Made by a program: the position numbers and the translations under genes
Source: Shewanella oncorhynchi
GTDB lineage: Bacteria > Pseudomonadota > Gammaproteobacteria > Enterobacterales > Shewanellaceae
Assembly: GCF_012584455.1 (NCBI RefSeq)
Contig: NZ_JABAEB010000018.1
Location: forward strand, 1 to 64,000
Length of the DNA stretch: 64,000 bases
Direction: 5' to 3'
Notes under the pieces: model-generated
Told to the model about the DNA's origin: nothing
The model's input: the letters and a program-made list of their open reading frames with translations, nothing else
Database searches by the model: none
Shown here: positions 1-64,000 of the stretch, one piece after another
How positions within the stretch are numbered: the stretch's first letter is position 1
Layout of the letters: each line of letters begins with the position of its first letter

Positions 1-118
1 TTTCGCGTCAAGGAGTTTTTACAACTTCTTGCTGCGCTTGAATTAAGTGCTTAAAAGGGACTCAATTCAACCTAACTCGTCAGCACGCTTTCGCTGTCTG
101 CCGTGTCAGTGGATGCGC
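1..118 (-). other. rrn leader with a possible second promoter -35 element
   Basis: Transcribed leftward from the promoter at 119-146. No reading frame is supported here. A TTGACG hexamer on the minus strand (6-11) could be the -35 of a tandem P2 promoter whose -10 falls outside the window. Tandem promoters are common in gammaproteobacterial rrn operons. The end is cut by the window. Confidence 0.5.
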
Positions 119-175
119 ATTATAGGGAGATTGAGAAAGTCCGCAACCCCTATTTTTAAGATAATTGTCATTTTC
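100..175 (-). promoter_or_regulatory. rRNA operon P1-type promoter, directed leftward out of the window
   Basis: Read on the minus strand, a -35 TTGCGG (141-146) and a -10 TATAAT (119-124) are separated by exactly 16 bases and followed by GCGC, the layout of rrn P1 promoters. An A/T-rich stretch (about 150-175) sits where an UP element would be. Downstream lies a GC-containing leader with no ORF. The rRNA genes themselves would lie left of position 1 and are not seen, so assignment to an rrn operon is inference from promoter architecture. Confidence 0.75.
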
Positions 176-198
176 TCACTGTTCGTTGGATATTTGAC

Positions 199-227
199 CT
201 GACCCGCTAGTTTTTAACCTTTATAAT
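199..227 (+). promoter_or_regulatory. probable sigma70 promoter of the YrdA-like gene
   Basis: CTGACC (199-204) and a perfect TATAAT (222-227) are separated by 17 bases, 30 bases before the start codon of the carbonic-anhydrase-like gene. It lies back to back with the rrn promoter. Confidence 0.5.
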
Positions 228-257
228 GCTAAAAACCACTCAATTAGGGACTTTTCT

Positions 258-806
258 ATGTCAGGGCCACTCAGAACTTACCAAGGTATTCATCCTCAAT
301 TAGGCAATAACGTATATGTAGATGAAGCTTCGGTGCTTGTTGGCGATATTGCGTTAGATACTGATGCCAGTATTTGGCCTATGGTGGCGGCGCGTGGTGA
401 TGTTAACCATATTCGTATTGGTAAGCGCTCGAACGTACAAGACGGTAGCATATTACATGTGACGCGTAAGTCAGCTGCTCGTCCCGATGGTCATCCACTG
501 ATTATTGGTGATGATGTAACTATTGGTCACAAGGCTATGCTTCACGGTTGCAAAGTCGGTAACCGAGTATTAGTGGGCATGGGCGCGATTATTCTCGACG
601 GTGCGATTTTAGAAGATGATGTGATCTTAGGTGCAGGTTCTTTAGTGCCACCGGGCAAGGTATTACAGAGTGGCTATTTATATGTAGGCAGCCCAGTTAA
701 GCAAGCTCGCCCATTAACGCCTGCCGAAATTGCCTTTTTGCCAGAATCTGCCGACAACTATGTCAGACTGAAAAACGAATACTTAGTTGAGTTACAGAAC
801 ATCTAA
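258..806 (+). CDS. yrdA: gamma-carbonic anhydrase-like hexapeptide-repeat protein (YrdA/PaaY family)
   Basis: A 182-residue left-handed beta-helix protein. Hexapeptide repeats (VLVGDI, IRIGKR, VTIGHK, ILGAGS types) run from about residue 25 to 140. His67, His91 and His96 match the three-histidine metal site of gamma-class carbonic anhydrases. YrdA-family members are cytoplasmic trimers that bind zinc; carbonic anhydrase activity is not established for most, so the substrate is open. The ATG is preceded by AGGGA. In E. coli this gene also neighbours yrdB-aroE, although here it is convergent with them and ends at a strong bidirectional terminator. Confidence 0.88.
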   Translation: MSGPLRTYQGIHPQLGNNVYVDEASVLVGDIALDTDASIWPMVAARGDVNHIRIGKRSNVQDGSILHVTRKSAARPDGHPLIIGDDVTIGHKAMLHGCKVGNRVLVGMGAIILDGAILEDDVILGAGSLVPPGKVLQSGYLYVGSPVKQARPLTPAEIAFLPESADNYVRLKNEYLVELQNI

Positions 807-862
807 TCACTTATAGCTAATCTCTTATAGTTAGTCGCTTAGTGTCACTATAGCTATATAAG

Positions 863-899
863 AAAGGCGGTAGAGACTCATTGAGTCTCTACCGCCTTT
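863..899. terminator. bidirectional intrinsic terminator
   Basis: An 18-bp perfect stem, AAAGGCGGTAGAGACTCA and its complement, closes over one base, so in practice the loop is slightly larger. It is flanked by T-rich sequence. It separates the convergent yrdA-like gene and the DUF1488-aroE pair. Confidence 0.85.
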
Positions 900-940
900 T
901 GCTATTCGCTGATTCAGAAAACTATCTGAGTTCGATAAGT

Positions 941-1216
941 TTAGCCTAAGTGTACTGCCCCAAACTCATCAAACTCTTCGGCTTCAATTAAGTCTTCCGC
1001 CATTTCTTCGGCATCAAATCTCACCGCATCAAACAATGCCAGCATAGCGGCGGCTTCATTGGCACTCGGCTGTTCAGAGAAATCATTCAGCTCGGCTAAC
1101 TTATTCACACTGATATAGCACTTGATGTTCATCCCCTGTGACTGCGCGATAAAGCAGACTCGCTTGTGGGCGTCGTCCCAATATTGCAGTTCGGGAAAAA
1201 GAATACTTTGATTCAT
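941..1216 (-). CDS. yrdB: DUF1488 protein (YrdB family)
   Basis: A 91-residue acidic protein with an N-terminal block (ILFPELQYWDDAHKRVCF) typical of DUF1488. It lies 5 bases downstream of aroE on the same strand, the same order as E. coli aroE-yrdB, so it is probably co-transcribed and perhaps translationally coupled. The function of the family is unknown. There is no signal peptide or membrane segment. Confidence 0.85.
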   Translation of the reverse strand: MNQSILFPELQYWDDAHKRVCFIAQSQGMNIKCYISVNKLAELNDFSEQPSANEAAAMLALFDAVRFDAEEMAEDLIEAEEFDEFGAVHLG

Positions 1217-1221
1217 GCTTC

Positions 1222-2070
1222 CTACTTAGGCTCGGCCATGAGTTTATCCCTCAAAAGATTTAATACCACTTGAGTGTCGGGCTCAATACCTCGCCATAGG
1301 GTAAAACTCTTAGCCGCTTGTCCGACTAACATGCCGAGCCCATCAATAACCTTAGCTGCACCTTGAGATAGCGCCCATTGGTTAAAAGCGGTGACCGAGG
1401 CGCCGTACATCATGTCATAACAAACAGTTTGGGTAGTGATGATATGCGCTGGCAAAGTTGGCAACTCGCCCGCAAGACTCGCCGAGGTTGAGTTAATGAC
1501 GATATCGAACTCGCCCACAAGCTCATTCATTTCTACGGCGGTGACTCTATTTGCGAAAGCACCGTTATCCACCGAAGTAAAGATATCGACCAGAAGCAGT
1601 GCCTTAGTGTGAGTGCGATTACTGATGATCAGCTGCGCAATTCCCGCATTTAATAACGGCAGAATACAACCGCGCGCCGCACCACCAGCACCAATAAGTA
1701 ACACGCGCTTATCTTGCAGGCTGCCTAAGTTAGCGATGAGATCGGCTACCAGCCCTAATCCATCGGTGTTATCACCGCGAATAGTGCCATCGGCCAATAA
1801 ACTTAAGGTGTTTACCGCGCCGGCAAGCTTGGCCTCTGGGCTGAGACTGTCACACAGCGCAAAAGCTTGCTCCTTAAAAGGCACTGTCACATTCGCGCCC
1901 TTGCCGCCCGCATTGAAAAACGCCGTCAGTGAGGCTTCAAAACCATCGACCGGAGCAAGAATGGCTTCATAGGTTAATAACTCTTGGGTGGGCGCGGCAA
2001 ATTGTCCATGAATGAACGGCGATTTACTGTGGCTAATTGGATTGCCAAACACTGCGTATCTGTCTGTCAT
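1222..2070 (-). CDS. aroE: shikimate dehydrogenase
   Basis: Reduces 3-dehydroshikimate to shikimate with NADPH in aromatic amino-acid synthesis. The 282-residue protein begins at ATG 2070 ([11 protein letters not shown]). An in-frame TTG 24 bases upstream is less likely. Ser15 and Ser17 (substrate), catalytic Lys66 and Asp103 (in NTDG), the Rossmann loop GAGGAARG at 128-135, and the NADP-binding NRTHTKA at 151-157 are all present. It is divergent from the truncated haemoglobin gene. Confidence 0.97.
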
Positions 2071-2221
2071 AGCGATATTAAATTTTAGGTTCAATGGCTT
2101 TGCAGTCTACCGCGCTTTTGAGCCTAGGCAAGACGAATTATGCTCAACTAAATTTCACACTAGGTTTCACGCTATAATGCGCCATCGGCTCAATACTCTA
2201 TTTTAGTGAACGACTATTCCA

Positions 2222-2659
2222 ATGAACTGGCTTAAAAAGATTTTTAGCAAACACACTCCACCGCAGGATGATCGCGATCCGAGCCAATCTAACGCTTACG
2301 ACTTAATCGGCGGCGAAAAAGTGATCCGCGCTATCACCAAATGTTTTTATCTGAAGATGGCAAGCTCTGAAGAAACGGCAACACTGCTTGCCATTCATAG
2401 AGCGCCAATTGCGGAATCAGAGCAGAAGTTGTTCGAATTTTTAAGTGGTTGGCTCGGCGGACCGCAGCTCTACCAGCAGAAATATGGTCATCCCGCATTG
2501 CGAGCACGACACATGCATTTCGCCGTCGATGAGGCGATGCGGGATCAATGGCTGTTTTGTATGAAATTTGCGATTGAAGAAAACATTAATAAGCCAGAGC
2601 ATCGAGCCGCCATCTTTGAGGCGATTTCAACTCTGGCTGATCATATGCGTAATCAATAA
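2222..2659 (+). CDS. group II truncated haemoglobin (trHbO/YjbI family)
   Basis: A 145-residue cytoplasmic 2-on-2 globin. His97 in the RHMHF block fits the proximal haem ligand and Trp110 fits the conserved G8 tryptophan of group II. The first 25 residues are a polar extension before the globin fold. Such proteins bind O2 or react with NO, peroxide or sulfide; which applies here cannot be read from the sequence. It is convergent with hemF, sharing a terminator. A TATAAT at 2173-2178 may be its -10 element, though no good -35 is visible. Confidence 0.88.
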   Translation: MNWLKKIFSKHTPPQDDRDPSQSNAYDLIGGEKVIRAITKCFYLKMASSEETATLLAIHRAPIAESEQKLFEFLSGWLGGPQLYQQKYGHPALRARHMHFAVDEAMRDQWLFCMKFAIEENINKPEHRAAIFEAISTLADHMRNQ

Positions 2660-2682
2660 AGTGGACATCGCATCCACTTTTT
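2658..2682. terminator. bidirectional terminator between haemoglobin gene and hemF
   Basis: The stem AAAGTGGA / TCCACTTT (2658-2665, 2673-2680) has a 7-base loop and is followed by T residues on the plus strand, with A residues before it. Confidence 0.75.
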
Positions 2683-2693
2683 AAGATTACTGG

Positions 2694-4194
<1,501 letters not shown>

Positions 4195-4341
4195 CTTAGG
4201 ATCACCTTTTGAGTATTGTCGATTTCAACAATCAAATTATTGGATAAATTCGAATACTGACCACCCCATCAGCGGTCAGCCGAGGATTATACGCAAGCCA
4301 CTTTCATCGGCCAAATATTAAGATGCAGGTCACACAATAAA

Positions 4342-4911
4342 CTAAAGTGGTCTTTTGTATTTACAGCTTTTTTGCGGGCATTCTAAACGCATCCCAGCCG
4401 CACCTTTACGCTCGACTAAGATCCCAAAACCACAACTCGGGCAAGCTTCAGCAACCGGAGGATAATTCACAATAAACTTGCACTTAGGGTAAGCACTGCA
4501 GGCATAAAAACTCTTTCCGAAGCGACTCGTTCTGTGCTCAAGCTTACCCGCTTTGCATTCAGGGCAAGGAATGTCAGGCTTATCACTCGCTTGATCCTGT
4601 TTTTCAATATGCGTGCAGCTAGGATATTGAGTACACCCAATAAAGATCCCAAAGCGCCCAGACTTTACTGCCAGTTCGTGACCGCATTCAGGGCATACAG
4701 AACCTTCAATCACTTGAGTTTCAATAGATTCGTGCTGCACTAAGGGTCGAGTGTAATTACAGCGAGGGTAATTATTACAGCCAATAAAACCGCCGTGCTT
4801 ACTGTGTTTAACCGATAACTCGCTGCCACATTCAGGACAAAGTTCGTATTCTTTTTCCAGTGCGTGTTCGTGGGCACTAAATAATTGTTCATCAATCTTA
4901 GACATAATCAT
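4342..4911 (-). CDS. yrdD: topoisomerase-type C4 zinc-finger protein (YrdD family)
   Basis: A 189-residue protein made of four C4 zinc ribbons, like the C-terminal DNA-binding repeats of topoisomerase I: Cys25/28/45/51, Cys73/76/93/99, Cys116/119/138/144 and Cys157/160/178/183. There is no topoisomerase catalytic domain. The function is unknown; DNA or RNA binding is inferred. Two in-frame ATGs (4911 and 4905) share the AGGTGG site. It precedes tsaC as in E. coli, with a 147-base gap that may hold a promoter. Confidence 0.9.
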   Translation of the reverse strand: MIMSKIDEQLFSAHEHALEKEYELCPECGSELSVKHSKHGGFIGCNNYPRCNYTRPLVQHESIETQVIEGSVCPECGHELAVKSGRFGIFIGCTQYPSCTHIEKQDQASDKPDIPCPECKAGKLEHRTSRFGKSFYACSAYPKCKFIVNYPPVAEACPSCGFGILVERKGAAGMRLECPQKSCKYKRPL

Positions 4912-4973
4912 TCACCACCTGTCGTAGCGCATTAGGATATCAAGCGCAGTGCCATCAAGGAATTTATGGCATC

Positions 4974-4998
4974 AAAAAAGGAGGTCTTAGCCTCCTTT
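4974..4998 (-). terminator. intrinsic terminator of dprA-smg
   Basis: The stem AAAGGAGG / CCTCCTTT (4977-4984, 4991-4998) with a 6-base loop is followed, in the leftward direction, by six T residues. It isolates smg from yrdD. Confidence 0.85.
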
Positions 4999-5024
4999 CT
5001 CTCATAATTCATCTGTCACAACAA

Positions 5025-5498
5025 TTAAGAATGCAGTCGGCCTTCGGGCTGTTCGAAGATCAAATCTTCCATTTGCTCATAAGCGGACTCATGGCCAGGA
5101 GCATTAAACAGCACCATTAAGATAACCCATTTGAGATCTTCTAAAATCAGGGTTGGTTCATCCAACTCCATAACTCTATCGATCACCATTTCACGGGTTT
5201 CGACATTCAGCACTTTAACTTGCTCTAAAAACAACAAGAAACCGCGGGATTCTACATCCAGCTTGTCCATTTCGTCCTTTGTATAGATACGAAACGAATG
5301 CTGATCGTGATTACAAAGATAAGGTTTATCCCCTTCTTGTAATTCAGCTAAGCGCTCCAACCAAGTTAACGCTTTTAAAATCTCGGATTGATGAAATCCG
5401 GCACGAGTGAGTTCCTTGGTTAACTCGTCTTCATCAACTAGTAGTTCAACTTCACTGTGAACATAGTTTTCAAATAGATACATGAGGATATCAAACAT
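5025..5498 (-). CDS. smg: DUF494 protein Smg
   Basis: A 157-residue Smg/DUF494 protein starting at ATG 5498 ([13 protein letters not shown]), preceded by AGAGGAG. The longer reading to 5549 overlaps dprA and is rejected. It begins 2 bases after the dprA stop, so coupled expression is likely; E. coli has the same dprA-smg order. It is acidic, with a predicted helical N-terminal half and no membrane segments. The biochemical role is unknown. Confidence 0.92.
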
Positions 5499-5500
5499 GG

Positions 5501-6589
5501 CTAGCTCCTCTTTACTCTGACGTAACCACCGGGTACTGCTATTACCCAACCTTGCAACTCAAGTTCAAGCATTTGTTCTAACACCAGATCTATCGTTTTT
5601 CCACTATGTTCAACGACTGCATCAATTGATGTAGTTTCATAACCTACACTAGCTAACAGAGACGAAAATGGCAAATTACAAATCTCGTCTTGCTGTATAT
5701 GGTGGCATAACTTCAATTCTTCAAGGTGGAAAGCGGTTAAACTTGCCAACTCTTCCACTATATCGGCAGCGGTTTCCACAAGCTTTGCTCCATCACGTAA
5801 TAAATCATGGCAGCCTTGATGGTAACCCCCTAAGATTGAGCCCGGAACGGCAAACACCTCACGCCCTTGTTCCATCGCCAACCTAGCAGTGATTAAAGAG
5901 CCGCTTTTGCGACAGGCTTCAACCACAAGAGTACCTAAAGATAGACCGCTAATAATGCGATTTCGTTTCGGGAAATTACCCGCAAAGGGACCAGTATCGG
6001 GCCAAAACTCGCTAAGTATACAGCCTTGCCGCTGAATATCATGATAAAGCTGTCGATGTTTTCGTGGATAAATGATCTCTATGCCCGTTCCTAGTACGGC
6101 AATAGTGCGCCCTTGATGGTCAACACAGGCTTTATGGGCCGCCCCATCAATCCCCATCGCCATGCCACTACAGATACCAAATCCCATTGAGGACATCTCA
6201 GCAGCCAGTTGATAAGCGACCTGCAATCCGCCTGGAGAAGCATTACGACTGCCAACAATAGCAAGATAAGGAAGGGCTAACGCCTCTAAGCAACCTTTAA
6301 CGAACAGGACGGCGGGCGGATCTGAGAGTTGTTTTAATAATGGTGGATAAAGCGGATCAGAGAAACAAAGCAGATGATGATCGGCGGCTTGCTGTTGCCA
6401 TTCGAGGGCGACATCCACTTTTTGATAATCAATAACAAGGCTATGGAGCAGATGATCAGATAAAGGTAGCGCTTGTCTCTCATGCTCTAACCTTTGTCTG
6501 AGGTCGTCCACTTCCATGTGCGTTAATAATTGTTGGATCCGAGCGGGTCCTAGCCCAGATACAGCACAAACAACTAACCAATCAACCAA
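5501..6589 (-). CDS. dprA: DNA-processing protein DprA (Smf)
   Basis: Loads RecA on incoming single-stranded DNA in competent bacteria; it is also widespread in species not known to be transformable. The 362-residue protein has an N-terminal SAM-like helical segment, a Rossmann-like domain with [11 protein letters not shown] (111-121) and [13 protein letters not shown] (141-153), the [12 protein letters not shown] block, and a C-terminal winged-helix domain ending in [16 protein letters not shown]. The start is TTG, 11 bases after the upstream LysM gene; no ATG fits better. Confidence 0.93.
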
Positions 6590-6600
6590 ATTTTCAGAGA

Positions 6601-7719
6601 TTATAGACCTCTTAAGGCTAAAGATTCTGGGGCGATTAACTTATCGTCGACACGAACAGGCCGCTCGGTGGAGACAATCAAACCTAAGCTCGCCTTATCA
6701 AAAACTTTAAACACTAACAACTTACCATGATAAACATCCGGCATCTTAACTGCACGATCCGAAGAGACTGACGCCATTAGGTTATCATAGGCAGTACGTT
6801 CAATTGCAGGAACCGGCATACCATCATTGTTGATAACAATAACCTCACCATCACGGTAAATAGAAAATACCACCCCAGGCTCGACGCCATCCTGAGTGCC
6901 TTTATCTAAGTACACGACATTCAACTTACCCGCTTCACGCAAATTTGATTCTGTTGCTAACACTAAAGCTGGTATCTTTAATTCCGCAGGTTTAGGAGTA
7001 AAGTAAGCTGACATCAAGGAATCACTTTCCATCGGCAATACTCTGAAGCCCGCTTTGGTTTCGCGAAAGCTCGTTAGCAACTTAATTTTTGAAACCTTAC
7101 CAGACTCAATCACTTGGCCAGTAGACGACAAAATGGCTTCTTGTCCTAACGCTTCGCCTGACTCTTTATTGAAAAACTCGCGACCGCGTTCGTAAATACC
7201 ATACTTTTGGTTTATTGGCAGTTCAGCATCAATATAAATCACATCACCCACAATATGGTGACGCGATGGACTTTCACCTGCCAACACCATAGGTTGCTCA
7301 GTAAGCCAGTGAGTCTCGATGACCCGATTCTGCACTAAATATTGTTCAATCAAGGCTAAATCAACGGCTGGAATAGCATTACTCTTAGCAATGACACGTC
7401 CCTCGGGACTCTTTCTTACATGGGGTTTAGCACTATCAACAGTAGCACCATTACGCACAAGGCGGGGCTGACCATCAATAAATACCAGAGTGAGTTGATC
7501 GCCAGGGTAAATAAGGTGGGGATTAGCAATTTGTGGGTTTACATCCCAAAGACTCGGCCATTTCCATGGGTCATTCAGAAACGCGGCGGAGATATCCCAA
7601 AGAGTATCGCCCTTTTTCACTACATATGACTCAGGATGCCCCGCCTTAAGCGTCAGGGTATCTGCGGCAACAAACGTGCAATTGAATGTCATTAACGCGA
7701 GTAAAATTAACCGTTTCAT
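6601..7719 (-). CDS. exported LysM-domain protein
   Basis: A 372-residue protein with a signal peptide (about 1-19, MKRLILLALM then VAA) and one LysM domain at about 31-79 (SYVVKKGDTLWDIS to YPGDQLTL), which binds peptidoglycan. The rest has no recognised domain; it contains repeated beta-rich segments. ATG 7719 is chosen because GGAAAT precedes it. An upstream in-frame ATG at 7731 has no ribosome site. It is divergent from def and upstream of dprA, an arrangement conserved in many gammaproteobacteria. Confidence 0.9.
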   Translation of the reverse strand: MKRLILLALMTFNCTFVAADTLTLKAGHPESYVVKKGDTLWDISAAFLNDPWKWPSLWDVNPQIANPHLIYPGDQLTLVFIDGQPRLVRNGATVDSAKPHVRKSPEGRVIAKSNAIPAVDLALIEQYLVQNRVIETHWLTEQPMVLAGESPSRHHIVGDVIYIDAELPINQKYGIYERGREFFNKESGEALGQEAILSSTGQVIESGKVSKIKLLTSFRETKAGFRVLPMESDSLMSAYFTPKPAELKIPALVLATESNLREAGKLNVVYLDKGTQDGVEPGVVFSIYRDGEVIVINNDGMPVPAIERTAYDNLMASVSSDRAVKMPDVYHGKLLVFKVFDKASLGLIVSTERPVRVDDKLIAPESLALRGL

Positions 7720-7856
7720 GGGTATTTCCATGTTGTTTAACTCTTAGTTTGAGCTTTTACTGTTATTGGTAGGCACTAAAGATTAAAATTAACTCATTAG
7801 CATCAGTCAGTATAACTAACTGGCAGAGATTTGACAGACTTGTTAAGAGTTTATGT

Positions 7857-8369
7857 ATGACACTATTAAAAGTATTACAATTCCCTGACGAAAGATTACG
7901 AACACAAGCCACACCCATCACAGAGTTTAATGCCGAGCTGCAGACTCAAATTGATGATATGTTCGAAACCATGTACCAAGAAAAAGGTATCGGTCTGGCC
8001 GCGACCCAAGTTGATTACCATAAACAACTTATTGTCATGGACTTACAGGATGAAGTCGAACGACCAAAAGTGTTTATCAACCCCGAAATTATCGCCAGCA
8101 GCGGTGACTTCTGCAATGAAGAAGGTTGCCTGTCGGTTCCGGGGATTTACGCCAAAGTCGATCGCGCCGAATTTGTCACGGTAAAAGCCTTAGACAGGCA
8201 CGGTAACGAATTTATAGTTGAAGCCGATGAGTTATTTGCCATTTGTATTCAACACGAAATGGATCACCTCAAAGGCAAATTGTTTGTCGATTATTTGTCG
8301 CCGCTAAAACGTCAGCGGATCAAACAAAAACTTGAAAAAGCGGCCCGATTGGACGCCAAAGAAGCATAG
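7857..8369 (+). CDS. def: peptide deformylase
   Basis: Removes the N-formyl group from nascent proteins. It is 170 residues with all three signature motifs: GIGLAATQ (44-51), EGCLSVPG with metal ligand Cys91, and HEMDH (133-137) with the catalytic Glu and two His ligands. It is the first gene of the def-fmt-rsmB-trkA-trkH run, with an 8-base gap to fmt. Confidence 0.98.
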
Positions 8370-8377
8370 GATCAGAT

Positions 8378-9334
8378 TTGAAACCACTCAACATCATCTT
8401 TGCCGGAACACCGGATTTTGCCGCTCGCCACTTACAAGCACTTTTAAACTCACACCACAATGTGATTGGCGTTTACACTCAGCCCGATAGACCCGCTGGC
8501 CGCGGCAAGAAACTGACCGCCAGCCCAGTAAAAGAACTCGCTATCGCCAATAGTATTCCAGTGTTTCAACCCGGCTCATTACGTAAAGAACCCGCGCAAC
8601 AAGAACTTGCCGCACTCAACGCCGATATCATGGTGGTCGTCGCCTACGGCCTGATCTTGCCAAAAGTCGTGTTAGATACACCGCGTTTAGGTTGTATTAA
8701 CGTTCATGGTTCTATTTTGCCACGCTGGCGTGGTGCCGCACCGATCCAACGCGCACTTTGGGCCGGCGACAAAGAAACTGGCGTAACCGTTATGCAGATG
8801 GATGTGGGTTTAGATACTGGTGACATGCTGCTTAAAACCTATCTGCCAATCGAAGATAACGACACGTCAGCCAGCCTTTACGAGAAACTGGCAGAACAAG
8901 GTCCCGTTGCCCTATTGCAAGCACTCGAAGGTTTGGCAAATGGCACCTTAGCCGCTGAAAAACAAGATGAAGCCTTAGCGAACTACGCAGAAAAACTCAG
9001 CAAAGAAGAAGCCAGACTCGACTGGAATAAATCCGCTAAACAGTTATGGCAAGAAGTCCGCGCCTTTAATCCTTGGCCTGTGAGTTACTTTGAGCACCAA
9101 GGTAACACTATTAAAGTGTGGCAAACCCAAGTCAGCGAAACCAACAGCACAGCTGCTCCGGGCACTATTATCAGCGCCAGCAAAAAAGGCATAGACGTCG
9201 CCACCGCTGATGGTGTGTTAACCCTGCTGAGTATGCAGCTTCCGGGGAAAAAGCCGCTCAATGTTGCCGATATTCTCAATGCTCGAGGTGAATGGTTTAG
9301 CCCGAATACTCGCCTCGCAAACGAGGCACAATAG
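8378..9334 (+). CDS. fmt: methionyl-tRNA formyltransferase
   Basis: Formylates Met-tRNAi using 10-formyl-THF. It is 318 residues. The catalytic triad Asn108, His110 and Asp146 sits in the [13 protein letters not shown] and [10 protein letters not shown] blocks. The start codon is TTG, with an AGGAT site overlapping the def stop, indicating coupled translation. The C-terminal tRNA-binding domain begins at about residue 210. Confidence 0.97.
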
Positions 9335-9335
9335 T

Positions 9336-10622
9336 ATGAACTTGCGCGCGCTGGCTGCGAAAGCCATCTTCGAAGTATTAGAAAAAGGCGTGTCACTCTC
9401 AGTGGCACTGCCCGATCAACAAAAGCACCTTGCCAGCGGCAAAGATAAAGCCCTACTCGCCGAGCTCTGTTACGGCGTGATGCGCACTCTGCCGCAAATA
9501 GAGAAACGCATCAGTGAATGCCTAGCGAAACCACTCAAAGGTAAGCAAAGGATTATCCACCAGCTGCTGATCATAGGTTGCTATCAACTGTACTTCACTC
9601 GTATTCCAAGCCACGCCGCAATTTCAGAAACCGCCGAAGCCTGTCGCCAATTAAAATTTGAAGGCATGGTCAAAGTGGTTAATGGTGTACTGCGCAATAT
9701 TCAGCGCCAGCTATCGCCGCTAAGTACTGGATCAGATACCTTAAGCTATAACACACCCGCTTGGTTAATTAAGCGCTTAAAAGAAGCCTATCCCGAGCAG
9801 TGGCAAGACATCATTCAACAAAGCCATGAACGCCCGCCCATGTGGCTGCGTAACAATCGCTTATCCCAGAGCCGTACCGAATACCTTGCAGCCTTAGCCG
9901 AACTCGACATTGAAGCGAGCGAAGGCAATAGTGCCGATGCCATTCTCTTAGCCCATCCAAAGGATGTCGCCACACTGCCACGCTTCCATGAAGGCGCGGC
10001 ATCAGTGCAAGATGGCGCGGCACAATGGGCGGCGACCTTACTCGCCCCGCAAGCCAATGAGTTAATACTCGATGCCTGCGCGGCGCCCGGTGGCAAAAGT
10101 TGCCATTTACTCGAACTTGAACCGAGCATCAAGTTAGTCGCCGTCGATTTTGATGCCAAACGCCTTGAACGCGTGCAACAGAACCTTGACCGCTTATCAT
10201 TAAAAGCGGATCTTATCCATGGCGATGCGGCCAATATTGACTCATGGTGGCAAGGTGGGAAATTTGATCGTATCTTATTGGACGCGCCTTGCTCAGCCAC
10301 AGGAGTGATCCGCCGTCATCCCGATATTAAATGGTTGCGTAAAAACCATGACATCGAAGAGCTGGCACAGCTACAACTGCACATTCTCGATCATTGCTGG
10401 AAGTGGCTAAAACCCGGTGGCACGCTACTTTATGCCACTTGCTCGATTTTACCGCAGGAAAACCGCGACCAGATCAGTGCATTTTTAGATAGAACGGCAG
10501 ATGCTAAGCTAGACATACTCGCCCAGCAAAATTCGCCACAGGATATAGGTTGGCAAATCACGCCAGGACAAGACAATATGGATGGGTTTTATTATGCCCG
10601 TTTATTGAAAGCGACTGATTAG
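9336..10622 (+). CDS. rsmB: 16S rRNA m5C967 methyltransferase
   Basis: Methylates C967 of 16S rRNA with SAM. It is 428 residues from ATG 9336, one base after the fmt stop; a longer reading overlapping fmt is rejected. The N-terminal NusB-like RNA-binding domain covers about 1-140. The SAM loop DACAAPGGKS is at about 246. The two cysteines of this family appear in DAPCSATG (about 317) and YATCSI (about 368, the nucleophile). Confidence 0.97.
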   Translation: MNLRALAAKAIFEVLEKGVSLSVALPDQQKHLASGKDKALLAELCYGVMRTLPQIEKRISECLAKPLKGKQRIIHQLLIIGCYQLYFTRIPSHAAISETAEACRQLKFEGMVKVVNGVLRNIQRQLSPLSTGSDTLSYNTPAWLIKRLKEAYPEQWQDIIQQSHERPPMWLRNNRLSQSRTEYLAALAELDIEASEGNSADAILLAHPKDVATLPRFHEGAASVQDGAAQWAATLLAPQANELILDACAAPGGKSCHLLELEPSIKLVAVDFDAKRLERVQQNLDRLSLKADLIHGDAANIDSWWQGGKFDRILLDAPCSATGVIRRHPDIKWLRKNHDIEELAQLQLHILDHCWKWLKPGGTLLYATCSILPQENRDQISAFLDRTADAKLDILAQQNSPQDIGWQITPGQDNMDGFYYARLLKATD

Positions 10623-10637
10623 GAAGTAAGCAAGGCC

Positions 10638-12047
10638 ATGAAAATTATCATATTAGGTGCGGGTCAAGTTGGGGGAACCTTGGCCGAAAATTTGGTGGGT
10701 GAGAACAATGACATCACCATTGTCGATTATGACAAATCCAGATTACGCGCCCTGCAAGATAAATATGACCTTCGCGTCGTAGCGGGCCATGCCGCTCACC
10801 CTGATGTGCTCAGAGAAGCGGGCGCAGAAGATGCCGACATGCTTATCGCCGTAACCAATAGTGATGAATGCAATATGGCTGCCTGCCAGATTGCCTATAC
10901 CCTTTTTGGTACGCCGACTAAAATTGCCCGTATCCGCTCAGAACCCTATTTGGCGATGCGCGATAAACTCTTTATCGACAGTGAAACCAAAAATAGCGAT
11001 GGTCGTCCCCGTGGCGGCTTCGTGATCGATGAATTAATCGCCCCAGAACAGTTAGTGACCGCTTACATCCAGCGACTCGTAGAATATCCAGGCGCATTGC
11101 AAGTGCTTGAATTTGCGGAAGGCCGCTTGAGCCTAGTGGCTGTACGAGCCTATTACGGCGGTCCACTGGTGGGGAATGCATTAGCGGCACTTCGCGAGCA
11201 TATGCCCAATATTGATACCCGGGTCGCGGCGATCTTCCGCCAAGGCCGCGCTATTATGCCTCGCGGAACGACCATTATCGAAGCCGATGATGAAGTCTTC
11301 TTCGTTGCAGACAGTCGCCACATTCGCGCTGTCATGAGCGAAATGCAAAAGCTCGATAACTCCTACCGCAACATTATGATCGCCGGTGGCGGTAACATAG
11401 GCCTAGGTTTAGCAAAACGCCTTGAGCGCACCCACTCGGTCAAACTAATTGAGCATAAATTAGAACGTGCAGAAGCATTATCGGAGCAGTTGGAAAATAC
11501 CACAGTGTTCTGCGGTGATGCCTCAGATCAAGAATTACTGCTCGAAGAACACATAGACCAAACCGACGTATTTATTGCGGTCACCAATGACGACGAAGCC
11601 AATATTATGTCCGCCCTGCTAGCAAAACGTATGGGCGCGAAAAAGGTCATGGTGCTTATTCAACGCGAAGCCTATGTGGATATAGTGCAAGAAGCCAACA
11701 TCGATATTGCAATCTCACCACAACAAGCGACTATTTCGGCACTATTAACTCATATTCGTCAGGGTGATATCTGTAACGTTTACTCTCTACGTCGTGGGGC
11801 GGCCGAGGCAATTGAAGCTATCGCCCACGGAGATGCCAGCACTTCTAAAGTCGTTGGCAAAGCCATTGGTGATATTAAGTTGCCACCGGGGACAACGATT
11901 GGCGCTATTGTCCGCAATGATGAAGTGCTGATGGCCCACGACAAAACCGTGATAGAGCAAGGAGATCACGTGATCTTGTTCTTAGTGAATAAAAAGTTTG
12001 TCGGCGAAGTCGAGAAGCTTTTCCAACCAAGTGCTTTCTTCTTCTAA
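10638..12047 (+). CDS. trkA: Trk potassium-uptake regulatory protein TrkA
   Basis: Cytoplasmic NAD-binding subunit that gates TrkH/TrkG K+ transporters. At 469 residues it has two RCK modules, with Rossmann loops [15 protein letters not shown] near residue 5 and [15 protein letters not shown] near residue 250. About 11 extra residues around 115-125 ([10 protein letters not shown]), absent from my recollection of E. coli TrkA, account for the length. It is followed after 20 bases by trkH, its membrane partner. Confidence 0.96.
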
Positions 12048-12067
12048 GAACCTTAGTAAGCCAACTT

Positions 12068-13510
12068 ATGCTGAACTTTAGACCGCTATTGTTTATTTTA
12101 GGGCTGTTTTTGTCCATGCTGACAGCTTTCATGCTGATCCCACTGCTCCTCGCCGCATACAAAGGTGAGGAAACTGTGGGCTCTTTTATGGTGTCGGCAT
12201 TAGTCACAGGCATTAGCTCAAGCCTGTGTTTACACAATGGCCAAAGCAAAAGCATTAACCTCAATATCCGCGATATGTTCCTGCTAACCAGCCTAACGTG
12301 GTTGATCGTAAGCCTATTCGCGGCAATGCCATTTACCCTTTATCACGGTATTGGTTATACCGACGCCTTCTTTGAAACCATGTCCGGCATCACGACCACA
12401 GGTTCTACTGTACTCTCAGGGTTGGATACTATGGATCACAGTATCTTAATCTGGCGCTCTTTATTGCAATGGCTAGGTGGGATTGGTTTTATCGTAATGG
12501 CGGTGGCGATTCTGCCCTTCTTAAACGTTGGCGGGATGCGGCTATTCCGCACTGAATCATCCGATTGGAGCGATAAAGCAGTGCCTCGCACCCAAAGCAT
12601 GGCTAAGTATTTATTCTTTATATATATTTTACTAACGAGTATCTGCTGTGTTGCCTATCATCTGGCTGGAATGACTTGGTTTCAGGCCATCAATCATGCA
12701 ATGACCACCCTCTCGACTGGTGGCTACTCGACCTCAGATAGCTCAATGGCGGCGTTCTCCAACTCTGCACACTGGGTTGGGATTTTCTTTATGGCAGCAG
12801 GTGGCTTGCCACTGCTCATGTTTGTACAAACCATACAGCAAAGGGATCTACGGATTTGGAACGATGCTCAGGTCAAAGGCTTCTTATTTTTCCTCACATT
12901 TGTATCTTGTTCTATTGGCTTCTGGCTGTGGCAAACCCGCGACATTGAGCTTCTAGATGCACTGCGTTTATCCAGCTTTAACGTGGTATCGGTAGTCACC
13001 ACTACAGGTTATGGCTTAACGGACTACGGTGCTTGGGGCGCCTTTGCCAATATCGCCTTCCTGTTTTTAATGTTTGTCGGTAGTTGCTCTGGTTCCACTT
13101 CGGGCGGGATTAAGATCTTCCGTTTTCAAATTGCTGGGGCCATTATGCGCGAGCAATTGAAACAGCAATGTCATCCAAACGGTATCTTTAGGGAACGTTA
13201 CAACAACCGCATCATCAGTGATGATATCGTGCGCTCTCTGATCACTTTCGTACTGCTGTTTGTGATGGTGATTGTGGGCTTGTCAGTGATTTTAGTGCTC
13301 ACGGGTCTCGATCCTATGACCAGTTTCACGGGCGCGATTACGGCAGTCACTAACGTGGGCCCTGGTTTAGGCCCGATTATTGGACCTGTAGGTAACTTCT
13401 CAACGCTACCCGATGTCGCTAAATGGGCGTTGTCACTCGGCATGCTCCTCGGTCGTTTAGAAATCTTAACCGTGGCGGTGTTGTTTCACCCGAGTTTCTG
13501 GAAGTACTAA
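12068..13510 (+). CDS. trkH: Trk potassium transporter, membrane subunit TrkH (copy 1)
   Basis: A 480-residue integral membrane protein of the Trk/Ktr family, with four pore-loop repeats each carrying the filter glycine: SGITTTGST, TTLSTGGYST, VVTTTGYGLT and TNVGPGLGP. It is in an operon with trkA, which is not the E. coli arrangement (there trkH sits with hemG). A second copy lies at 15218-16675. Both can be expected to use the same TrkA. It is followed by a strong terminator. Confidence 0.95.
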   Translation: MLNFRPLLFILGLFLSMLTAFMLIPLLLAAYKGEETVGSFMVSALVTGISSSLCLHNGQSKSINLNIRDMFLLTSLTWLIVSLFAAMPFTLYHGIGYTDAFFETMSGITTTGSTVLSGLDTMDHSILIWRSLLQWLGGIGFIVMAVAILPFLNVGGMRLFRTESSDWSDKAVPRTQSMAKYLFFIYILLTSICCVAYHLAGMTWFQAINHAMTTLSTGGYSTSDSSMAAFSNSAHWVGIFFMAAGGLPLLMFVQTIQQRDLRIWNDAQVKGFLFFLTFVSCSIGFWLWQTRDIELLDALRLSSFNVVSVVTTTGYGLTDYGAWGAFANIAFLFLMFVGSCSGSTSGGIKIFRFQIAGAIMREQLKQQCHPNGIFRERYNNRIISDDIVRSLITFVLLFVMVIVGLSVILVLTGLDPMTSFTGAITAVTNVGPGLGPIIGPVGNFSTLPDVAKWALSLGMLLGRLEILTVAVLFHPSFWKY

Positions 13511-13530
13511 TTCAGTAGAGCTTGAATACT

Positions 13531-13562
13531 AAAAAGGCGCTTAACTTGTTAAGCGCCTTTTT
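13531..13562. terminator. bidirectional terminator between trkH copy 1 and hemG-like copy 1
   Basis: A 15-bp perfect stem, AAAAAGGCGCTTAAC with its complement (13531-13545, 13548-13562), has a two-base loop and T/A runs on both sides. Confidence 0.9.
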
Positions 13563-13564
13563 TA

Positions 13565-14119
13565 TTAAGCTGTTGCAGTAACGTCAGCTAATTCCAACAG
13601 ATGATCAGCATAGACTTTCACATCTGCCCAGTCAGTATAATCGATAACTGACTTAGGATCAGTTGGACCCTTAGTCATCTTCATAATCAACTGAATCGCC
13701 AATCTGTCATACCAAGGCCATGAAGGATAATCCACTTTGCCCGCAATAATTTTAAGATCAGCAGGCGTCCATGGCGATAACGCAATGAACTTTTGCAGAT
13801 ATTTATTATTTGCAGGGATACGTTTTTCAGGATTTCTCGCCACAACATTGACGCAGAAAAAACTGTTTGGCAATGCGCCCAGAGCCTGTGCATGCTGCTC
13901 AATAAATTGAAAAACGCTCTTATCATAGGTGCCATAGAGCACGCAGGCACCTAAGGCAACGACATCATAATCAGGCCAATTAATACAAGTCGCAGCAGCA
14001 CTGTTGATATCGATGAGGTCAACCTTAGCGTCACGAAATCTTAATTGCTCGGCAATTGCACTGGCAATCTTGGCCGTATGGCCACCACGGGTAAAATAAA
14101 GTACGAGGACGCGTGTCAT
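13565..14119 (-). CDS. HemG-like protoporphyrinogen oxidase / flavodoxin-fold protein (copy 1)
   Basis: A 184-residue protein from ATG 14119, after a GGGAA site; the longer reading to 14278 has no support. The flavodoxin fold has an FMN loop, YFTRGGHTAKIA, near the N-terminus. VVARNPEKR, LQKF.ALSPW and the C-terminal MKMTKGPTDPK/YTDW blocks match HemG, which oxidises protoporphyrinogen IX with menaquinone as acceptor. It departs from typical HemG at ACVLYGTYDK, where HemG has GASIRYG. It may therefore have a specialised role. It is divergent from the ArsR gene. Confidence 0.85.
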   Translation of the reverse strand: MTRVLVLYFTRGGHTAKIASAIAEQLRFRDAKVDLIDINSAAATCINWPDYDVVALGACVLYGTYDKSVFQFIEQHAQALGALPNSFFCVNVVARNPEKRIPANNKYLQKFIALSPWTPADLKIIAGKVDYPSWPWYDRLAIQLIMKMTKGPTDPKSVIDYTDWADVKVYADHLLELADVTATA

Positions 14120-14204
14120 AGGCAATTCCCGATCCACTGAGTAATACCACCATTGTGGCAAGGTTACGTTAAATAAACCTCTGATAGGATCACAAATCAG
14201 TCGT

Positions 14205-14293
14205 ATCTCATATTCTGAGATGCAAAAATTGAGATCTGCATTGCCGAGCAGTATGATTGCGTAAACACATGTGTTCAATTAGAATTATCTAAT
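14205..14293. promoter_or_regulatory. inverted repeats in the hemG-like / arsR divergent promoter region
   Basis: Three perfect dyads lie between the divergent genes: ATCTCA-5-TGAGAT (14205-14221), AACACATGTGTT (14264-14275) and ATTAGA-4-TCTAAT (14278-14293). ArsR-family repressors bind such A/T-rich dyads near their own promoter. The last one lies just before the arsR start and is the best operator candidate. Assignment is inference. Confidence 0.5.
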
Positions 14294-14306
14294 CAAAAGC
14301 GATAAA

Positions 14307-14627
14307 GTGAGTGACCTTATGCAAAATGATATAGATGTAGATGCAATGGTAACTAATGCGGAAAGTGCGGCTAAATGGCTCAAGGCCATAGCGAACCCTT
14401 ATCGCCTAATGATTTTATGTCTATTACTAGACAAAGAGTTGAGCGTAACCGAGCTCAACGCCACAGTGCCATTAAGCCAGTCGGCCCTATCCCAGCATTT
14501 AGCCGTATTACGCGCAGAAGATCTCGTGGATACCCGTAAGAGCTCGCAGATTGTTTACTATAAACTCAAGAACGAGCAAGTCACCCAAGTGATTTCGATT
14601 CTGCATAGCCGCTACTGCGCAGCCTAA
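14307..14627 (+). CDS. ArsR-family winged-helix regulator, SqrR/BigR/YgaV-like
   Basis: A 106-residue dimeric-type repressor with an ArsR winged helix; the recognition helix lies in LSQSALSQHLAVLRAE (about 56-71). No metal-binding ELCVCDL motif is present. Instead there are two cysteines, Cys38 in LMILCLLL and Cys104 in SRYCAA, at positions close to the reactive pair of SqrR and BigR that form a tri- or tetrasulfide. A persulfide or redox-sensing role is inferred. The start is GTG 14307, or ATG 14319 in frame; neither has a strong ribosome site. It probably controls itself and the divergent hemG-like gene. Confidence 0.85.
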   Translation: MSDLMQNDIDVDAMVTNAESAAKWLKAIANPYRLMILCLLLDKELSVTELNATVPLSQSALSQHLAVLRAEDLVDTRKSSQIVYYKLKNEQVTQVISILHSRYCAA

Positions 14628-14648
14628 CACTGCAAAATTAGCCTAAAT

Positions 14649-14690
14649 TTAAGCCCTAACCTCTTGCAAGTGATTAGGGCTTAATGGTTT
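14649..14690. terminator. bidirectional terminator between arsR and hemG copy 2
   Basis: The stem TTAAGCCCTAA / TTAGGGCTTAA (14649-14659, 14674-14684) has a 14-base loop, followed by TGGTTTTT on the plus strand and an A/T-rich flank on the other. Confidence 0.7.
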
Positions 14691-15215
14691 TTAATGTTGG
14701 CTAAAACGGTTACCGAAGGCATCGACTTTTGCCCAATCGGTAAACTCAAAAGTGCCAGTGATATCCGTTGGCCCTTTAGTCAACCACATGATAAAACGTA
14801 TCATGGTCCGGTCGAAGAAACCGTATTTAGGGTAATCAATCTTGCCCGCAAACACTTCTAACAGCTGGGGTTGCCACAGTGAAAGCTTGAGAAACTTTTG
14901 CATATAAGGATTGGTTTCAGGCGTATTTTTTAAGGGTTTGCGCGCCACTACGTTAACGGTAAAAAAACCATTAATCTTAGTATCTAGCACTGCATGGTGG
15001 CGGTTCACATACTGATAAAGCTCTGGTCTATGTTTACCATAGCGAATACTGGCACCAATCAGCACTTTATCAAAATCCACTAAGCTCAACGCTTCCGCCT
15101 GCTCTAATGTGACGAGCGAAACCTGCTCTCCCGCCTGTTCAGCAATCGTCTTCATTTTTTGGCAAATTGCCAATGTTTGGCCATCTATCGTCGAATAGAT
15201 TATTAACGTCTGCAT
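14691..15215 (-). CDS. hemG: menaquinone-dependent protoporphyrinogen oxidase HemG (copy 2)
   Basis: A 174-residue flavodoxin-like enzyme starting at ATG 15215, 2 bases after the trkH copy 2 stop. It keeps the HemG hallmarks YSTIDGQT (FMN loop), GASIRYGKHR, VNVVARKPLKNTPETN and MIRFIMWLTKGPTD. The trkH-hemG pairing and the closer motifs make it the orthologue of E. coli hemG. It oxidises protoporphyrinogen IX at the membrane and passes electrons to quinone. Confidence 0.93.
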   Translation of the reverse strand: MQTLIIYSTIDGQTLAICQKMKTIAEQAGEQVSLVTLEQAEALSLVDFDKVLIGASIRYGKHRPELYQYVNRHHAVLDTKINGFFTVNVVARKPLKNTPETNPYMQKFLKLSLWQPQLLEVFAGKIDYPKYGFFDRTMIRFIMWLTKGPTDITGTFEFTDWAKVDAFGNRFSQH

Positions 15216-15217
15216 GA

Positions 15218-16675
15218 TTAATTCTTCCAAAAAGTTGGCGTAAACAAAATCAGTAAGGTAAATACTTCGAGGCGACCAAACAGCATAGCCACGACCAATA
15301 CCCACTTAGCTCCATCACCAATGCTGGCATAATTGCTCGCGACCTCACCTAAACCTGGACCTAAGTTGTTTAAGCATGCCGCCGTGGCACTAAAAGCCGT
15401 AATATCATCTAATCCCATCGCCATGAGTGCAAGCATACAAATCACAAACACCAGCGCATAGGCAGAAAAGAATCCCCAAACAGCATCAACCACGCGGTCG
15501 GGTAAGGCTTTAGAGCCAATCCTAATCGAAAACATTGCCTTAGGGTGAACGAGTCGTTTCAATTCACGTGAACCCTGTAGCAGCAGTAAAATTACTCGAA
15601 TGACCTTAATCCCACCCGCAGTTGAGCCACCACAGCCACCGATAAAACTCGAAAACATTAATAGTATGGGTAAAAATAATGGCCACAGATGGAAGCTATC
15701 AGTGCCAAATCCAGCCGTAGTGGCAACTGAAACTGCCTGAAATAAAGCATGATCTAAGGTTTCTTCTGGCGAATCATAAATACCAGAACGATAAAGCGTG
15801 AAGAAACAAATCGCTGTGAGAATAAGTTGAATCGCCACCAGCATCTTAAATTCAGCATCTTTAAAATAGACTCTAACGTTAATCCCACGTCGTGAAAATG
15901 CCGCAAAATGCACGCTAAAGTTAACCGCAGAAACAATTAAAAAGAACACACAAATAAGATTAATAGTAGGACTATCGAAATAGCCCATACTGGCATCGTG
16001 GGTCGAAAAACCTCCGATGGCTATGGTCGAAAATGAATGACAAATGGCGTCAAAAATACTCATGCCCGCCCACCAATAAGCCGTCGCGCAGGAAATCGTT
16101 AGCAGTAAATAGATATACCACAGTGCTTTAGCGGTTTCGGCTATCCGTGGGGTCATCTTACTGTCTTTCACTGGCCCCGGAATTTCTGCGCGATAAAGCT
16201 GCATTCCTCCCACACCGAGCACAGGTAAAATAGCCACAGCGAGCACAATAATCCCCATGCCGCCAAGCCATTGCAGCATATGGCGGTAAAACAAAATGGC
16301 CTTAGGTAAAAAATCGAGCCCGACAATGACAGTGGCTCCGGTGGTGGTTAACGCAGAAAAAGATTCAAAGAAGCTGTCTGTCCAGCTTAAGTCTGGCTGA
16401 CTCGAAAAGATAAACGGCAAGGCACCAATAGAACCCAGTACAGTCCAGAACAGCACGACAATCAGGAAGCCCTCTCGCGTACGCAATTCTTCTTTGCAGT
16501 GGCGGTTCGGATACCAGAGCCAAAAACCAATAAATAGGCTAACAAAAAATGCCTGCATAAACGCCGTGCCGCCGCCATCGTTATACCAAACAGCGATCAG
16601 TGCTGGTGGCAGCATAGTGATTGAAAATAAACCAATCAGCAGGCCTATGATTCTAATTATGGTTTTATATTGCAT
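15218..16675 (-). CDS. trkH: Trk potassium transporter, membrane subunit TrkH (copy 2)
   Basis: A 485-residue polytopic protein with four filter loops (SALTTTGATV, STIAIGGFST, VATTAGFGTDSF, NNLGPGLGE). It is in the E. coli-like order pepQ-yigZ-trkH-hemG on one strand. It is clearly diverged from the copy at 12068 in the loops and in the linker, so this is an old duplication rather than a recent one. It presumably shares TrkA, since no second trkA is in the window. Confidence 0.95.
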   Translation of the reverse strand: MQYKTIIRIIGLLIGLFSITMLPPALIAVWYNDGGGTAFMQAFFVSLFIGFWLWYPNRHCKEELRTREGFLIVVLFWTVLGSIGALPFIFSSQPDLSWTDSFFESFSALTTTGATVIVGLDFLPKAILFYRHMLQWLGGMGIIVLAVAILPVLGVGGMQLYRAEIPGPVKDSKMTPRIAETAKALWYIYLLLTISCATAYWWAGMSIFDAICHSFSTIAIGGFSTHDASMGYFDSPTINLICVFFLIVSAVNFSVHFAAFSRRGINVRVYFKDAEFKMLVAIQLILTAICFFTLYRSGIYDSPEETLDHALFQAVSVATTAGFGTDSFHLWPLFLPILLMFSSFIGGCGGSTAGGIKVIRVILLLLQGSRELKRLVHPKAMFSIRIGSKALPDRVVDAVWGFFSAYALVFVICMLALMAMGLDDITAFSATAACLNNLGPGLGEVASNYASIGDGAKWVLVVAMLFGRLEVFTLLILFTPTFWKN

Positions 16676-16752
16676 TACGCGAGTTCAATTATTCCATTGG
16701 CTGTAAAGGTATTTTCAGCATTTGGGCTATTTTGGCATAATTTACGCAGGCA

Positions 16753-17367
16753 TCACAGCTCAAACTCGGGCCTCAAACTTCCTTGACTCAGTGTCGCCAG
16801 CGACTCACAAAGCCATGCCTGTTGCTCTCGCCCTATCTCAAACACAATATCGACCGCTGCGGCAAATTGCTTATCAATGATCACGGCATCCACTTGCTGT
16901 AATAGATGCTCGACATCGCGCAGCTGCGCATAATCACAATGCAACTTGGCGGGATACCGTAACTGTTTGAGTTGCGTCGGTAATTGAATCAAGCCTTGCC
17001 TTAAGCCCGACGTATAAGCCCGAACGAGTCCACCTACGCCTAGCTTAGTACCGCCATAGTAACGCACGACAACAGCGCCAACTTCGCCAATATGTGCCCC
17101 TTGCAACACAGCTAACATAGGGCGGCCTGCACTGCCAGCGGGCTCACCGTCATCACTCGAACCAATCAAGACGCTATCATCCGGTGCGCCAGCAACAAAA
17201 GCTGAGCAATAGTGGCTTGCGCCGGGATAGTCACGCTTTATGTCAGTAAGTACTAACTTTAATTTATCGACACTATCGCAATGAAAGAGAAAAGAGATAA
17301 AGCGACTATGCTTTATCTCTTCTTCAATGACGATTTCATCACAGGGAACGTTATAACTTTCGAGCAC
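16753..17367 (-). CDS. yigZ: IMPACT/YigZ family protein
   Basis: A 204-residue UPF0029 protein. The N-terminal IMPACT domain has the signature GEPAGSAGRPML (about 75-86) and VVVRYYGGTKLGVGGLVRAY; a ferredoxin-like DUF1949 domain follows. E. coli YigZ has this fold; its role is unproven, with proposals involving ribosome-associated stress. The start is GTG after AGGGCG. It lies between pepQ and trkH as in E. coli. Confidence 0.93.
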   Translation of the reverse strand: MLESYNVPCDEIVIEEEIKHSRFISFLFHCDSVDKLKLVLTDIKRDYPGASHYCSAFVAGAPDDSVLIGSSDDGEPAGSAGRPMLAVLQGAHIGEVGAVVVRYYGGTKLGVGGLVRAYTSGLRQGLIQLPTQLKQLRYPAKLHCDYAQLRDVEHLLQQVDAVIIDKQFAAAVDIVFEIGREQQAWLCESLATLSQGSLRPEFEL

Positions 17368-17394
17368 GAATTCGCCCTAATCTATTTTCAAACA

Positions 17395-19207
<1,813 letters not shown>

Positions 19208-21358
19208 ATGATCTACCAAAGTCCTACAATTCAAGTTGAGTTACTCGAGGATAATATTGCCAAGCTGTGCTTTAACGCACCCGGTTCGGTGAACAAATTC
19301 GACAGAGAAACCCTCGCTTCGCTCGATGCCGCATTAGACAGCATCAAGCAAAATTCCAATATCAAAGCGTTAGTGCTGACCTCAAGTAAAGATACCTTTA
19401 TTGTGGGTGCCGACATTACCGAATTTTTAGGCCTATTTGCACAGGATGATGCCGTACTGCTCTCTTGGGTTGAACAAGCCAACGCTGTCTTCAACAAACT
19501 CGAAGACTTACCTTTCCCAACAGCATCTGCAATCAAAGGCTTTGCCTTAGGTGGCGGCTGTGAAACCATTCTGGCAACGGATTTTCGTATCGCAGATACC
19601 ACAGCCAAAATCGGTTTACCTGAAACTAAACTCGGCATCATCCCAGGCTTTGGCGGCACAGTTCGTCTGCCACGTGTGATTGGTGCAGATAACGCACTTG
19701 AATGGATCACCACAGGTAACGACCAACGCGCTGAAGATGCACTGAAAGTCGGTGCTGTGGATGCTGTGGTTGCGCCAGAAGCATTAGAAGCGGCTGCGAT
19801 TCAAATGCTCAAAGATGCTGTTGCTGAAAAGTTGGATTGGCAAGCGCGTCGTAACCGCAAGCTGTCTGCACTAACACTGCCAAAACTTGAAGCTATGATG
19901 TCATTCACCACAGCTAAAGGCATGGTGTTTGCTGTTGCGGGTAAACACTACCCTGCACCAATGGCCGCAGTAAGCGTGATTGAGCAAGCATCGACTAAAG
20001 GCCGCACCGAAGCACTCCAAATCGAGCATCAAGCCTTTATCAAACTGGCTAAAACTGACGTAGCTAAAGCGCTTATCGGTATCTTCCTTAATGATCAATT
20101 CGTTAAAGGCAAAGCGAAAAAAGCGGGTAAGTTAGCCAAAGAAGTGAAAAACGCTGCCGTATTAGGTGCTGGCATTATGGGCGGCGGTATCGCCTACCAA
20201 AGCGCCAGTAAAGGCACACCGATTGTCATGAAAGACATTGCCCAGCCAGCATTAGATTTAGGCCTCAATGAAGCCGCCAAACTGCTGTCTGCCCAAGTTG
20301 CTCGTGGCCGTTCAACGCCAGAAAAAATGGCCAAAGTGCTGAACAACATCACGCCTTCATTAGATTATGCTGCGCTCAAACACAGTGATGTCGTCGTTGA
20401 AGCCGTTGTTGAACATCCAAAAATTAAAGCACAGGTTTTAGCCGAAGTTGAAGGCTATGTGAGTGAAGATGCAATTATCGCGTCAAACACCTCAACGATT
20501 TCAATCAACGTGCTCGCTAAGAGCATGAAGAAACCTGAGCGTTTCTGCGGTATGCATTTCTTCAACCCAGTACACAAAATGCCGTTGGTAGAAGTTATCC
20601 GTGGCGAGCACAGCTCTGAAGAAACCATCGCCTCTGTTGTGGCTTACGCCAGCAAAATGGGCAAGACCCCAATCGTGGTTAACGATTGCCCAGGCTTCTT
20701 CGTTAACCGCGTACTCTTCCCTTACTTTGCAGGCTTTAACGGCTTACTTGCCGAAGGTGGCGACTTTGCTGCAATCGACAAGGTAATGGAAAAACAATTC
20801 GGTTGGCCAATGGGCCCTGCTTACCTGCTCGACGTAGTGGGTTTAGACACAGGTCATCACGCCCAAGCCGTTATGGCTGAAGGTTTCCCTGATCGAATGG
20901 GTAAATCAGGCACTGATGCGATTGATGTGATGTTTGAGAACAAACGTCTTGGCCAGAAAAATGGCAAAGGTTTCTATGTCTATTCAGTCGATAGCCGTGG
21001 TAAACCGAAGAAAGATGTCGATCCAACGAGCTACGGCCTATTGAAAGATGCCTTTGGCGAGTTAAAAACCTTTGAAGCCGATGACATTATTGCCCGTACT
21101 ATGATCCCTATGATCATCGAAACCGTGCGCTGTTTAGAAGAAGGTATTGTCGCATCGCCTGCCGAAGCGGATATGGGCCTAGTTTATGGCTTAGGTTTCC
21201 CACCATTCAGAGGCGGCGTGTTCCGTTACTTGGATACCATGGGTGTCGCAAACTTTGTAGCCTTAGCAGACAAATATGCTCACTTGGGCGGTCTGTATCA
21301 AGTCACAGATGCGATGCGTACATTAGCAGCCAATAACGGTAGCTACTACCAAGCCTAA
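19208..21358 (+). CDS. fadB: fatty-acid oxidation complex alpha subunit
   Basis: A 716-residue bifunctional enoyl-CoA hydratase / 3-hydroxyacyl-CoA dehydrogenase of aerobic beta-oxidation. The crotonase domain (1-about 190) has GGGCETILA and [13 protein letters not shown] with the two catalytic Glu. The dehydrogenase domain begins at about 310 with the NAD loop [11 protein letters not shown] and has catalytic His in MHFFNPVH. The start is ATG after AAGGAAG. It is followed after 22 bases by fadA; together they form the alpha2beta2 complex. Confidence 0.98.
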
Positions 21359-21362
21359 TTAG

Positions 21363-22544
<1,182 letters not shown>

Positions 22545-22565
22545 TTCGTTAATCAAATAATCATC

Positions 22566-22594
22566 AAAGCCGGAACTTGTTCCGGCTTTTTTAT
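22566..22594 (+). terminator. intrinsic terminator of fadBA
   Basis: The stem AAAGCCGGAAC / GTTCCGGCTTT has a TT loop and is followed by a T run (to 22592). Confidence 0.88.
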
Positions 22595-22787
22595 GCCAAA
22601 TCTTCTGCCATCGTAAATATTAATATTTCTCATTTCTTCTGCTGTTCATTTGAAAATCAGTCCGTTATCGACTTAACTACAAGGGCATTACTGGCTATTG
22701 TGGACGACAACAGGCAAGCAATCATCAGCCAAATCTAGGCAGTGTAGTGCAAGGATGCAATTCGTTGTTTTACCAGAGGAATGCCAG

Positions 22788-23954
22788 ATGCTACAAACGG
22801 AACAGACCCTTTTCGAACAAATGCGGATCACTGAGCTGGAGATCGAGTCTCGTAAGGCACTCTTCTCTTTTACTGGGGCGGACGTAAAGGCCCTGCAATC
22901 CTTTAAGCCCATCATTGAAGAAAACATAGATAAAATCGTCGACGACTTTTACGGCTTACAAACCAGTGTGTCAGAAATTGCGCTCTTGATTGGAGACTCA
23001 GACACCCTTGCCCGCCTGCGTACCGCACAGAGAAGATATGTGCTTGATTTATTTAATGGTGTTTATGATCTTGAGTACGTAAACAATCGCCTACGGATTG
23101 GTTTAGTCCATAAACGCATTGGTGTTGAGCCCAAACTTTACCTGTCTGCGGTACACACACTCAAGGAGTTGATCTATGCCGTGATCAACGGCTCAGTACA
23201 AGATGTACGTCAAGCCGAACGTATTCGAGCCGCAATTGATAAACTCGTGCTGTTTGATGTCACACTAGTATTCGATACTTATATTCGCAGTTTAGTCTCA
23301 GAGATTGAGAACGCTAAAGATAAGGCCGAGAAATATGCCCAAAGCATGGAAAGCAAAGTCAAAGAGCGGACCCAGCAGTTAGAAGAACTCTCGCAAACCG
23401 ATCCCTTAACAGGTTTGCTCAACGTAAGGCACTTACAAGAAACCGCAACTCGCATACTCAGAGCAGCCCAAAGACGCGCCGAGCCTGTATGTGTCATCTA
23501 CTTAGATGTAGATGATTTTAAATTATTTAATGACACTCAAGGCCATAGATCAGGTGATGAAGTACTTTGTGCTGTCGCAAAAGCGATTAAAGAAACCACT
23601 CGTGCTGAAGATCAATGTTTTCGATATGGTGGAGATGAGTTCTGTATCATCATGCCTAACTGCCGTGAGGAACAAGCTCGCGAGAATTTCATCACTCGGT
23701 TTAATCAAAAAATAAAACTCAGTCTAAACAATATTTCCTTAAGCTTTGGCATTACAGATACTGGCCCCTATGAATATGAAGAAGCCAATAGCTTAATTCA
23801 TAAAGCCGATCAAAAAATGTATAGCTACAAACGGGCGTCCAAATTGCAGCAACAAACTATGGCGGCAGCAAATGATTTAGCACCAGAGAATAGTACAGCT
23901 GTCATCCATCCAATCTCTCAATCTCAAAGCGCTGCTGATAAAGCCGTTGAGTAA
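22788..23954 (+). CDS. globin-coupled sensor diguanylate cyclase
   Basis: A 388-residue soluble protein from ATG 22788 with AGAGGA upstream. The N-terminal globin-coupled sensor domain (about 15-165) has the proximal haem His108 in GLVHKRIGVEPKLY. A short coiled linker (about 170-200) leads to a GGDEF domain with intact GGDEF at 281-285 and an I-site RAED (272-275) exactly five residues before it. It should therefore make cyclic di-GMP under O2 or other gas control and be product-inhibited, by analogy with E. coli DosC (YddV). The C-terminal tail of about 35 residues is low-complexity. Confidence 0.92.
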   Translation: MLQTEQTLFEQMRITELEIESRKALFSFTGADVKALQSFKPIIEENIDKIVDDFYGLQTSVSEIALLIGDSDTLARLRTAQRRYVLDLFNGVYDLEYVNNRLRIGLVHKRIGVEPKLYLSAVHTLKELIYAVINGSVQDVRQAERIRAAIDKLVLFDVTLVFDTYIRSLVSEIENAKDKAEKYAQSMESKVKERTQQLEELSQTDPLTGLLNVRHLQETATRILRAAQRRAEPVCVIYLDVDDFKLFNDTQGHRSGDEVLCAVAKAIKETTRAEDQCFRYGGDEFCIIMPNCREEQARENFITRFNQKIKLSLNNISLSFGITDTGPYEYEEANSLIHKADQKMYSYKRASKLQQQTMAAANDLAPENSTAVIHPISQSQSAADKAVE

Positions 23955-23979
23955 TGTTAATTACTATCAGCCATAAGTT

Positions 23980-23995
23980 TGTTCCACGTGGAACA
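23980..23995. other. parS: parS centromere site 1
   Basis: Perfect palindrome TGTTCCACGTGGAACA, matching the known parS consensus (TGTTNCACGTGNAACA), the binding site of chromosomal ParB. It lies 26 bases after the cyclase stop in the intergenic stretch before tusA. parA and parB are at 53876-55552 in this window. Confidence 0.92.
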
Positions 23996-24129
23996 TTTTA
24001 TCTCTAGCTTTGGTAACGACAAAAAGCACACCAATCAAACCACATCACAAATTGAGACCACCAACTTGGTTTATCATGGGGGCTGGAGTAACATTAGCTA
24101 ATTCTGCTTAACCGTTCAGTAGAGGTAAT

Positions 24130-24375
24130 ATGAACGACGCTTTCTCAACCGCACAGCATAGGCTCGATGCAATAGGCTTACGTTGCCCAGAACCTGTAAT
24201 GATGGTGCGTAAAACGGTAAGACAAATGGCTGCAGGCGAGACACTGCTGATCATTGCCGATGACCCTGCAACGACACGCGATATTCCAAGCTTCTGTGAG
24301 TTTATGGATCACACCCTTATCGCCAGCGAAACGGCTCAGACGCCATACCAATATTTGATCAAAAAAGGACTTTAA
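24130..24375 (+). CDS. tusA: sulfur carrier protein TusA
   Basis: An 81-residue SirA/TusA-fold protein with the persulfide-carrying Cys19 in [13 protein letters not shown]. It accepts sulfur from IscS and passes it to TusBCD for tRNA s2U34 thiolation, and also to other sulfur pathways. GAGGT precedes the ATG. The downstream MOSC gene is 48 bases away on the same strand, so the two are probably co-transcribed. Confidence 0.93.
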
Positions 24376-24423
24376 GTCGTATCGTTTTAGCGACTTAATC
24401 ATTAAAAAAGGATGTGAGGAACT

Positions 24424-24870
24424 ATGCCAAAACTGCTGGCAATTGCCTATAAAACTGTAAAGCGCGGCCCAATGAATGAGGTTCTCTGTGCCAATGTCAC
24501 CCAGTTAAATGGTGTAGAGAAAGATGTATTTGGTCGTCCAGGCAAACGCCAAGTCACTGTGCTTTCCAAACTACAATGGCAACAAGCCTGTCGTGCTATC
24601 GAGGCAGAATTGCCTTGGACGACTCGCAGAGCAAATCTGCTCGTTGATGGTCTAGTATTTAGCAGTGCAGATGTTGGTAAACATTTACAGATTGGTGAGT
24701 TACTACTTGAAATTACAGGTGAGACCGATCCTTGTAAAAAAATGGAAATTGCACATGTTGGTTTAGAAGCCGCACTCACCCCAGATTGGCGAGGAGGTGT
24801 AACATGCAGGGTATTGAATGACGCTATGATCCACTTAGGTGATGAGATAGCAATTTTCTTTCCTAGCTAA
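24424..24870 (+). CDS. MOSC-domain protein
   Basis: A 148-residue single-domain MOSC protein (Mo-cofactor sulfurase C-terminal family). The conserved Cys104 sits in ETDPCKKME, with the GRPGKRQVTVLS block before it. MOSC proteins carry persulfide sulfur or bind Mo-cofactor-related ligands; the substrate here is not known. Position directly after tusA suggests a sulfur-handling pair; this is inference. GAGGAACT precedes the ATG. Confidence 0.85.
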   Translation: MPKLLAIAYKTVKRGPMNEVLCANVTQLNGVEKDVFGRPGKRQVTVLSKLQWQQACRAIEAELPWTTRRANLLVDGLVFSSADVGKHLQIGELLLEITGETDPCKKMEIAHVGLEAALTPDWRGGVTCRVLNDAMIHLGDEIAIFFPS

Positions 24871-24911
24871 TCCAATCAGCCTATCTCAGCTAGTTCTCCA
24901 TACTCCTCTAT

Positions 24912-24940
24912 AAATAGAACCAAATAACTTGGTTCTATTT
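24912..24940 (+). terminator. probable terminator after the MOSC gene
   Basis: A 12-bp perfect stem, AAATAGAACCAA / TTGGTTCTATTT, has a 5-base loop. Only a short T-rich stretch follows, so strength is uncertain. Confidence 0.55.
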
Positions 24941-25114
24941 CTGTTGTCCCAATCCTAATATAAATATCAGCTTTCTAGCTCGAACATCAATTGAAACAGT
25001 ATTTACGTTTTCCTTCCTATCTATTTATGCGATAACTACACCAAGTATTAACAAAACTTTATCTTGTGATTAATACCGCTCATGTAGCCCATAAGAACGA
25101 TAACAGGAAGTGAC

Positions 25115-28100
25115 ATGTTGAACTCTAAACTTACCCCGCTTTATATTGCCCTCACTCTTGGGATGAATACCCTCGCAGTTAACGCCACAGAAACGAAAGA
25201 ATCGACTTGGAATGTTAACGCTCCAGCGAATGCTCCCTTAGTGCAAGTCAAAGTTGATGTTAATGAAGGCACTTGGATGAACTTAAGTGTCAGCCCAGAT
25301 GGTAAATATATCGTCTTCGACTTACTCGGTGACATCTACCAAATTCCAGTAACAGGCGGTGAAGCTAAGCCATTAGCCCAAGGCATAGCTTGGCAGATGC
25401 AGCCCGTCTATAGCCCTGATGGCAAGCACATTGCTTTTACGTCCGATGGTGATGGTGGTGATAACATTTGGATTATGGATGCTGATGGTAAAAACCCAAG
25501 AACAGTTACCCAAGAAACCTTCAGGCTGCTAAACAGTCCAGCTTGGAGCCCAGACTCCCAGTATCTGGTTGCCCGTAAGCACTTTACCGCCAGTCGTAGT
25601 TTGGGTGCGGGCGAAGTGTGGCTATACCACGTTGCGGGTGGTGAAGGCGTTAAATTGACCGAGCGTCCTAATGATGAGAAAGATTTAGGTGAACCCGCGT
25701 ATTCACCCGATGGTCGCTATATCTACTTTAGCCAAGATGACACGCCGGGTAAAACATTCCATTACTCAAAGGACTCGGTCAACGGTATCTACAAAATAAA
25801 ACGCTACGATACTCAAACTGGTGAGATTGAAGTATTAATCGAAGGCACGGGTGGTGCAATTCGGCCAACGCCGAGCCCAGACGGCACTAAGCTCGCCTAT
25901 ATTAAGCGCGATGATTTTCAGTCATCACTCTACCTACTCGACCTTAAGTCGGGAGAGACGACTAAACTGTTTGGCGAACTTGACCGTGATATGCAAGAGA
26001 CTTGGGCCATTCATGGCGTCTATCCAACAATGGCATGGACACAAGATAACAAGGATATTTTCTTCTGGGCTAAGGGAAAAATTAATCGTCTGAATGTTGC
26101 CAATAAAACACTCACAGATATCCCCTTTAGTGTAAAAACTGAGTTAGCCATACAACCCTCGGTGCGCTTTAAGCAAGATATCGATAAAGACGTTTTCGAT
26201 GTAAAAATGCTACGTATGGCGCAAGTCTCACCGGATGGTAGCAAAGTCGCCTTCGAAGCACTGGGGAAAATTTGGTTAAAATCCTTACCCGATGGCAGAA
26301 TGTCGCGCTTAACTGATCTAGACAAAAATATTGCAGAACTTTATCCCCAATGGTCGCGCGATGGTAAAAATATTGTTTTCACCACTTGGAATGACCAAGA
26401 CCAAGGCACAGTACAAGTGATTAGCGCCAAAGGTGGCAAACCTAAGCAGCTAACATCTGAACCAGGAAAGTATGTCGAACCCACCTTTTCACCCAATGGT
26501 GAACTCGTAGTGTATCGTAAAACTCAAGGCGGTAACCTCACACCAAGAACTTGGTCGCAGGAGCCCGGGCTATATAAAGTCGATATTAAAGGTAAACAAA
26601 ATAGCAAGATCAGTACCGATGGCTATCAAGCTCAATTCGGTGCCAATGCTGATCGCGTCTTTTTTATGAATAGCAGCGAAGATGAAACGCCGCAGTTATC
26701 ATCCATCAACTTAGACGGCTTCGATAAGCGGGTTCATTACAGCAGCAAACATGCAACTGAATTTAGGGTTTCACCCGATGGCGAGCAACTCGCCTTTGCT
26801 GAACGCTTTAAGGTTTGGGTAACACCTTTTGCTAAACACGGCGAGACAGTTGAGATTGGCCCCAATGCCAGCAATCTACCCGTAAGCCAATTGAGTGCCC
26901 GTGCGGGCGAAAGTATCAGTTGGAACAGTAAAAGCGACCAACTATATTGGACTCTTGGCCCCGAGTTGTACCAAGCCAAGGTTGACACTCAATATCGCGA
27001 CAAAGATGAAAAGGCACAACCAAGCATTATCGATTTAGGCTTTACCGAAAAGGCCGATGTTCCACGTGGAACAATCGCCTTCGTCGGTGGCAAAGTGATT
27101 ACGATGGAAAATGACCAGGTGATTGATAATGGTGTGGTCATAGTCAAAGACAATCATATTGTCGCCGTAGGCGATGCCAATGTTGCGATTCCTAAGGATG
27201 CGCAGATCATCGACATCAAAGGCAAATCCATTATGCCAGGACTATTCGATGCCCATGCCCATGGACCGCAAGCAGATGATGAAATTGTGCCACAACAGAA
27301 CTGGGCGCTGTATTCAGGCTTATCCTTGGGTGTCACCACGATTCACGATCCCTCGAATGACACCACAGAAATCTTTGCCGCATCTGAGCAACAAAAAGCA
27401 GGTAATATTGTTGGCCCACGAATATTCTCCACCGGCACCATACTTTATGGTGCCAATGCGCCTGGCTACACATCGCACATAGACTCACTAGATGATGCCA
27501 AATTCCATCTTGAACGCCTGAAAAAAGTTGGAGCCTTTAGCGTAAAAAGCTATAACCAACCGCGCCGCAATCAGAGACAGCAAGTCATAGCCGCAGCACG
27601 TGAACTCGAAATGATGGTCGTGCCTGAAGGTGGCAGCTTGCTGCAACATAATTTAAGCATGGTCGCCGATGGACATACTACGATTGAGCACTCACTCCCC
27701 GTTGGTTCAATCTATAACGATATCAAACAGTTTTGGAGCCAGACTCAAGTTGGTTACACGCCAACCTTAGTGGTTGCCTATGGTGGTATTTCTGGTGAAA
27801 ACTACTGGTATGATAAAACCGATGTGTGGGCACATCCACGCCTATCCATGTATGTGCCAGCCGATATTTTACAAGCAAGATCAATGCGACGCCCCCATGC
27901 ACCAGAGAGCCACTACAATCATTTCAATGTTGCTAAGGTTGCTAACGAGCTCAATAAGTTAGGGGTTCACCCAAATATTGGCGCCCACGGTCAACGTGAA
28001 GGTTTAGCGGCACATTGGGAAATGTGGATGTTTGCCCAAGGCGGCATGAGCAATATGGAAGTGTTGAAAACGGCCACCATTAATCCAGCGACGACCTTTA

Positions 28101-28303
28101 GCATGGAGCAGCAACTCGGTTCTATCAAAGAAGGTAAGCTCGCAGACTTGATCGTTATTGATGGTGATCCATTAGCCGACATTCGCGTCACCGACAGAGT
28201 CACTCATACTATGGTCAATGGTAAGTTATTTGATGCAGAGACTATGAAGGAACTTAATGGGGATAAAGAACAGCGTAAGCCGTTTTTCTTTGAGAAACTC
28301 TAA
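25115..28303 (+). CDS. exported TolB-type beta-propeller / amidohydrolase fusion
   Basis: A 1062-residue protein. The signal peptide (about 1-24, ending VNA) is followed by two blocks of WD40/TolB-like PD40 repeats (SPDGKYIVF, SPDGKHIAFTSD, SPDGRYIYFS, SPDGTKLAYI and others, about 40-600). An amidohydrolase domain covers about 655-1050, with metal-binding His714 and His716 in FDAHAHGP, TTIHDPSN, TTIEHS and the closing GSIKEGKLADLIVID. Probably periplasmic. The substrate is unknown; imidazolonepropionase- or prolidase-like activity is possible. A parS palindrome is embedded in codons about 648-653, at the propeller-amidohydrolase junction. Confidence 0.88.
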   Translation: MLNSKLTPLYIALTLGMNTLAVNATETKESTWNVNAPANAPLVQVKVDVNEGTWMNLSVSPDGKYIVFDLLGDIYQIPVTGGEAKPLAQGIAWQMQPVYSPDGKHIAFTSDGDGGDNIWIMDADGKNPRTVTQETFRLLNSPAWSPDSQYLVARKHFTASRSLGAGEVWLYHVAGGEGVKLTERPNDEKDLGEPAYSPDGRYIYFSQDDTPGKTFHYSKDSVNGIYKIKRYDTQTGEIEVLIEGTGGAIRPTPSPDGTKLAYIKRDDFQSSLYLLDLKSGETTKLFGELDRDMQETWAIHGVYPTMAWTQDNKDIFFWAKGKINRLNVANKTLTDIPFSVKTELAIQPSVRFKQDIDKDVFDVKMLRMAQVSPDGSKVAFEALGKIWLKSLPDGRMSRLTDLDKNIAELYPQWSRDGKNIVFTTWNDQDQGTVQVISAKGGKPKQLTSEPGKYVEPTFSPNGELVVYRKTQGGNLTPRTWSQEPGLYKVDIKGKQNSKISTDGYQAQFGANADRVFFMNSSEDETPQLSSINLDGFDKRVHYSSKHATEFRVSPDGEQLAFAERFKVWVTPFAKHGETVEIGPNASNLPVSQLSARAGESISWNSKSDQLYWTLGPELYQAKVDTQYRDKDEKAQPSIIDLGFTEKADVPRGTIAFVGGKVITMENDQVIDNGVVIVKDNHIVAVGDANVAIPKDAQIIDIKGKSIMPGLFDAHAHGPQADDEIVPQQNWALYSGLSLGVTTIHDPSNDTTEIFAASEQQKAGNIVGPRIFSTGTILYGANAPGYTSHIDSLDDAKFHLERLKKVGAFSVKSYNQPRRNQRQQVIAAARELEMMVVPEGGSLLQHNLSMVADGHTTIEHSLPVGSIYNDIKQFWSQTQVGYTPTLVVAYGGISGENYWYDKTDVWAHPRLSMYVPADILQARSMRRPHAPESHYNHFNVAKVANELNKLGVHPNIGAHGQREGLAAHWEMWMFAQGGMSNMEVLKTATINPATTFSMEQQLGSIKEGKLADLIVIDGDPLADIRVTDRVTHTMVNGKLFDAETMKELNGDKEQRKPFFFEKL
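27058..27073. other. parS: parS centromere site 2, inside a coding region
   Basis: Perfect TGTTCCACGTGGAACA within the amidohydrolase-fusion gene, encoding the peptide VPRGT at the domain junction. Identical to the sites at 23980 and 28390. Confidence 0.9.
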
Positions 28304-28381
28304 GGGCAACTTTCAAGTCTAGGAGAATAGCTTTCCTGTTGAGACCGTTTAAGTTTAACAAGATGAGTTCCAGCGAAGCTC

Positions 28382-28413
28382 AAAAAGCATGTTCCACGTG
28401 GAACATGCTTTTT
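28382..28413. other. parS: parS centromere site 3, embedded in a terminator-like 32-bp palindrome
   Basis: TGTTCCACGTGGAACA (28390-28405) is the centre of the perfect palindrome 28382-28413, extended on each side by AAAAAGCA / TGCTTTTT and followed by more T. On RNA it forms a 16-bp hairpin with a U tract, so it can end transcription from the amidohydrolase gene and, on the other strand, from tag, while serving as a ParB site. Confidence 0.88.
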
Positions 28414-28473
28414 TGTATTTGGATACTCTACAAGAGTTTTCTTTAATATCAGTCAGCCCAACGATTAATGATT

Positions 28474-29064
28474 CTAGTGGCTATGCTCAGCACAGGAATC
28501 GACACAGGCCTGATAAGCAATACACTCGACAAGGTGATCGTTCACCATACCCACCGCCTGCATAAAGGCATAACAAATGGTTGGACCGACAAAATTGAAT
28601 CCGAGTTTCTTCAACGCCTTTGACATGGCTTCAGATTCTGGTGTTTGTGCCGGAACCTGCGACATTGCCCTAATCTGATTAACTATGGGTTTACCGCCCA
28701 CAAAGCTCCACAAAAATGCAGAGAAATCCTTCCCATCGGCTGTATAGGCTAAATAACCTTTAGCATTCTTGATGATAGAGTTCACCTTCAAGCGATTGCG
28801 CACTATACCGGGATTCAACATGAGCTCCTCTACCTTCGCCTCATCGAAAGTCGCAATAATCTCAGGTTCAAAATTAGCAAAGGCCTGTTCATAGTTTTGT
28901 TGCTTCTTCAGGATAGTTATCCAAGATAATCCGGCCTGTTGACCATCTAAACACAACTTAGCAAACAGCTCCTTTGGATCATAAACAGGTCGCCCCCACA
29001 CTTTGTCGTGATACTCACGATACAAGGGATCATCACTGACCCAGCCACAGCGGATCTCTTCCAT
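28474..29064 (-). CDS. tag: DNA-3-methyladenine glycosylase I
   Basis: A 196-residue base-excision enzyme that removes 3-methyladenine. It starts at ATG 29064 with AAGG upstream; the long extension to 29271 overlaps glyQ and is rejected. The Tag zinc ligands are in place: Cys6 (RCGWV), His19 (YHDKVWG), and His177 and Cys181 (NDHLVEC). The helix-hairpin-helix region is in QQAGLSWITILKK. It is divergent from glyQ. Confidence 0.95.
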   Translation of the reverse strand: MEEIRCGWVSDDPLYREYHDKVWGRPVYDPKELFAKLCLDGQQAGLSWITILKKQQNYEQAFANFEPEIIATFDEAKVEELMLNPGIVRNRLKVNSIIKNAKGYLAYTADGKDFSAFLWSFVGGKPIVNQIRAMSQVPAQTPESEAMSKALKKLGFNFVGPTICYAFMQAVGMVNDHLVECIAYQACVDSCAEHSH

Positions 29065-29181
29065 GGTATATAACCTTATTGTTTTAATTAAGAAGGTAAA
29101 AAATAACCTACATAAGCAGATATCTACAAGGTATAATCGAACCCATTTTCTATTCAGGCTGACGGCAGTAGACAAGTAGAC

Positions 29182-30087
29182 ATGACGACAAAACACGACG
29201 TAAAAACATTTCAGGGTTTCATTCTCACCCTGCAGGAATATTGGGCACAGCAAGGCTGTGCAATTGTTCAACCTCTAGATATGGAAGTCGGCGCGGGTAC
29301 ATTCCACCCACAAACTTTCCTACGTTCTTTAGGGCCAGAACCTATGAGCAGTGCCTATGTGCAGCCATCGCGCCGCCCTACGGATGGTCGTTACGGTGAA
29401 AACCCTAACCGTCTGCAGCACTACTACCAATTCCAAGTCGTGTTGAAGCCTTCACCTGACAATATTCAAGAGCTGTATTTAGGCTCACTGCAAGCACTGG
29501 GTATTGATACTCAAATCCACGATATCCGCTTTGTGGAAGATAACTGGGAATCACCAACACTAGGTGCTTGGGGCTTAGGCTGGGAAGTTTGGCTTAATGG
29601 TATGGAAGTGACTCAGTTTACTTACTTCCAACAGGTCGGCGGCATCGAATGCAGCCCTGTCACAGGTGAAATCACCTATGGCCTAGAGCGTCTGGCCATG
29701 TATATCCAAGGCGTAGATAGTGTTTATGATCTCGTATGGACCGATGGTCCACTAGGCCTAATCACCTATGGCGATGTGTTCCATCAAAACGAAGTCGAGC
29801 AATCGACCTATAACTTCGAACACGCCGATGTGGATTTTATGTTCACCCTGTTCGATCAGTGCGAAAAAATGTGTCAGCATTTATTGTCGCTAGAAAAACC
29901 CTTACCTCTGCCCGCTTACGAGCAAGTGATGAAAGCCTCACACGCCTTCAACCTGCTCGATGCCCGCCATGCCATTTCAGTTACCGAGCGCCAACGCTAC
30001 ATCTTACGTGTTCGTACTATGGCGAAAGCGGTCGCTGAATCTTATTATCAGGCACGCGAAGCGCTTGGCTTCCCAATGTGTAAGTAG
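29182..30087 (+). CDS. glyQ: glycyl-tRNA synthetase alpha subunit
   Basis: A 301-residue class II synthetase subunit of the bacterial alpha2beta2 GlyRS, which binds glycine and ATP. Motif-rich blocks include [20 protein letters not shown] and [17 protein letters not shown]. The start is ATG 29182. glyS follows after 10 bases. Confidence 0.98.
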
Positions 30088-30097
30088 AGGTAAAAAC

Positions 30098-32167
30098 ATG
30101 AATTTTGAAAACTTACTCATAGAGTTAGGCACGGAAGAATTACCACCTAAGTCACTGCGTAAACTGGCTGAATCCTTTTTAGCTAACTTTACTGAAGAAC
30201 TCACCAAAGCCGATTTAGCGTTCAGCTCAGCCGTTTGGTACGCAGCGCCACGTCGTCTGGCAATTAACGTCACTGAACTTGCCCTTGCACAAGCTGACAA
30301 AGTCGTTGAAAAACGCGGCCCAGCAGTGAGTTCAGCATTCGATGCTGAAGGCAAACCGACTAAAGCCGCCGAAGGTTGGGCACGTGGTAATGGCATTACC
30401 GTTGAGCAAGCCGAACGTTTAGTTACAGATAAAGGCGAATGGTTAGTCCATAACGCCAAAGTTGAGGGCGTCGAAACCAAAAGTTTGATCGCTGCTATGG
30501 CGCAACGTGCCCTCGATAAATTGCCCATTCCTAAGCCAATGCGTTGGGGCAATAATAAAACCCAATTTATTCGCCCCGTTCATACAGCCACTATCTTGTT
30601 AGGCAGTGAGTTGATTGAAGGTGAATTACTGGGTATTAAATCGGCACGCACTATTCGCGGTCACCGCTTTATGGGACTCAAGCAGTTTGAATTAGCCCAT
30701 GCTGATCACTACCTTGCCGACCTAAAAGAAAAAGGCAAAGTCATCGCCGATTACGAAAGCCGTAAAGCGTTAATCAAAGCCGATGCCGAAAAAGCCGCCG
30801 CTAAGATTGGTGGCACAGCGGATATCGAAGATAGCCTGCTTGAAGAGGTCACCTCTTTGGTTGAATGGCCTGTGGTATTGACCGCTAGCTTCGAAGAAAA
30901 ATTCTTAAGTGTACCGTCTGAAGCTTTGGTCTATACCATGAAAGGCGACCAAAAATACTTCCCAGTCTTTGATGATGCAGGCAAGTTACTGCCAAACTTT
31001 ATCTTTGTGGCCAATATCGAATCTAAAGATCCCGCGCAAATTATCTCAGGTAACGAGAAAGTCGTTCGCCCACGTCTTGCCGACGCCGAGTTCTTTTTTA
31101 ATACCGATAAAAAACACACGCTGGAATCGCGTTTACCTAGTCTTGAAACCGTCCTGTTCCAACAGCAGCTCGGTACCTTAAAAGACAAAGTGAATCGTAT
31201 TTCTGCCCTAGCCGCCTTTATTGCCGGACAAACTGGCGCGAATGCGGTTGATGCAGCACGTGCAGGTTTGTTATCTAAAACCGATTTGATGACCAATATG
31301 GTGATGGAGTTTACCGACACTCAAGGCACTATGGGCATGCACTACGCCCGCCTCGATGGTGAAACCGAAGCCGTTGCGGTTGCAATGGAAGAGCAATACA
31401 AACCTAAGTTCTCTGGCGATACAGTGCCTAGTGCTGGCGTATCTTGTGCAGTCGCATTAGCAGATAAGCTCGATACCTTAGTCGGTATCTTTGGTATTGG
31501 CCAAGCACCAAAAGGCGCAGCCGATCCCTTTGCCCTACGCCGCGCAGCCATTGGCGTGCTGCGTATTATCGTTGAGAACAAACTGCCACTGGATTTAGTA
31601 ACGCTGATAGCTAAAGCTCAGGAACTCCATGGTACTAACTTAAGCAACGCAAACGCTGCAGAGGAAGTACTTGAATTCTTAATGGCTCGTTTCCGCGCTT
31701 GGTATCAAGATAAAGGCATTGGTGTTGATGTGATCTTAGCCGTGCTAGCACGTCGCCCAACACGCCCTGCTGATTTTGATAGCCGTATCAATGCGGTATC
31801 ACACTTTAGAAACCTAGAAGCTTCTGGCGCACTTGCAGCAGCGAACAAACGTGTATCCAACATTCTGGCTAAGGTTGAAGGCGCTTTACCAACTACTATC
31901 GATGCGAGTTTGTTAACCGAAGCCGCAGAGCAAGCATTAGCGGCCAAGTTGAATGAGCTGCAACCACAGTTGGCACCTTTATTTGCCAATGCCGATTACC
32001 AACAAGCCTTAACTTTGTTAGCTGGCCTGCGTGAAAGCGTGGATCAGTTCTTCGAAGATGTGATGGTTATGGCGGATGATGAAGCATTGAAAAACAATCG
32101 CTTAGCATTGTTGAATAATCTACGCGAGCAGTTCCTGCACGTAGCGGATATCTCATTACTGCAATAA
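30098..32167 (+). CDS. glyS: glycyl-tRNA synthetase beta subunit
   Basis: A 689-residue beta subunit, the same length as E. coli GlyS, starting at ATG 30098 ([17 protein letters not shown]) with GAGG upstream. A longer reading overlapping glyQ is rejected. It carries the tRNA-binding and HD-like domains needed for charging. It ends 15 bases before a strong terminator. Confidence 0.98.
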
Positions 32168-32181
32168 TGTGCCGCTAAGCA

Positions 32182-32219
32182 CCAATAAAAAACGCGCTTT
32201 TAAGCGCGTTTTTTATTGG
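32182..32219. terminator. bidirectional terminator between glyS and the HDOD gene
   Basis: An 18-bp perfect stem, from CCAATAAAAAACGCGCTT to its complement, has a TT loop and contains A6/T6 runs on both sides of the GC core. Confidence 0.9.
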
Positions 32220-32255
32220 CCTGATTTCTTATACCAAACGTATTAAATTACCCAA

Positions 32256-33296
32256 TCAGAACTGCAGCAGCTTTTGATGTAAGCCATCAAATTGGGTCCG
32301 TTCCAAGTTAACTTGCTGCAGTAAATTCGCCAGTATCTCAGGGGATAATTGCCCTGCTTGATGCAGCATAGAAATCTCGCTGATCACATTCGCCCGCCAT
32401 ACCACTGCAGCAAGCCCCGCTTGAGGACGCGAGTTCACAGTGGCGAGCCTGTCTAATTCTGTTTCAAAGGTATTAGGTAACTGCCAATGCTTAGCAAGCA
32501 ATGAACTCAAGGTTAACGATTTGGTAGTCATAACTTGTCTAAATAACCCAGAATTAGGCTGCTCTCCCGGCTCCGCCAGCACAAATGCATCGAGGAGCAT
32601 TTTAAAAATAGCCAACTTGCCGACATCGTGCAATAGGCCCAATAAAAAAGCTGTATCTTGATCTTCATCGCTTAACTCACTGGCAAGAAAAGCGACCTGC
32701 ATCGAATGGCGCCAAATTTCAGCCCCAAAACGACGGAAATAAATTGGTTTGATATCTAACATTTCACGCACTAGGCAAGTGGTGACAAACTTTCTCAGCT
32801 GTTCACGACCAAGCTGTACCAAAGCCTGTTGTAAACTGGTGATATCCCTATCGCTACGTTTAAACGCAGGGGAATTGCACAGCTTAAGCACCTCCACACT
32901 CAGTAAAGGATCACGCTCGATAAGTGCTAATAGAGCCTTAATATCAAACTGTGGGTCAGCCAGCTTACGATCTAACTCCAATACTTTTGACGGCAGTTTT
33001 AACACTTTTTCGGCGATCACTTGTGGCGATGCCAAGGCCTGCTCTATCTCCGTCATGACTCGACGTTCAAGATTATTGGCTACACCGCCAGTGTCCTTAA
33101 CCCGTGTCGGAAATAACAAACTATAAAAGAGTGCAGATAAATCCACAGATACCACACTAATGTCTTCGAGAGGTTTAGCTGGCTTTCGCGCAGGTTCAAG
33201 CGACTTACCTAAGTCCGTCGTTGAAAAACTTTTGGGTCTCTCAACGGTCGCCGTATCGCGAATATTAAAGAGTTTATTAAAAAGTGATTTAATCAA
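32256..33296 (-). CDS. HDOD-domain protein
   Basis: A 346-residue protein. After about 90 residues of unassigned N-terminus, an HDOD domain (about 95-290) carries an HD-like LLGLLHDVGKLAIFKML motif. HDOD proteins are usually signalling proteins linked to c-di-GMP, motility or stress regulation, and most lack phosphodiesterase activity. The partner is unknown. It is a stand-alone gene, with no signal peptide. Confidence 0.85.
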   Translation of the reverse strand: MIKSLFNKLFNIRDTATVERPKSFSTTDLGKSLEPARKPAKPLEDISVVSVDLSALFYSLLFPTRVKDTGGVANNLERRVMTEIEQALASPQVIAEKVLKLPSKVLELDRKLADPQFDIKALLALIERDPLLSVEVLKLCNSPAFKRSDRDITSLQQALVQLGREQLRKFVTTCLVREMLDIKPIYFRRFGAEIWRHSMQVAFLASELSDEDQDTAFLLGLLHDVGKLAIFKMLLDAFVLAEPGEQPNSGLFRQVMTTKSLTLSSLLAKHWQLPNTFETELDRLATVNSRPQAGLAAVVWRANVISEISMLHQAGQLSPEILANLLQQVNLERTQFDGLHQKLLQF

Positions 33297-33629
33297 GAAG
33301 CATCAACCTGTCATTATAAATAATTGTTAAAAAGTCAGTTAAATATTGCCCATCATAAATCCATTTTGATCAGCTCAAGCCATGTATTAAGACATTGTAG
33401 ACAGGCTAATACTTAGCTTAAGTGTAACATATTCAATTCATTTCGGACTTCTTCTATCCCACCATTACTGCTTTTACAAAGACAATCTTGGTTACAAGTT
33501 GAAACCTCAAAAAACTTACATTTCAGCATCATTTAACCGACAATATGCCGACAATTCATAAAGGGATACGTATTTTGTCTCCCTTTAAGTGATTAACAAT
33601 CTACTCGCGAGCTAACAACGGAAAATTTG
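33297..33629. other. intergenic region between the HDOD gene and the pxpC-like gene
   Basis: About 330 A/T-rich bases holding the promoters of two divergent genes. I see no ORF, RNA gene, repeat or strong dyad in it. Confidence 0.6.
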
Positions 33630-34550
33630 ATGATCGAGGTAATAAAAGCGGGTGCACTAACCACAGTTCAAGATATCGGACGCATGGGATATCGACATTT
33701 AGGCGTAACCCAAGCCGGTGCCTTAGATAGACCTGCACTGTGTTTAGCAAACCGCCTACTCTCAAATCCAGACAATACACCCGTACTGGAATTGACCTTC
33801 GGACAATCGATTTTTTTGTTTAAACGCGATGCTTGGATTGCCTTAACGGGTGCCGATTTCGATGCCCGCATAGACAATAAACCCATAGTTTGCGGCTGGC
33901 GTTACTCCATTAAGGCAGGACAAAAACTCAGTCTTAGAGGGGGAAATAAAGGCATGCGTGCCTATGTTGCGGTTGACGGCGGTGTTAAAGTGCCGTTAGT
34001 GATGGATTCTGCTGCAACTGATTTAACCTCAGGTATCGGTGGATTTCATGGCCGCGCATTAGAAGCTGGCGATAGCCTGACCTTAGGTTCCGCTCATCCA
34101 CTAAGAAGGCAAGTTGGCGCAATTCAAAAAAGTTGGAATGGGCATATTCGCGCACTCGCAACAAAGCACACCCAAGCCTTCTCGTTGAAATCGCAGCAAA
34201 CATTCTGGCAAACACAGTGGCAACTTTCGGCAGAAAGCAATCGGGCAAGTGCAATACTCAACGGGGAAATATTGACCTTAGCAAAACCATTTCCCGTTCA
34301 ATCCCATACAGTCAAGCCCGGAGTCATTCAAGTGTCAGCTTCGGGGCAACCTTTAGTGTTACTTGCCGATGCTAAGACCACCAGCAATCATCCTCAAATC
34401 GCCGTGATTATTGAAGCCGATCTATGGAAACTCGCGCAAACTCGCCCAGGGCAGACAGTTAAGTTCGAATTGGTTGATGATGAACAAGCGGCAACGGCGC
34501 AAGCGGAATGGCATGATTACTTCTACCGACTACAACGTAGCCTAGGTTAA
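33630..34550 (+). CDS. 5-oxoprolinase subunit C-like / biotin-dependent carboxyltransferase family protein
   Basis: A 306-residue KipA/PxpC (allophanate hydrolase subunit 2) family protein from ATG 33630; a TTG one codon earlier is rejected. TTVQDIGRMGYRHLGVTQAGALD near the N-terminus is the family signature. PxpC normally acts with PxpA and PxpB to open 5-oxoproline. Neither partner lies beside it here, so it is an orphan in this window and its activity is uncertain. Confidence 0.85.
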   Translation: MIEVIKAGALTTVQDIGRMGYRHLGVTQAGALDRPALCLANRLLSNPDNTPVLELTFGQSIFLFKRDAWIALTGADFDARIDNKPIVCGWRYSIKAGQKLSLRGGNKGMRAYVAVDGGVKVPLVMDSAATDLTSGIGGFHGRALEAGDSLTLGSAHPLRRQVGAIQKSWNGHIRALATKHTQAFSLKSQQTFWQTQWQLSAESNRASAILNGEILTLAKPFPVQSHTVKPGVIQVSASGQPLVLLADAKTTSNHPQIAVIIEADLWKLAQTRPGQTVKFELVDDEQAATAQAEWHDYFYRLQRSLG

Positions 34551-34644
34551 CGAACCACTGCATAATCAAATCTACAAAATATCACCCCGTATCCCAACTA
34601 AAGCCCATATAGGTTTAATTCAAATAACACACTATATACTCGCG

Positions 34645-34980
34645 CTAATTCGCACTTAGCTTCGGTGTAACTAGCAGGCTATAAAACAGCGCCACATCTT
34701 GTAATTGCTCAGAACTTAACGCGCTGACTTGTGATTGCATCAAAGGATCGAGTCGTAAACCGGTTTTAAAATCGACGAGCTGTTTATTAAGATAAGCTAA
34801 TTTTTGTCCCTTTAAGTTTGGGAATTGCTTGGCCATAGCGATCACCGCATTGCCATGGCATGACTCACACTGTGCTGTAGCCAATGCCTGACCTCGCTCT
34901 ATATCTGCTTGATAAACCTCTCCATTAACCTCTGTGGATAAGCCACATAGTGCAATCAAACTTATGATAATCGCTTTCAT
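34645..34980 (-). CDS. periplasmic monohaem cytochrome c (class I, c553/c4-like)
   Basis: A 111-residue exported cytochrome: signal peptide (about 1-20), haem site Cys38-x-x-Cys41-His42 (CESCH) and probable axial Met81 (LDPLMQSQ). It overlaps the upstream cytochrome gene by 4 bases, showing translational coupling. It is the last gene of a four-gene operon with a molybdenum oxidoreductase and is likely an electron acceptor for it. Confidence 0.88.
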   Translation of the reverse strand: MKAIIISLIALCGLSTEVNGEVYQADIERGQALATAQCESCHGNAVIAMAKQFPNLKGQKLAYLNKQLVDFKTGLRLDPLMQSQVSALSSEQLQDVALFYSLLVTPKLSAN

Positions 34981-35363
34981 TTTGGCTCCTTAGGGAAAGG
35001 TTTAACTAGCACAGGCTGCAGGCTCGGTTCTAAAGGTAGACGTCTGAAGATCGTCATATCCATTTCAGCCTGCCCATAATGAGTGCTTAGATAACTCAAG
35101 GTGGGCTCCCAAGTATCCGACAAGTCCCATAAACCCTGAGTGTCTATCATCCACTGCAAAGTCTCTTTCCAAAAGGCTTTATCGCCGTGGTTTTGCACGA
35201 CTATCATACTGGTATGGCAAGCATTACATTGATAGTTCACTAACTCCCAGCCAGGAGCCATGATCAAACCCGATTTAGGGTCCACTGGATACTCAGCAGC
35301 TAGCGAAATACTGGATGCCACTAACCCAAGCAATATCAGTTTATTGATATGTGACTTCATCAC
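34977..35363 (-). CDS. periplasmic cytochrome c subunit, sulfite-dehydrogenase type
   Basis: A 128-residue exported protein: signal peptide (about 1-23), single haem site CNACH (Cys46, Cys49, His50), then a block (KETLQWMIDTQGLWDL) typical of the small cytochrome partners of sulfite dehydrogenases. It overlaps the Mo-enzyme stop by 4 bases. It probably takes electrons directly from the molybdenum subunit. Confidence 0.85.
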   Translation of the reverse strand: MMKSHINKLILLGLVASSISLAAEYPVDPKSGLIMAPGWELVNYQCNACHTSMIVVQNHGDKAFWKETLQWMIDTQGLWDLSDTWEPTLSYLSTHYGQAEMDMTIFRRLPLEPSLQPVLVKPFPKEPK

Positions 35364-36586
35364 ACCACCCTAACGGCAATACGGTGGCAGCCGTTAAACA
35401 TATATCCCTTAGGATTCCATTGCGGTTGTACGACAGGCTGACTATCACCTTCACTATCGGTTGCTTTGGCCCAGATTTCATAATAGCCCTGCGACGGTAA
35501 TTGCAATTCAATCTTCCATTGCTGCCATGCTGTTATGTTTTTAGGTTTTTCTAATTCAGCGGCAAACCAACGGGTGCCATAATCGTAGCTTACTTCCACC
35601 TTAACCACTTCCCGCAATCCCGCCCAAGCATGGCCTGCGATAGTCATCTTTTGACCCACAGCTAATTCGGTTCCAGATTGGGGTTGAGTGATCAATGACT
35701 TCACTATCATTTCTTCAATGATTTTATAGTCTTTATCATCAACGGACTCTCCTGGCGCTATAGGATATTTAGGGAGTTGATACGCTGGTGCTTCCATTTT
35801 ATGTCCATCATGGACTTTATTACGCACACTGATCCCCGTCGCCGCTTTTTGCGAAACGGAGCCTGGCCGTCCACCAAACACAATACGTAAGGGATATCCA
35901 TGTAGATAAGGAATGTCCTCACCATTCATCGACCATGCAATAAGCCCAAGCTCTTCGAGCGCCGCCTTTATTGGTACGCCGCGTGAAATCGCCTCACCTT
36001 TGCCGCTCAAATGCCGATCAACACCGTGGTGGCCTGTGTAAACAGCATCAGCTTTAATACCACAATCCTTAAGCACATCACTCACTAAGACACCTGTCCA
36101 CTCGGAGCAAAATACGCCAGCATTATTCCACTGATTACCCTTAGTACTAGGAAAAAAGCCAGAGCGACTATTGCCGCCACATTCAATCAGCAACTGCAAT
36201 GTGTAATGCTTAAAGCGACGCTTAAGTTCATCAATTGTGTAGGTTTTTGGGGTGATAACAGACTCACCATCCACTTGAAAAGTCCAAGTTTTAGCATCTA
36301 ACGCCTTAAAGTCAGGCACTATGCCATTCCAACGGATAAACGAGGCATCGGCAGGCGTCACAGCTGGAGCGAGCTTATGCTCCGGCGGAAACGCATTCAG
36401 TGGATGAGTGTTTAACACTTTGAAATAACTCGGCAAGTCCTCACCCTTAGTCCAAGTTAATGCTGATATATCCAGAGGAATGACCTCTGCGGGAAGCTGA
36501 TCGGCAAATACCCACTTAACGGGTAAGGCAGATAAAACAGAAGTCGCTACCGCACCTTTAATAAAAACCCGACGATTAAGATCCAT
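35360..36586 (-). CDS. Tat-exported molybdopterin oxidoreductase of the sulfite oxidase family
   Basis: A 408-residue protein with a twin-arginine signal (NRRVFIKGA, Arg5-Arg6), an oxidoreductase molybdopterin domain (about 85-270) with the Mo-coordinating Cys136 in IECGGNSRSG, and a C-terminal Mo-cofactor dimerisation domain (about 285-405). Family members oxidise sulfite (SorA) or sulfane sulfur (SoxC). With dedicated cytochromes on both sides, a sulfite:cytochrome c oxidoreductase is the best reading, but SoxC-like use is possible. Confidence 0.85.
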   Translation of the reverse strand: MDLNRRVFIKGAVATSVLSALPVKWVFADQLPAEVIPLDISALTWTKGEDLPSYFKVLNTHPLNAFPPEHKLAPAVTPADASFIRWNGIVPDFKALDAKTWTFQVDGESVITPKTYTIDELKRRFKHYTLQLLIECGGNSRSGFFPSTKGNQWNNAGVFCSEWTGVLVSDVLKDCGIKADAVYTGHHGVDRHLSGKGEAISRGVPIKAALEELGLIAWSMNGEDIPYLHGYPLRIVFGGRPGSVSQKAATGISVRNKVHDGHKMEAPAYQLPKYPIAPGESVDDKDYKIIEEMIVKSLITQPQSGTELAVGQKMTIAGHAWAGLREVVKVEVSYDYGTRWFAAELEKPKNITAWQQWKIELQLPSQGYYEIWAKATDSEGDSQPVVQPQWNPKGYMFNGCHRIAVRVV

Positions 36587-36587
36587 G

Positions 36588-36890
36588 TTATTTATCCTTT
36601 CCGAGGTAAAAGTAATCCGCCATCAGCTGCATATCAGCCTCAGTCAAGAGTTGGGCGACTTTAGTCATAGTGGGATCTTGGCGATTCCCCGCCTTAAAGG
36701 CTCGCAGTTGCTTCAATAGGTATTCTGAGTTTTGCCATCCGATATTAGGAATATGCTCAAAACGACTCACACCGGACTCGCCATGACAGGCCTTACACAT
36801 ATTCAATAACTTATTTGCCTCATCGGCGTTTGCCACCGCCGATAGCATAAAAATCAATGCACTTACGGGGTAAATCACTCGCTGCCACAT
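36588..36890 (-). CDS. periplasmic monohaem cytochrome c
   Basis: A 100-residue exported cytochrome from ATG 36890, with signal peptide MWQRVIYPVSALIFMLSAVA. An in-frame ATG at 36932 would put 14 polar residues before the signal and lacks a ribosome site. Haem site CKACH (Cys32, Cys35, His36); DPTMTKVAQLL holds the likely axial Met. It is the first gene of the operon, one base before the molybdenum enzyme gene. Confidence 0.85.
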   Translation of the reverse strand: MWQRVIYPVSALIFMLSAVANADEANKLLNMCKACHGESGVSRFEHIPNIGWQNSEYLLKQLRAFKAGNRQDPTMTKVAQLLTEADMQLMADYFYLGKDK

Positions 36891-37130
36891 CCATTTATCT
36901 CGCCAATTAGCCTTTATCTCGACAGAATCCATCGAACAAAGTAATTAAGATATGGTTAAATTATCTCAATGCTGTGGGTCGTTTAAATTCAATAAAAGTG
37001 ACTCGTAAGCTCAAGATAAATGACGCGTATTAGCGGATGTAGAAAGGGTAAAATATTCATTAGTCATAGGTGGAATGAGTCCATATAGTAGCTTTGCAGA
37101 AACACTCGGCATTTCACTCAAGGACAAACA

Positions 37131-37793
37131 ATGGATCTTTATATTGGCAATAAAAACTACTCTAGCTGGTCACTGCGGGCTTGGTTTATGGCCGAAAAAT
37201 CTGGCGTACCGTTCAACGAAGTATTACTGCAACTCGATACCAACAGCTTCTATCAGCAACTCAAAGCCATTTCGCCGACGTTAAAAGTACCGACATTAGT
37301 CGATGGTGACATTAGGGTATGGGATTCACTATCAATTTGTGAATACCTCAACGACACCTATCTTGCAGGTAGCGCATGGCCGCAAGATCCTAAACAAAAA
37401 GCCAAGGCTAGATCGATTGCCAGTGAAATGCATTCAGGCTTTAATGCCGTGCGTAACGCTCTACCAATGAACATACGCGCGAGGCGCTATGTTGAGCTCA
37501 CTGATGCGGTCCGCAAAGACATTGAGCGCATCGATGCGATTTGGTCAGCACAGATGGCCGAGTTTGCTCCATTAAATTCCGAAGGTACTTGGTTATTTGG
37601 CCAATGGTCGATTGCCGACATGATGTTTGCCCCTGTGGTTATGCGTTTTCTTACCTACGATATTGAAGTCTCGCAGGCAAGCCATGCCTATATGCAGCAT
37701 GTGATCAGCTGTCCGGAAATGCAGGCGTGGATTAATGCGGCTAAAGCAGAGACTGAAATTGTTGCAGCGGATGAAGCGGGTATTGATCGATAA
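37131..37793 (+). CDS. glutathione S-transferase family protein
   Basis: A 220-residue cytoplasmic GST. The thioredoxin-like domain (1-about 80) has the zeta/YfcF-type GNKNYSSWSLRAWF and DSLSICEYL, with the helical C-terminal domain after it. The catalytic serine may be in the SSWS stretch. The substrate is unknown. It is monocistronic and convergent with gyrB. Confidence 0.88.
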   Translation: MDLYIGNKNYSSWSLRAWFMAEKSGVPFNEVLLQLDTNSFYQQLKAISPTLKVPTLVDGDIRVWDSLSICEYLNDTYLAGSAWPQDPKQKAKARSIASEMHSGFNAVRNALPMNIRARRYVELTDAVRKDIERIDAIWSAQMAEFAPLNSEGTWLFGQWSIADMMFAPVVMRFLTYDIEVSQASHAYMQHVISCPEMQAWINAAKAETEIVAADEAGIDR

Positions 37794-37812
37794 AGAGATA
37801 AATCATAGAGAT

Positions 37813-37840
37813 AAAAAAGGGAAAGCCTTGGCTTTCCCTT
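37813..37840 (-). terminator. intrinsic terminator of gyrB (leftward), shared with the GST gene
   Basis: The stem AAGGGAAAGCC / GGCTTTCCCTT has a TT loop; an A6 run at 37813-37818 gives the U tract for leftward transcription. Confidence 0.85.
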
Positions 37841-37903
37841 AATCATTCACGTACTAACGCGAGTCTTAACGCGCATTACACGTCTAATATTATACATCTA
37901 GCA

Positions 37904-40330
<2,427 letters not shown>

Positions 40331-40337
40331 TCAATGG

Positions 40338-41420
40338 TTATTCAATTACCGTTACACGTCCCTGTTCCACATGAAACATCCTACTGGGAGGCGTGTGTAA
40401 CGAATCGACTATTGCAGCAGGATCAATGGCGGTCACAAAAACTTGTGCTCCGGTATCCGTTAACTGCTTAAGCAATAGCTGCCTATGCTGTGCATCCAAC
40501 TCGGACGGAAGATCATCCACAAGATAAATACTGTTTTTATCTATTTGTTGTTTGAGCAACTTTCCCTGTGCAATACGCAGTGCACAGACTAATAATTTCA
40601 ATTGACCACGGGACAGGGCATCCTGCGCCGGCAAAGTGCCTACACGAAGTCTAAGGTCAGCTTTATGGGGACCGCTGACGGTATGACCTGTGGCCAAATC
40701 TCTGGAATATTGGTTTTCGAGTAGTTCTGCAAAATCCGTTTTACTATCCCAGCCGCGCGTAAATGAAACCTTCACATCGACACTCGGTAAAAACTCCCCG
40801 ATTATACCCTTAAGTAGCTCATTTAACGAGTCTACATAATGGTTTCGTATTTCGGTGACCTGCTCGGCATAGCGCACAAACTCTTGGTCCCAAAATTGAA
40901 TATGACTGTAAGCCGAACCGTTTCTAAGCAATTGATTTCTTTGTTTAAGAACGCGACGAACATTCGTCCAAGCGCCATAAAACTGTGGGTCAGCATGAAA
41001 TGCGCCCCAATCGATAAATTGTCGACGGGATTTTGGGCCTTCAAACAGTAAAGAAAAGCTTTCAGGTGTGATCACTTGAATAGGTAAAGCTTCGGCTAAT
41101 GTCGACAGACGTTTAACTTTTTCGCCGTCGATTTTCACTTCCGTCTCACCATTGCGAAATCGGCGTAAACCAATTTTACTGTCACCGCGCGCTAAATTTA
41201 AAGTCGCAAATAGCGTTAATTTATCGTCATCGTGATTAATCACTCGTTGGGATAAATGGCTGCGAAAAGAGCGCCCCATACCGAGGAAATAAATGGCTTC
41301 TAAAATACTGGTTTTTCCGCTGCCATTTTGACCATAAATCACGTTAATCCCAAGAGCGGGGATTAACTGTGCGGACTGAATGTTGCGAAACGCTTCAATA
41401 TTGAGACGGGTCAGGCTCAT
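40338..41420 (-). CDS. recF: recombination mediator RecF
   Basis: A 360-residue SMC-like ATPase that helps load RecA at gaps. Walker [10 protein letters not shown] (30-38), the ABC signature LSRGQLKLL and Walker [11 protein letters not shown] are visible. The 3' end contains an imperfect parS sequence (40363-40378). A 200-base gap separates it from dnaN. Confidence 0.97.
40363..40378. other. degenerate parS-like site inside recF
   Basis: TGTTCCACATGAAACA differs from the perfect palindromes at two positions and is still TGTTNCAnnTGNAACA-like. The central CG of CACGTG is replaced by CA. ParB may bind it weakly or not at all. Confidence 0.5.
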
Positions 41421-41622
41421 GCATTACTCATTAAGCCGCGTAAACGGCGTAGGCAAGGATTCATAGCACTTAATGAGCAACTCAATCGCTGCCACAGGCT
41501 AAGGCTATCGGTAAATGAGTGAAGGAATGGCCAATGCTGTGCATTAAACACTATGCCGCCGTTAAGCGGCATAGACATCGAAGACAGAGGTACAGACACG
41601 GGTAACGTAAAAAATCGATGGT
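41421..41622 (-). other. dnaN-recF intergenic stretch with a hairpin
   Basis: 202 bases with no supported gene. A 9-bp stem CTATGCCGC / GCGGCATAG (41551-41559, 41566-41574) has a 6-base loop and no T tract, so it is more likely an RNA-stability or attenuation element than a terminator. Confidence 0.5.
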
Positions 41623-42723
41623 TTATAAGCGCATCGGCATAACCACATACATGGAATCTTCTTCCAAATGGTTTTCGATTAGGGCGCTGGAGTTACCATC
41701 AATAAGCGTGATACGCACATCATCGGACTTAAGGTTGTTGAGCACGTCCAGTAAGTAACTGACGTTAAAACCAATTTCTAAGGCCTGATTGTTGTATTCC
41801 ACATCAATGATTTCTTCCGCTTCTTCCTGTTCAGGATTATTAGCAGTGATCTTGAGCAGACCATTTTCGAGTTGAATACGCACACCACGGAATTTTTCAT
41901 TGGATAAAATAGAAGCCCGCGTCAGCGCTTGCTTCAGATGATTACGACTCGCAATCACAATTTTATCACCGCCCTTTGGCAATACACGGCGATAATCAGG
42001 GAAGCGACCATCGACTAATTTACTGGTAAATACTGTGTTAGCCGTGGTGGCACGAATAGCATTATCACCAATAGCAATGGTGATATCGAGATCGTCAGAC
42101 TCCAATAAGCGCGCCATTTCAATTACGCCTTTACGGGGCACAATGACTTGTTTTTCTGGTAATTGTGCTTCAATCGTACGATGACTTAAGGCTAAACGAT
42201 GGCCGTCGGTCGCTATCGCACGCAACACATTACCTTCAGTTTCAAACAATAAACCGTTGAGGTAATAGCGTACATCTTGGTTAGCCATCGAAAACTGCGT
42301 CGAGTCGATAATCGACTTCAACACGCCCTGCTTTAAGCTAAATTCAATCTCAGCTTGGAAGGCTTCAACGTTAGGGTATTCTTCTGCGGGCAAAGTCGCT
42401 AAGGAAAAACGGCTACGGCCTGAGCGCAGCAACCATTTATTATCTTGTTGTTCGACTTTCAGTTCGCTTTGTTCTGGCAAAGACTTAACAATATCGAGCA
42501 GTTTCTTCGCTGGAACCGTAGTACGACCTTCTTCGATATCACCGTGAACCACAGCTTGGCCCACGAGTTCGACTTCTAAATCTGTACCAGTCAGCTTAAG
42601 TGAGTGACCACTTACTTCTACAAGGAGGTTAGACAAAATGGGCAAGTTATGGCGTCTTTCTACCGCACCACACACCAATTGCAACGGCTTTAATAGGGCA
42701 TCCCTATCAATTGAGAATTTCAT
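41623..42723 (-). CDS. dnaN: DNA polymerase III beta sliding clamp
   Basis: 366 residues from ATG 42723; an in-frame TTG 9 bases earlier is not used. Three clamp domains of about 120 residues form half of the dimeric ring that tethers Pol III to DNA. It ends with the family C-terminus YVVMPMRL. It lies 19 bases after dnaA, in the standard dnaA-dnaN-recF-gyrB order. Confidence 0.99.
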   Translation of the reverse strand: MKFSIDRDALLKPLQLVCGAVERRHNLPILSNLLVEVSGHSLKLTGTDLEVELVGQAVVHGDIEEGRTTVPAKKLLDIVKSLPEQSELKVEQQDNKWLLRSGRSRFSLATLPAEEYPNVEAFQAEIEFSLKQGVLKSIIDSTQFSMANQDVRYYLNGLLFETEGNVLRAIATDGHRLALSHRTIEAQLPEKQVIVPRKGVIEMARLLESDDLDITIAIGDNAIRATTANTVFTSKLVDGRFPDYRRVLPKGGDKIVIASRNHLKQALTRASILSNEKFRGVRIQLENGLLKITANNPEQEEAEEIIDVEYNNQALEIGFNVSYLLDVLNNLKSDDVRITLIDGNSSALIENHLEEDSMYVVMPMRL

Positions 42724-42742
42724 CGTGTCCAAATTCCTTGTT

Positions 42743-44131
42743 TTAAGAAGATAAGGTTCTAATCAAATTAGCATAATCTTCTTTAATGTCGTGGCTCTCT
42801 TCCCGTAGCTGAGCAATCTTACGACAGGCATGCAACACTGTGGTGTGATCTCGACCACCAAAAGCATCACCAATTTCCGGCAAGCTTTGGTTAGTTAATT
42901 CTTTGGATAACGCCATTGCCACTTGCCTTGGGCGCGCGACACTGCGTGAACGACGCTTAGACAACATATCAGCCATCTTGATCTTGTAGTATTCAGCTAC
43001 GGTTTTCTGAATATTGTCTATAGTGACTAATTTTTCTTGAAGTGCCAAGAGGTCACGTAAGGCTTCACGAACAAAATCAATAGTAATTGGCCGACCCGTG
43101 AAGTTTGCGTTGGCGATAACGCGGTTTAACGCCCCTTCTAGCTCGCGCACGTTTGAACGTAAACGCTTAGCAATAAAGAAAGCCACTTCATCGGGCAAGT
43201 TAATGCCGCTCTCTTGAGCTTTACGCATCAAGATCGCTACGCGGGTTTCTAACTCTGGTGGCTCAATGGCCACGGTTAAACCCCAACCAAAACGCGACTT
43301 CAATCTGTCTTCAACACCGTCGATCTCTTTTGGATAACGATCTGAAGTCAAAATAATTTGGTGATTACCTTCAAGCAGCGCATTGAAGGTATGAAAGAAT
43401 TCTTCTTGGGATCTGTCTTTATTGGCAAAAAATTGAATATCATCGATAAACAAAGCATCGACGCTACGGTAGTAACGTTTAAATTCTTCGATCGCATTGT
43501 TTTGCAGCGCTTTAACCATGTCCTGGACAAAACGCTCGGAATGCATGTAAACCACTTTGGCATTAGGATTATTTTTAATGATCCCGTTACCGACAGCGTG
43601 CAACAAGTGAGTCTTACCTAGACCTGTTCCGCCATATAAAAATAGTGGGTTATAAGCACCACCCGGATTTTCAGCCACTTGTAACGCCGCAGCCTTACCT
43701 AATTGGTTAGACTTACCTTCTACAAAGTTATCAAACTGGTAGCTCGGATTGATGTTACTGCGGTGATTCGCGTTCGCCATAGGCTCGGCTTGGACATTAA
43801 AGGTCGTGCCCACAGTCGCTTTCGTTTGAGTATTGGGTGCTCGAGTTGGCGCAATCGGTGCCGGTACACTTGGCTTTTTCGCCGAAGGACGACTACCGAT
43901 ATCGAAACGCAATTTAGGCGCGTCGCTACCCATTTGCTCAGTAAAGAACTGATTAATGATATTGATGTACTTATCTCTGACCCAATCAAGCACGAAGCGG
44001 TTGGGCGCATAAAGCACCAGAGTATCTCCATCCATTTCGGCTTGTAACGGTCTGATCCACATACTGAACTGCTGAGCAGAAAGCTCATCTTGCAGTCGTC
44101 CGATACATTGTTGCCAAAGTGAAACAGCCAC
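42743..44131 (-). CDS. dnaA: chromosomal replication initiator DnaA
   Basis: 462 residues. Domain I (1-about 85) binds DnaB and partners. A variable linker (about 86-130) precedes AAA+ domain III with Walker A GGTGLGKT (167-174) and [10 protein letters not shown]. Domain IV binds DnaA boxes via the [11 protein letters not shown] signature. Several DnaA-box-like sequences, including one 5 bases before the start, suggest autoregulation. Confidence 0.99.
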
Positions 44132-44576
44132 TTAGTTATCCCCAAAAGATCATCAAAAAAGAGGTGTATTCTATAGCGAGATCTCAAGGATCGCTATCCT
44201 TAAAAAATATTTATCCCCAGCGAGATCATTCTATGTGGATATCCTCGATCATCAAAGATCCAAAACGATCCTTTTATTCAGCACTAACCGCAAATCCTGC
44301 TTTATTAAGCGATCCACATTGATCTATAATGGCGCCCCTTCGATCGGCTCGAAGATCCCCTGCACTACTACATGTAGTGTCCGTGCACAGAGTTATCCAC
44401 ATCTTATGGTGTATTCTGGGGATTGATCTAAGGATACGCTGGCAGAAATAAAGCACTTACTTACTTTCGTTGTTGACGTGACTAAGTATTGTGATTACAA
44501 TTCGGCCTCTTTTTTGCCCTTACCTCTATCCTAGAGATAAGGATATGTTCACTAATAACAAAGACGGATTGCCATC
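44132..44576. promoter_or_regulatory. dnaA-rpmH divergent region with DnaA-box-like sites, GATC cluster and palindromes
   Basis: 445 bases without a gene. It contains TTATCCCCA at 44136-44144 and 44211-44219, a perfect DnaA box TTATCCACA at 44393-44401, about 12 GATC sites, and dyads CTTCGA-5-TCGAAG (44338-44354) and ACTACATGTAGT (44367-44378). This fits DnaA- and methylation-dependent dnaA control and could also be a vestigial or auxiliary origin element, since this is where Pseudomonas keeps an origin. Confidence 0.65.
44473..44501 (+). promoter_or_regulatory. sigma70 promoter of rpmH-rnpA
   Basis: TTGACG (44473-44478) and TACAAT (44496-44501) are separated by exactly 17 bases, about 75 bases before the rpmH start. 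Confidence 0.75.
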
Positions 44577-44714
44577 ATGAGTAAACGTACTTTTCAACCT
44601 AGCAACCTGAAGCGCAAGCGTTCTCACGGCTTCCGCGCTCGTATGGCTACTGTAGGCGGCCGTAAGGTGCTTGCACGTCGTCGTGCGAAAGGTCGCGCTC
44701 GTTTATCTGCTTAA
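44577..44714 (+). CDS. rpmH: 50S ribosomal protein L34
   Basis: A 45-residue, very basic ribosomal protein ([20 protein letters not shown] at its start, ending in RARLSA). It is the first gene of the rpmH-rnpA-yidD-yidC run and is divergent from dnaA, a near-universal bacterial arrangement. Confidence 0.98.
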
Positions 44715-44729
44715 TAAGTGGGTAACTAG

Positions 44730-45086
44730 TTGACTAGCTATACCTTTTCGCGGGAGTTACGTTTGTTAACTCCCGCGCAATTTAAATCTGTATTTTCCAA
44801 TCCCATCAAAGCATCTTCTGCTGAAATTACCTTGCTCGCTATTCCTAACACGGAACAACATCCGCGTATGGGCCTTACTGTTGCTAAACGCTATGTAAAA
44901 CGCGCCAATCAACGTAACCGTATTAAGCGCGTGATCAGAGATAGTTTTCGCTTAAATCAACACGACATTCCTCATCTTGATATTGTTGTGCTTGTCAGAA
45001 ATGGCGTGATGGAAATGGAAAACGCTGAAATCAACAAATTGATAGAAAAGCTATGGCGCAAACTCAGTCGCCGCTACAATGGCTAG
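44730..45086 (+). CDS. rnpA: ribonuclease P protein component
   Basis: 118 residues. The RNP motif [21 protein letters not shown] is split by short linkers, with the conserved [14 protein letters not shown]-terminus. It binds RNase P RNA and helps process pre-tRNA 5' ends. The start is TTG, 15 bases after rpmH; no ATG gives the conserved N-terminus. The 3' end overlaps yidD by 34 bases. Confidence 0.96.
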
Positions 45087-45307
45087 CGACCACGTTAATT
45101 CGTGGCTATCAAGTATTCATAAGCCCTATACTGGGCCCTCGATGCCGTTTCAATCCCACCTGCTCTCACTACGCTATTGAAGCAATAAAAGTGCATGGAA
45201 CCGCGAAAGGTTGTTGGTTTGCATTGAAACGCATATTAAAATGTCACCCTTTACATCCCGGCGGTAGTGATCCCGTCCCCCCTAAAAATGATAGGTGTAA
45301 TAAATAG
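45053..45307 (+). CDS. yidD: membrane protein insertion efficiency factor YidD
   Basis: An 84-residue YidD with the amphipathic N-terminus and the conserved [19 protein letters not shown] and [15 protein letters not shown] blocks. It associates with the inner membrane and aids insertion with YidC. The start lies inside rnpA, overlapping by 34 bases; the stop is 3 bases before yidC, so translation is coupled. Confidence 0.95.
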
Positions 45308-45310
45308 GCT

Positions 45311-46939
45311 ATGGAATCTCAACGCAATATATTGCTCATAGGACTACTGTTTGTCAGCTTTTTGCTGTGGCAACAGTGGCAAGCAGACAAAGCTCCTAAA
45401 CCCGTTGCAACCGAATCGTCCTTAGTGGCGAACGCGGCAAGCTCGCACAGTGCCGATGTTCCAGAAGCTGATACAGGTGTTCCTGCTGCAGCAGTTACTG
45501 CAAACAGCAAACTGATTACGGTAAAAACAGATCAGTTAGACATTCAGATCAATCCAGTGGGTGGTGACATCGTTTTTGCTGCGTTAGTTTCGCACAAAAA
45601 AGAACTAGAGAAAGATCAACCATTTGTATTGCTTGAGCAAACGAATGATTTCACTTATATCGCTCAAAGCGGCCTAATTGGTCGCGATGGTATCGATAGC
45701 AGCGCAAAAGGCCGTGCCGCATTTAGCACAACGGCAACTGAATATACCTTAGCCGAAGGCCAAGATACCTTAGAAGTACCGTTAACTTATATCGCTGACA
45801 ATGGTGTGACTTATACTAAAGTGTTCGTATTCCATCGCGGTAAGTTCAACATAGATGTTGACTATAAAATCAACAACACTTCAGCAGCACCGCTGCAAGT
45901 TCAGATGTACGGTCAGATTAAACAAACGATCAAGCCATCTGAAAGCAGCATGATGATGCCTACCTATCGTGGTGGTGCGTTCTCAACGAATGATGTGCGC
46001 TATGAAAAATACAACTTTGACGACATGGCCAAAAGTAACCTGAACCAAGCCACTTTAGGCGGTTGGGCAGCCATGTTACAACACTATTTCGTTTCAGCTT
46101 GGGTGCCACCCGCAACTGACAGCAACACTATTTTTTCTAGTGTCAGTGCTGGCGGTTTAGCTAATATTGGTTTCCGCGGCGCGGTATACGATATTGCACC
46201 TGGTGCCAGCCAAGAAATTAGCTCACAGTTCTATGTTGGTCCTAAGGATCAAGCGGCACTGTCAGCGATTTCTGAAACCTTAAACCTAGTGGTCGATTAC
46301 GGTTTCTTATGGTGGTTAGCGGTTCCTATTCACTGGCTATTGATGTTCTATCAATCATTCGTCGGTAACTGGGGTGTGGCAATTATTCTAATCACGTTAA
46401 CCGTTCGTGGTTTACTGTTCCCGCTGACAAAAGCACAGTACACCTCAATGGCGAAGATGCGTAACCTACAACCTAAGCTGACAGATTTAAAAGAACGCTT
46501 TGGTGATGACCGTCAAAAGATGGGTCAAGCCATGATGGAACTGTATAAGAAAGAAAAAGTTAACCCTATGGGTGGCTGTTTACCTATTATTTTACAGATG
46601 CCAATCTTCATTGCTTTATACTGGGTATTGCTAGAAAGCTTCGAATTACGTCATGCACCATTTATGCTGTGGATCCACGATTTATCGGTACAAGATCCTT
46701 ACTACATACTGCCGCTGCTGATGGGCGTCTCTATGTTTGTAATGCAGAAGATGCAACCAATTGCGCCGACAATGGATCCAATGCAAGTGAAAATGATGCA
46801 ATGGATGCCAGTAATCTTTACCGTATTCTTCCTGTGGTTCCCATCAGGTCTAGTACTGTACTGGTTAGTAGGTAACATAGTTGCCATCACGCAGCAGAAG
46901 ATTATTTATGCAGGTCTTGAGAAAAAAGGCTTAAAATAA
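45311..46939 (+). CDS. yidC: membrane protein insertase YidC
   Basis: A 542-residue inner-membrane insertase of the Oxa1 family. An N-terminal anchor (about 5-20) is followed by a large periplasmic beta-sandwich (about 60-330) and the conserved five-helix core, with positively charged cytoplasmic loops ([19 protein letters not shown]). It inserts F1F0 subunits such as AtpE, encoded at 57033. Confidence 0.98.
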
Positions 46940-46977
46940 GCCCTACCTTTAGCAAAGCATAAAGTGAAAATAATACT

Positions 46978-47002
46978 AAAGGCGGCTTAATTAGCCGCCT
47001 TT
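46978..47002 (+). terminator. intrinsic terminator after yidC
   Basis: The stem AAAGGCGGCT / AGCCGCCTTT has a 5-base loop and a short T run. Confidence 0.75.
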
Positions 47003-47045
47003 TCCTTTACATGATTTGGTAGATATTAGTTTGGTGGGTATTTCC

Positions 47046-48407
47046 GTGACAACTGACACTATCGTGGCTCAAGCCACCGCGCCCGGACGTGGCGGCGTTG
47101 GCATCATCCGAATTTCAGGCAACAAGGCCAGTGATGTCGCTATGGCCGTATTGGGTCATCTTCCTAAAACGAGATATGCCGATTATTGCGACTTTAAAAG
47201 TGCAACAGGCCAAGTAATCGACCAAGGCATAGCGCTGTTTTTTAAAGGACCCAATTCCTTTACCGGCGAAGATGTATTGGAACTTCAAGGCCACGGCGGC
47301 CAAATCGTTCTAGACATGCTGATCAAACGTGTAATGGAAGTCGGTGGTATTCGAATAGCCAAACCCGGTGAGTTCAGCGAACAAGCCTTTATGAACGACA
47401 AGCTAGACTTAACCCAAGCCGAAGCGATTGCCGATCTTATCGATGCCACCAGTGAGCAAGCGGCTAAAAGTGCGCTGCAATCACTCCAGGGTGAATTTTC
47501 TAAGGAAGTTCATGAGCTGGTGGATCAAGTCACTAACCTACGTTTATATGTAGAAGCTGCGATTGATTTCCCCGATGAAGAAGTCGACTTTTTAAGTGAT
47601 GGTAAAATTGCCAATGCACTCTACAAAATCATCGACAAACTCGACCTAGTGCAAGCCAGTGCTAAACAAGGTTCTATCATCCGCGAAGGCATGAAAGTCG
47701 TGATCGCGGGTCGTCCCAACGCCGGAAAATCCAGCTTATTAAACGCCTTAGCCGGTAAAGAATCGGCTATCGTTACCGAAATTGCTGGTACAACACGGGA
47801 TGTATTACGCGAGCACATCCACTTAGATGGCATGCCACTGCACATTATCGATACCGCAGGCCTACGTGATACGACAGATACCGTTGAACAAATTGGTATA
47901 GAACGCGCTTGGAATGAAATAAACAGTGCCGATCGGGTGTTATTTATGGTTGATGGCACCACCACTGCCGCCGTTAATCCCTATGATATTTGGCCTGACT
48001 TTGTCGATCGCCTGCCCTCAAATTTAGGTGTGACAGTGATCCGCAATAAAGCCGATCTCACTGGCGAAGACTTAATGATGACAGAGGAACAAGGTTATAG
48101 TGTTTACCGGATCTCGGCTAAAACGGGCTTAGGTGTTGAACAGTTAAAGCAGCATTTAAAATCACTCATGGGCTACCAGAGTAACCTCGAAGGTGGCTTT
48201 ATCGCCCGGCGTCGTCACTTAGAAGCCCTTGAACTCGCCGCAAGCCATCTGCAATTGGGTAAAGAACAATTAGAAGTATATCTAGCAGGAGAACTGCTGG
48301 CAGAAGAGTTACGCATGTGCCAATTAGCACTATCAGAAATCACTGGCCGCTTCACCTCAGATGATCTCTTAGGCAAAATTTTTAGCTCTTTCTGTATCGG
48401 AAAATAA
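47046..48407 (+). CDS. mnmE: tRNA modification GTPase MnmE
   Basis: 453 residues from GTG 47046 ([16 protein letters not shown]), the usual family length; an upstream TTG reading adds 10 unlikely residues. The N-terminal tetrahydrofolate-binding domain covers about 1-120. The G domain has G1 GRPNAGKS at 222-229 and NKAD. The C-terminus is FCIGK with catalytic Cys450. With MnmG (51175) it installs cmnm5 on U34 of several tRNAs. Confidence 0.98.
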
Positions 48408-48430
48408 CTAACCTTAATATTATTTCCATA

Positions 48431-48463
48431 AAATCAGCCCATACAATATGGGCTGATTTTTTA
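48431..48463. terminator. bidirectional terminator between mnmE and the POT gene
   Basis: A 13-bp perfect stem, AAATCAGCCCATA / TATGGGCTGATTT, has a CAA loop and a T6 run on the plus strand. Confidence 0.88.
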
Positions 48464-48490
48464 TCTACAACCGAATATTTCCACCCATCC

Positions 48491-50044
48491 TCATGATTCG
48501 ACGTGGCGGTAATGATCTTGCATTTGATAGGATCTTGCATAAAGCGCAAACATCAATGCCGCCAAGATGGCAAAACCTGCGAAGAAAAACATCTGAAATG
48601 CAGTAATACTGATCCCCGTCTGGGCAATTTGCTCAGTCACAGCCGGACTTTTCACACTGACGTTCGCCAGTAACACCCATAAGTTACCGACGGTCACCGA
48701 TAAGGTCCAAAAACTCATGATAGTGCCTTTCATGGCTTTAGGCGCTTGGCTGTAGGCAAACTCTAGCCCAGTGGCAGAGACTAATACTTCACCAAAGGTG
48801 AGCAAAGCATAGGGCACAATCTGCCAAAATATTGATAATACCGAGCCGCCATCCATCACCAATTGAATGCTACCAACGACTATCCAACTCACGCCCGTGA
48901 TGGCAATCCCTGCCCCCATTTTACGCAAAGCAGTTAACTTTATACCCATACGCTCAATCGCCGGATATAACACAAAGTTATTAAATGGGATAAGTAACAT
49001 AACTAATAATGGGTTTAAAGCTTGCATCATGGCGGGTTCAAACCATTCCGGTTTAGACATGTCATTGGCTTGCAGTATCCAAGTGGACGCTTTCTGATCG
49101 AACAAAGACCAAAAAGGAGTCACTAACGCAAATAATATTAAGATCCGTAGTACTGAGCGTACCCCATCAACAGCGATATCCGGATGGATCCCCCTAGCCC
49201 GTTCGAGTTGCAATGAAGCCCCTGCGCCAACAAATCCCATCACAAGCACTAACGCACAACACAAACCAGCAACGATACCTAAGGTTGGAATATTCACTAA
49301 AGCATACGCTGCAGAAATTATCCCAACTAAAGCTAACACTAAACCTATGTTGGCTTGACCAGCAATTTTAGTGAGCAATGCGGTACGAATAACGGGTAAA
49401 AAACCATGGGGATTTTTCGGTTCAGGTGGCATATGCACATAGCGTTTGCGGCCTAACCAGAAGAACACAGTTGCAATAAACATTAAGACACCAGGGATCC
49501 CAAATGCGACCGCAGCACCATAATATTTCAATAGTAATGGCATCGATAACGAGGCGAAGAAGGAGCCAAAGTTAATCGTAAAATAAAACAGATCAAACGC
49601 TTTCTGCGCCAATGTTTTATTGGTTTGATCAAATTGATCACCCATAAAGGAAGAAACCAAGGGCTTAATCCCACCCGATCCGAGCGCAATTAAAAATAAT
49701 CCCGTATAAAACCCTTGAATACTGTGTTCAAAAATAGCGAGAAACGCATGACCAACACAATAAATTAAACTTAACCATAAGATAGTATTGTATTTACCGA
49801 AAAAACGATCGGCAATCCAACCACCGAGTAACGGGAAAAAGTACACTCCAATGACAAAGGAATGGAACACATCCTTAGCCATAGTTCCGCGCAGTTCTTC
49901 TGGAATAGACAACAAAAGTGCTGTCATCAAGAATGGGGTAAGAATATTCCGCATACCGTAAAAGCTAAAACGTTCACAAGCTTCACTGGCTATGATGTAA
50001 GGAATTTGCCGTGGCCACTGGGGCGCATTTACGGGTGTTGTCAT
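48491..50044 (-). CDS. POT/PTR2-family proton-dependent peptide transporter
   Basis: A 517-residue, about 14-helix MFS transporter. The ExxERFxxY motif of proton-coupled oligopeptide transporters is present: Glu21, Glu24 and Arg25 in EACERFSFYGMRNIL, with a PTR2-type GGWIADRFFGKYNTI loop. It imports di- and tripeptides with protons. The exact substrate is unknown. It stands alone next to the origin, between mnmE and mioC. Confidence 0.92.
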   Translation of the reverse strand: MTTPVNAPQWPRQIPYIIASEACERFSFYGMRNILTPFLMTALLLSIPEELRGTMAKDVFHSFVIGVYFFPLLGGWIADRFFGKYNTILWLSLIYCVGHAFLAIFEHSIQGFYTGLFLIALGSGGIKPLVSSFMGDQFDQTNKTLAQKAFDLFYFTINFGSFFASLSMPLLLKYYGAAVAFGIPGVLMFIATVFFWLGRKRYVHMPPEPKNPHGFLPVIRTALLTKIAGQANIGLVLALVGIISAAYALVNIPTLGIVAGLCCALVLVMGFVGAGASLQLERARGIHPDIAVDGVRSVLRILILFALVTPFWSLFDQKASTWILQANDMSKPEWFEPAMMQALNPLLVMLLIPFNNFVLYPAIERMGIKLTALRKMGAGIAITGVSWIVVGSIQLVMDGGSVLSIFWQIVPYALLTFGEVLVSATGLEFAYSQAPKAMKGTIMSFWTLSVTVGNLWVLLANVSVKSPAVTEQIAQTGISITAFQMFFFAGFAILAALMFALYARSYQMQDHYRHVES

Positions 50045-50294
50045 GGATAATCCTATTATAATTATTTGATTTTAAATGAAATTAACTTTTTAAATATATT
50101 AATTATGTATCAAGAAGCTAAAGGTAACATGTAAGCGAAACCAACCTTATATAAAGGATGCAAAAACTGCAAAAATCACATATTGCTTCTGTGGTCCTAT
50201 CCACATTTCCTTTATGATGAACATAATAATAGCCATTCAGCTATCTATTTAATTGAAATTAGTTTTAAAAACAACAACACACTGAGAAATCATA
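50045..50294. promoter_or_regulatory. POT-mioC divergent region
   Basis: 250 A/T-rich bases. CTATCCACA (50197-50205) is one mismatch from a DnaA box, recalling the DnaA-controlled mioC promoter of E. coli. No ORF. Confidence 0.4.
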
Positions 50295-50735
50295 ATGGCA
50301 AAGATTGAAGTAATCGTTGGTACAACATTGGGCAGTGCAGAGTATGTTGCCGACGAAATGATGGCCCAATTAACGGAGCAAGGACACCAAGTTCAAGTTC
50401 ATTTAACCCCAACATTGTGCGAAATAGACACCCATGCACTGTGGATTATCGTGTCATCAACTCATGGAGCTGGTGATCTTCCAGATAATATTCAGCCTTT
50501 TTTCAACGAAATTACCGAGCAAAAACCGGATCTCAGCCAAGTAAACTTTGCCTTATGTGCAATTGGTGACTCAAGTTACGATACCTTTTGCCAAGGCCCA
50601 GAAAAATTAATTTCGGCCATTCAAGACTGCGATGCAAAAGCCTTTGTGGATAAGATCCAGATCGATGTACAGCTTGATCCTGTGCCGGAAGACCCAGCCC
50701 TTGCATGGTTAGCACAATGGCAACAGGACATTTAA
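50295..50735 (+). CDS. mioC: FMN-binding protein MioC
   Basis: A 146-residue flavodoxin-like protein with the FMN phosphate loop GTTLGSAEYVAD near residue 9 and SSTHGAGDLPDN. In E. coli MioC takes part in biotin synthesis as an electron carrier, and its transcription enters oriC. The placement directly upstream of the origin is the same here. Confidence 0.95.
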   Translation: MAKIEVIVGTTLGSAEYVADEMMAQLTEQGHQVQVHLTPTLCEIDTHALWIIVSSTHGAGDLPDNIQPFFNEITEQKPDLSQVNFALCAIGDSSYDTFCQGPEKLISAIQDCDAKAFVDKIQIDVQLDPVPEDPALAWLAQWQQDI

Positions 50736-51174
50736 GATCGCTTATTGGATAAGGTCCCGATCTATGTACAGTTTAGATCCTATTTATCCACAATTTACTT
50801 GTTTAAAGTATAAACATGTGGATAAGCTATTATTTAGATCTGATCAACCTCTGTACTATTCACAGTCCGATCTGCTTAATGATCCGCCTTGTGGATAAGT
50901 AGGCGATCTATCCCCATGTTTAATGACATTAGATCGCGATCAGATCACAGGATCAAGATCGCGCTAATTAATGATTTATATAATGAATTTGGGTTATGCA
51001 CAGAAAAACGCGATCCTAATAGTAAACATAATAAGAAGATCTATATAAAGATCTTAAGATCTATTAGTCCTGATCATCTCGATCGAACAGCGTAAAATGA
51101 TCATTCACCTAAGACGAAGCAAATGCTAAAATGCTCGGCTCGTACTGAGTCTCTTAGCAATTGAAGGTAGTGGC
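50736..51174. other. oriC: replication origin oriC
   Basis: A 439-base intergenic region between mioC and mnmG, as in E. coli. Perfect DnaA boxes: TTATCCACA at 50784-50792 (+), its complement at 50817-50825 and 50890-50898 (-), and TTATGCACA at 50994-51002 (+). Weaker ones: CTATTCACA 50856-50864 and CTATCCCCA 50908-50916. About 20 GATC sites for Dam/SeqA. A/T-rich GATCT repeats at 51038, 51050 and 51058 on the mnmG side look like the 13-mer DNA unwinding element. Confidence 0.93.
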
Positions 51175-53064
51175 ATGCATTTTCATGAACGGTTTGATGT
51201 TATTGTTGTTGGTGGTGGTCATGCCGGAACTGAAGCCGCGTTGGCAGCAGCAAGAATGGGATCAAAAACATTATTACTAACGCACAATATCGATACGTTA
51301 GGACAAATGTCATGTAATCCAGCGATCGGTGGCATAGGCAAAGGCCATTTAGTGAAAGAAATTGACGCCTTAGGTGGTGCAATGGCAATCGCAACCGATT
51401 ATGCAGGGATCCAATTTAGAACCTTAAATTCAAGTAAAGGCCCAGCAGTACGAGCAACACGAGCACAAGCTGACCGTGCACTGTATCGTCAAAAAATCCA
51501 AAATATATTACAAAACCAACCTAACTTACGTATTTTCCAACAAGCCGTAGATGACTTAATTGTTGAAAATCATCAAGTAGTTGGTGTAGTTACCCAAATG
51601 GGTTTAGCTTTTGAATCTCCAGCTGTTGTATTAACAGCAGGTACATTCTTAAGCGGCAAAATTCATATAGGCTTAGAAAACTACAGCGGTGGTCGTGCAG
51701 GCGATCCACCAGCGATTGCTTTAGCAAATCGATTACGTGAATTACCGATCCGAGTCGGTCGTTTAAAAACAGGTACACCGCCACGTATCGATGCAAACAC
51801 GATCGATTTTTCTCAAATGGCTGAACAAAAAGGTGATTCTCCGTTACCTGTCATGTCATTTATGGGGGATATCAGTCATCATCCAAAACAGATTTCTTGC
51901 TGGATCACTCACACCAATGAAAAAACCCATGAAATTATTCGTGGTGGTTTAGACAGAAGCCCTATGTATTCAGGCGTCATCGAAGGTATTGGTCCACGTT
52001 ATTGCCCATCGATTGAAGACAAGATCCACCGCTTTGCGGATAAATCTTCGCATCAGATCTTCATCGAACCAGAAGGTTTAAATACCAATGAGATCTATCC
52101 TAACGGGATCTCTACTAGTTTACCTTTCGATGTACAGTTGAATTTAGTACGTTCGATCAAAGGCATGGAAAACGCAGAAATCATGCGTCCAGGTTATGCG
52201 ATCGAATACGATTATTTCGATCCAAGAGATCTAAAAAACTCATTAGAAACCAAAGCGATCAACGGTTTATTCTTCGCTGGCCAAATAAACGGCACTACAG
52301 GTTATGAAGAAGCCGGTGCTCAAGGTTTGTTAGCAGGCATGAATGCCTCACTGCAAGTGCAAGGCAAAGAAGCCTGGTGTCCACGCCGTGACGAAGCGTA
52401 TCTTGGAGTGCTAGTTGACGATTTATCGACTCTGGGTACCAAAGAACCGTACCGCATGTTTACTAGTCGTGCCGAATACCGTTTGCTACTCCGTGAAGAT
52501 AACGCTGATATTCGCTTAACGGCAAAAGGTCGCGAATTAGGTTTAGTTGACGACACTCGCTGGGCGGCATTTAGTGAGAAGTTAGAATCGATCGAACTTG
52601 AGTTACAACGTTTGCGCGCTCAATGGGTGCATCCAAATTCACCTTTGATCCATGCGTTAAACCCACACTTGAATACGCCTATCTCTCGCGAAGCATCATT
52701 TGAAGAATTACTGCGTCGTCCAGAAATGGATTACAGCAAGTTGATGCAGATCGAAGGTTTTGGTCCAGGGCTTGAAGATCCACAGGCGGCTGAGCAAGTT
52801 CAGATCCAAGTTAAGTATTCTGGTTATATTCAACGTCAGCAGGAAGAGATCAACAAAGCTGTGCGTAATGAGAACACTGGTTTGCCTTTGACGCTCGATT
52901 ACAAAGAAGTACCGGGCTTGTCGAACGAGGTGATTGCTAAGTTAAATAACCATAAACCAGAAACCATAGGCCAAGCCTCACGGATCTCTGGTATTACGCC
53001 TGCGGCTATTTCAATTTTGTTGGTTCACCTCAAAAAGCGTGGCTTATTACGTAAGAGTGCGTAA
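51175..53064 (+). CDS. mnmG: tRNA uridine 5-carboxymethylaminomethyl modification enzyme MnmG
   Basis: 629 residues, the FAD-binding partner of MnmE. The dinucleotide loop [17 protein letters not shown] starts at residue 13; the family blocks [22 protein letters not shown] and [10 protein letters not shown] are present. Nine GATC sites lie within 52022-52262. Upstream oriC and downstream rsmG are in standard order. Confidence 0.98.
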
Positions 53065-53093
53065 AAGCTAGCTTAATCGCTGCTTAGGTCATA

Positions 53094-53124
53094 GAAGGGA
53101 AGCATTCAGGCTTCCCTTCATCGT
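53094..53124 (+). terminator. probable terminator after mnmG
   Basis: The stem GAAGGGAAGC / GCTTCCCTTC (53094-53103, 53110-53119) has a 6-base loop, but only a weak T stretch follows. Confidence 0.5.
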
Positions 53125-53181
53125 TTTCGGGCTTCATAATAGCCTTCGCGTTCATAATCGTATCTTTGTTGAGGTTGCTCA

Positions 53182-53802
53182 GTGTTATCTGCCCAGTTAG
53201 AGGCTTATTTAGCCGAAATTAATTTGCCCGCCACCGCCGAGCAGAAAAAACAACTAATTGATTTTGTTGGTATGCTCAACAAATGGAATAAAGCCTATAA
53301 CCTGACATCGGTGAGAGATCCTGAAGCTATGCTGATCCGTCATATCATGGACAGTTTAGTGGTTTCAAAACACCTGCAAGGTGAACGTTTTATCGATGTA
53401 GGCACTGGACCGGGTTTACCAGGGATCCCATTAGCCATTATGAATCCCGATAAAAAATTTGTGTTATTGGATAGCTTAGGTAAACGTATTCGTTTTCAAA
53501 AACAAGTGTCCTTTGAATTAGGCATACATAACATCAGCTCAGTTGAAAGCCGCGTAGAAGCTTATCAACCGGAGGATAAATTCGACGGCGTATTAAGTCG
53601 TGCATTTGCCTCAATCCAAGATATGCTGACTTGGTGCCATCATCTCCCCGCCGAACATGGACAGTTTTATGCACTTAAAGGCCAGTTGAATGATGAAGAG
53701 ATGCAACATATTCCAAGTGGATTTGTGGTGAAAGAAGTTATCGAGCTTAAGGTGCCTAAACTCGATGAAAAAAGACATTTATTGAAGATAATCAAAGAAT
53801 AA
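53182..53802 (+). CDS. rsmG: 16S rRNA m7G527 methyltransferase
   Basis: A 206-residue SAM-dependent GidB-family enzyme with the glycine-rich SAM loop [13 protein letters not shown] and the [19 protein letters not shown] block. It methylates G527 of 16S rRNA near the decoding centre. It begins 117 bases after mnmG and precedes parA. Confidence 0.97.
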
Positions 53803-53875
53803 CAGGCTTAAAAGTGATAAATAAATCATTTATAAGCAAGGGCAATAAACCAGCATTTACATACAGGGTGATATT

Positions 53876-54664
53876 GTGGGTAAAGTGATTGCCGTGGCTA
53901 ACCAGAAAGGTGGCGTAGGAAAAACAACTACTTGCGTTAACCTCGCCGCTTCGTTAGCAGCAACAAAACGTAAAGTATTATTGATCGATCTCGATCCTCA
54001 AGGTAATGCCACCATGGGGAGCGGTGTCGATAAGTATGACGTAGCTAATACAGCCTATGAATTATTGGTTGAAGAAAAATCCTTCGACGAGATCGTCATT
54101 AAAAACACTGCGGGTAAGTATGATCTGATCGCCAGTAATGGCGATGTCACTGCGGCAGAAATCAAATTGATGGAGTTTTTTGCCCGTGAGATCCGTTTGC
54201 GTAACGCACTCGCACCGATCAAAGATCAATATGATTATATCTTTATCGACTGCCCTCCTTCATTGAACATGTTGACCGTAAACGCTATGTCTGCGGCCGA
54301 CTCTGTACTCGTGCCTATGCAGTGTGAATATTATGCCCTCGAAGGCTTAACGGCACTGATTGATACCATCACTAAGCTCGCAGCTATGGTTAATCCTGGA
54401 CTTGGCATCGAAGGCATTTTACGTACTATGTATGATCCGCGTAATCGTTTATCTAATGATGTGTCCGATCAGCTAAAACAACATTTTGGTGACAAAGTCT
54501 ATCGTACCGTTATCCCACGTAATGTGAGGCTAGCAGAAGCACCAAGTTTTGGAGCGCCTGCTATGTATTACGATAAATCGAGTGCCGGCGCTAAGGCGTA
54601 TCTAGCGCTTGCGGGTGAAATGATCCGTCGTTCAGAACAACAAACTCAGGCTAAGCAAGCGTAA
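53876..54664 (+). CDS. parA: chromosome partitioning ATPase ParA (Soj)
   Basis: 262 residues with deviant Walker A KGGVGKT (11-17) and LLIDLDPQGN. It segregates replicated origins with ParB and parS. GTG start after AGGGTG. parB follows after 9 bases. The cognate parS sites in this window are at 23980, 27058 and 28390. Confidence 0.97.
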   Translation: MGKVIAVANQKGGVGKTTTCVNLAASLAATKRKVLLIDLDPQGNATMGSGVDKYDVANTAYELLVEEKSFDEIVIKNTAGKYDLIASNGDVTAAEIKLMEFFAREIRLRNALAPIKDQYDYIFIDCPPSLNMLTVNAMSAADSVLVPMQCEYYALEGLTALIDTITKLAAMVNPGLGIEGILRTMYDPRNRLSNDVSDQLKQHFGDKVYRTVIPRNVRLAEAPSFGAPAMYYDKSSAGAKAYLALAGEMIRRSEQQTQAKQA

Positions 54665-54673
54665 AGGATCACC

Positions 54674-55552
54674 ATGACGTTGAAGAAAAGAGGATTAGGC
54701 AAAGGGTTAGATGCCCTACTGAGTAACAGCCATGCCGCCAGTAAAAAGCACACTGACGAAGCTGATGTTGTCGATAAAAAAGAAGAGCTTATCCATCTCG
54801 ATTTAGACTTATTACAGCCAGGTAAGTATCAACCTCGTAAAGACATGTCCCCCGAAGCGTTGGAAGAACTGGCACACTCGATCCGCAATCAAGGCATTAT
54901 TCAGCCTATCGTTGTAAGACAAGTAACGAATAACATGTATGAGATTATTGCGGGTGAACGTCGTTGGCGTGCTGCGCAACTTGCTGGTTTGAATAAAATC
55001 CCCTGCATAGTAAAGCAAGTACCTGATGAAGCCGCTGTTGCTATTGCTTTGATTGAAAACATTCAGCGTGAAGACTTAAATGCCATGGAAGAAGCCATTG
55101 CATTGCAACGTTTAATGCAAGAGTTTGAACTGACTCACCAACAGGTTGCCGATGTTGTGGGAAAATCCAGAGCGAGTGTATCTAACTTGTTACGTTTAAA
55201 CGGCTTAAATGAGCCTGTTAAGCGTCTACTCGAGTATGGCGACATTGATATGGGTCATGCTCGCGCTTTGTTGGCAATTGAGGGAGAAGAACAAACAAAT
55301 CTTGCGAGATTAGTGGCCGCTAAGGAATTAACCGTTCGCGAAACTGAACGATTAATTAATCAAACCTTAAATCCGCCTAAACAAGCCGAAACTACGACTA
55401 AAGATCAAGATGTTTGTCGTTTAGAGCAGCAGTTAATTGAAAGATTAGGTGCCAAGGTTTCGATCGCTCATAGCAGTAAGGGCACGGGTAAAATTGTAAT
55501 TAACTATCAGAATCTGGCTGAATTAGACGGAATTCTTAGTAAAATTCATTAA
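54674..55552 (+). CDS. parB: chromosome partitioning protein ParB (Spo0J)
   Basis: 292 residues. The N-terminal CTPase/ParB domain carries the arginine patch GERRWRA (94-100) and the NIQREDLNAMEEA block. A helix-turn-helix (about 155-175, HQQVADVVGKSRASVSNLL) reads parS; the C-terminal dimer domain follows. It binds parS, spreads, and is moved by ParA. Confidence 0.97.
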   Translation: MTLKKRGLGKGLDALLSNSHAASKKHTDEADVVDKKEELIHLDLDLLQPGKYQPRKDMSPEALEELAHSIRNQGIIQPIVVRQVTNNMYEIIAGERRWRAAQLAGLNKIPCIVKQVPDEAAVAIALIENIQREDLNAMEEAIALQRLMQEFELTHQQVADVVGKSRASVSNLLRLNGLNEPVKRLLEYGDIDMGHARALLAIEGEEQTNLARLVAAKELTVRETERLINQTLNPPKQAETTTKDQDVCRLEQQLIERLGAKVSIAHSSKGTGKIVINYQNLAELDGILSKIH

Positions 55553-55777
55553 TGTCTGTAGATTAACAGTTTTTAATGTAAATTTGTGACAGATGCTAAT
55601 CTTACATTTTAACTCGTTTGGCGCGAGATCACGTTAAAAGTGTTGTTTTTCCTTATCTCAAAGTTGCAATGAAGGCGTGAAAAGGTATACTTTCGCAAGC
55701 TTTTTGTGCATCGACATAAATACGGGTATTTGTCATCCGGTCATCGAAACAAAAAGTATGAATGCGGAGAGGATGAA

Positions 55778-56161
55778 TTGAGTAAGGTTTTAGCGCGTCG
55801 TGGCCGGTGGTCAGCCTATAAATTGGTGATGATGCAGGCGGCGGTCGCTGGGGGTGCTTCAATTCTCTTTTTCGCCGTGTGGGGAGTTCAGTTTGGCTAT
55901 TCTGCATTAGCAGGTGGTTCAATCGCTGTGCTCCCTAATTTTGTATTCGCAACCCTCGCTTTCTCCCACACGGGAGCAAGTTCAGCTGCAAAAGTCATAA
56001 AGACTTTTTACTGGGGGGAAGCGGTAAAGTTGCTGTTAACCATCGCAATGTTTTCGTTTGTATTTATCAATCTTAAGGTCGCTTTTATGCCGCTTTTTGT
56101 TTGTTATGTGCTGACGCTAATCGTGCATTGGACAGCTCCTTTATACTTCAAGCAAAGTTAA
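55778..56161 (+). CDS. atpI: ATP synthase assembly protein AtpI
   Basis: A 127-residue protein with four predicted transmembrane helices. It helps c-ring assembly or Mg2+ uptake; it is not an enzyme subunit. The start is TTG 55778, with the strong site GGAGAGGA upstream; ATGs further upstream would add unlikely residues. It is the first gene of the atp operon, 12 bases before atpB. Confidence 0.9.
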   Translation: MSKVLARRGRWSAYKLVMMQAAVAGGASILFFAVWGVQFGYSALAGGSIAVLPNFVFATLAFSHTGASSAAKVIKTFYWGEAVKLLLTIAMFSFVFINLKVAFMPLFVCYVLTLIVHWTAPLYFKQS

Positions 56162-56170
56162 GTGGGATGA

Positions 56171-56968
<798 letters not shown>

Positions 56969-57017
56969 GGATTGCTGAAGAAATTTTAAACTAAATCATC
57001 AACTAATATAGATTTAG

Positions 57018-57284
<267 letters not shown>

Positions 57285-57321
57285 AAAACGCTTCTGTCTT
57301 AACTCTAAATAGGAGGCTGTT

Positions 57322-57792
57322 GTGAATTTCAACGCTACCCTAATCGGTCAGACGGTCGCCTTTATCATCTTCGTGTGGTTTTGCATGAAGTTTGTATGGC
57401 CCCCTTTGATGAATGCCATCGAAGAGCGCCAAAAAAGGATTGCTGACGGTCTAGCTGATGCTGATCGTGCGGTAAAAGACCTGGAGTTGGCACAAGCGAA
57501 AGCGACTGACCAACTAAAAGAAGCCAAGGTAACGGCTAATGAAATTATTGAGCAAGCTAACAAGCGTAAAGCTCAAATAGTTGAAGAAGCCAAAACCGAA
57601 GCAGACGCTGAGCGTGCTAAAATCATCGCTCAGGGTAAAGCAGAAATTGAAGCTGAACGTAATCGCGTCAAAGAGGATCTGCGTAAGCAGGTTGCTACTC
57701 TTGCCATCATGGGTGCTGAGAAGATCCTTGAGCGTTCTATTGATCCAGCCGCCCACAGTGACATAGTTAATAAACTAGTCGCTGAAATTTGA
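57322..57792 (+). CDS. atpF: ATP synthase subunit b
   Basis: 156 residues. A single N-terminal membrane helix (about 5-25) is followed by a long charged coiled coil (about 30-140) that forms the peripheral stalk. GTG start with a perfect AGGAGG site 6 bases upstream. Confidence 0.97.
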
Positions 57793-57807
57793 TAAGGGAG
57801 TTGAGTT

Positions 57808-58341
57808 ATGGCTGAATTAACCACCATCGCTCGCCCTTACGCAAAGGCAGCTTTTGACTTTGCTATTGAACAAGATGCAGTGGATTCTTGGGCTGAAATG
57901 CTCACGTTTGCCGCATTGGTGAGTGAAAACGAAACCATGCAACCACTGTTAGCTGGCTCTTTAGCCAGCACTAAGCTCGCAGCACTCTTTATTAGTGTGT
58001 GTGGTGAGCAAGTCAATGTGCAAGGTCAAAACCTGATAAAGGTAATGGCTGAAAACGGTCGCTTAAAGGTGCTACCTGCTGTATCTCAGTTATTTACTGA
58101 ATACCGTAATGAGTGGGCAAAAGAAGTAGAAGCCGATGTGGTTTCTGCAACTGAGCTGAGCTCTGAACAACAACAGCAGATTAGTATTTCTTTAGAGAAA
58201 CGTCTCGCACGCAAAGTTAAGCTGAATTGTAGCACTGACGCCGCGCTCATCGCCGGTGTAATCATTAAGACAGGAGACCTAGTCATCGATGGCTCGGTCC
58301 GCGGTAAGTTATCGCGTCTGTCTGATAAGCTGCAGTCGTAA
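57808..58341 (+). CDS. atpH: ATP synthase subunit delta
   Basis: 177 residues; links the b stalk to the top of F1. The N-terminal helical domain begins [12 protein letters not shown] and the C-terminal part is [16 protein letters not shown]. It lies 15 bases after atpF and 14 bases before atpA. Confidence 0.97.
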
Positions 58342-58355
58342 TTGGGAGTTTGAGC

Positions 58356-59897
58356 ATGCAACTGAATTCCACTGAAATCAGCGATCTGATTAAGCAGCGG
58401 ATCGAGCAGTTCGAAGTCGTTAGCGAATCTCGTAACGAAGGTACTATCGTTGCGGTAAGTGACGGCATCATCCGCATCCACGGCCTAGCCGACGTGATGC
58501 AAGGTGAGATGATCGAACTGCCTGGTAACCGTTTTGCAATCGCGTTGAACCTTGAACGTGATTCTGTCGGTGCCGTAGTAATGGGTCCTTATGCTGATTT
58601 AGCAGAAGGCGTAAAAGTGAAAACGACTGGCCGTATTCTGGAAGTTCCAGTTGGTCGCGGTCTTCTTGGCCGCGTTGTTAACACTCTAGGTGAGCCAATT
58701 GACGGTAAAGGACCTATCGATAACGATGGTTTCTCGCCAATTGAAGTTATCGCACCAGGTGTTATTGAACGTCAGTCTGTTGATCAACCAGTTCAAACTG
58801 GTTATAAAGCCGTTGATGCCATGATCCCTATCGGTCGTGGCCAGCGTGAATTGATCATTGGCGACCGTCAAACTGGTAAAACAGCTATGGCGATCGACGC
58901 AATCATCAACCAGAAAAATTCTGGCATTAAATGTGTGTACGTTGCGATTGGCCAAAAGGCTTCTACTATCGCTAACGTAGTGCGCAAGCTAGAAGAACAC
59001 GGTGCTTTAGCTAACACTATCGTTGTTGTTGCAACGGCTTCTGAAGCTGCTGCTCTGCAATATTTAGCGCCATATTCTGGTTGTTCTATGGGTGAATACT
59101 TCCGTGACCGCGGTGAAGATTCTTTGATCGTATACGATGATTTGTCTAAGCAAGCAGTTGCTTATCGTCAAATTTCGTTATTGCTCAAGCGTCCACCAGG
59201 CCGTGAAGCTTACCCAGGTGACGTATTCTATCTACACTCACGTTTATTAGAGCGTGCATCACGCGTTAACGCGATTTATGTAGAGAAGTTCACTAAAGGT
59301 GCAGTAACTGGCAAAACTGGTTCTTTAACCGCGCTGCCGATTATTGAAACGCAAGCGGGTGACGTTTCTGCATTCGTACCGACCAACGTAATTTCTATTA
59401 CCGATGGTCAGATCTTCCTTGAGACCGATCTGTTTAACTCTGGCCTACGTCCAGCGGTTAACCCAGGTATTTCTGTTTCTCGTGTTGGTGGTGCGGCTCA
59501 GACTAAGATCATCAAGAAACTGTCTGGTGGTATTCGTACCGCACTAGCACAGTATCGTGAGCTTGCTGCGTTCTCGCAATTTGCATCTGATCTTGACGAT
59601 GCAACACGTGCTCAGCTTGAGCATGGTGTGCGTGTTACCGAACTGATGAAGCAAAAGCAATATGCTCCTATGAGCGTAGCCGCTCAAGCTGTGTCTATTT
59701 TCTCAGCTGAAAAAGGTTACCTGAAGAGTGTTGAGCTGAATAAGGTCGGTAATTTCGAAGCCGCTCTGCTCTCGTTCATGAACAGCGAGCATGCTCCTTT
59801 AATGAAGCTTATCAATGATACTGGCGATTATAGCGCTGATATCGAAGCTGAATTAAAAGCTGGCCTCGACAAGTTCGTAGCAACCCAAACCTGGTAA
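58356..59897 (+). CDS. atpA: ATP synthase subunit alpha
   Basis: 513 residues, the same length as E. coli AtpA. The non-catalytic nucleotide site has Walker A GDRQTGKT at 169-176. ATG 58356 is used, with GGGAG 7 bases upstream; an in-frame TTG at 58350 is not supported. Confidence 0.99.
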
Positions 59898-59947
59898 CAA
59901 TGATAGAGGTGTCTTAAGACACCTCAGGTCCAGATTGGAGAGTAGAG

Positions 59948-60808
59948 ATGGCCGGCGCTAAAGAGATTAAAACCAAGATCGCGAGTGTGAAAAACACTCA
60001 GAAGATCACGTCCGCCATGGAAATGGTGGCAGCCAGCAAAATGCGCAGAGCGCAGGAACGCATGGCTGCGAGCCGTCCATATGCGGAAAGCATGCGTAAG
60101 GTGATCGGTCACGTCGCGCAAGGTTCTCTCGAGTATAAACACCCCTATTTGGAGGTGAGAGAGGCTAAGCGGGTTGGTTACATTGTTGTAGCAACCGACC
60201 GTGGCCTTTGTGGTGGTCTGAACGTTAACCTTTTCAAAAAGGTTATTGCAGACGTGAAAAGCTGGAAAGCCCAAGGTGCAGAATTTGAATTTTGCCCTAT
60301 CGGTGCACGTAGTGTGCAGTTTTTCAAAAACTTCGGTGGACAAGTGTCTGCTCACGCTTCAGGTTTAGGCGATGCTCCAAAGCTCGCTGACTTGATCGGG
60401 ACAGTCGGTGTCATGCTAGAAGCTTACAACGAAGGCAAGCTGGATCGTCTGTACGTGGTATTTAACAAATTTGTGAATACTATGACGCAGACTCCTGTGA
60501 TCGAGCAGCTGCTACCTTTGCCTAAATCAGAAGATGATGAAACTGCTCATCGTTGGGATTATATCTACGAGCCAGATCCAAAAGCACTTTTGGATACTTT
60601 ATTGGTCCGTTATGTAGAATCTCAGGTTTACCAAGGTGTTGTTGAAAACATTGCCTCTGAACAAGCTGCCCGTATGGTGGCAATGAAGTCGGCAACAGAC
60701 AACGCGGGTGAGCTTATCAACGACTTGCAACTGGTCTATAACAAGGCCCGTCAGGCTGCGATTACGCAGGAACTGTCGGAAATTGTTTCTGGTGCCTCTG
60801 CGGTTTAG
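59948..60808 (+). CDS. atpG: ATP synthase subunit gamma
   Basis: 286 residues, the central rotary shaft. The N-terminal helix ([20 protein letters not shown]) and the C-terminal helix ([20 protein letters not shown]) form the coiled coil that turns inside alpha3beta3. Confidence 0.98.
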
Positions 60809-60813
60809 GTTAG

Positions 60814-62235
<1,422 letters not shown>

Positions 62236-62271
62236 CTAAGTATTCATACTTAGTTTTTTAAGGAGAACGGG

Positions 62272-62700
62272 ATGGCAGCCATGACAGTACATCTTGATAT
62301 TGTAAGCGCAGAGAGCAAAATCTTCTCTGGTCGTGTAGCTTCGCTGCAAGTGACTGGTTCTGAAGGTGAGTTGGGCATAATGCATGGCCACGCTCCTTTG
62401 CTTAGTTATATCAAACCTGGCATGGCGCGCATCGTCAAGCAAGACGGCAGTGAAGAAGTGTTTTACCTTTCAGGTGGTATTCTGGAAGTGCAGCCTTCTT
62501 CTGTCTCCGTATTGGCTGATGTGGTTATGCGTGCCAAAGATATTGATGAGCAAGCGGCATTAGAAGCTAAGCGTCGTGCAGAAGCCCATATGGCAACTGC
62601 TGGCGCTGACTTCAATTATGACGCGGCTATGGTTGAGTTAGCTAAGGCTATGGCTCAATTACGTGTTGTTGAAACCATCAAGAAAAACATTGCCAGATAA
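62272..62700 (+). CDS. atpC: ATP synthase subunit epsilon
   Basis: 142 residues. An N-terminal beta-sandwich (about 1-87) and a two-helix C-terminal arm (about 90-140) that can inhibit ATP hydrolysis. The start is ATG after AAGGAGAA. It is the last gene of the atp operon. Confidence 0.97.
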
Positions 62701-62714
62701 GGTTATTGTTTGTG

Positions 62715-62744
62715 AAAAAAGGCGACCCTATGGTCGCCTTTTTT
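62715..62744 (+). terminator. intrinsic terminator of the atp operon
   Basis: The stem AAAAAAGGCGACC / GGTCGCCTTTTTT (13 bp) has a CTAT loop and a T6 run. Confidence 0.92.
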
Positions 62745-62898
62745 GTGTCTAAAAATGGGATAGATTGGCATTCTTGCATGTCTTTGATTGACTCGCATCG
62801 CTATCTACTTCGCTTTTCGATGTGCTTTCCGTTAAAATTGCGCCACTAAATCGACCGCAATTTTTCACCCTCTTGGGTATTTTTTCAAGGATATGGTA

Positions 62899-64000
62899 AT
62901 GGCATTAAATGTAGTGATCTTAGCGGCTGGCAAGGGAACACGGATGCGCTCTGATCTTCCTAAGGTATTACATCCCATCGCCCATAAGAGCATGGTGCAA
63001 CATGTCATCGATACCGCTAATAAAGTTGGCAGTGACTCTATTCAGTTAGTCTATGGTTATGGTGCCGACAAGCTACAAGCCTGTTTGGGTGAGCAACAAC
63101 TTAACTGGGTATTGCAAGCCGAGCAATTAGGCACAGGTCATGCGGTTGCACAGGCTAGCCCACATATCGCCGACAGCGATACAGTACTTATTCTTTATGG
63201 CGATGTGCCGTTGATCCAGACATCAACTCTCGAAGCCTTACTCGCCGCCCGTCCTGAAAATGGCGTTGCTATTTTAACAGTGAATTTAGCGAATCCTATG
63301 GGTTATGGCCGTATTGTCCGTGAGCAAGGAAAAGTCATTGGAATTATTGAGCAAAAAGATGCGACTGCAGAACAGTTGCTGATCAACGAAATTAACACCG
63401 GCATCATGGCGGTTCCGGGTAAACAACTTAAAACTTGGTTGAGCCGTTTATCGAACAATAATGCCCAAGGCGAATATTATCTAACGGATATTATTGCTAT
63501 GGCGCACGCTGATGGCGTTGCTATTGATACTGCTCAGCCACAATCGGCCATTGAAGTTGAAGGCGCCAATAATCGCGTGCAATTAGCGCAACTTGAACGT
63601 GCTTACCAAGCTCGTGAAGCCGAAAAACTCATGTTGGCGGGGGCGAACCTTCGCGACCCAAGCCGTATCGATATCCGTGGTGAAGTCACTGTTGGTATGG
63701 ATGTGATGATCGATATTAATGTGATATTTGAAGGCAAAGTGACCTTGGGTAATAATGTGACTATTGGCGCAGGCGCGATTTTAATTGATTGTGAGATTGC
63801 CGATGATGCTGAGATCAAGCCTTACTCTATTATCGAAGGTGCTACGCTTGGTGTTGCAGCCAGTGCTGGCCCATTTGCACGTTTACGTCCGGGAGCAGAA
63901 CTTAAGCAAGATGCACATATAGGCAACTTTGTTGAAGTGAAAAAAGCGGTGATTGGTGTGGGATCCAAAGCTGGGCACTTAGCCTATTTAGGCGATGCCA
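62899..64000 (+). CDS. glmU: bifunctional GlmU (N-acetylglucosamine-1-phosphate uridyltransferase / glucosamine-1-phosphate acetyltransferase), 3'-truncated by the window
   Basis: Makes UDP-GlcNAc for peptidoglycan and LPS. The first 367 codons are present; the gene continues beyond the window. The pyrophosphorylase loop [15 protein letters not shown] covers 8-22. The hexapeptide beta-helix domain begins near 230 ([26 protein letters not shown]). The acetyltransferase base His lies in [12 protein letters not shown] near the cut. ATG 62899 is preferred over an in-frame ATG at 62893, because AAGGA is 8 bases upstream. It lies downstream of atpC as in E. coli. Confidence 0.95.

Follow-up and report, generated by a model that had tools for sequence, protein, structure and literature searches.

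A parS site that probably doubles as the hairpin of a bidirectional terminator in Shewanella

At positions 28382–28413 of the window, by which we mean the whole stretch of 64,000 nucleotides of Shewanella oncorhynchi DNA that was analysed, lies a perfect 32-bp palindrome that is very probably one element with two functions: a parS site in DNA and a bidirectional transcription terminator in RNA. The central 16 bp (28390–28405) match exactly the palindrome TGTTCCACGTGGAACA, which we take to be the parS consensus of chromosomal ParABS systems. An earlier note on this DNA had described the palindrome, placed it between two convergent genes and proposed that one sequence may serve both segregation and termination. 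The palindrome proved exact in sequence and coordinates, and its location between convergent genes is confirmed by the open reading frames and their Pfam domains. The proposed double use is strongly supported by genome comparison, through the covariation of the stem, the U tracts and the existence of relatives that possess one feature only. The RNA hairpin, which had been given as 16 bp, folds instead as 14 pairs closing a 4-nt loop. The features concerned are as follows.

23980–23995, no strand: third parS, an exact match, between a GGDEF/protoglobin gene and a tusA-like gene
25115–28303, + strand: amidohydrolase with WD40-like (PD40) repeats, 1062 aa (ORF; Pfam PD40 and Amidohydro_1), transcribed towards the element
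27058–27073, no strand: second parS, inside the amidohydrolase gene, without a perfect-register palindrome and without a U tract
28382–28414, no strand: predicted bidirectional intrinsic terminator with a parS core, in the order A5, GCA, parS, TGC, T6
28382–28386, - strand: U tract for the tag transcript (A5 on the + strand), read from the sequence
28386–28389, no strand: left arm beside the core (offsets 1–4), covarying with 28406–28409
28390–28405, no strand: parS core TGTTCCACGTGGAACA, an exact match at the centre of the hairpin
28406–28409, no strand: right arm beside the core (offsets 1–4), covarying with 28386–28389
28409–28414, + strand: U tract (T6) for the amidohydrolase transcript, read from the sequence
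28474–29064, - strand: tag, 3-methyladenine DNA glycosylase (ORF; Pfam Adenine_glyco), convergent, with its stop at 28474; the start codon was chosen by us within the ORF 28474–29271
50645–50898, no strand: likely oriC, with four DnaA boxes (matches to TTATCCACA), upstream of mnmG and about 22 kb from the element
53876–54664, + strand: parA (Pfam AAA_31 and CbiA)
54674–55552, + strand: parB (Pfam ParB_N, HTH_ParB and ParB_C: N-terminal, HTH and dimerisation domains)

The element and its neighbourhood

The element is composed of A5 (28382–28386), GCA (28387–28389), the parS core (28390–28405), TGC (28406–28408) and T6 (28409–28414). As RNA of the + strand it folds into a hairpin of 14 pairs with a 4-nt loop at -21.4 kcal/mol (z -4.95), and as RNA of the - strand into one of the same dimensions at -20.5 kcal/mol (z -4.94), with T6 and T5, respectively, behind the hairpin. 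A stable hairpin in this way runs straight into a U tract where a gene ends, as in an intrinsic terminator. A scan of positions 23000–30000 for terminator-like structures returned nine sites, against 6.5 (sd 3.0) in shuffled sequences, and the longest stem among the nine is that of the 28382–28413 element. The parS at 28390 is flanked by eight further pairs, as against none at each of the other two parS sites of the genome. The odds of eight flank pairs matching by chance are of the order of 4^-8, and a chance palindrome is ruled out by the conservation and covariation across Shewanella that are described below. Hairpin energy was rejected as proof of a terminator: the gene-internal parS at 27058 likewise forms a stable fold once a bulge is permitted (-23.1 kcal/mol, z -4.55), and energy alone is therefore not distinctive. 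What sets the 28390 copy apart is its unbulged register together with its U tract.

The genome contains three exact parS sites (23980, 27058 and 28390), all inside 4.4 kb and approximately 22–27 kb from the DnaA boxes, and both ParA and ParB are encoded in the window, as are, by names read from the translations, dnaA, dnaN, recF, gyrB and mnmG. The parS at 27058–27073 encodes the residues VPRGT within the amidohydrolase; because this gene-internal site is kept in Shewanella and in five outgroup genes, the coding stretch also seems to be held to the ParB site. At the end of recF, a parS-like site with two mismatches (40363–40378) lies over the residues MFHVEQ. The MnmG frame of a Chitinophaga locus (L178) starts with MFHVEH, which a parS-like sequence could encode.

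Conservation and covariation in Shewanella

Among 97 Shewanella genomes, 89 carry an exact parS. The glyQ gene was located in 96 of the 97 (one, G077, had no glyQ match and was not taken), and approximately 6.8 kb was taken on its upstream side; three of the stretches are cut by contig ends or come from another contig, and for L165 the contig holding parS was used, the glyQ of that genome lying on a different one. The 96 sequences comprise 95 loci and the window. The amidohydrolase was undetected in six, representing five absences and one locus (L139) cut by a contig end, and the counts given here rest on the remaining 90 rows, window included. Every one of these rows carries one parS-like site 6–162 bp 3′ of the amidohydrolase stop. 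The core is exact in 79 rows and otherwise has the form TGTTTCACGTGAAACA (five rows), TGTTTCACGTGGAACA (three), TGTTCCATGTGGAACA (two) or TGTTCCACGTGGAACC (one), of which TGTTTCACGTGAAACA is the other symmetric form of parS, with a paired change in the core, and TGTTTCACGTGGAACA is a G-U form. The gene-internal parS-like site is found in 88 of the 90 rows and is exact in 70 of the 88.

Around this nearly fixed core, the stem is conserved by compensatory change. In all 90 rows the bases at offsets 1–4 are paired, as Watson-Crick or G-U, and each offset shows between two and four kinds of pair: offset 1 is A-T in 44 rows, G-C in 44 and G-U in two, and offset 2 is G-C in 57, C-G in 16, A-T in 16 and G-U in one. 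Counted over the 88 distinct rows, Watson-Crick pairs fill 349 of 352 cells and G-U pairs the other three; shuffles that ignore the relatedness of the genomes average 216.8 and reach 241 at most. On a FastTree tree of the amidohydrolase protein (88 rows; L090 and L092 were left out for having too little protein), offsets 1–4 require at least 31 pair changes (8, 8, 3 and 12), and the bases involved change 31 times on the left side and 28 times on the right side; thus, most of the changes must be two-sided.

The other two copies of parS served as controls. In the gene-internal copy, 94 of 312 cells are paired, against a shuffle mean of 92.2 and a maximum of 103; five or more perfect flank pairs occur in none of 88 copies, and a T run of four is present on the right in 20 and an A run of four on the left in 50. 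Such runs are thus not unique to the terminator copy. In the upstream copy, 135 of 308 cells are paired, which exceeds the shuffles (mean 99.6, maximum 128), and seven of 77 copies possess 7–8 perfect flank pairs, none of them with a T or A run of four. These seven copies, which lack a U tract, are those of L127, L136, L149, L150, L153, L154 and L169. Because arms of this kind occur without T or A runs, they are not unique to termination, and palindromic arms alone were rejected as proof of it.

Terminator scores were computed with a formula modelled on that of d'Aubenton-Carafa. They are positive in the forward direction in 88 of 90 terminator copies, in the reverse direction in 79 and in both directions in 77. 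The corresponding values are 0 (forward) and 1 (reverse) of 88 for the gene-internal copies and 0 of 77 in either direction for the upstream copies. If bulges are allowed, positive forward and reverse scores are obtained in 88 and 80 of the 90 terminator copies, 0 and 1 of the 88 gene-internal copies and 0 and 0 of the 77 upstream copies, leaving two failures forward (L156 and L163) and ten reverse. The earlier note had recommended a scan of other Shewanella genomes for parS within predicted terminators; by the forward score, 88 of 90 orthologous copies qualify. At offset 7, T is present in all 90 rows and A at the mirror position in 79, and over offsets 4–12 the right side has more T than the left side has A in 40 rows, with the opposite in 25. 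This distribution suggests a mild polarity of the element towards the amidohydrolase transcript.

Relatives with one feature only

For comparison, 24 genomes of the same order outside the genus were picked by hand, some of them for an earlier match to the parS pattern, and the amidohydrolase (cut-off E <= 1e-100) was found in nine. A parS-like site, with up to two mismatches allowed, follows the amidohydrolase stop within about 1.5 kb in none of these nine loci. By contrast, a different, non-parS terminator with a positive forward score lies within 260 bp in six of the nine, namely in another genus of the same family (L393), in family f196 (L395–L397) and in family f2 (L398 and L401). The remaining three (L394, L399 and L400) yield no positive terminator score; a hairpin is visible by eye in L394. 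In five of the nine (L393–L397), tag and glyQ are adjacent and a parS is located inside the amidohydrolase gene, exact in four and with one mismatch in L393.

The reverse situation occurs in the five Shewanella genomes that lack the amidohydrolase. Each has a parS-like site no more than about 50 bp from the tag stop (in L108, just inside the end of tag), the orthology of which was assigned by position alone; the forward scores of these sites range from -3.4 to -90.7, and a reverse score is positive only once (1.2, in L113). In L113, a short hairpin and T4 are kept, with scores of -3.4 and 1.2. In L114, a long palindrome without a U tract surrounds the parS at position 5778. Absence of the amidohydrolase corresponds to three changes on a tree of tag and glyQ, at least two of which are forced by supported branches; L113, L114 and L118 cluster together. 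All three states, a terminator that lacks parS, a parS that lacks a convincing terminator and the two combined, are thus predicted at this locus, with orthology taken from position. A simple reading would place the origin of parS inside a pre-existing terminator site in the ancestor of Shewanella.

Recurrence outside Shewanella

A pattern scan (A4-N(2-6)-parS-N(2-6)-T4) of 84,980 species returned at least 118 stretches. Among the matches listed, 114 are from outside Shewanella (110 loci), and 53 of them have at least eight perfect flank pairs, as against 1.14 on average and never more than 5 in 2000 trials of random re-pairing; the first 80 loci alone, again among the matches listed, give 36 of 77, where 0.93 would be expected. 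These flank-pair counts include near relatives. Sites with at least seven flank pairs occur, among the matches listed, in at least eight phyla, with Bacillota (27), Bacteroidota (13) and Pseudomonadota (12) contributing most. Such matches need not all be terminators, as the score of L197 is below zero. The 14 genomes with such sites that were inspected contain just 1–7 sites of the form TGTTYCACGTGRAACA each, and in three (G468, G473 and G476), which are metagenome assemblies and possibly incomplete, the sole site is the palindromic one.

Within single groups, the arrangement is infrequent. Of 61 Rikenellaceae genomes searched, 51 have a match and loci were taken from 30; mnmG was found in 28 loci, and parS lies 0–100 bp 3′ of the mnmG stop in 25 of these 28. 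Five of the 28 loci contain a parS with a terminator-like score one way or both ways. In Methylophilaceae, where loci came from 30 of 51 matching genomes, at least five flank pairs are present at six of 40 sites, three of these six with a T- or A-rich tail. The A4...T4 parS pattern is found in none of 368 other genomes of the class sample, and a looser pattern occurs in 14 of 184 non-Shewanella genomes of the order sample, with perfectly paired flanks in two (G754 and G657). The idea that this is a general feature of parS in all bacteria is therefore unsupported, given its rarity in the class and order samples and its sporadic occurrence in Rikenellaceae and Methylophilaceae. On the sequences compared, the putative fusion of parS and terminator recurs yet looks sporadic, and Shewanella is the one group in which it was found to be nearly universal.

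Individual loci show some regularities of placement. In Bacteroidota (L307–L336, L188, L193, L194, L220, L225 and L197), parS is often located right behind the mnmG stop, sometimes with terminator-like flanks. Relatives of Methylotenera (L207, L210, L219, L233 and L244) and two Caballeronia species (L181 and L186) have terminator-like stems with a parS core (flanks gcag/ctgc and ggcg/cgcc), some of which adjoin an apparent mnmE or mnmG gene.

Alternative explanations

The palindromic flanks and the A/T tracts might together constitute an extended ParB-binding or parS-DNA feature (symmetry, A-tract bending or a cruciform) that has nothing to do with termination. The long palindromic arms without U tracts in seven of 77 upstream copies and in L114 would fit such a feature, as would the excess of pairs over shuffles in the upstream copies as a class and the palindromic parS flanks of G754 and G657 in the order sample. 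Nevertheless, it is very unlikely to be the explanation: the gene-internal copy, with 70 of 88 exact as against 79 of 90, is about equally conserved and yet never has five perfect flank pairs, a positive forward score accompanies the amidohydrolase (88 of 90 loci with it, 0 of 5 without it), a terminator unrelated to parS occupies this position in six of nine outgroups, and offset 7 shows a mild polarity towards the amidohydrolase transcript. The converse view, in which the element is a terminator only and the parS match is a by-product that ParB does not use, can draw on the two further exact parS sites inside the same 4.4 kb, but it is extremely improbable. The site is within two changes of parS in all 90 rows (79 exact, five of the symmetric form and six with single changes) while the adjoining stem bases vary freely, a parS-like site persists in the five genomes without the amidohydrolase, and the genome encodes both ParA and ParB.

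Two further explanations accept both functions and connect them; the earlier note had raised links of this sort, suggesting that ParB might alter termination or that transcription might disturb ParB. The element may act as an insulator, in which termination of convergent transcription at parS shields ParB loading from RNA polymerase. This seems rather doubtful, even though 77 of 90 copies score above zero in either direction of transcription and, among non-Shewanella A4...T4 sites, placement between convergent genes is found for 14 of 39 sites with at least seven flank pairs, compared with two of 24 with three or fewer and seven of another 59 low-pairing sites (from crude gene calls in 80 of the at least 118 loci). 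The second parS is presumably transcribed, since it lies inside the amidohydrolase gene, and yet a parS-like site is kept there in 88 of 90 rows; moreover, the same pair of genes has a terminator without parS in outgroups, which implies that the terminator is there for the genes. Alternatively, ParB bound at parS may tune termination. It could, for instance, stand as a roadblock and make RNA polymerase pause at the U tract, where a paused polymerase would overlap the right half of parS. In Pseudomonas aeruginosa, according to the excerpts of PMC5521831, the genes next to parS3 and parS4 are repressed by ParB at these sites. By contrast, ParB with CTP leaves parS as a sliding clamp according to the excerpts of PMC8367383, so that occupancy of parS itself should be brief. 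A tuning role is unlikely.

A model for the dual element

The explanation that we favor is therefore an element with two separate functions that tolerate each other. In duplex DNA, the central 16 bp would be parS, one of three such sites near oriC, and would act as a loading site for the ParB of the same genome. RNA polymerase arriving from either gene would transcribe parS; the palindrome would then fold, and the polymerase would be released at the U tract, so that a single bidirectional terminator may serve both the amidohydrolase and tag. The parS palindrome would provide the upper stem and the loop, and three to four flanking pairs with the A/T tracts would complete the terminator, with the flanking pairs free to change as long as pairing is kept. 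ParB binding at the element, termination in the cell and the mutual tolerance of the two roles are what we infer; the tolerance would arise because ParB, in its CTP form, slides off parS quickly and leaves the site mostly clear, as suggested by its escape as a sliding clamp (PMC8367383, in excerpt). A firmly bound dCas9 stops ParB sliding in vitro unless ParB is recruited in trans, according to the excerpts of PMC9242446, and a terminating polymerase could for this reason matter locally.

It is tempting to speculate further, although the idea is improbable, that parS has become a terminator repeatedly across phyla because the ParB palindrome is a ready-made hairpin, and that Shewanella keeps the fusion because ParB loading and the release of RNA polymerase share the same bases, in such a way that the roles interact (the state of ParB tunes termination, or termination protects ParB loading).

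Significance and comparison with known systems

As far as the open-access literature searched shows, no earlier centromere-like site has been described in which the comparison of genomes indicates two distinct constraints, one on a ParB site in DNA and the other on a hairpin in RNA. Together with its relatives that have one feature only, the element offers a natural single-locus system for studying how DNA is shared between ParB clamps and RNA polymerase. In practical terms, altering a terminator near oriC in such species could affect segregation, and predicted terminators can hide parS sites.

The earlier note knew of no described case. No description of parS as a terminator hairpin was found in the open-access literature searched, and the excerpts of PMC5521831, PMC12779278, PMC10286716, PMC8585504 and PMC7022226 contain no mention of parS in a terminator; to that extent the statement stands. 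A clear precedent of the same kind nevertheless exists, since uptake signal sequences have been co-opted as the stems of intrinsic terminators in Neisseria and Pasteurellaceae, as described in the excerpts of PMC1852404 and PMC2397512. The principle is thus known, and these DNA-uptake sequences are its closest precedent; the literature searched yielded no centromere-like parS used in this manner.

In those bacteria, as far as the same excerpts describe them, a sequence-specific DNA signal with another job serves as a terminator stem, as parS probably does in Shewanella. The uptake-sequence terminators are formed by two complementary copies, lying close together and pairing, of a signal present in high number (generally at least 1,000 per genome). 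Unlike these, the Shewanella element is a single palindromic ParB site of low copy number (three exact copies in the genome) that would provide both stem and loop, and not two inverted high-copy signals. P. aeruginosa parS1–parS4 are intragenic, or intergenic beside promoters (PMC5521831, in excerpt), whereas the Shewanella parS lies in a predicted terminator hairpin.

In its ParABS setting and in its terminator setting, the element otherwise resembles what is known. It is similar to the parS sites of the chromosomal ParABS systems of Bacillus, Pseudomonas and Caulobacter in having what is presumably the same 16-bp consensus, in belonging to an oriC-proximal cluster and in the presence of ParA and ParB genes near oriC. 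It is likewise similar to ordinary bidirectional terminators between convergent genes, such as that present at this locus in outgroups, in possessing a paired stem with A and U tracts 6–162 bp after a stop. By contrast with these ordinary terminators, the upper stem of the Shewanella element appears to be constrained to a protein-binding site; consequently, it is mainly the flanks that are free to vary.
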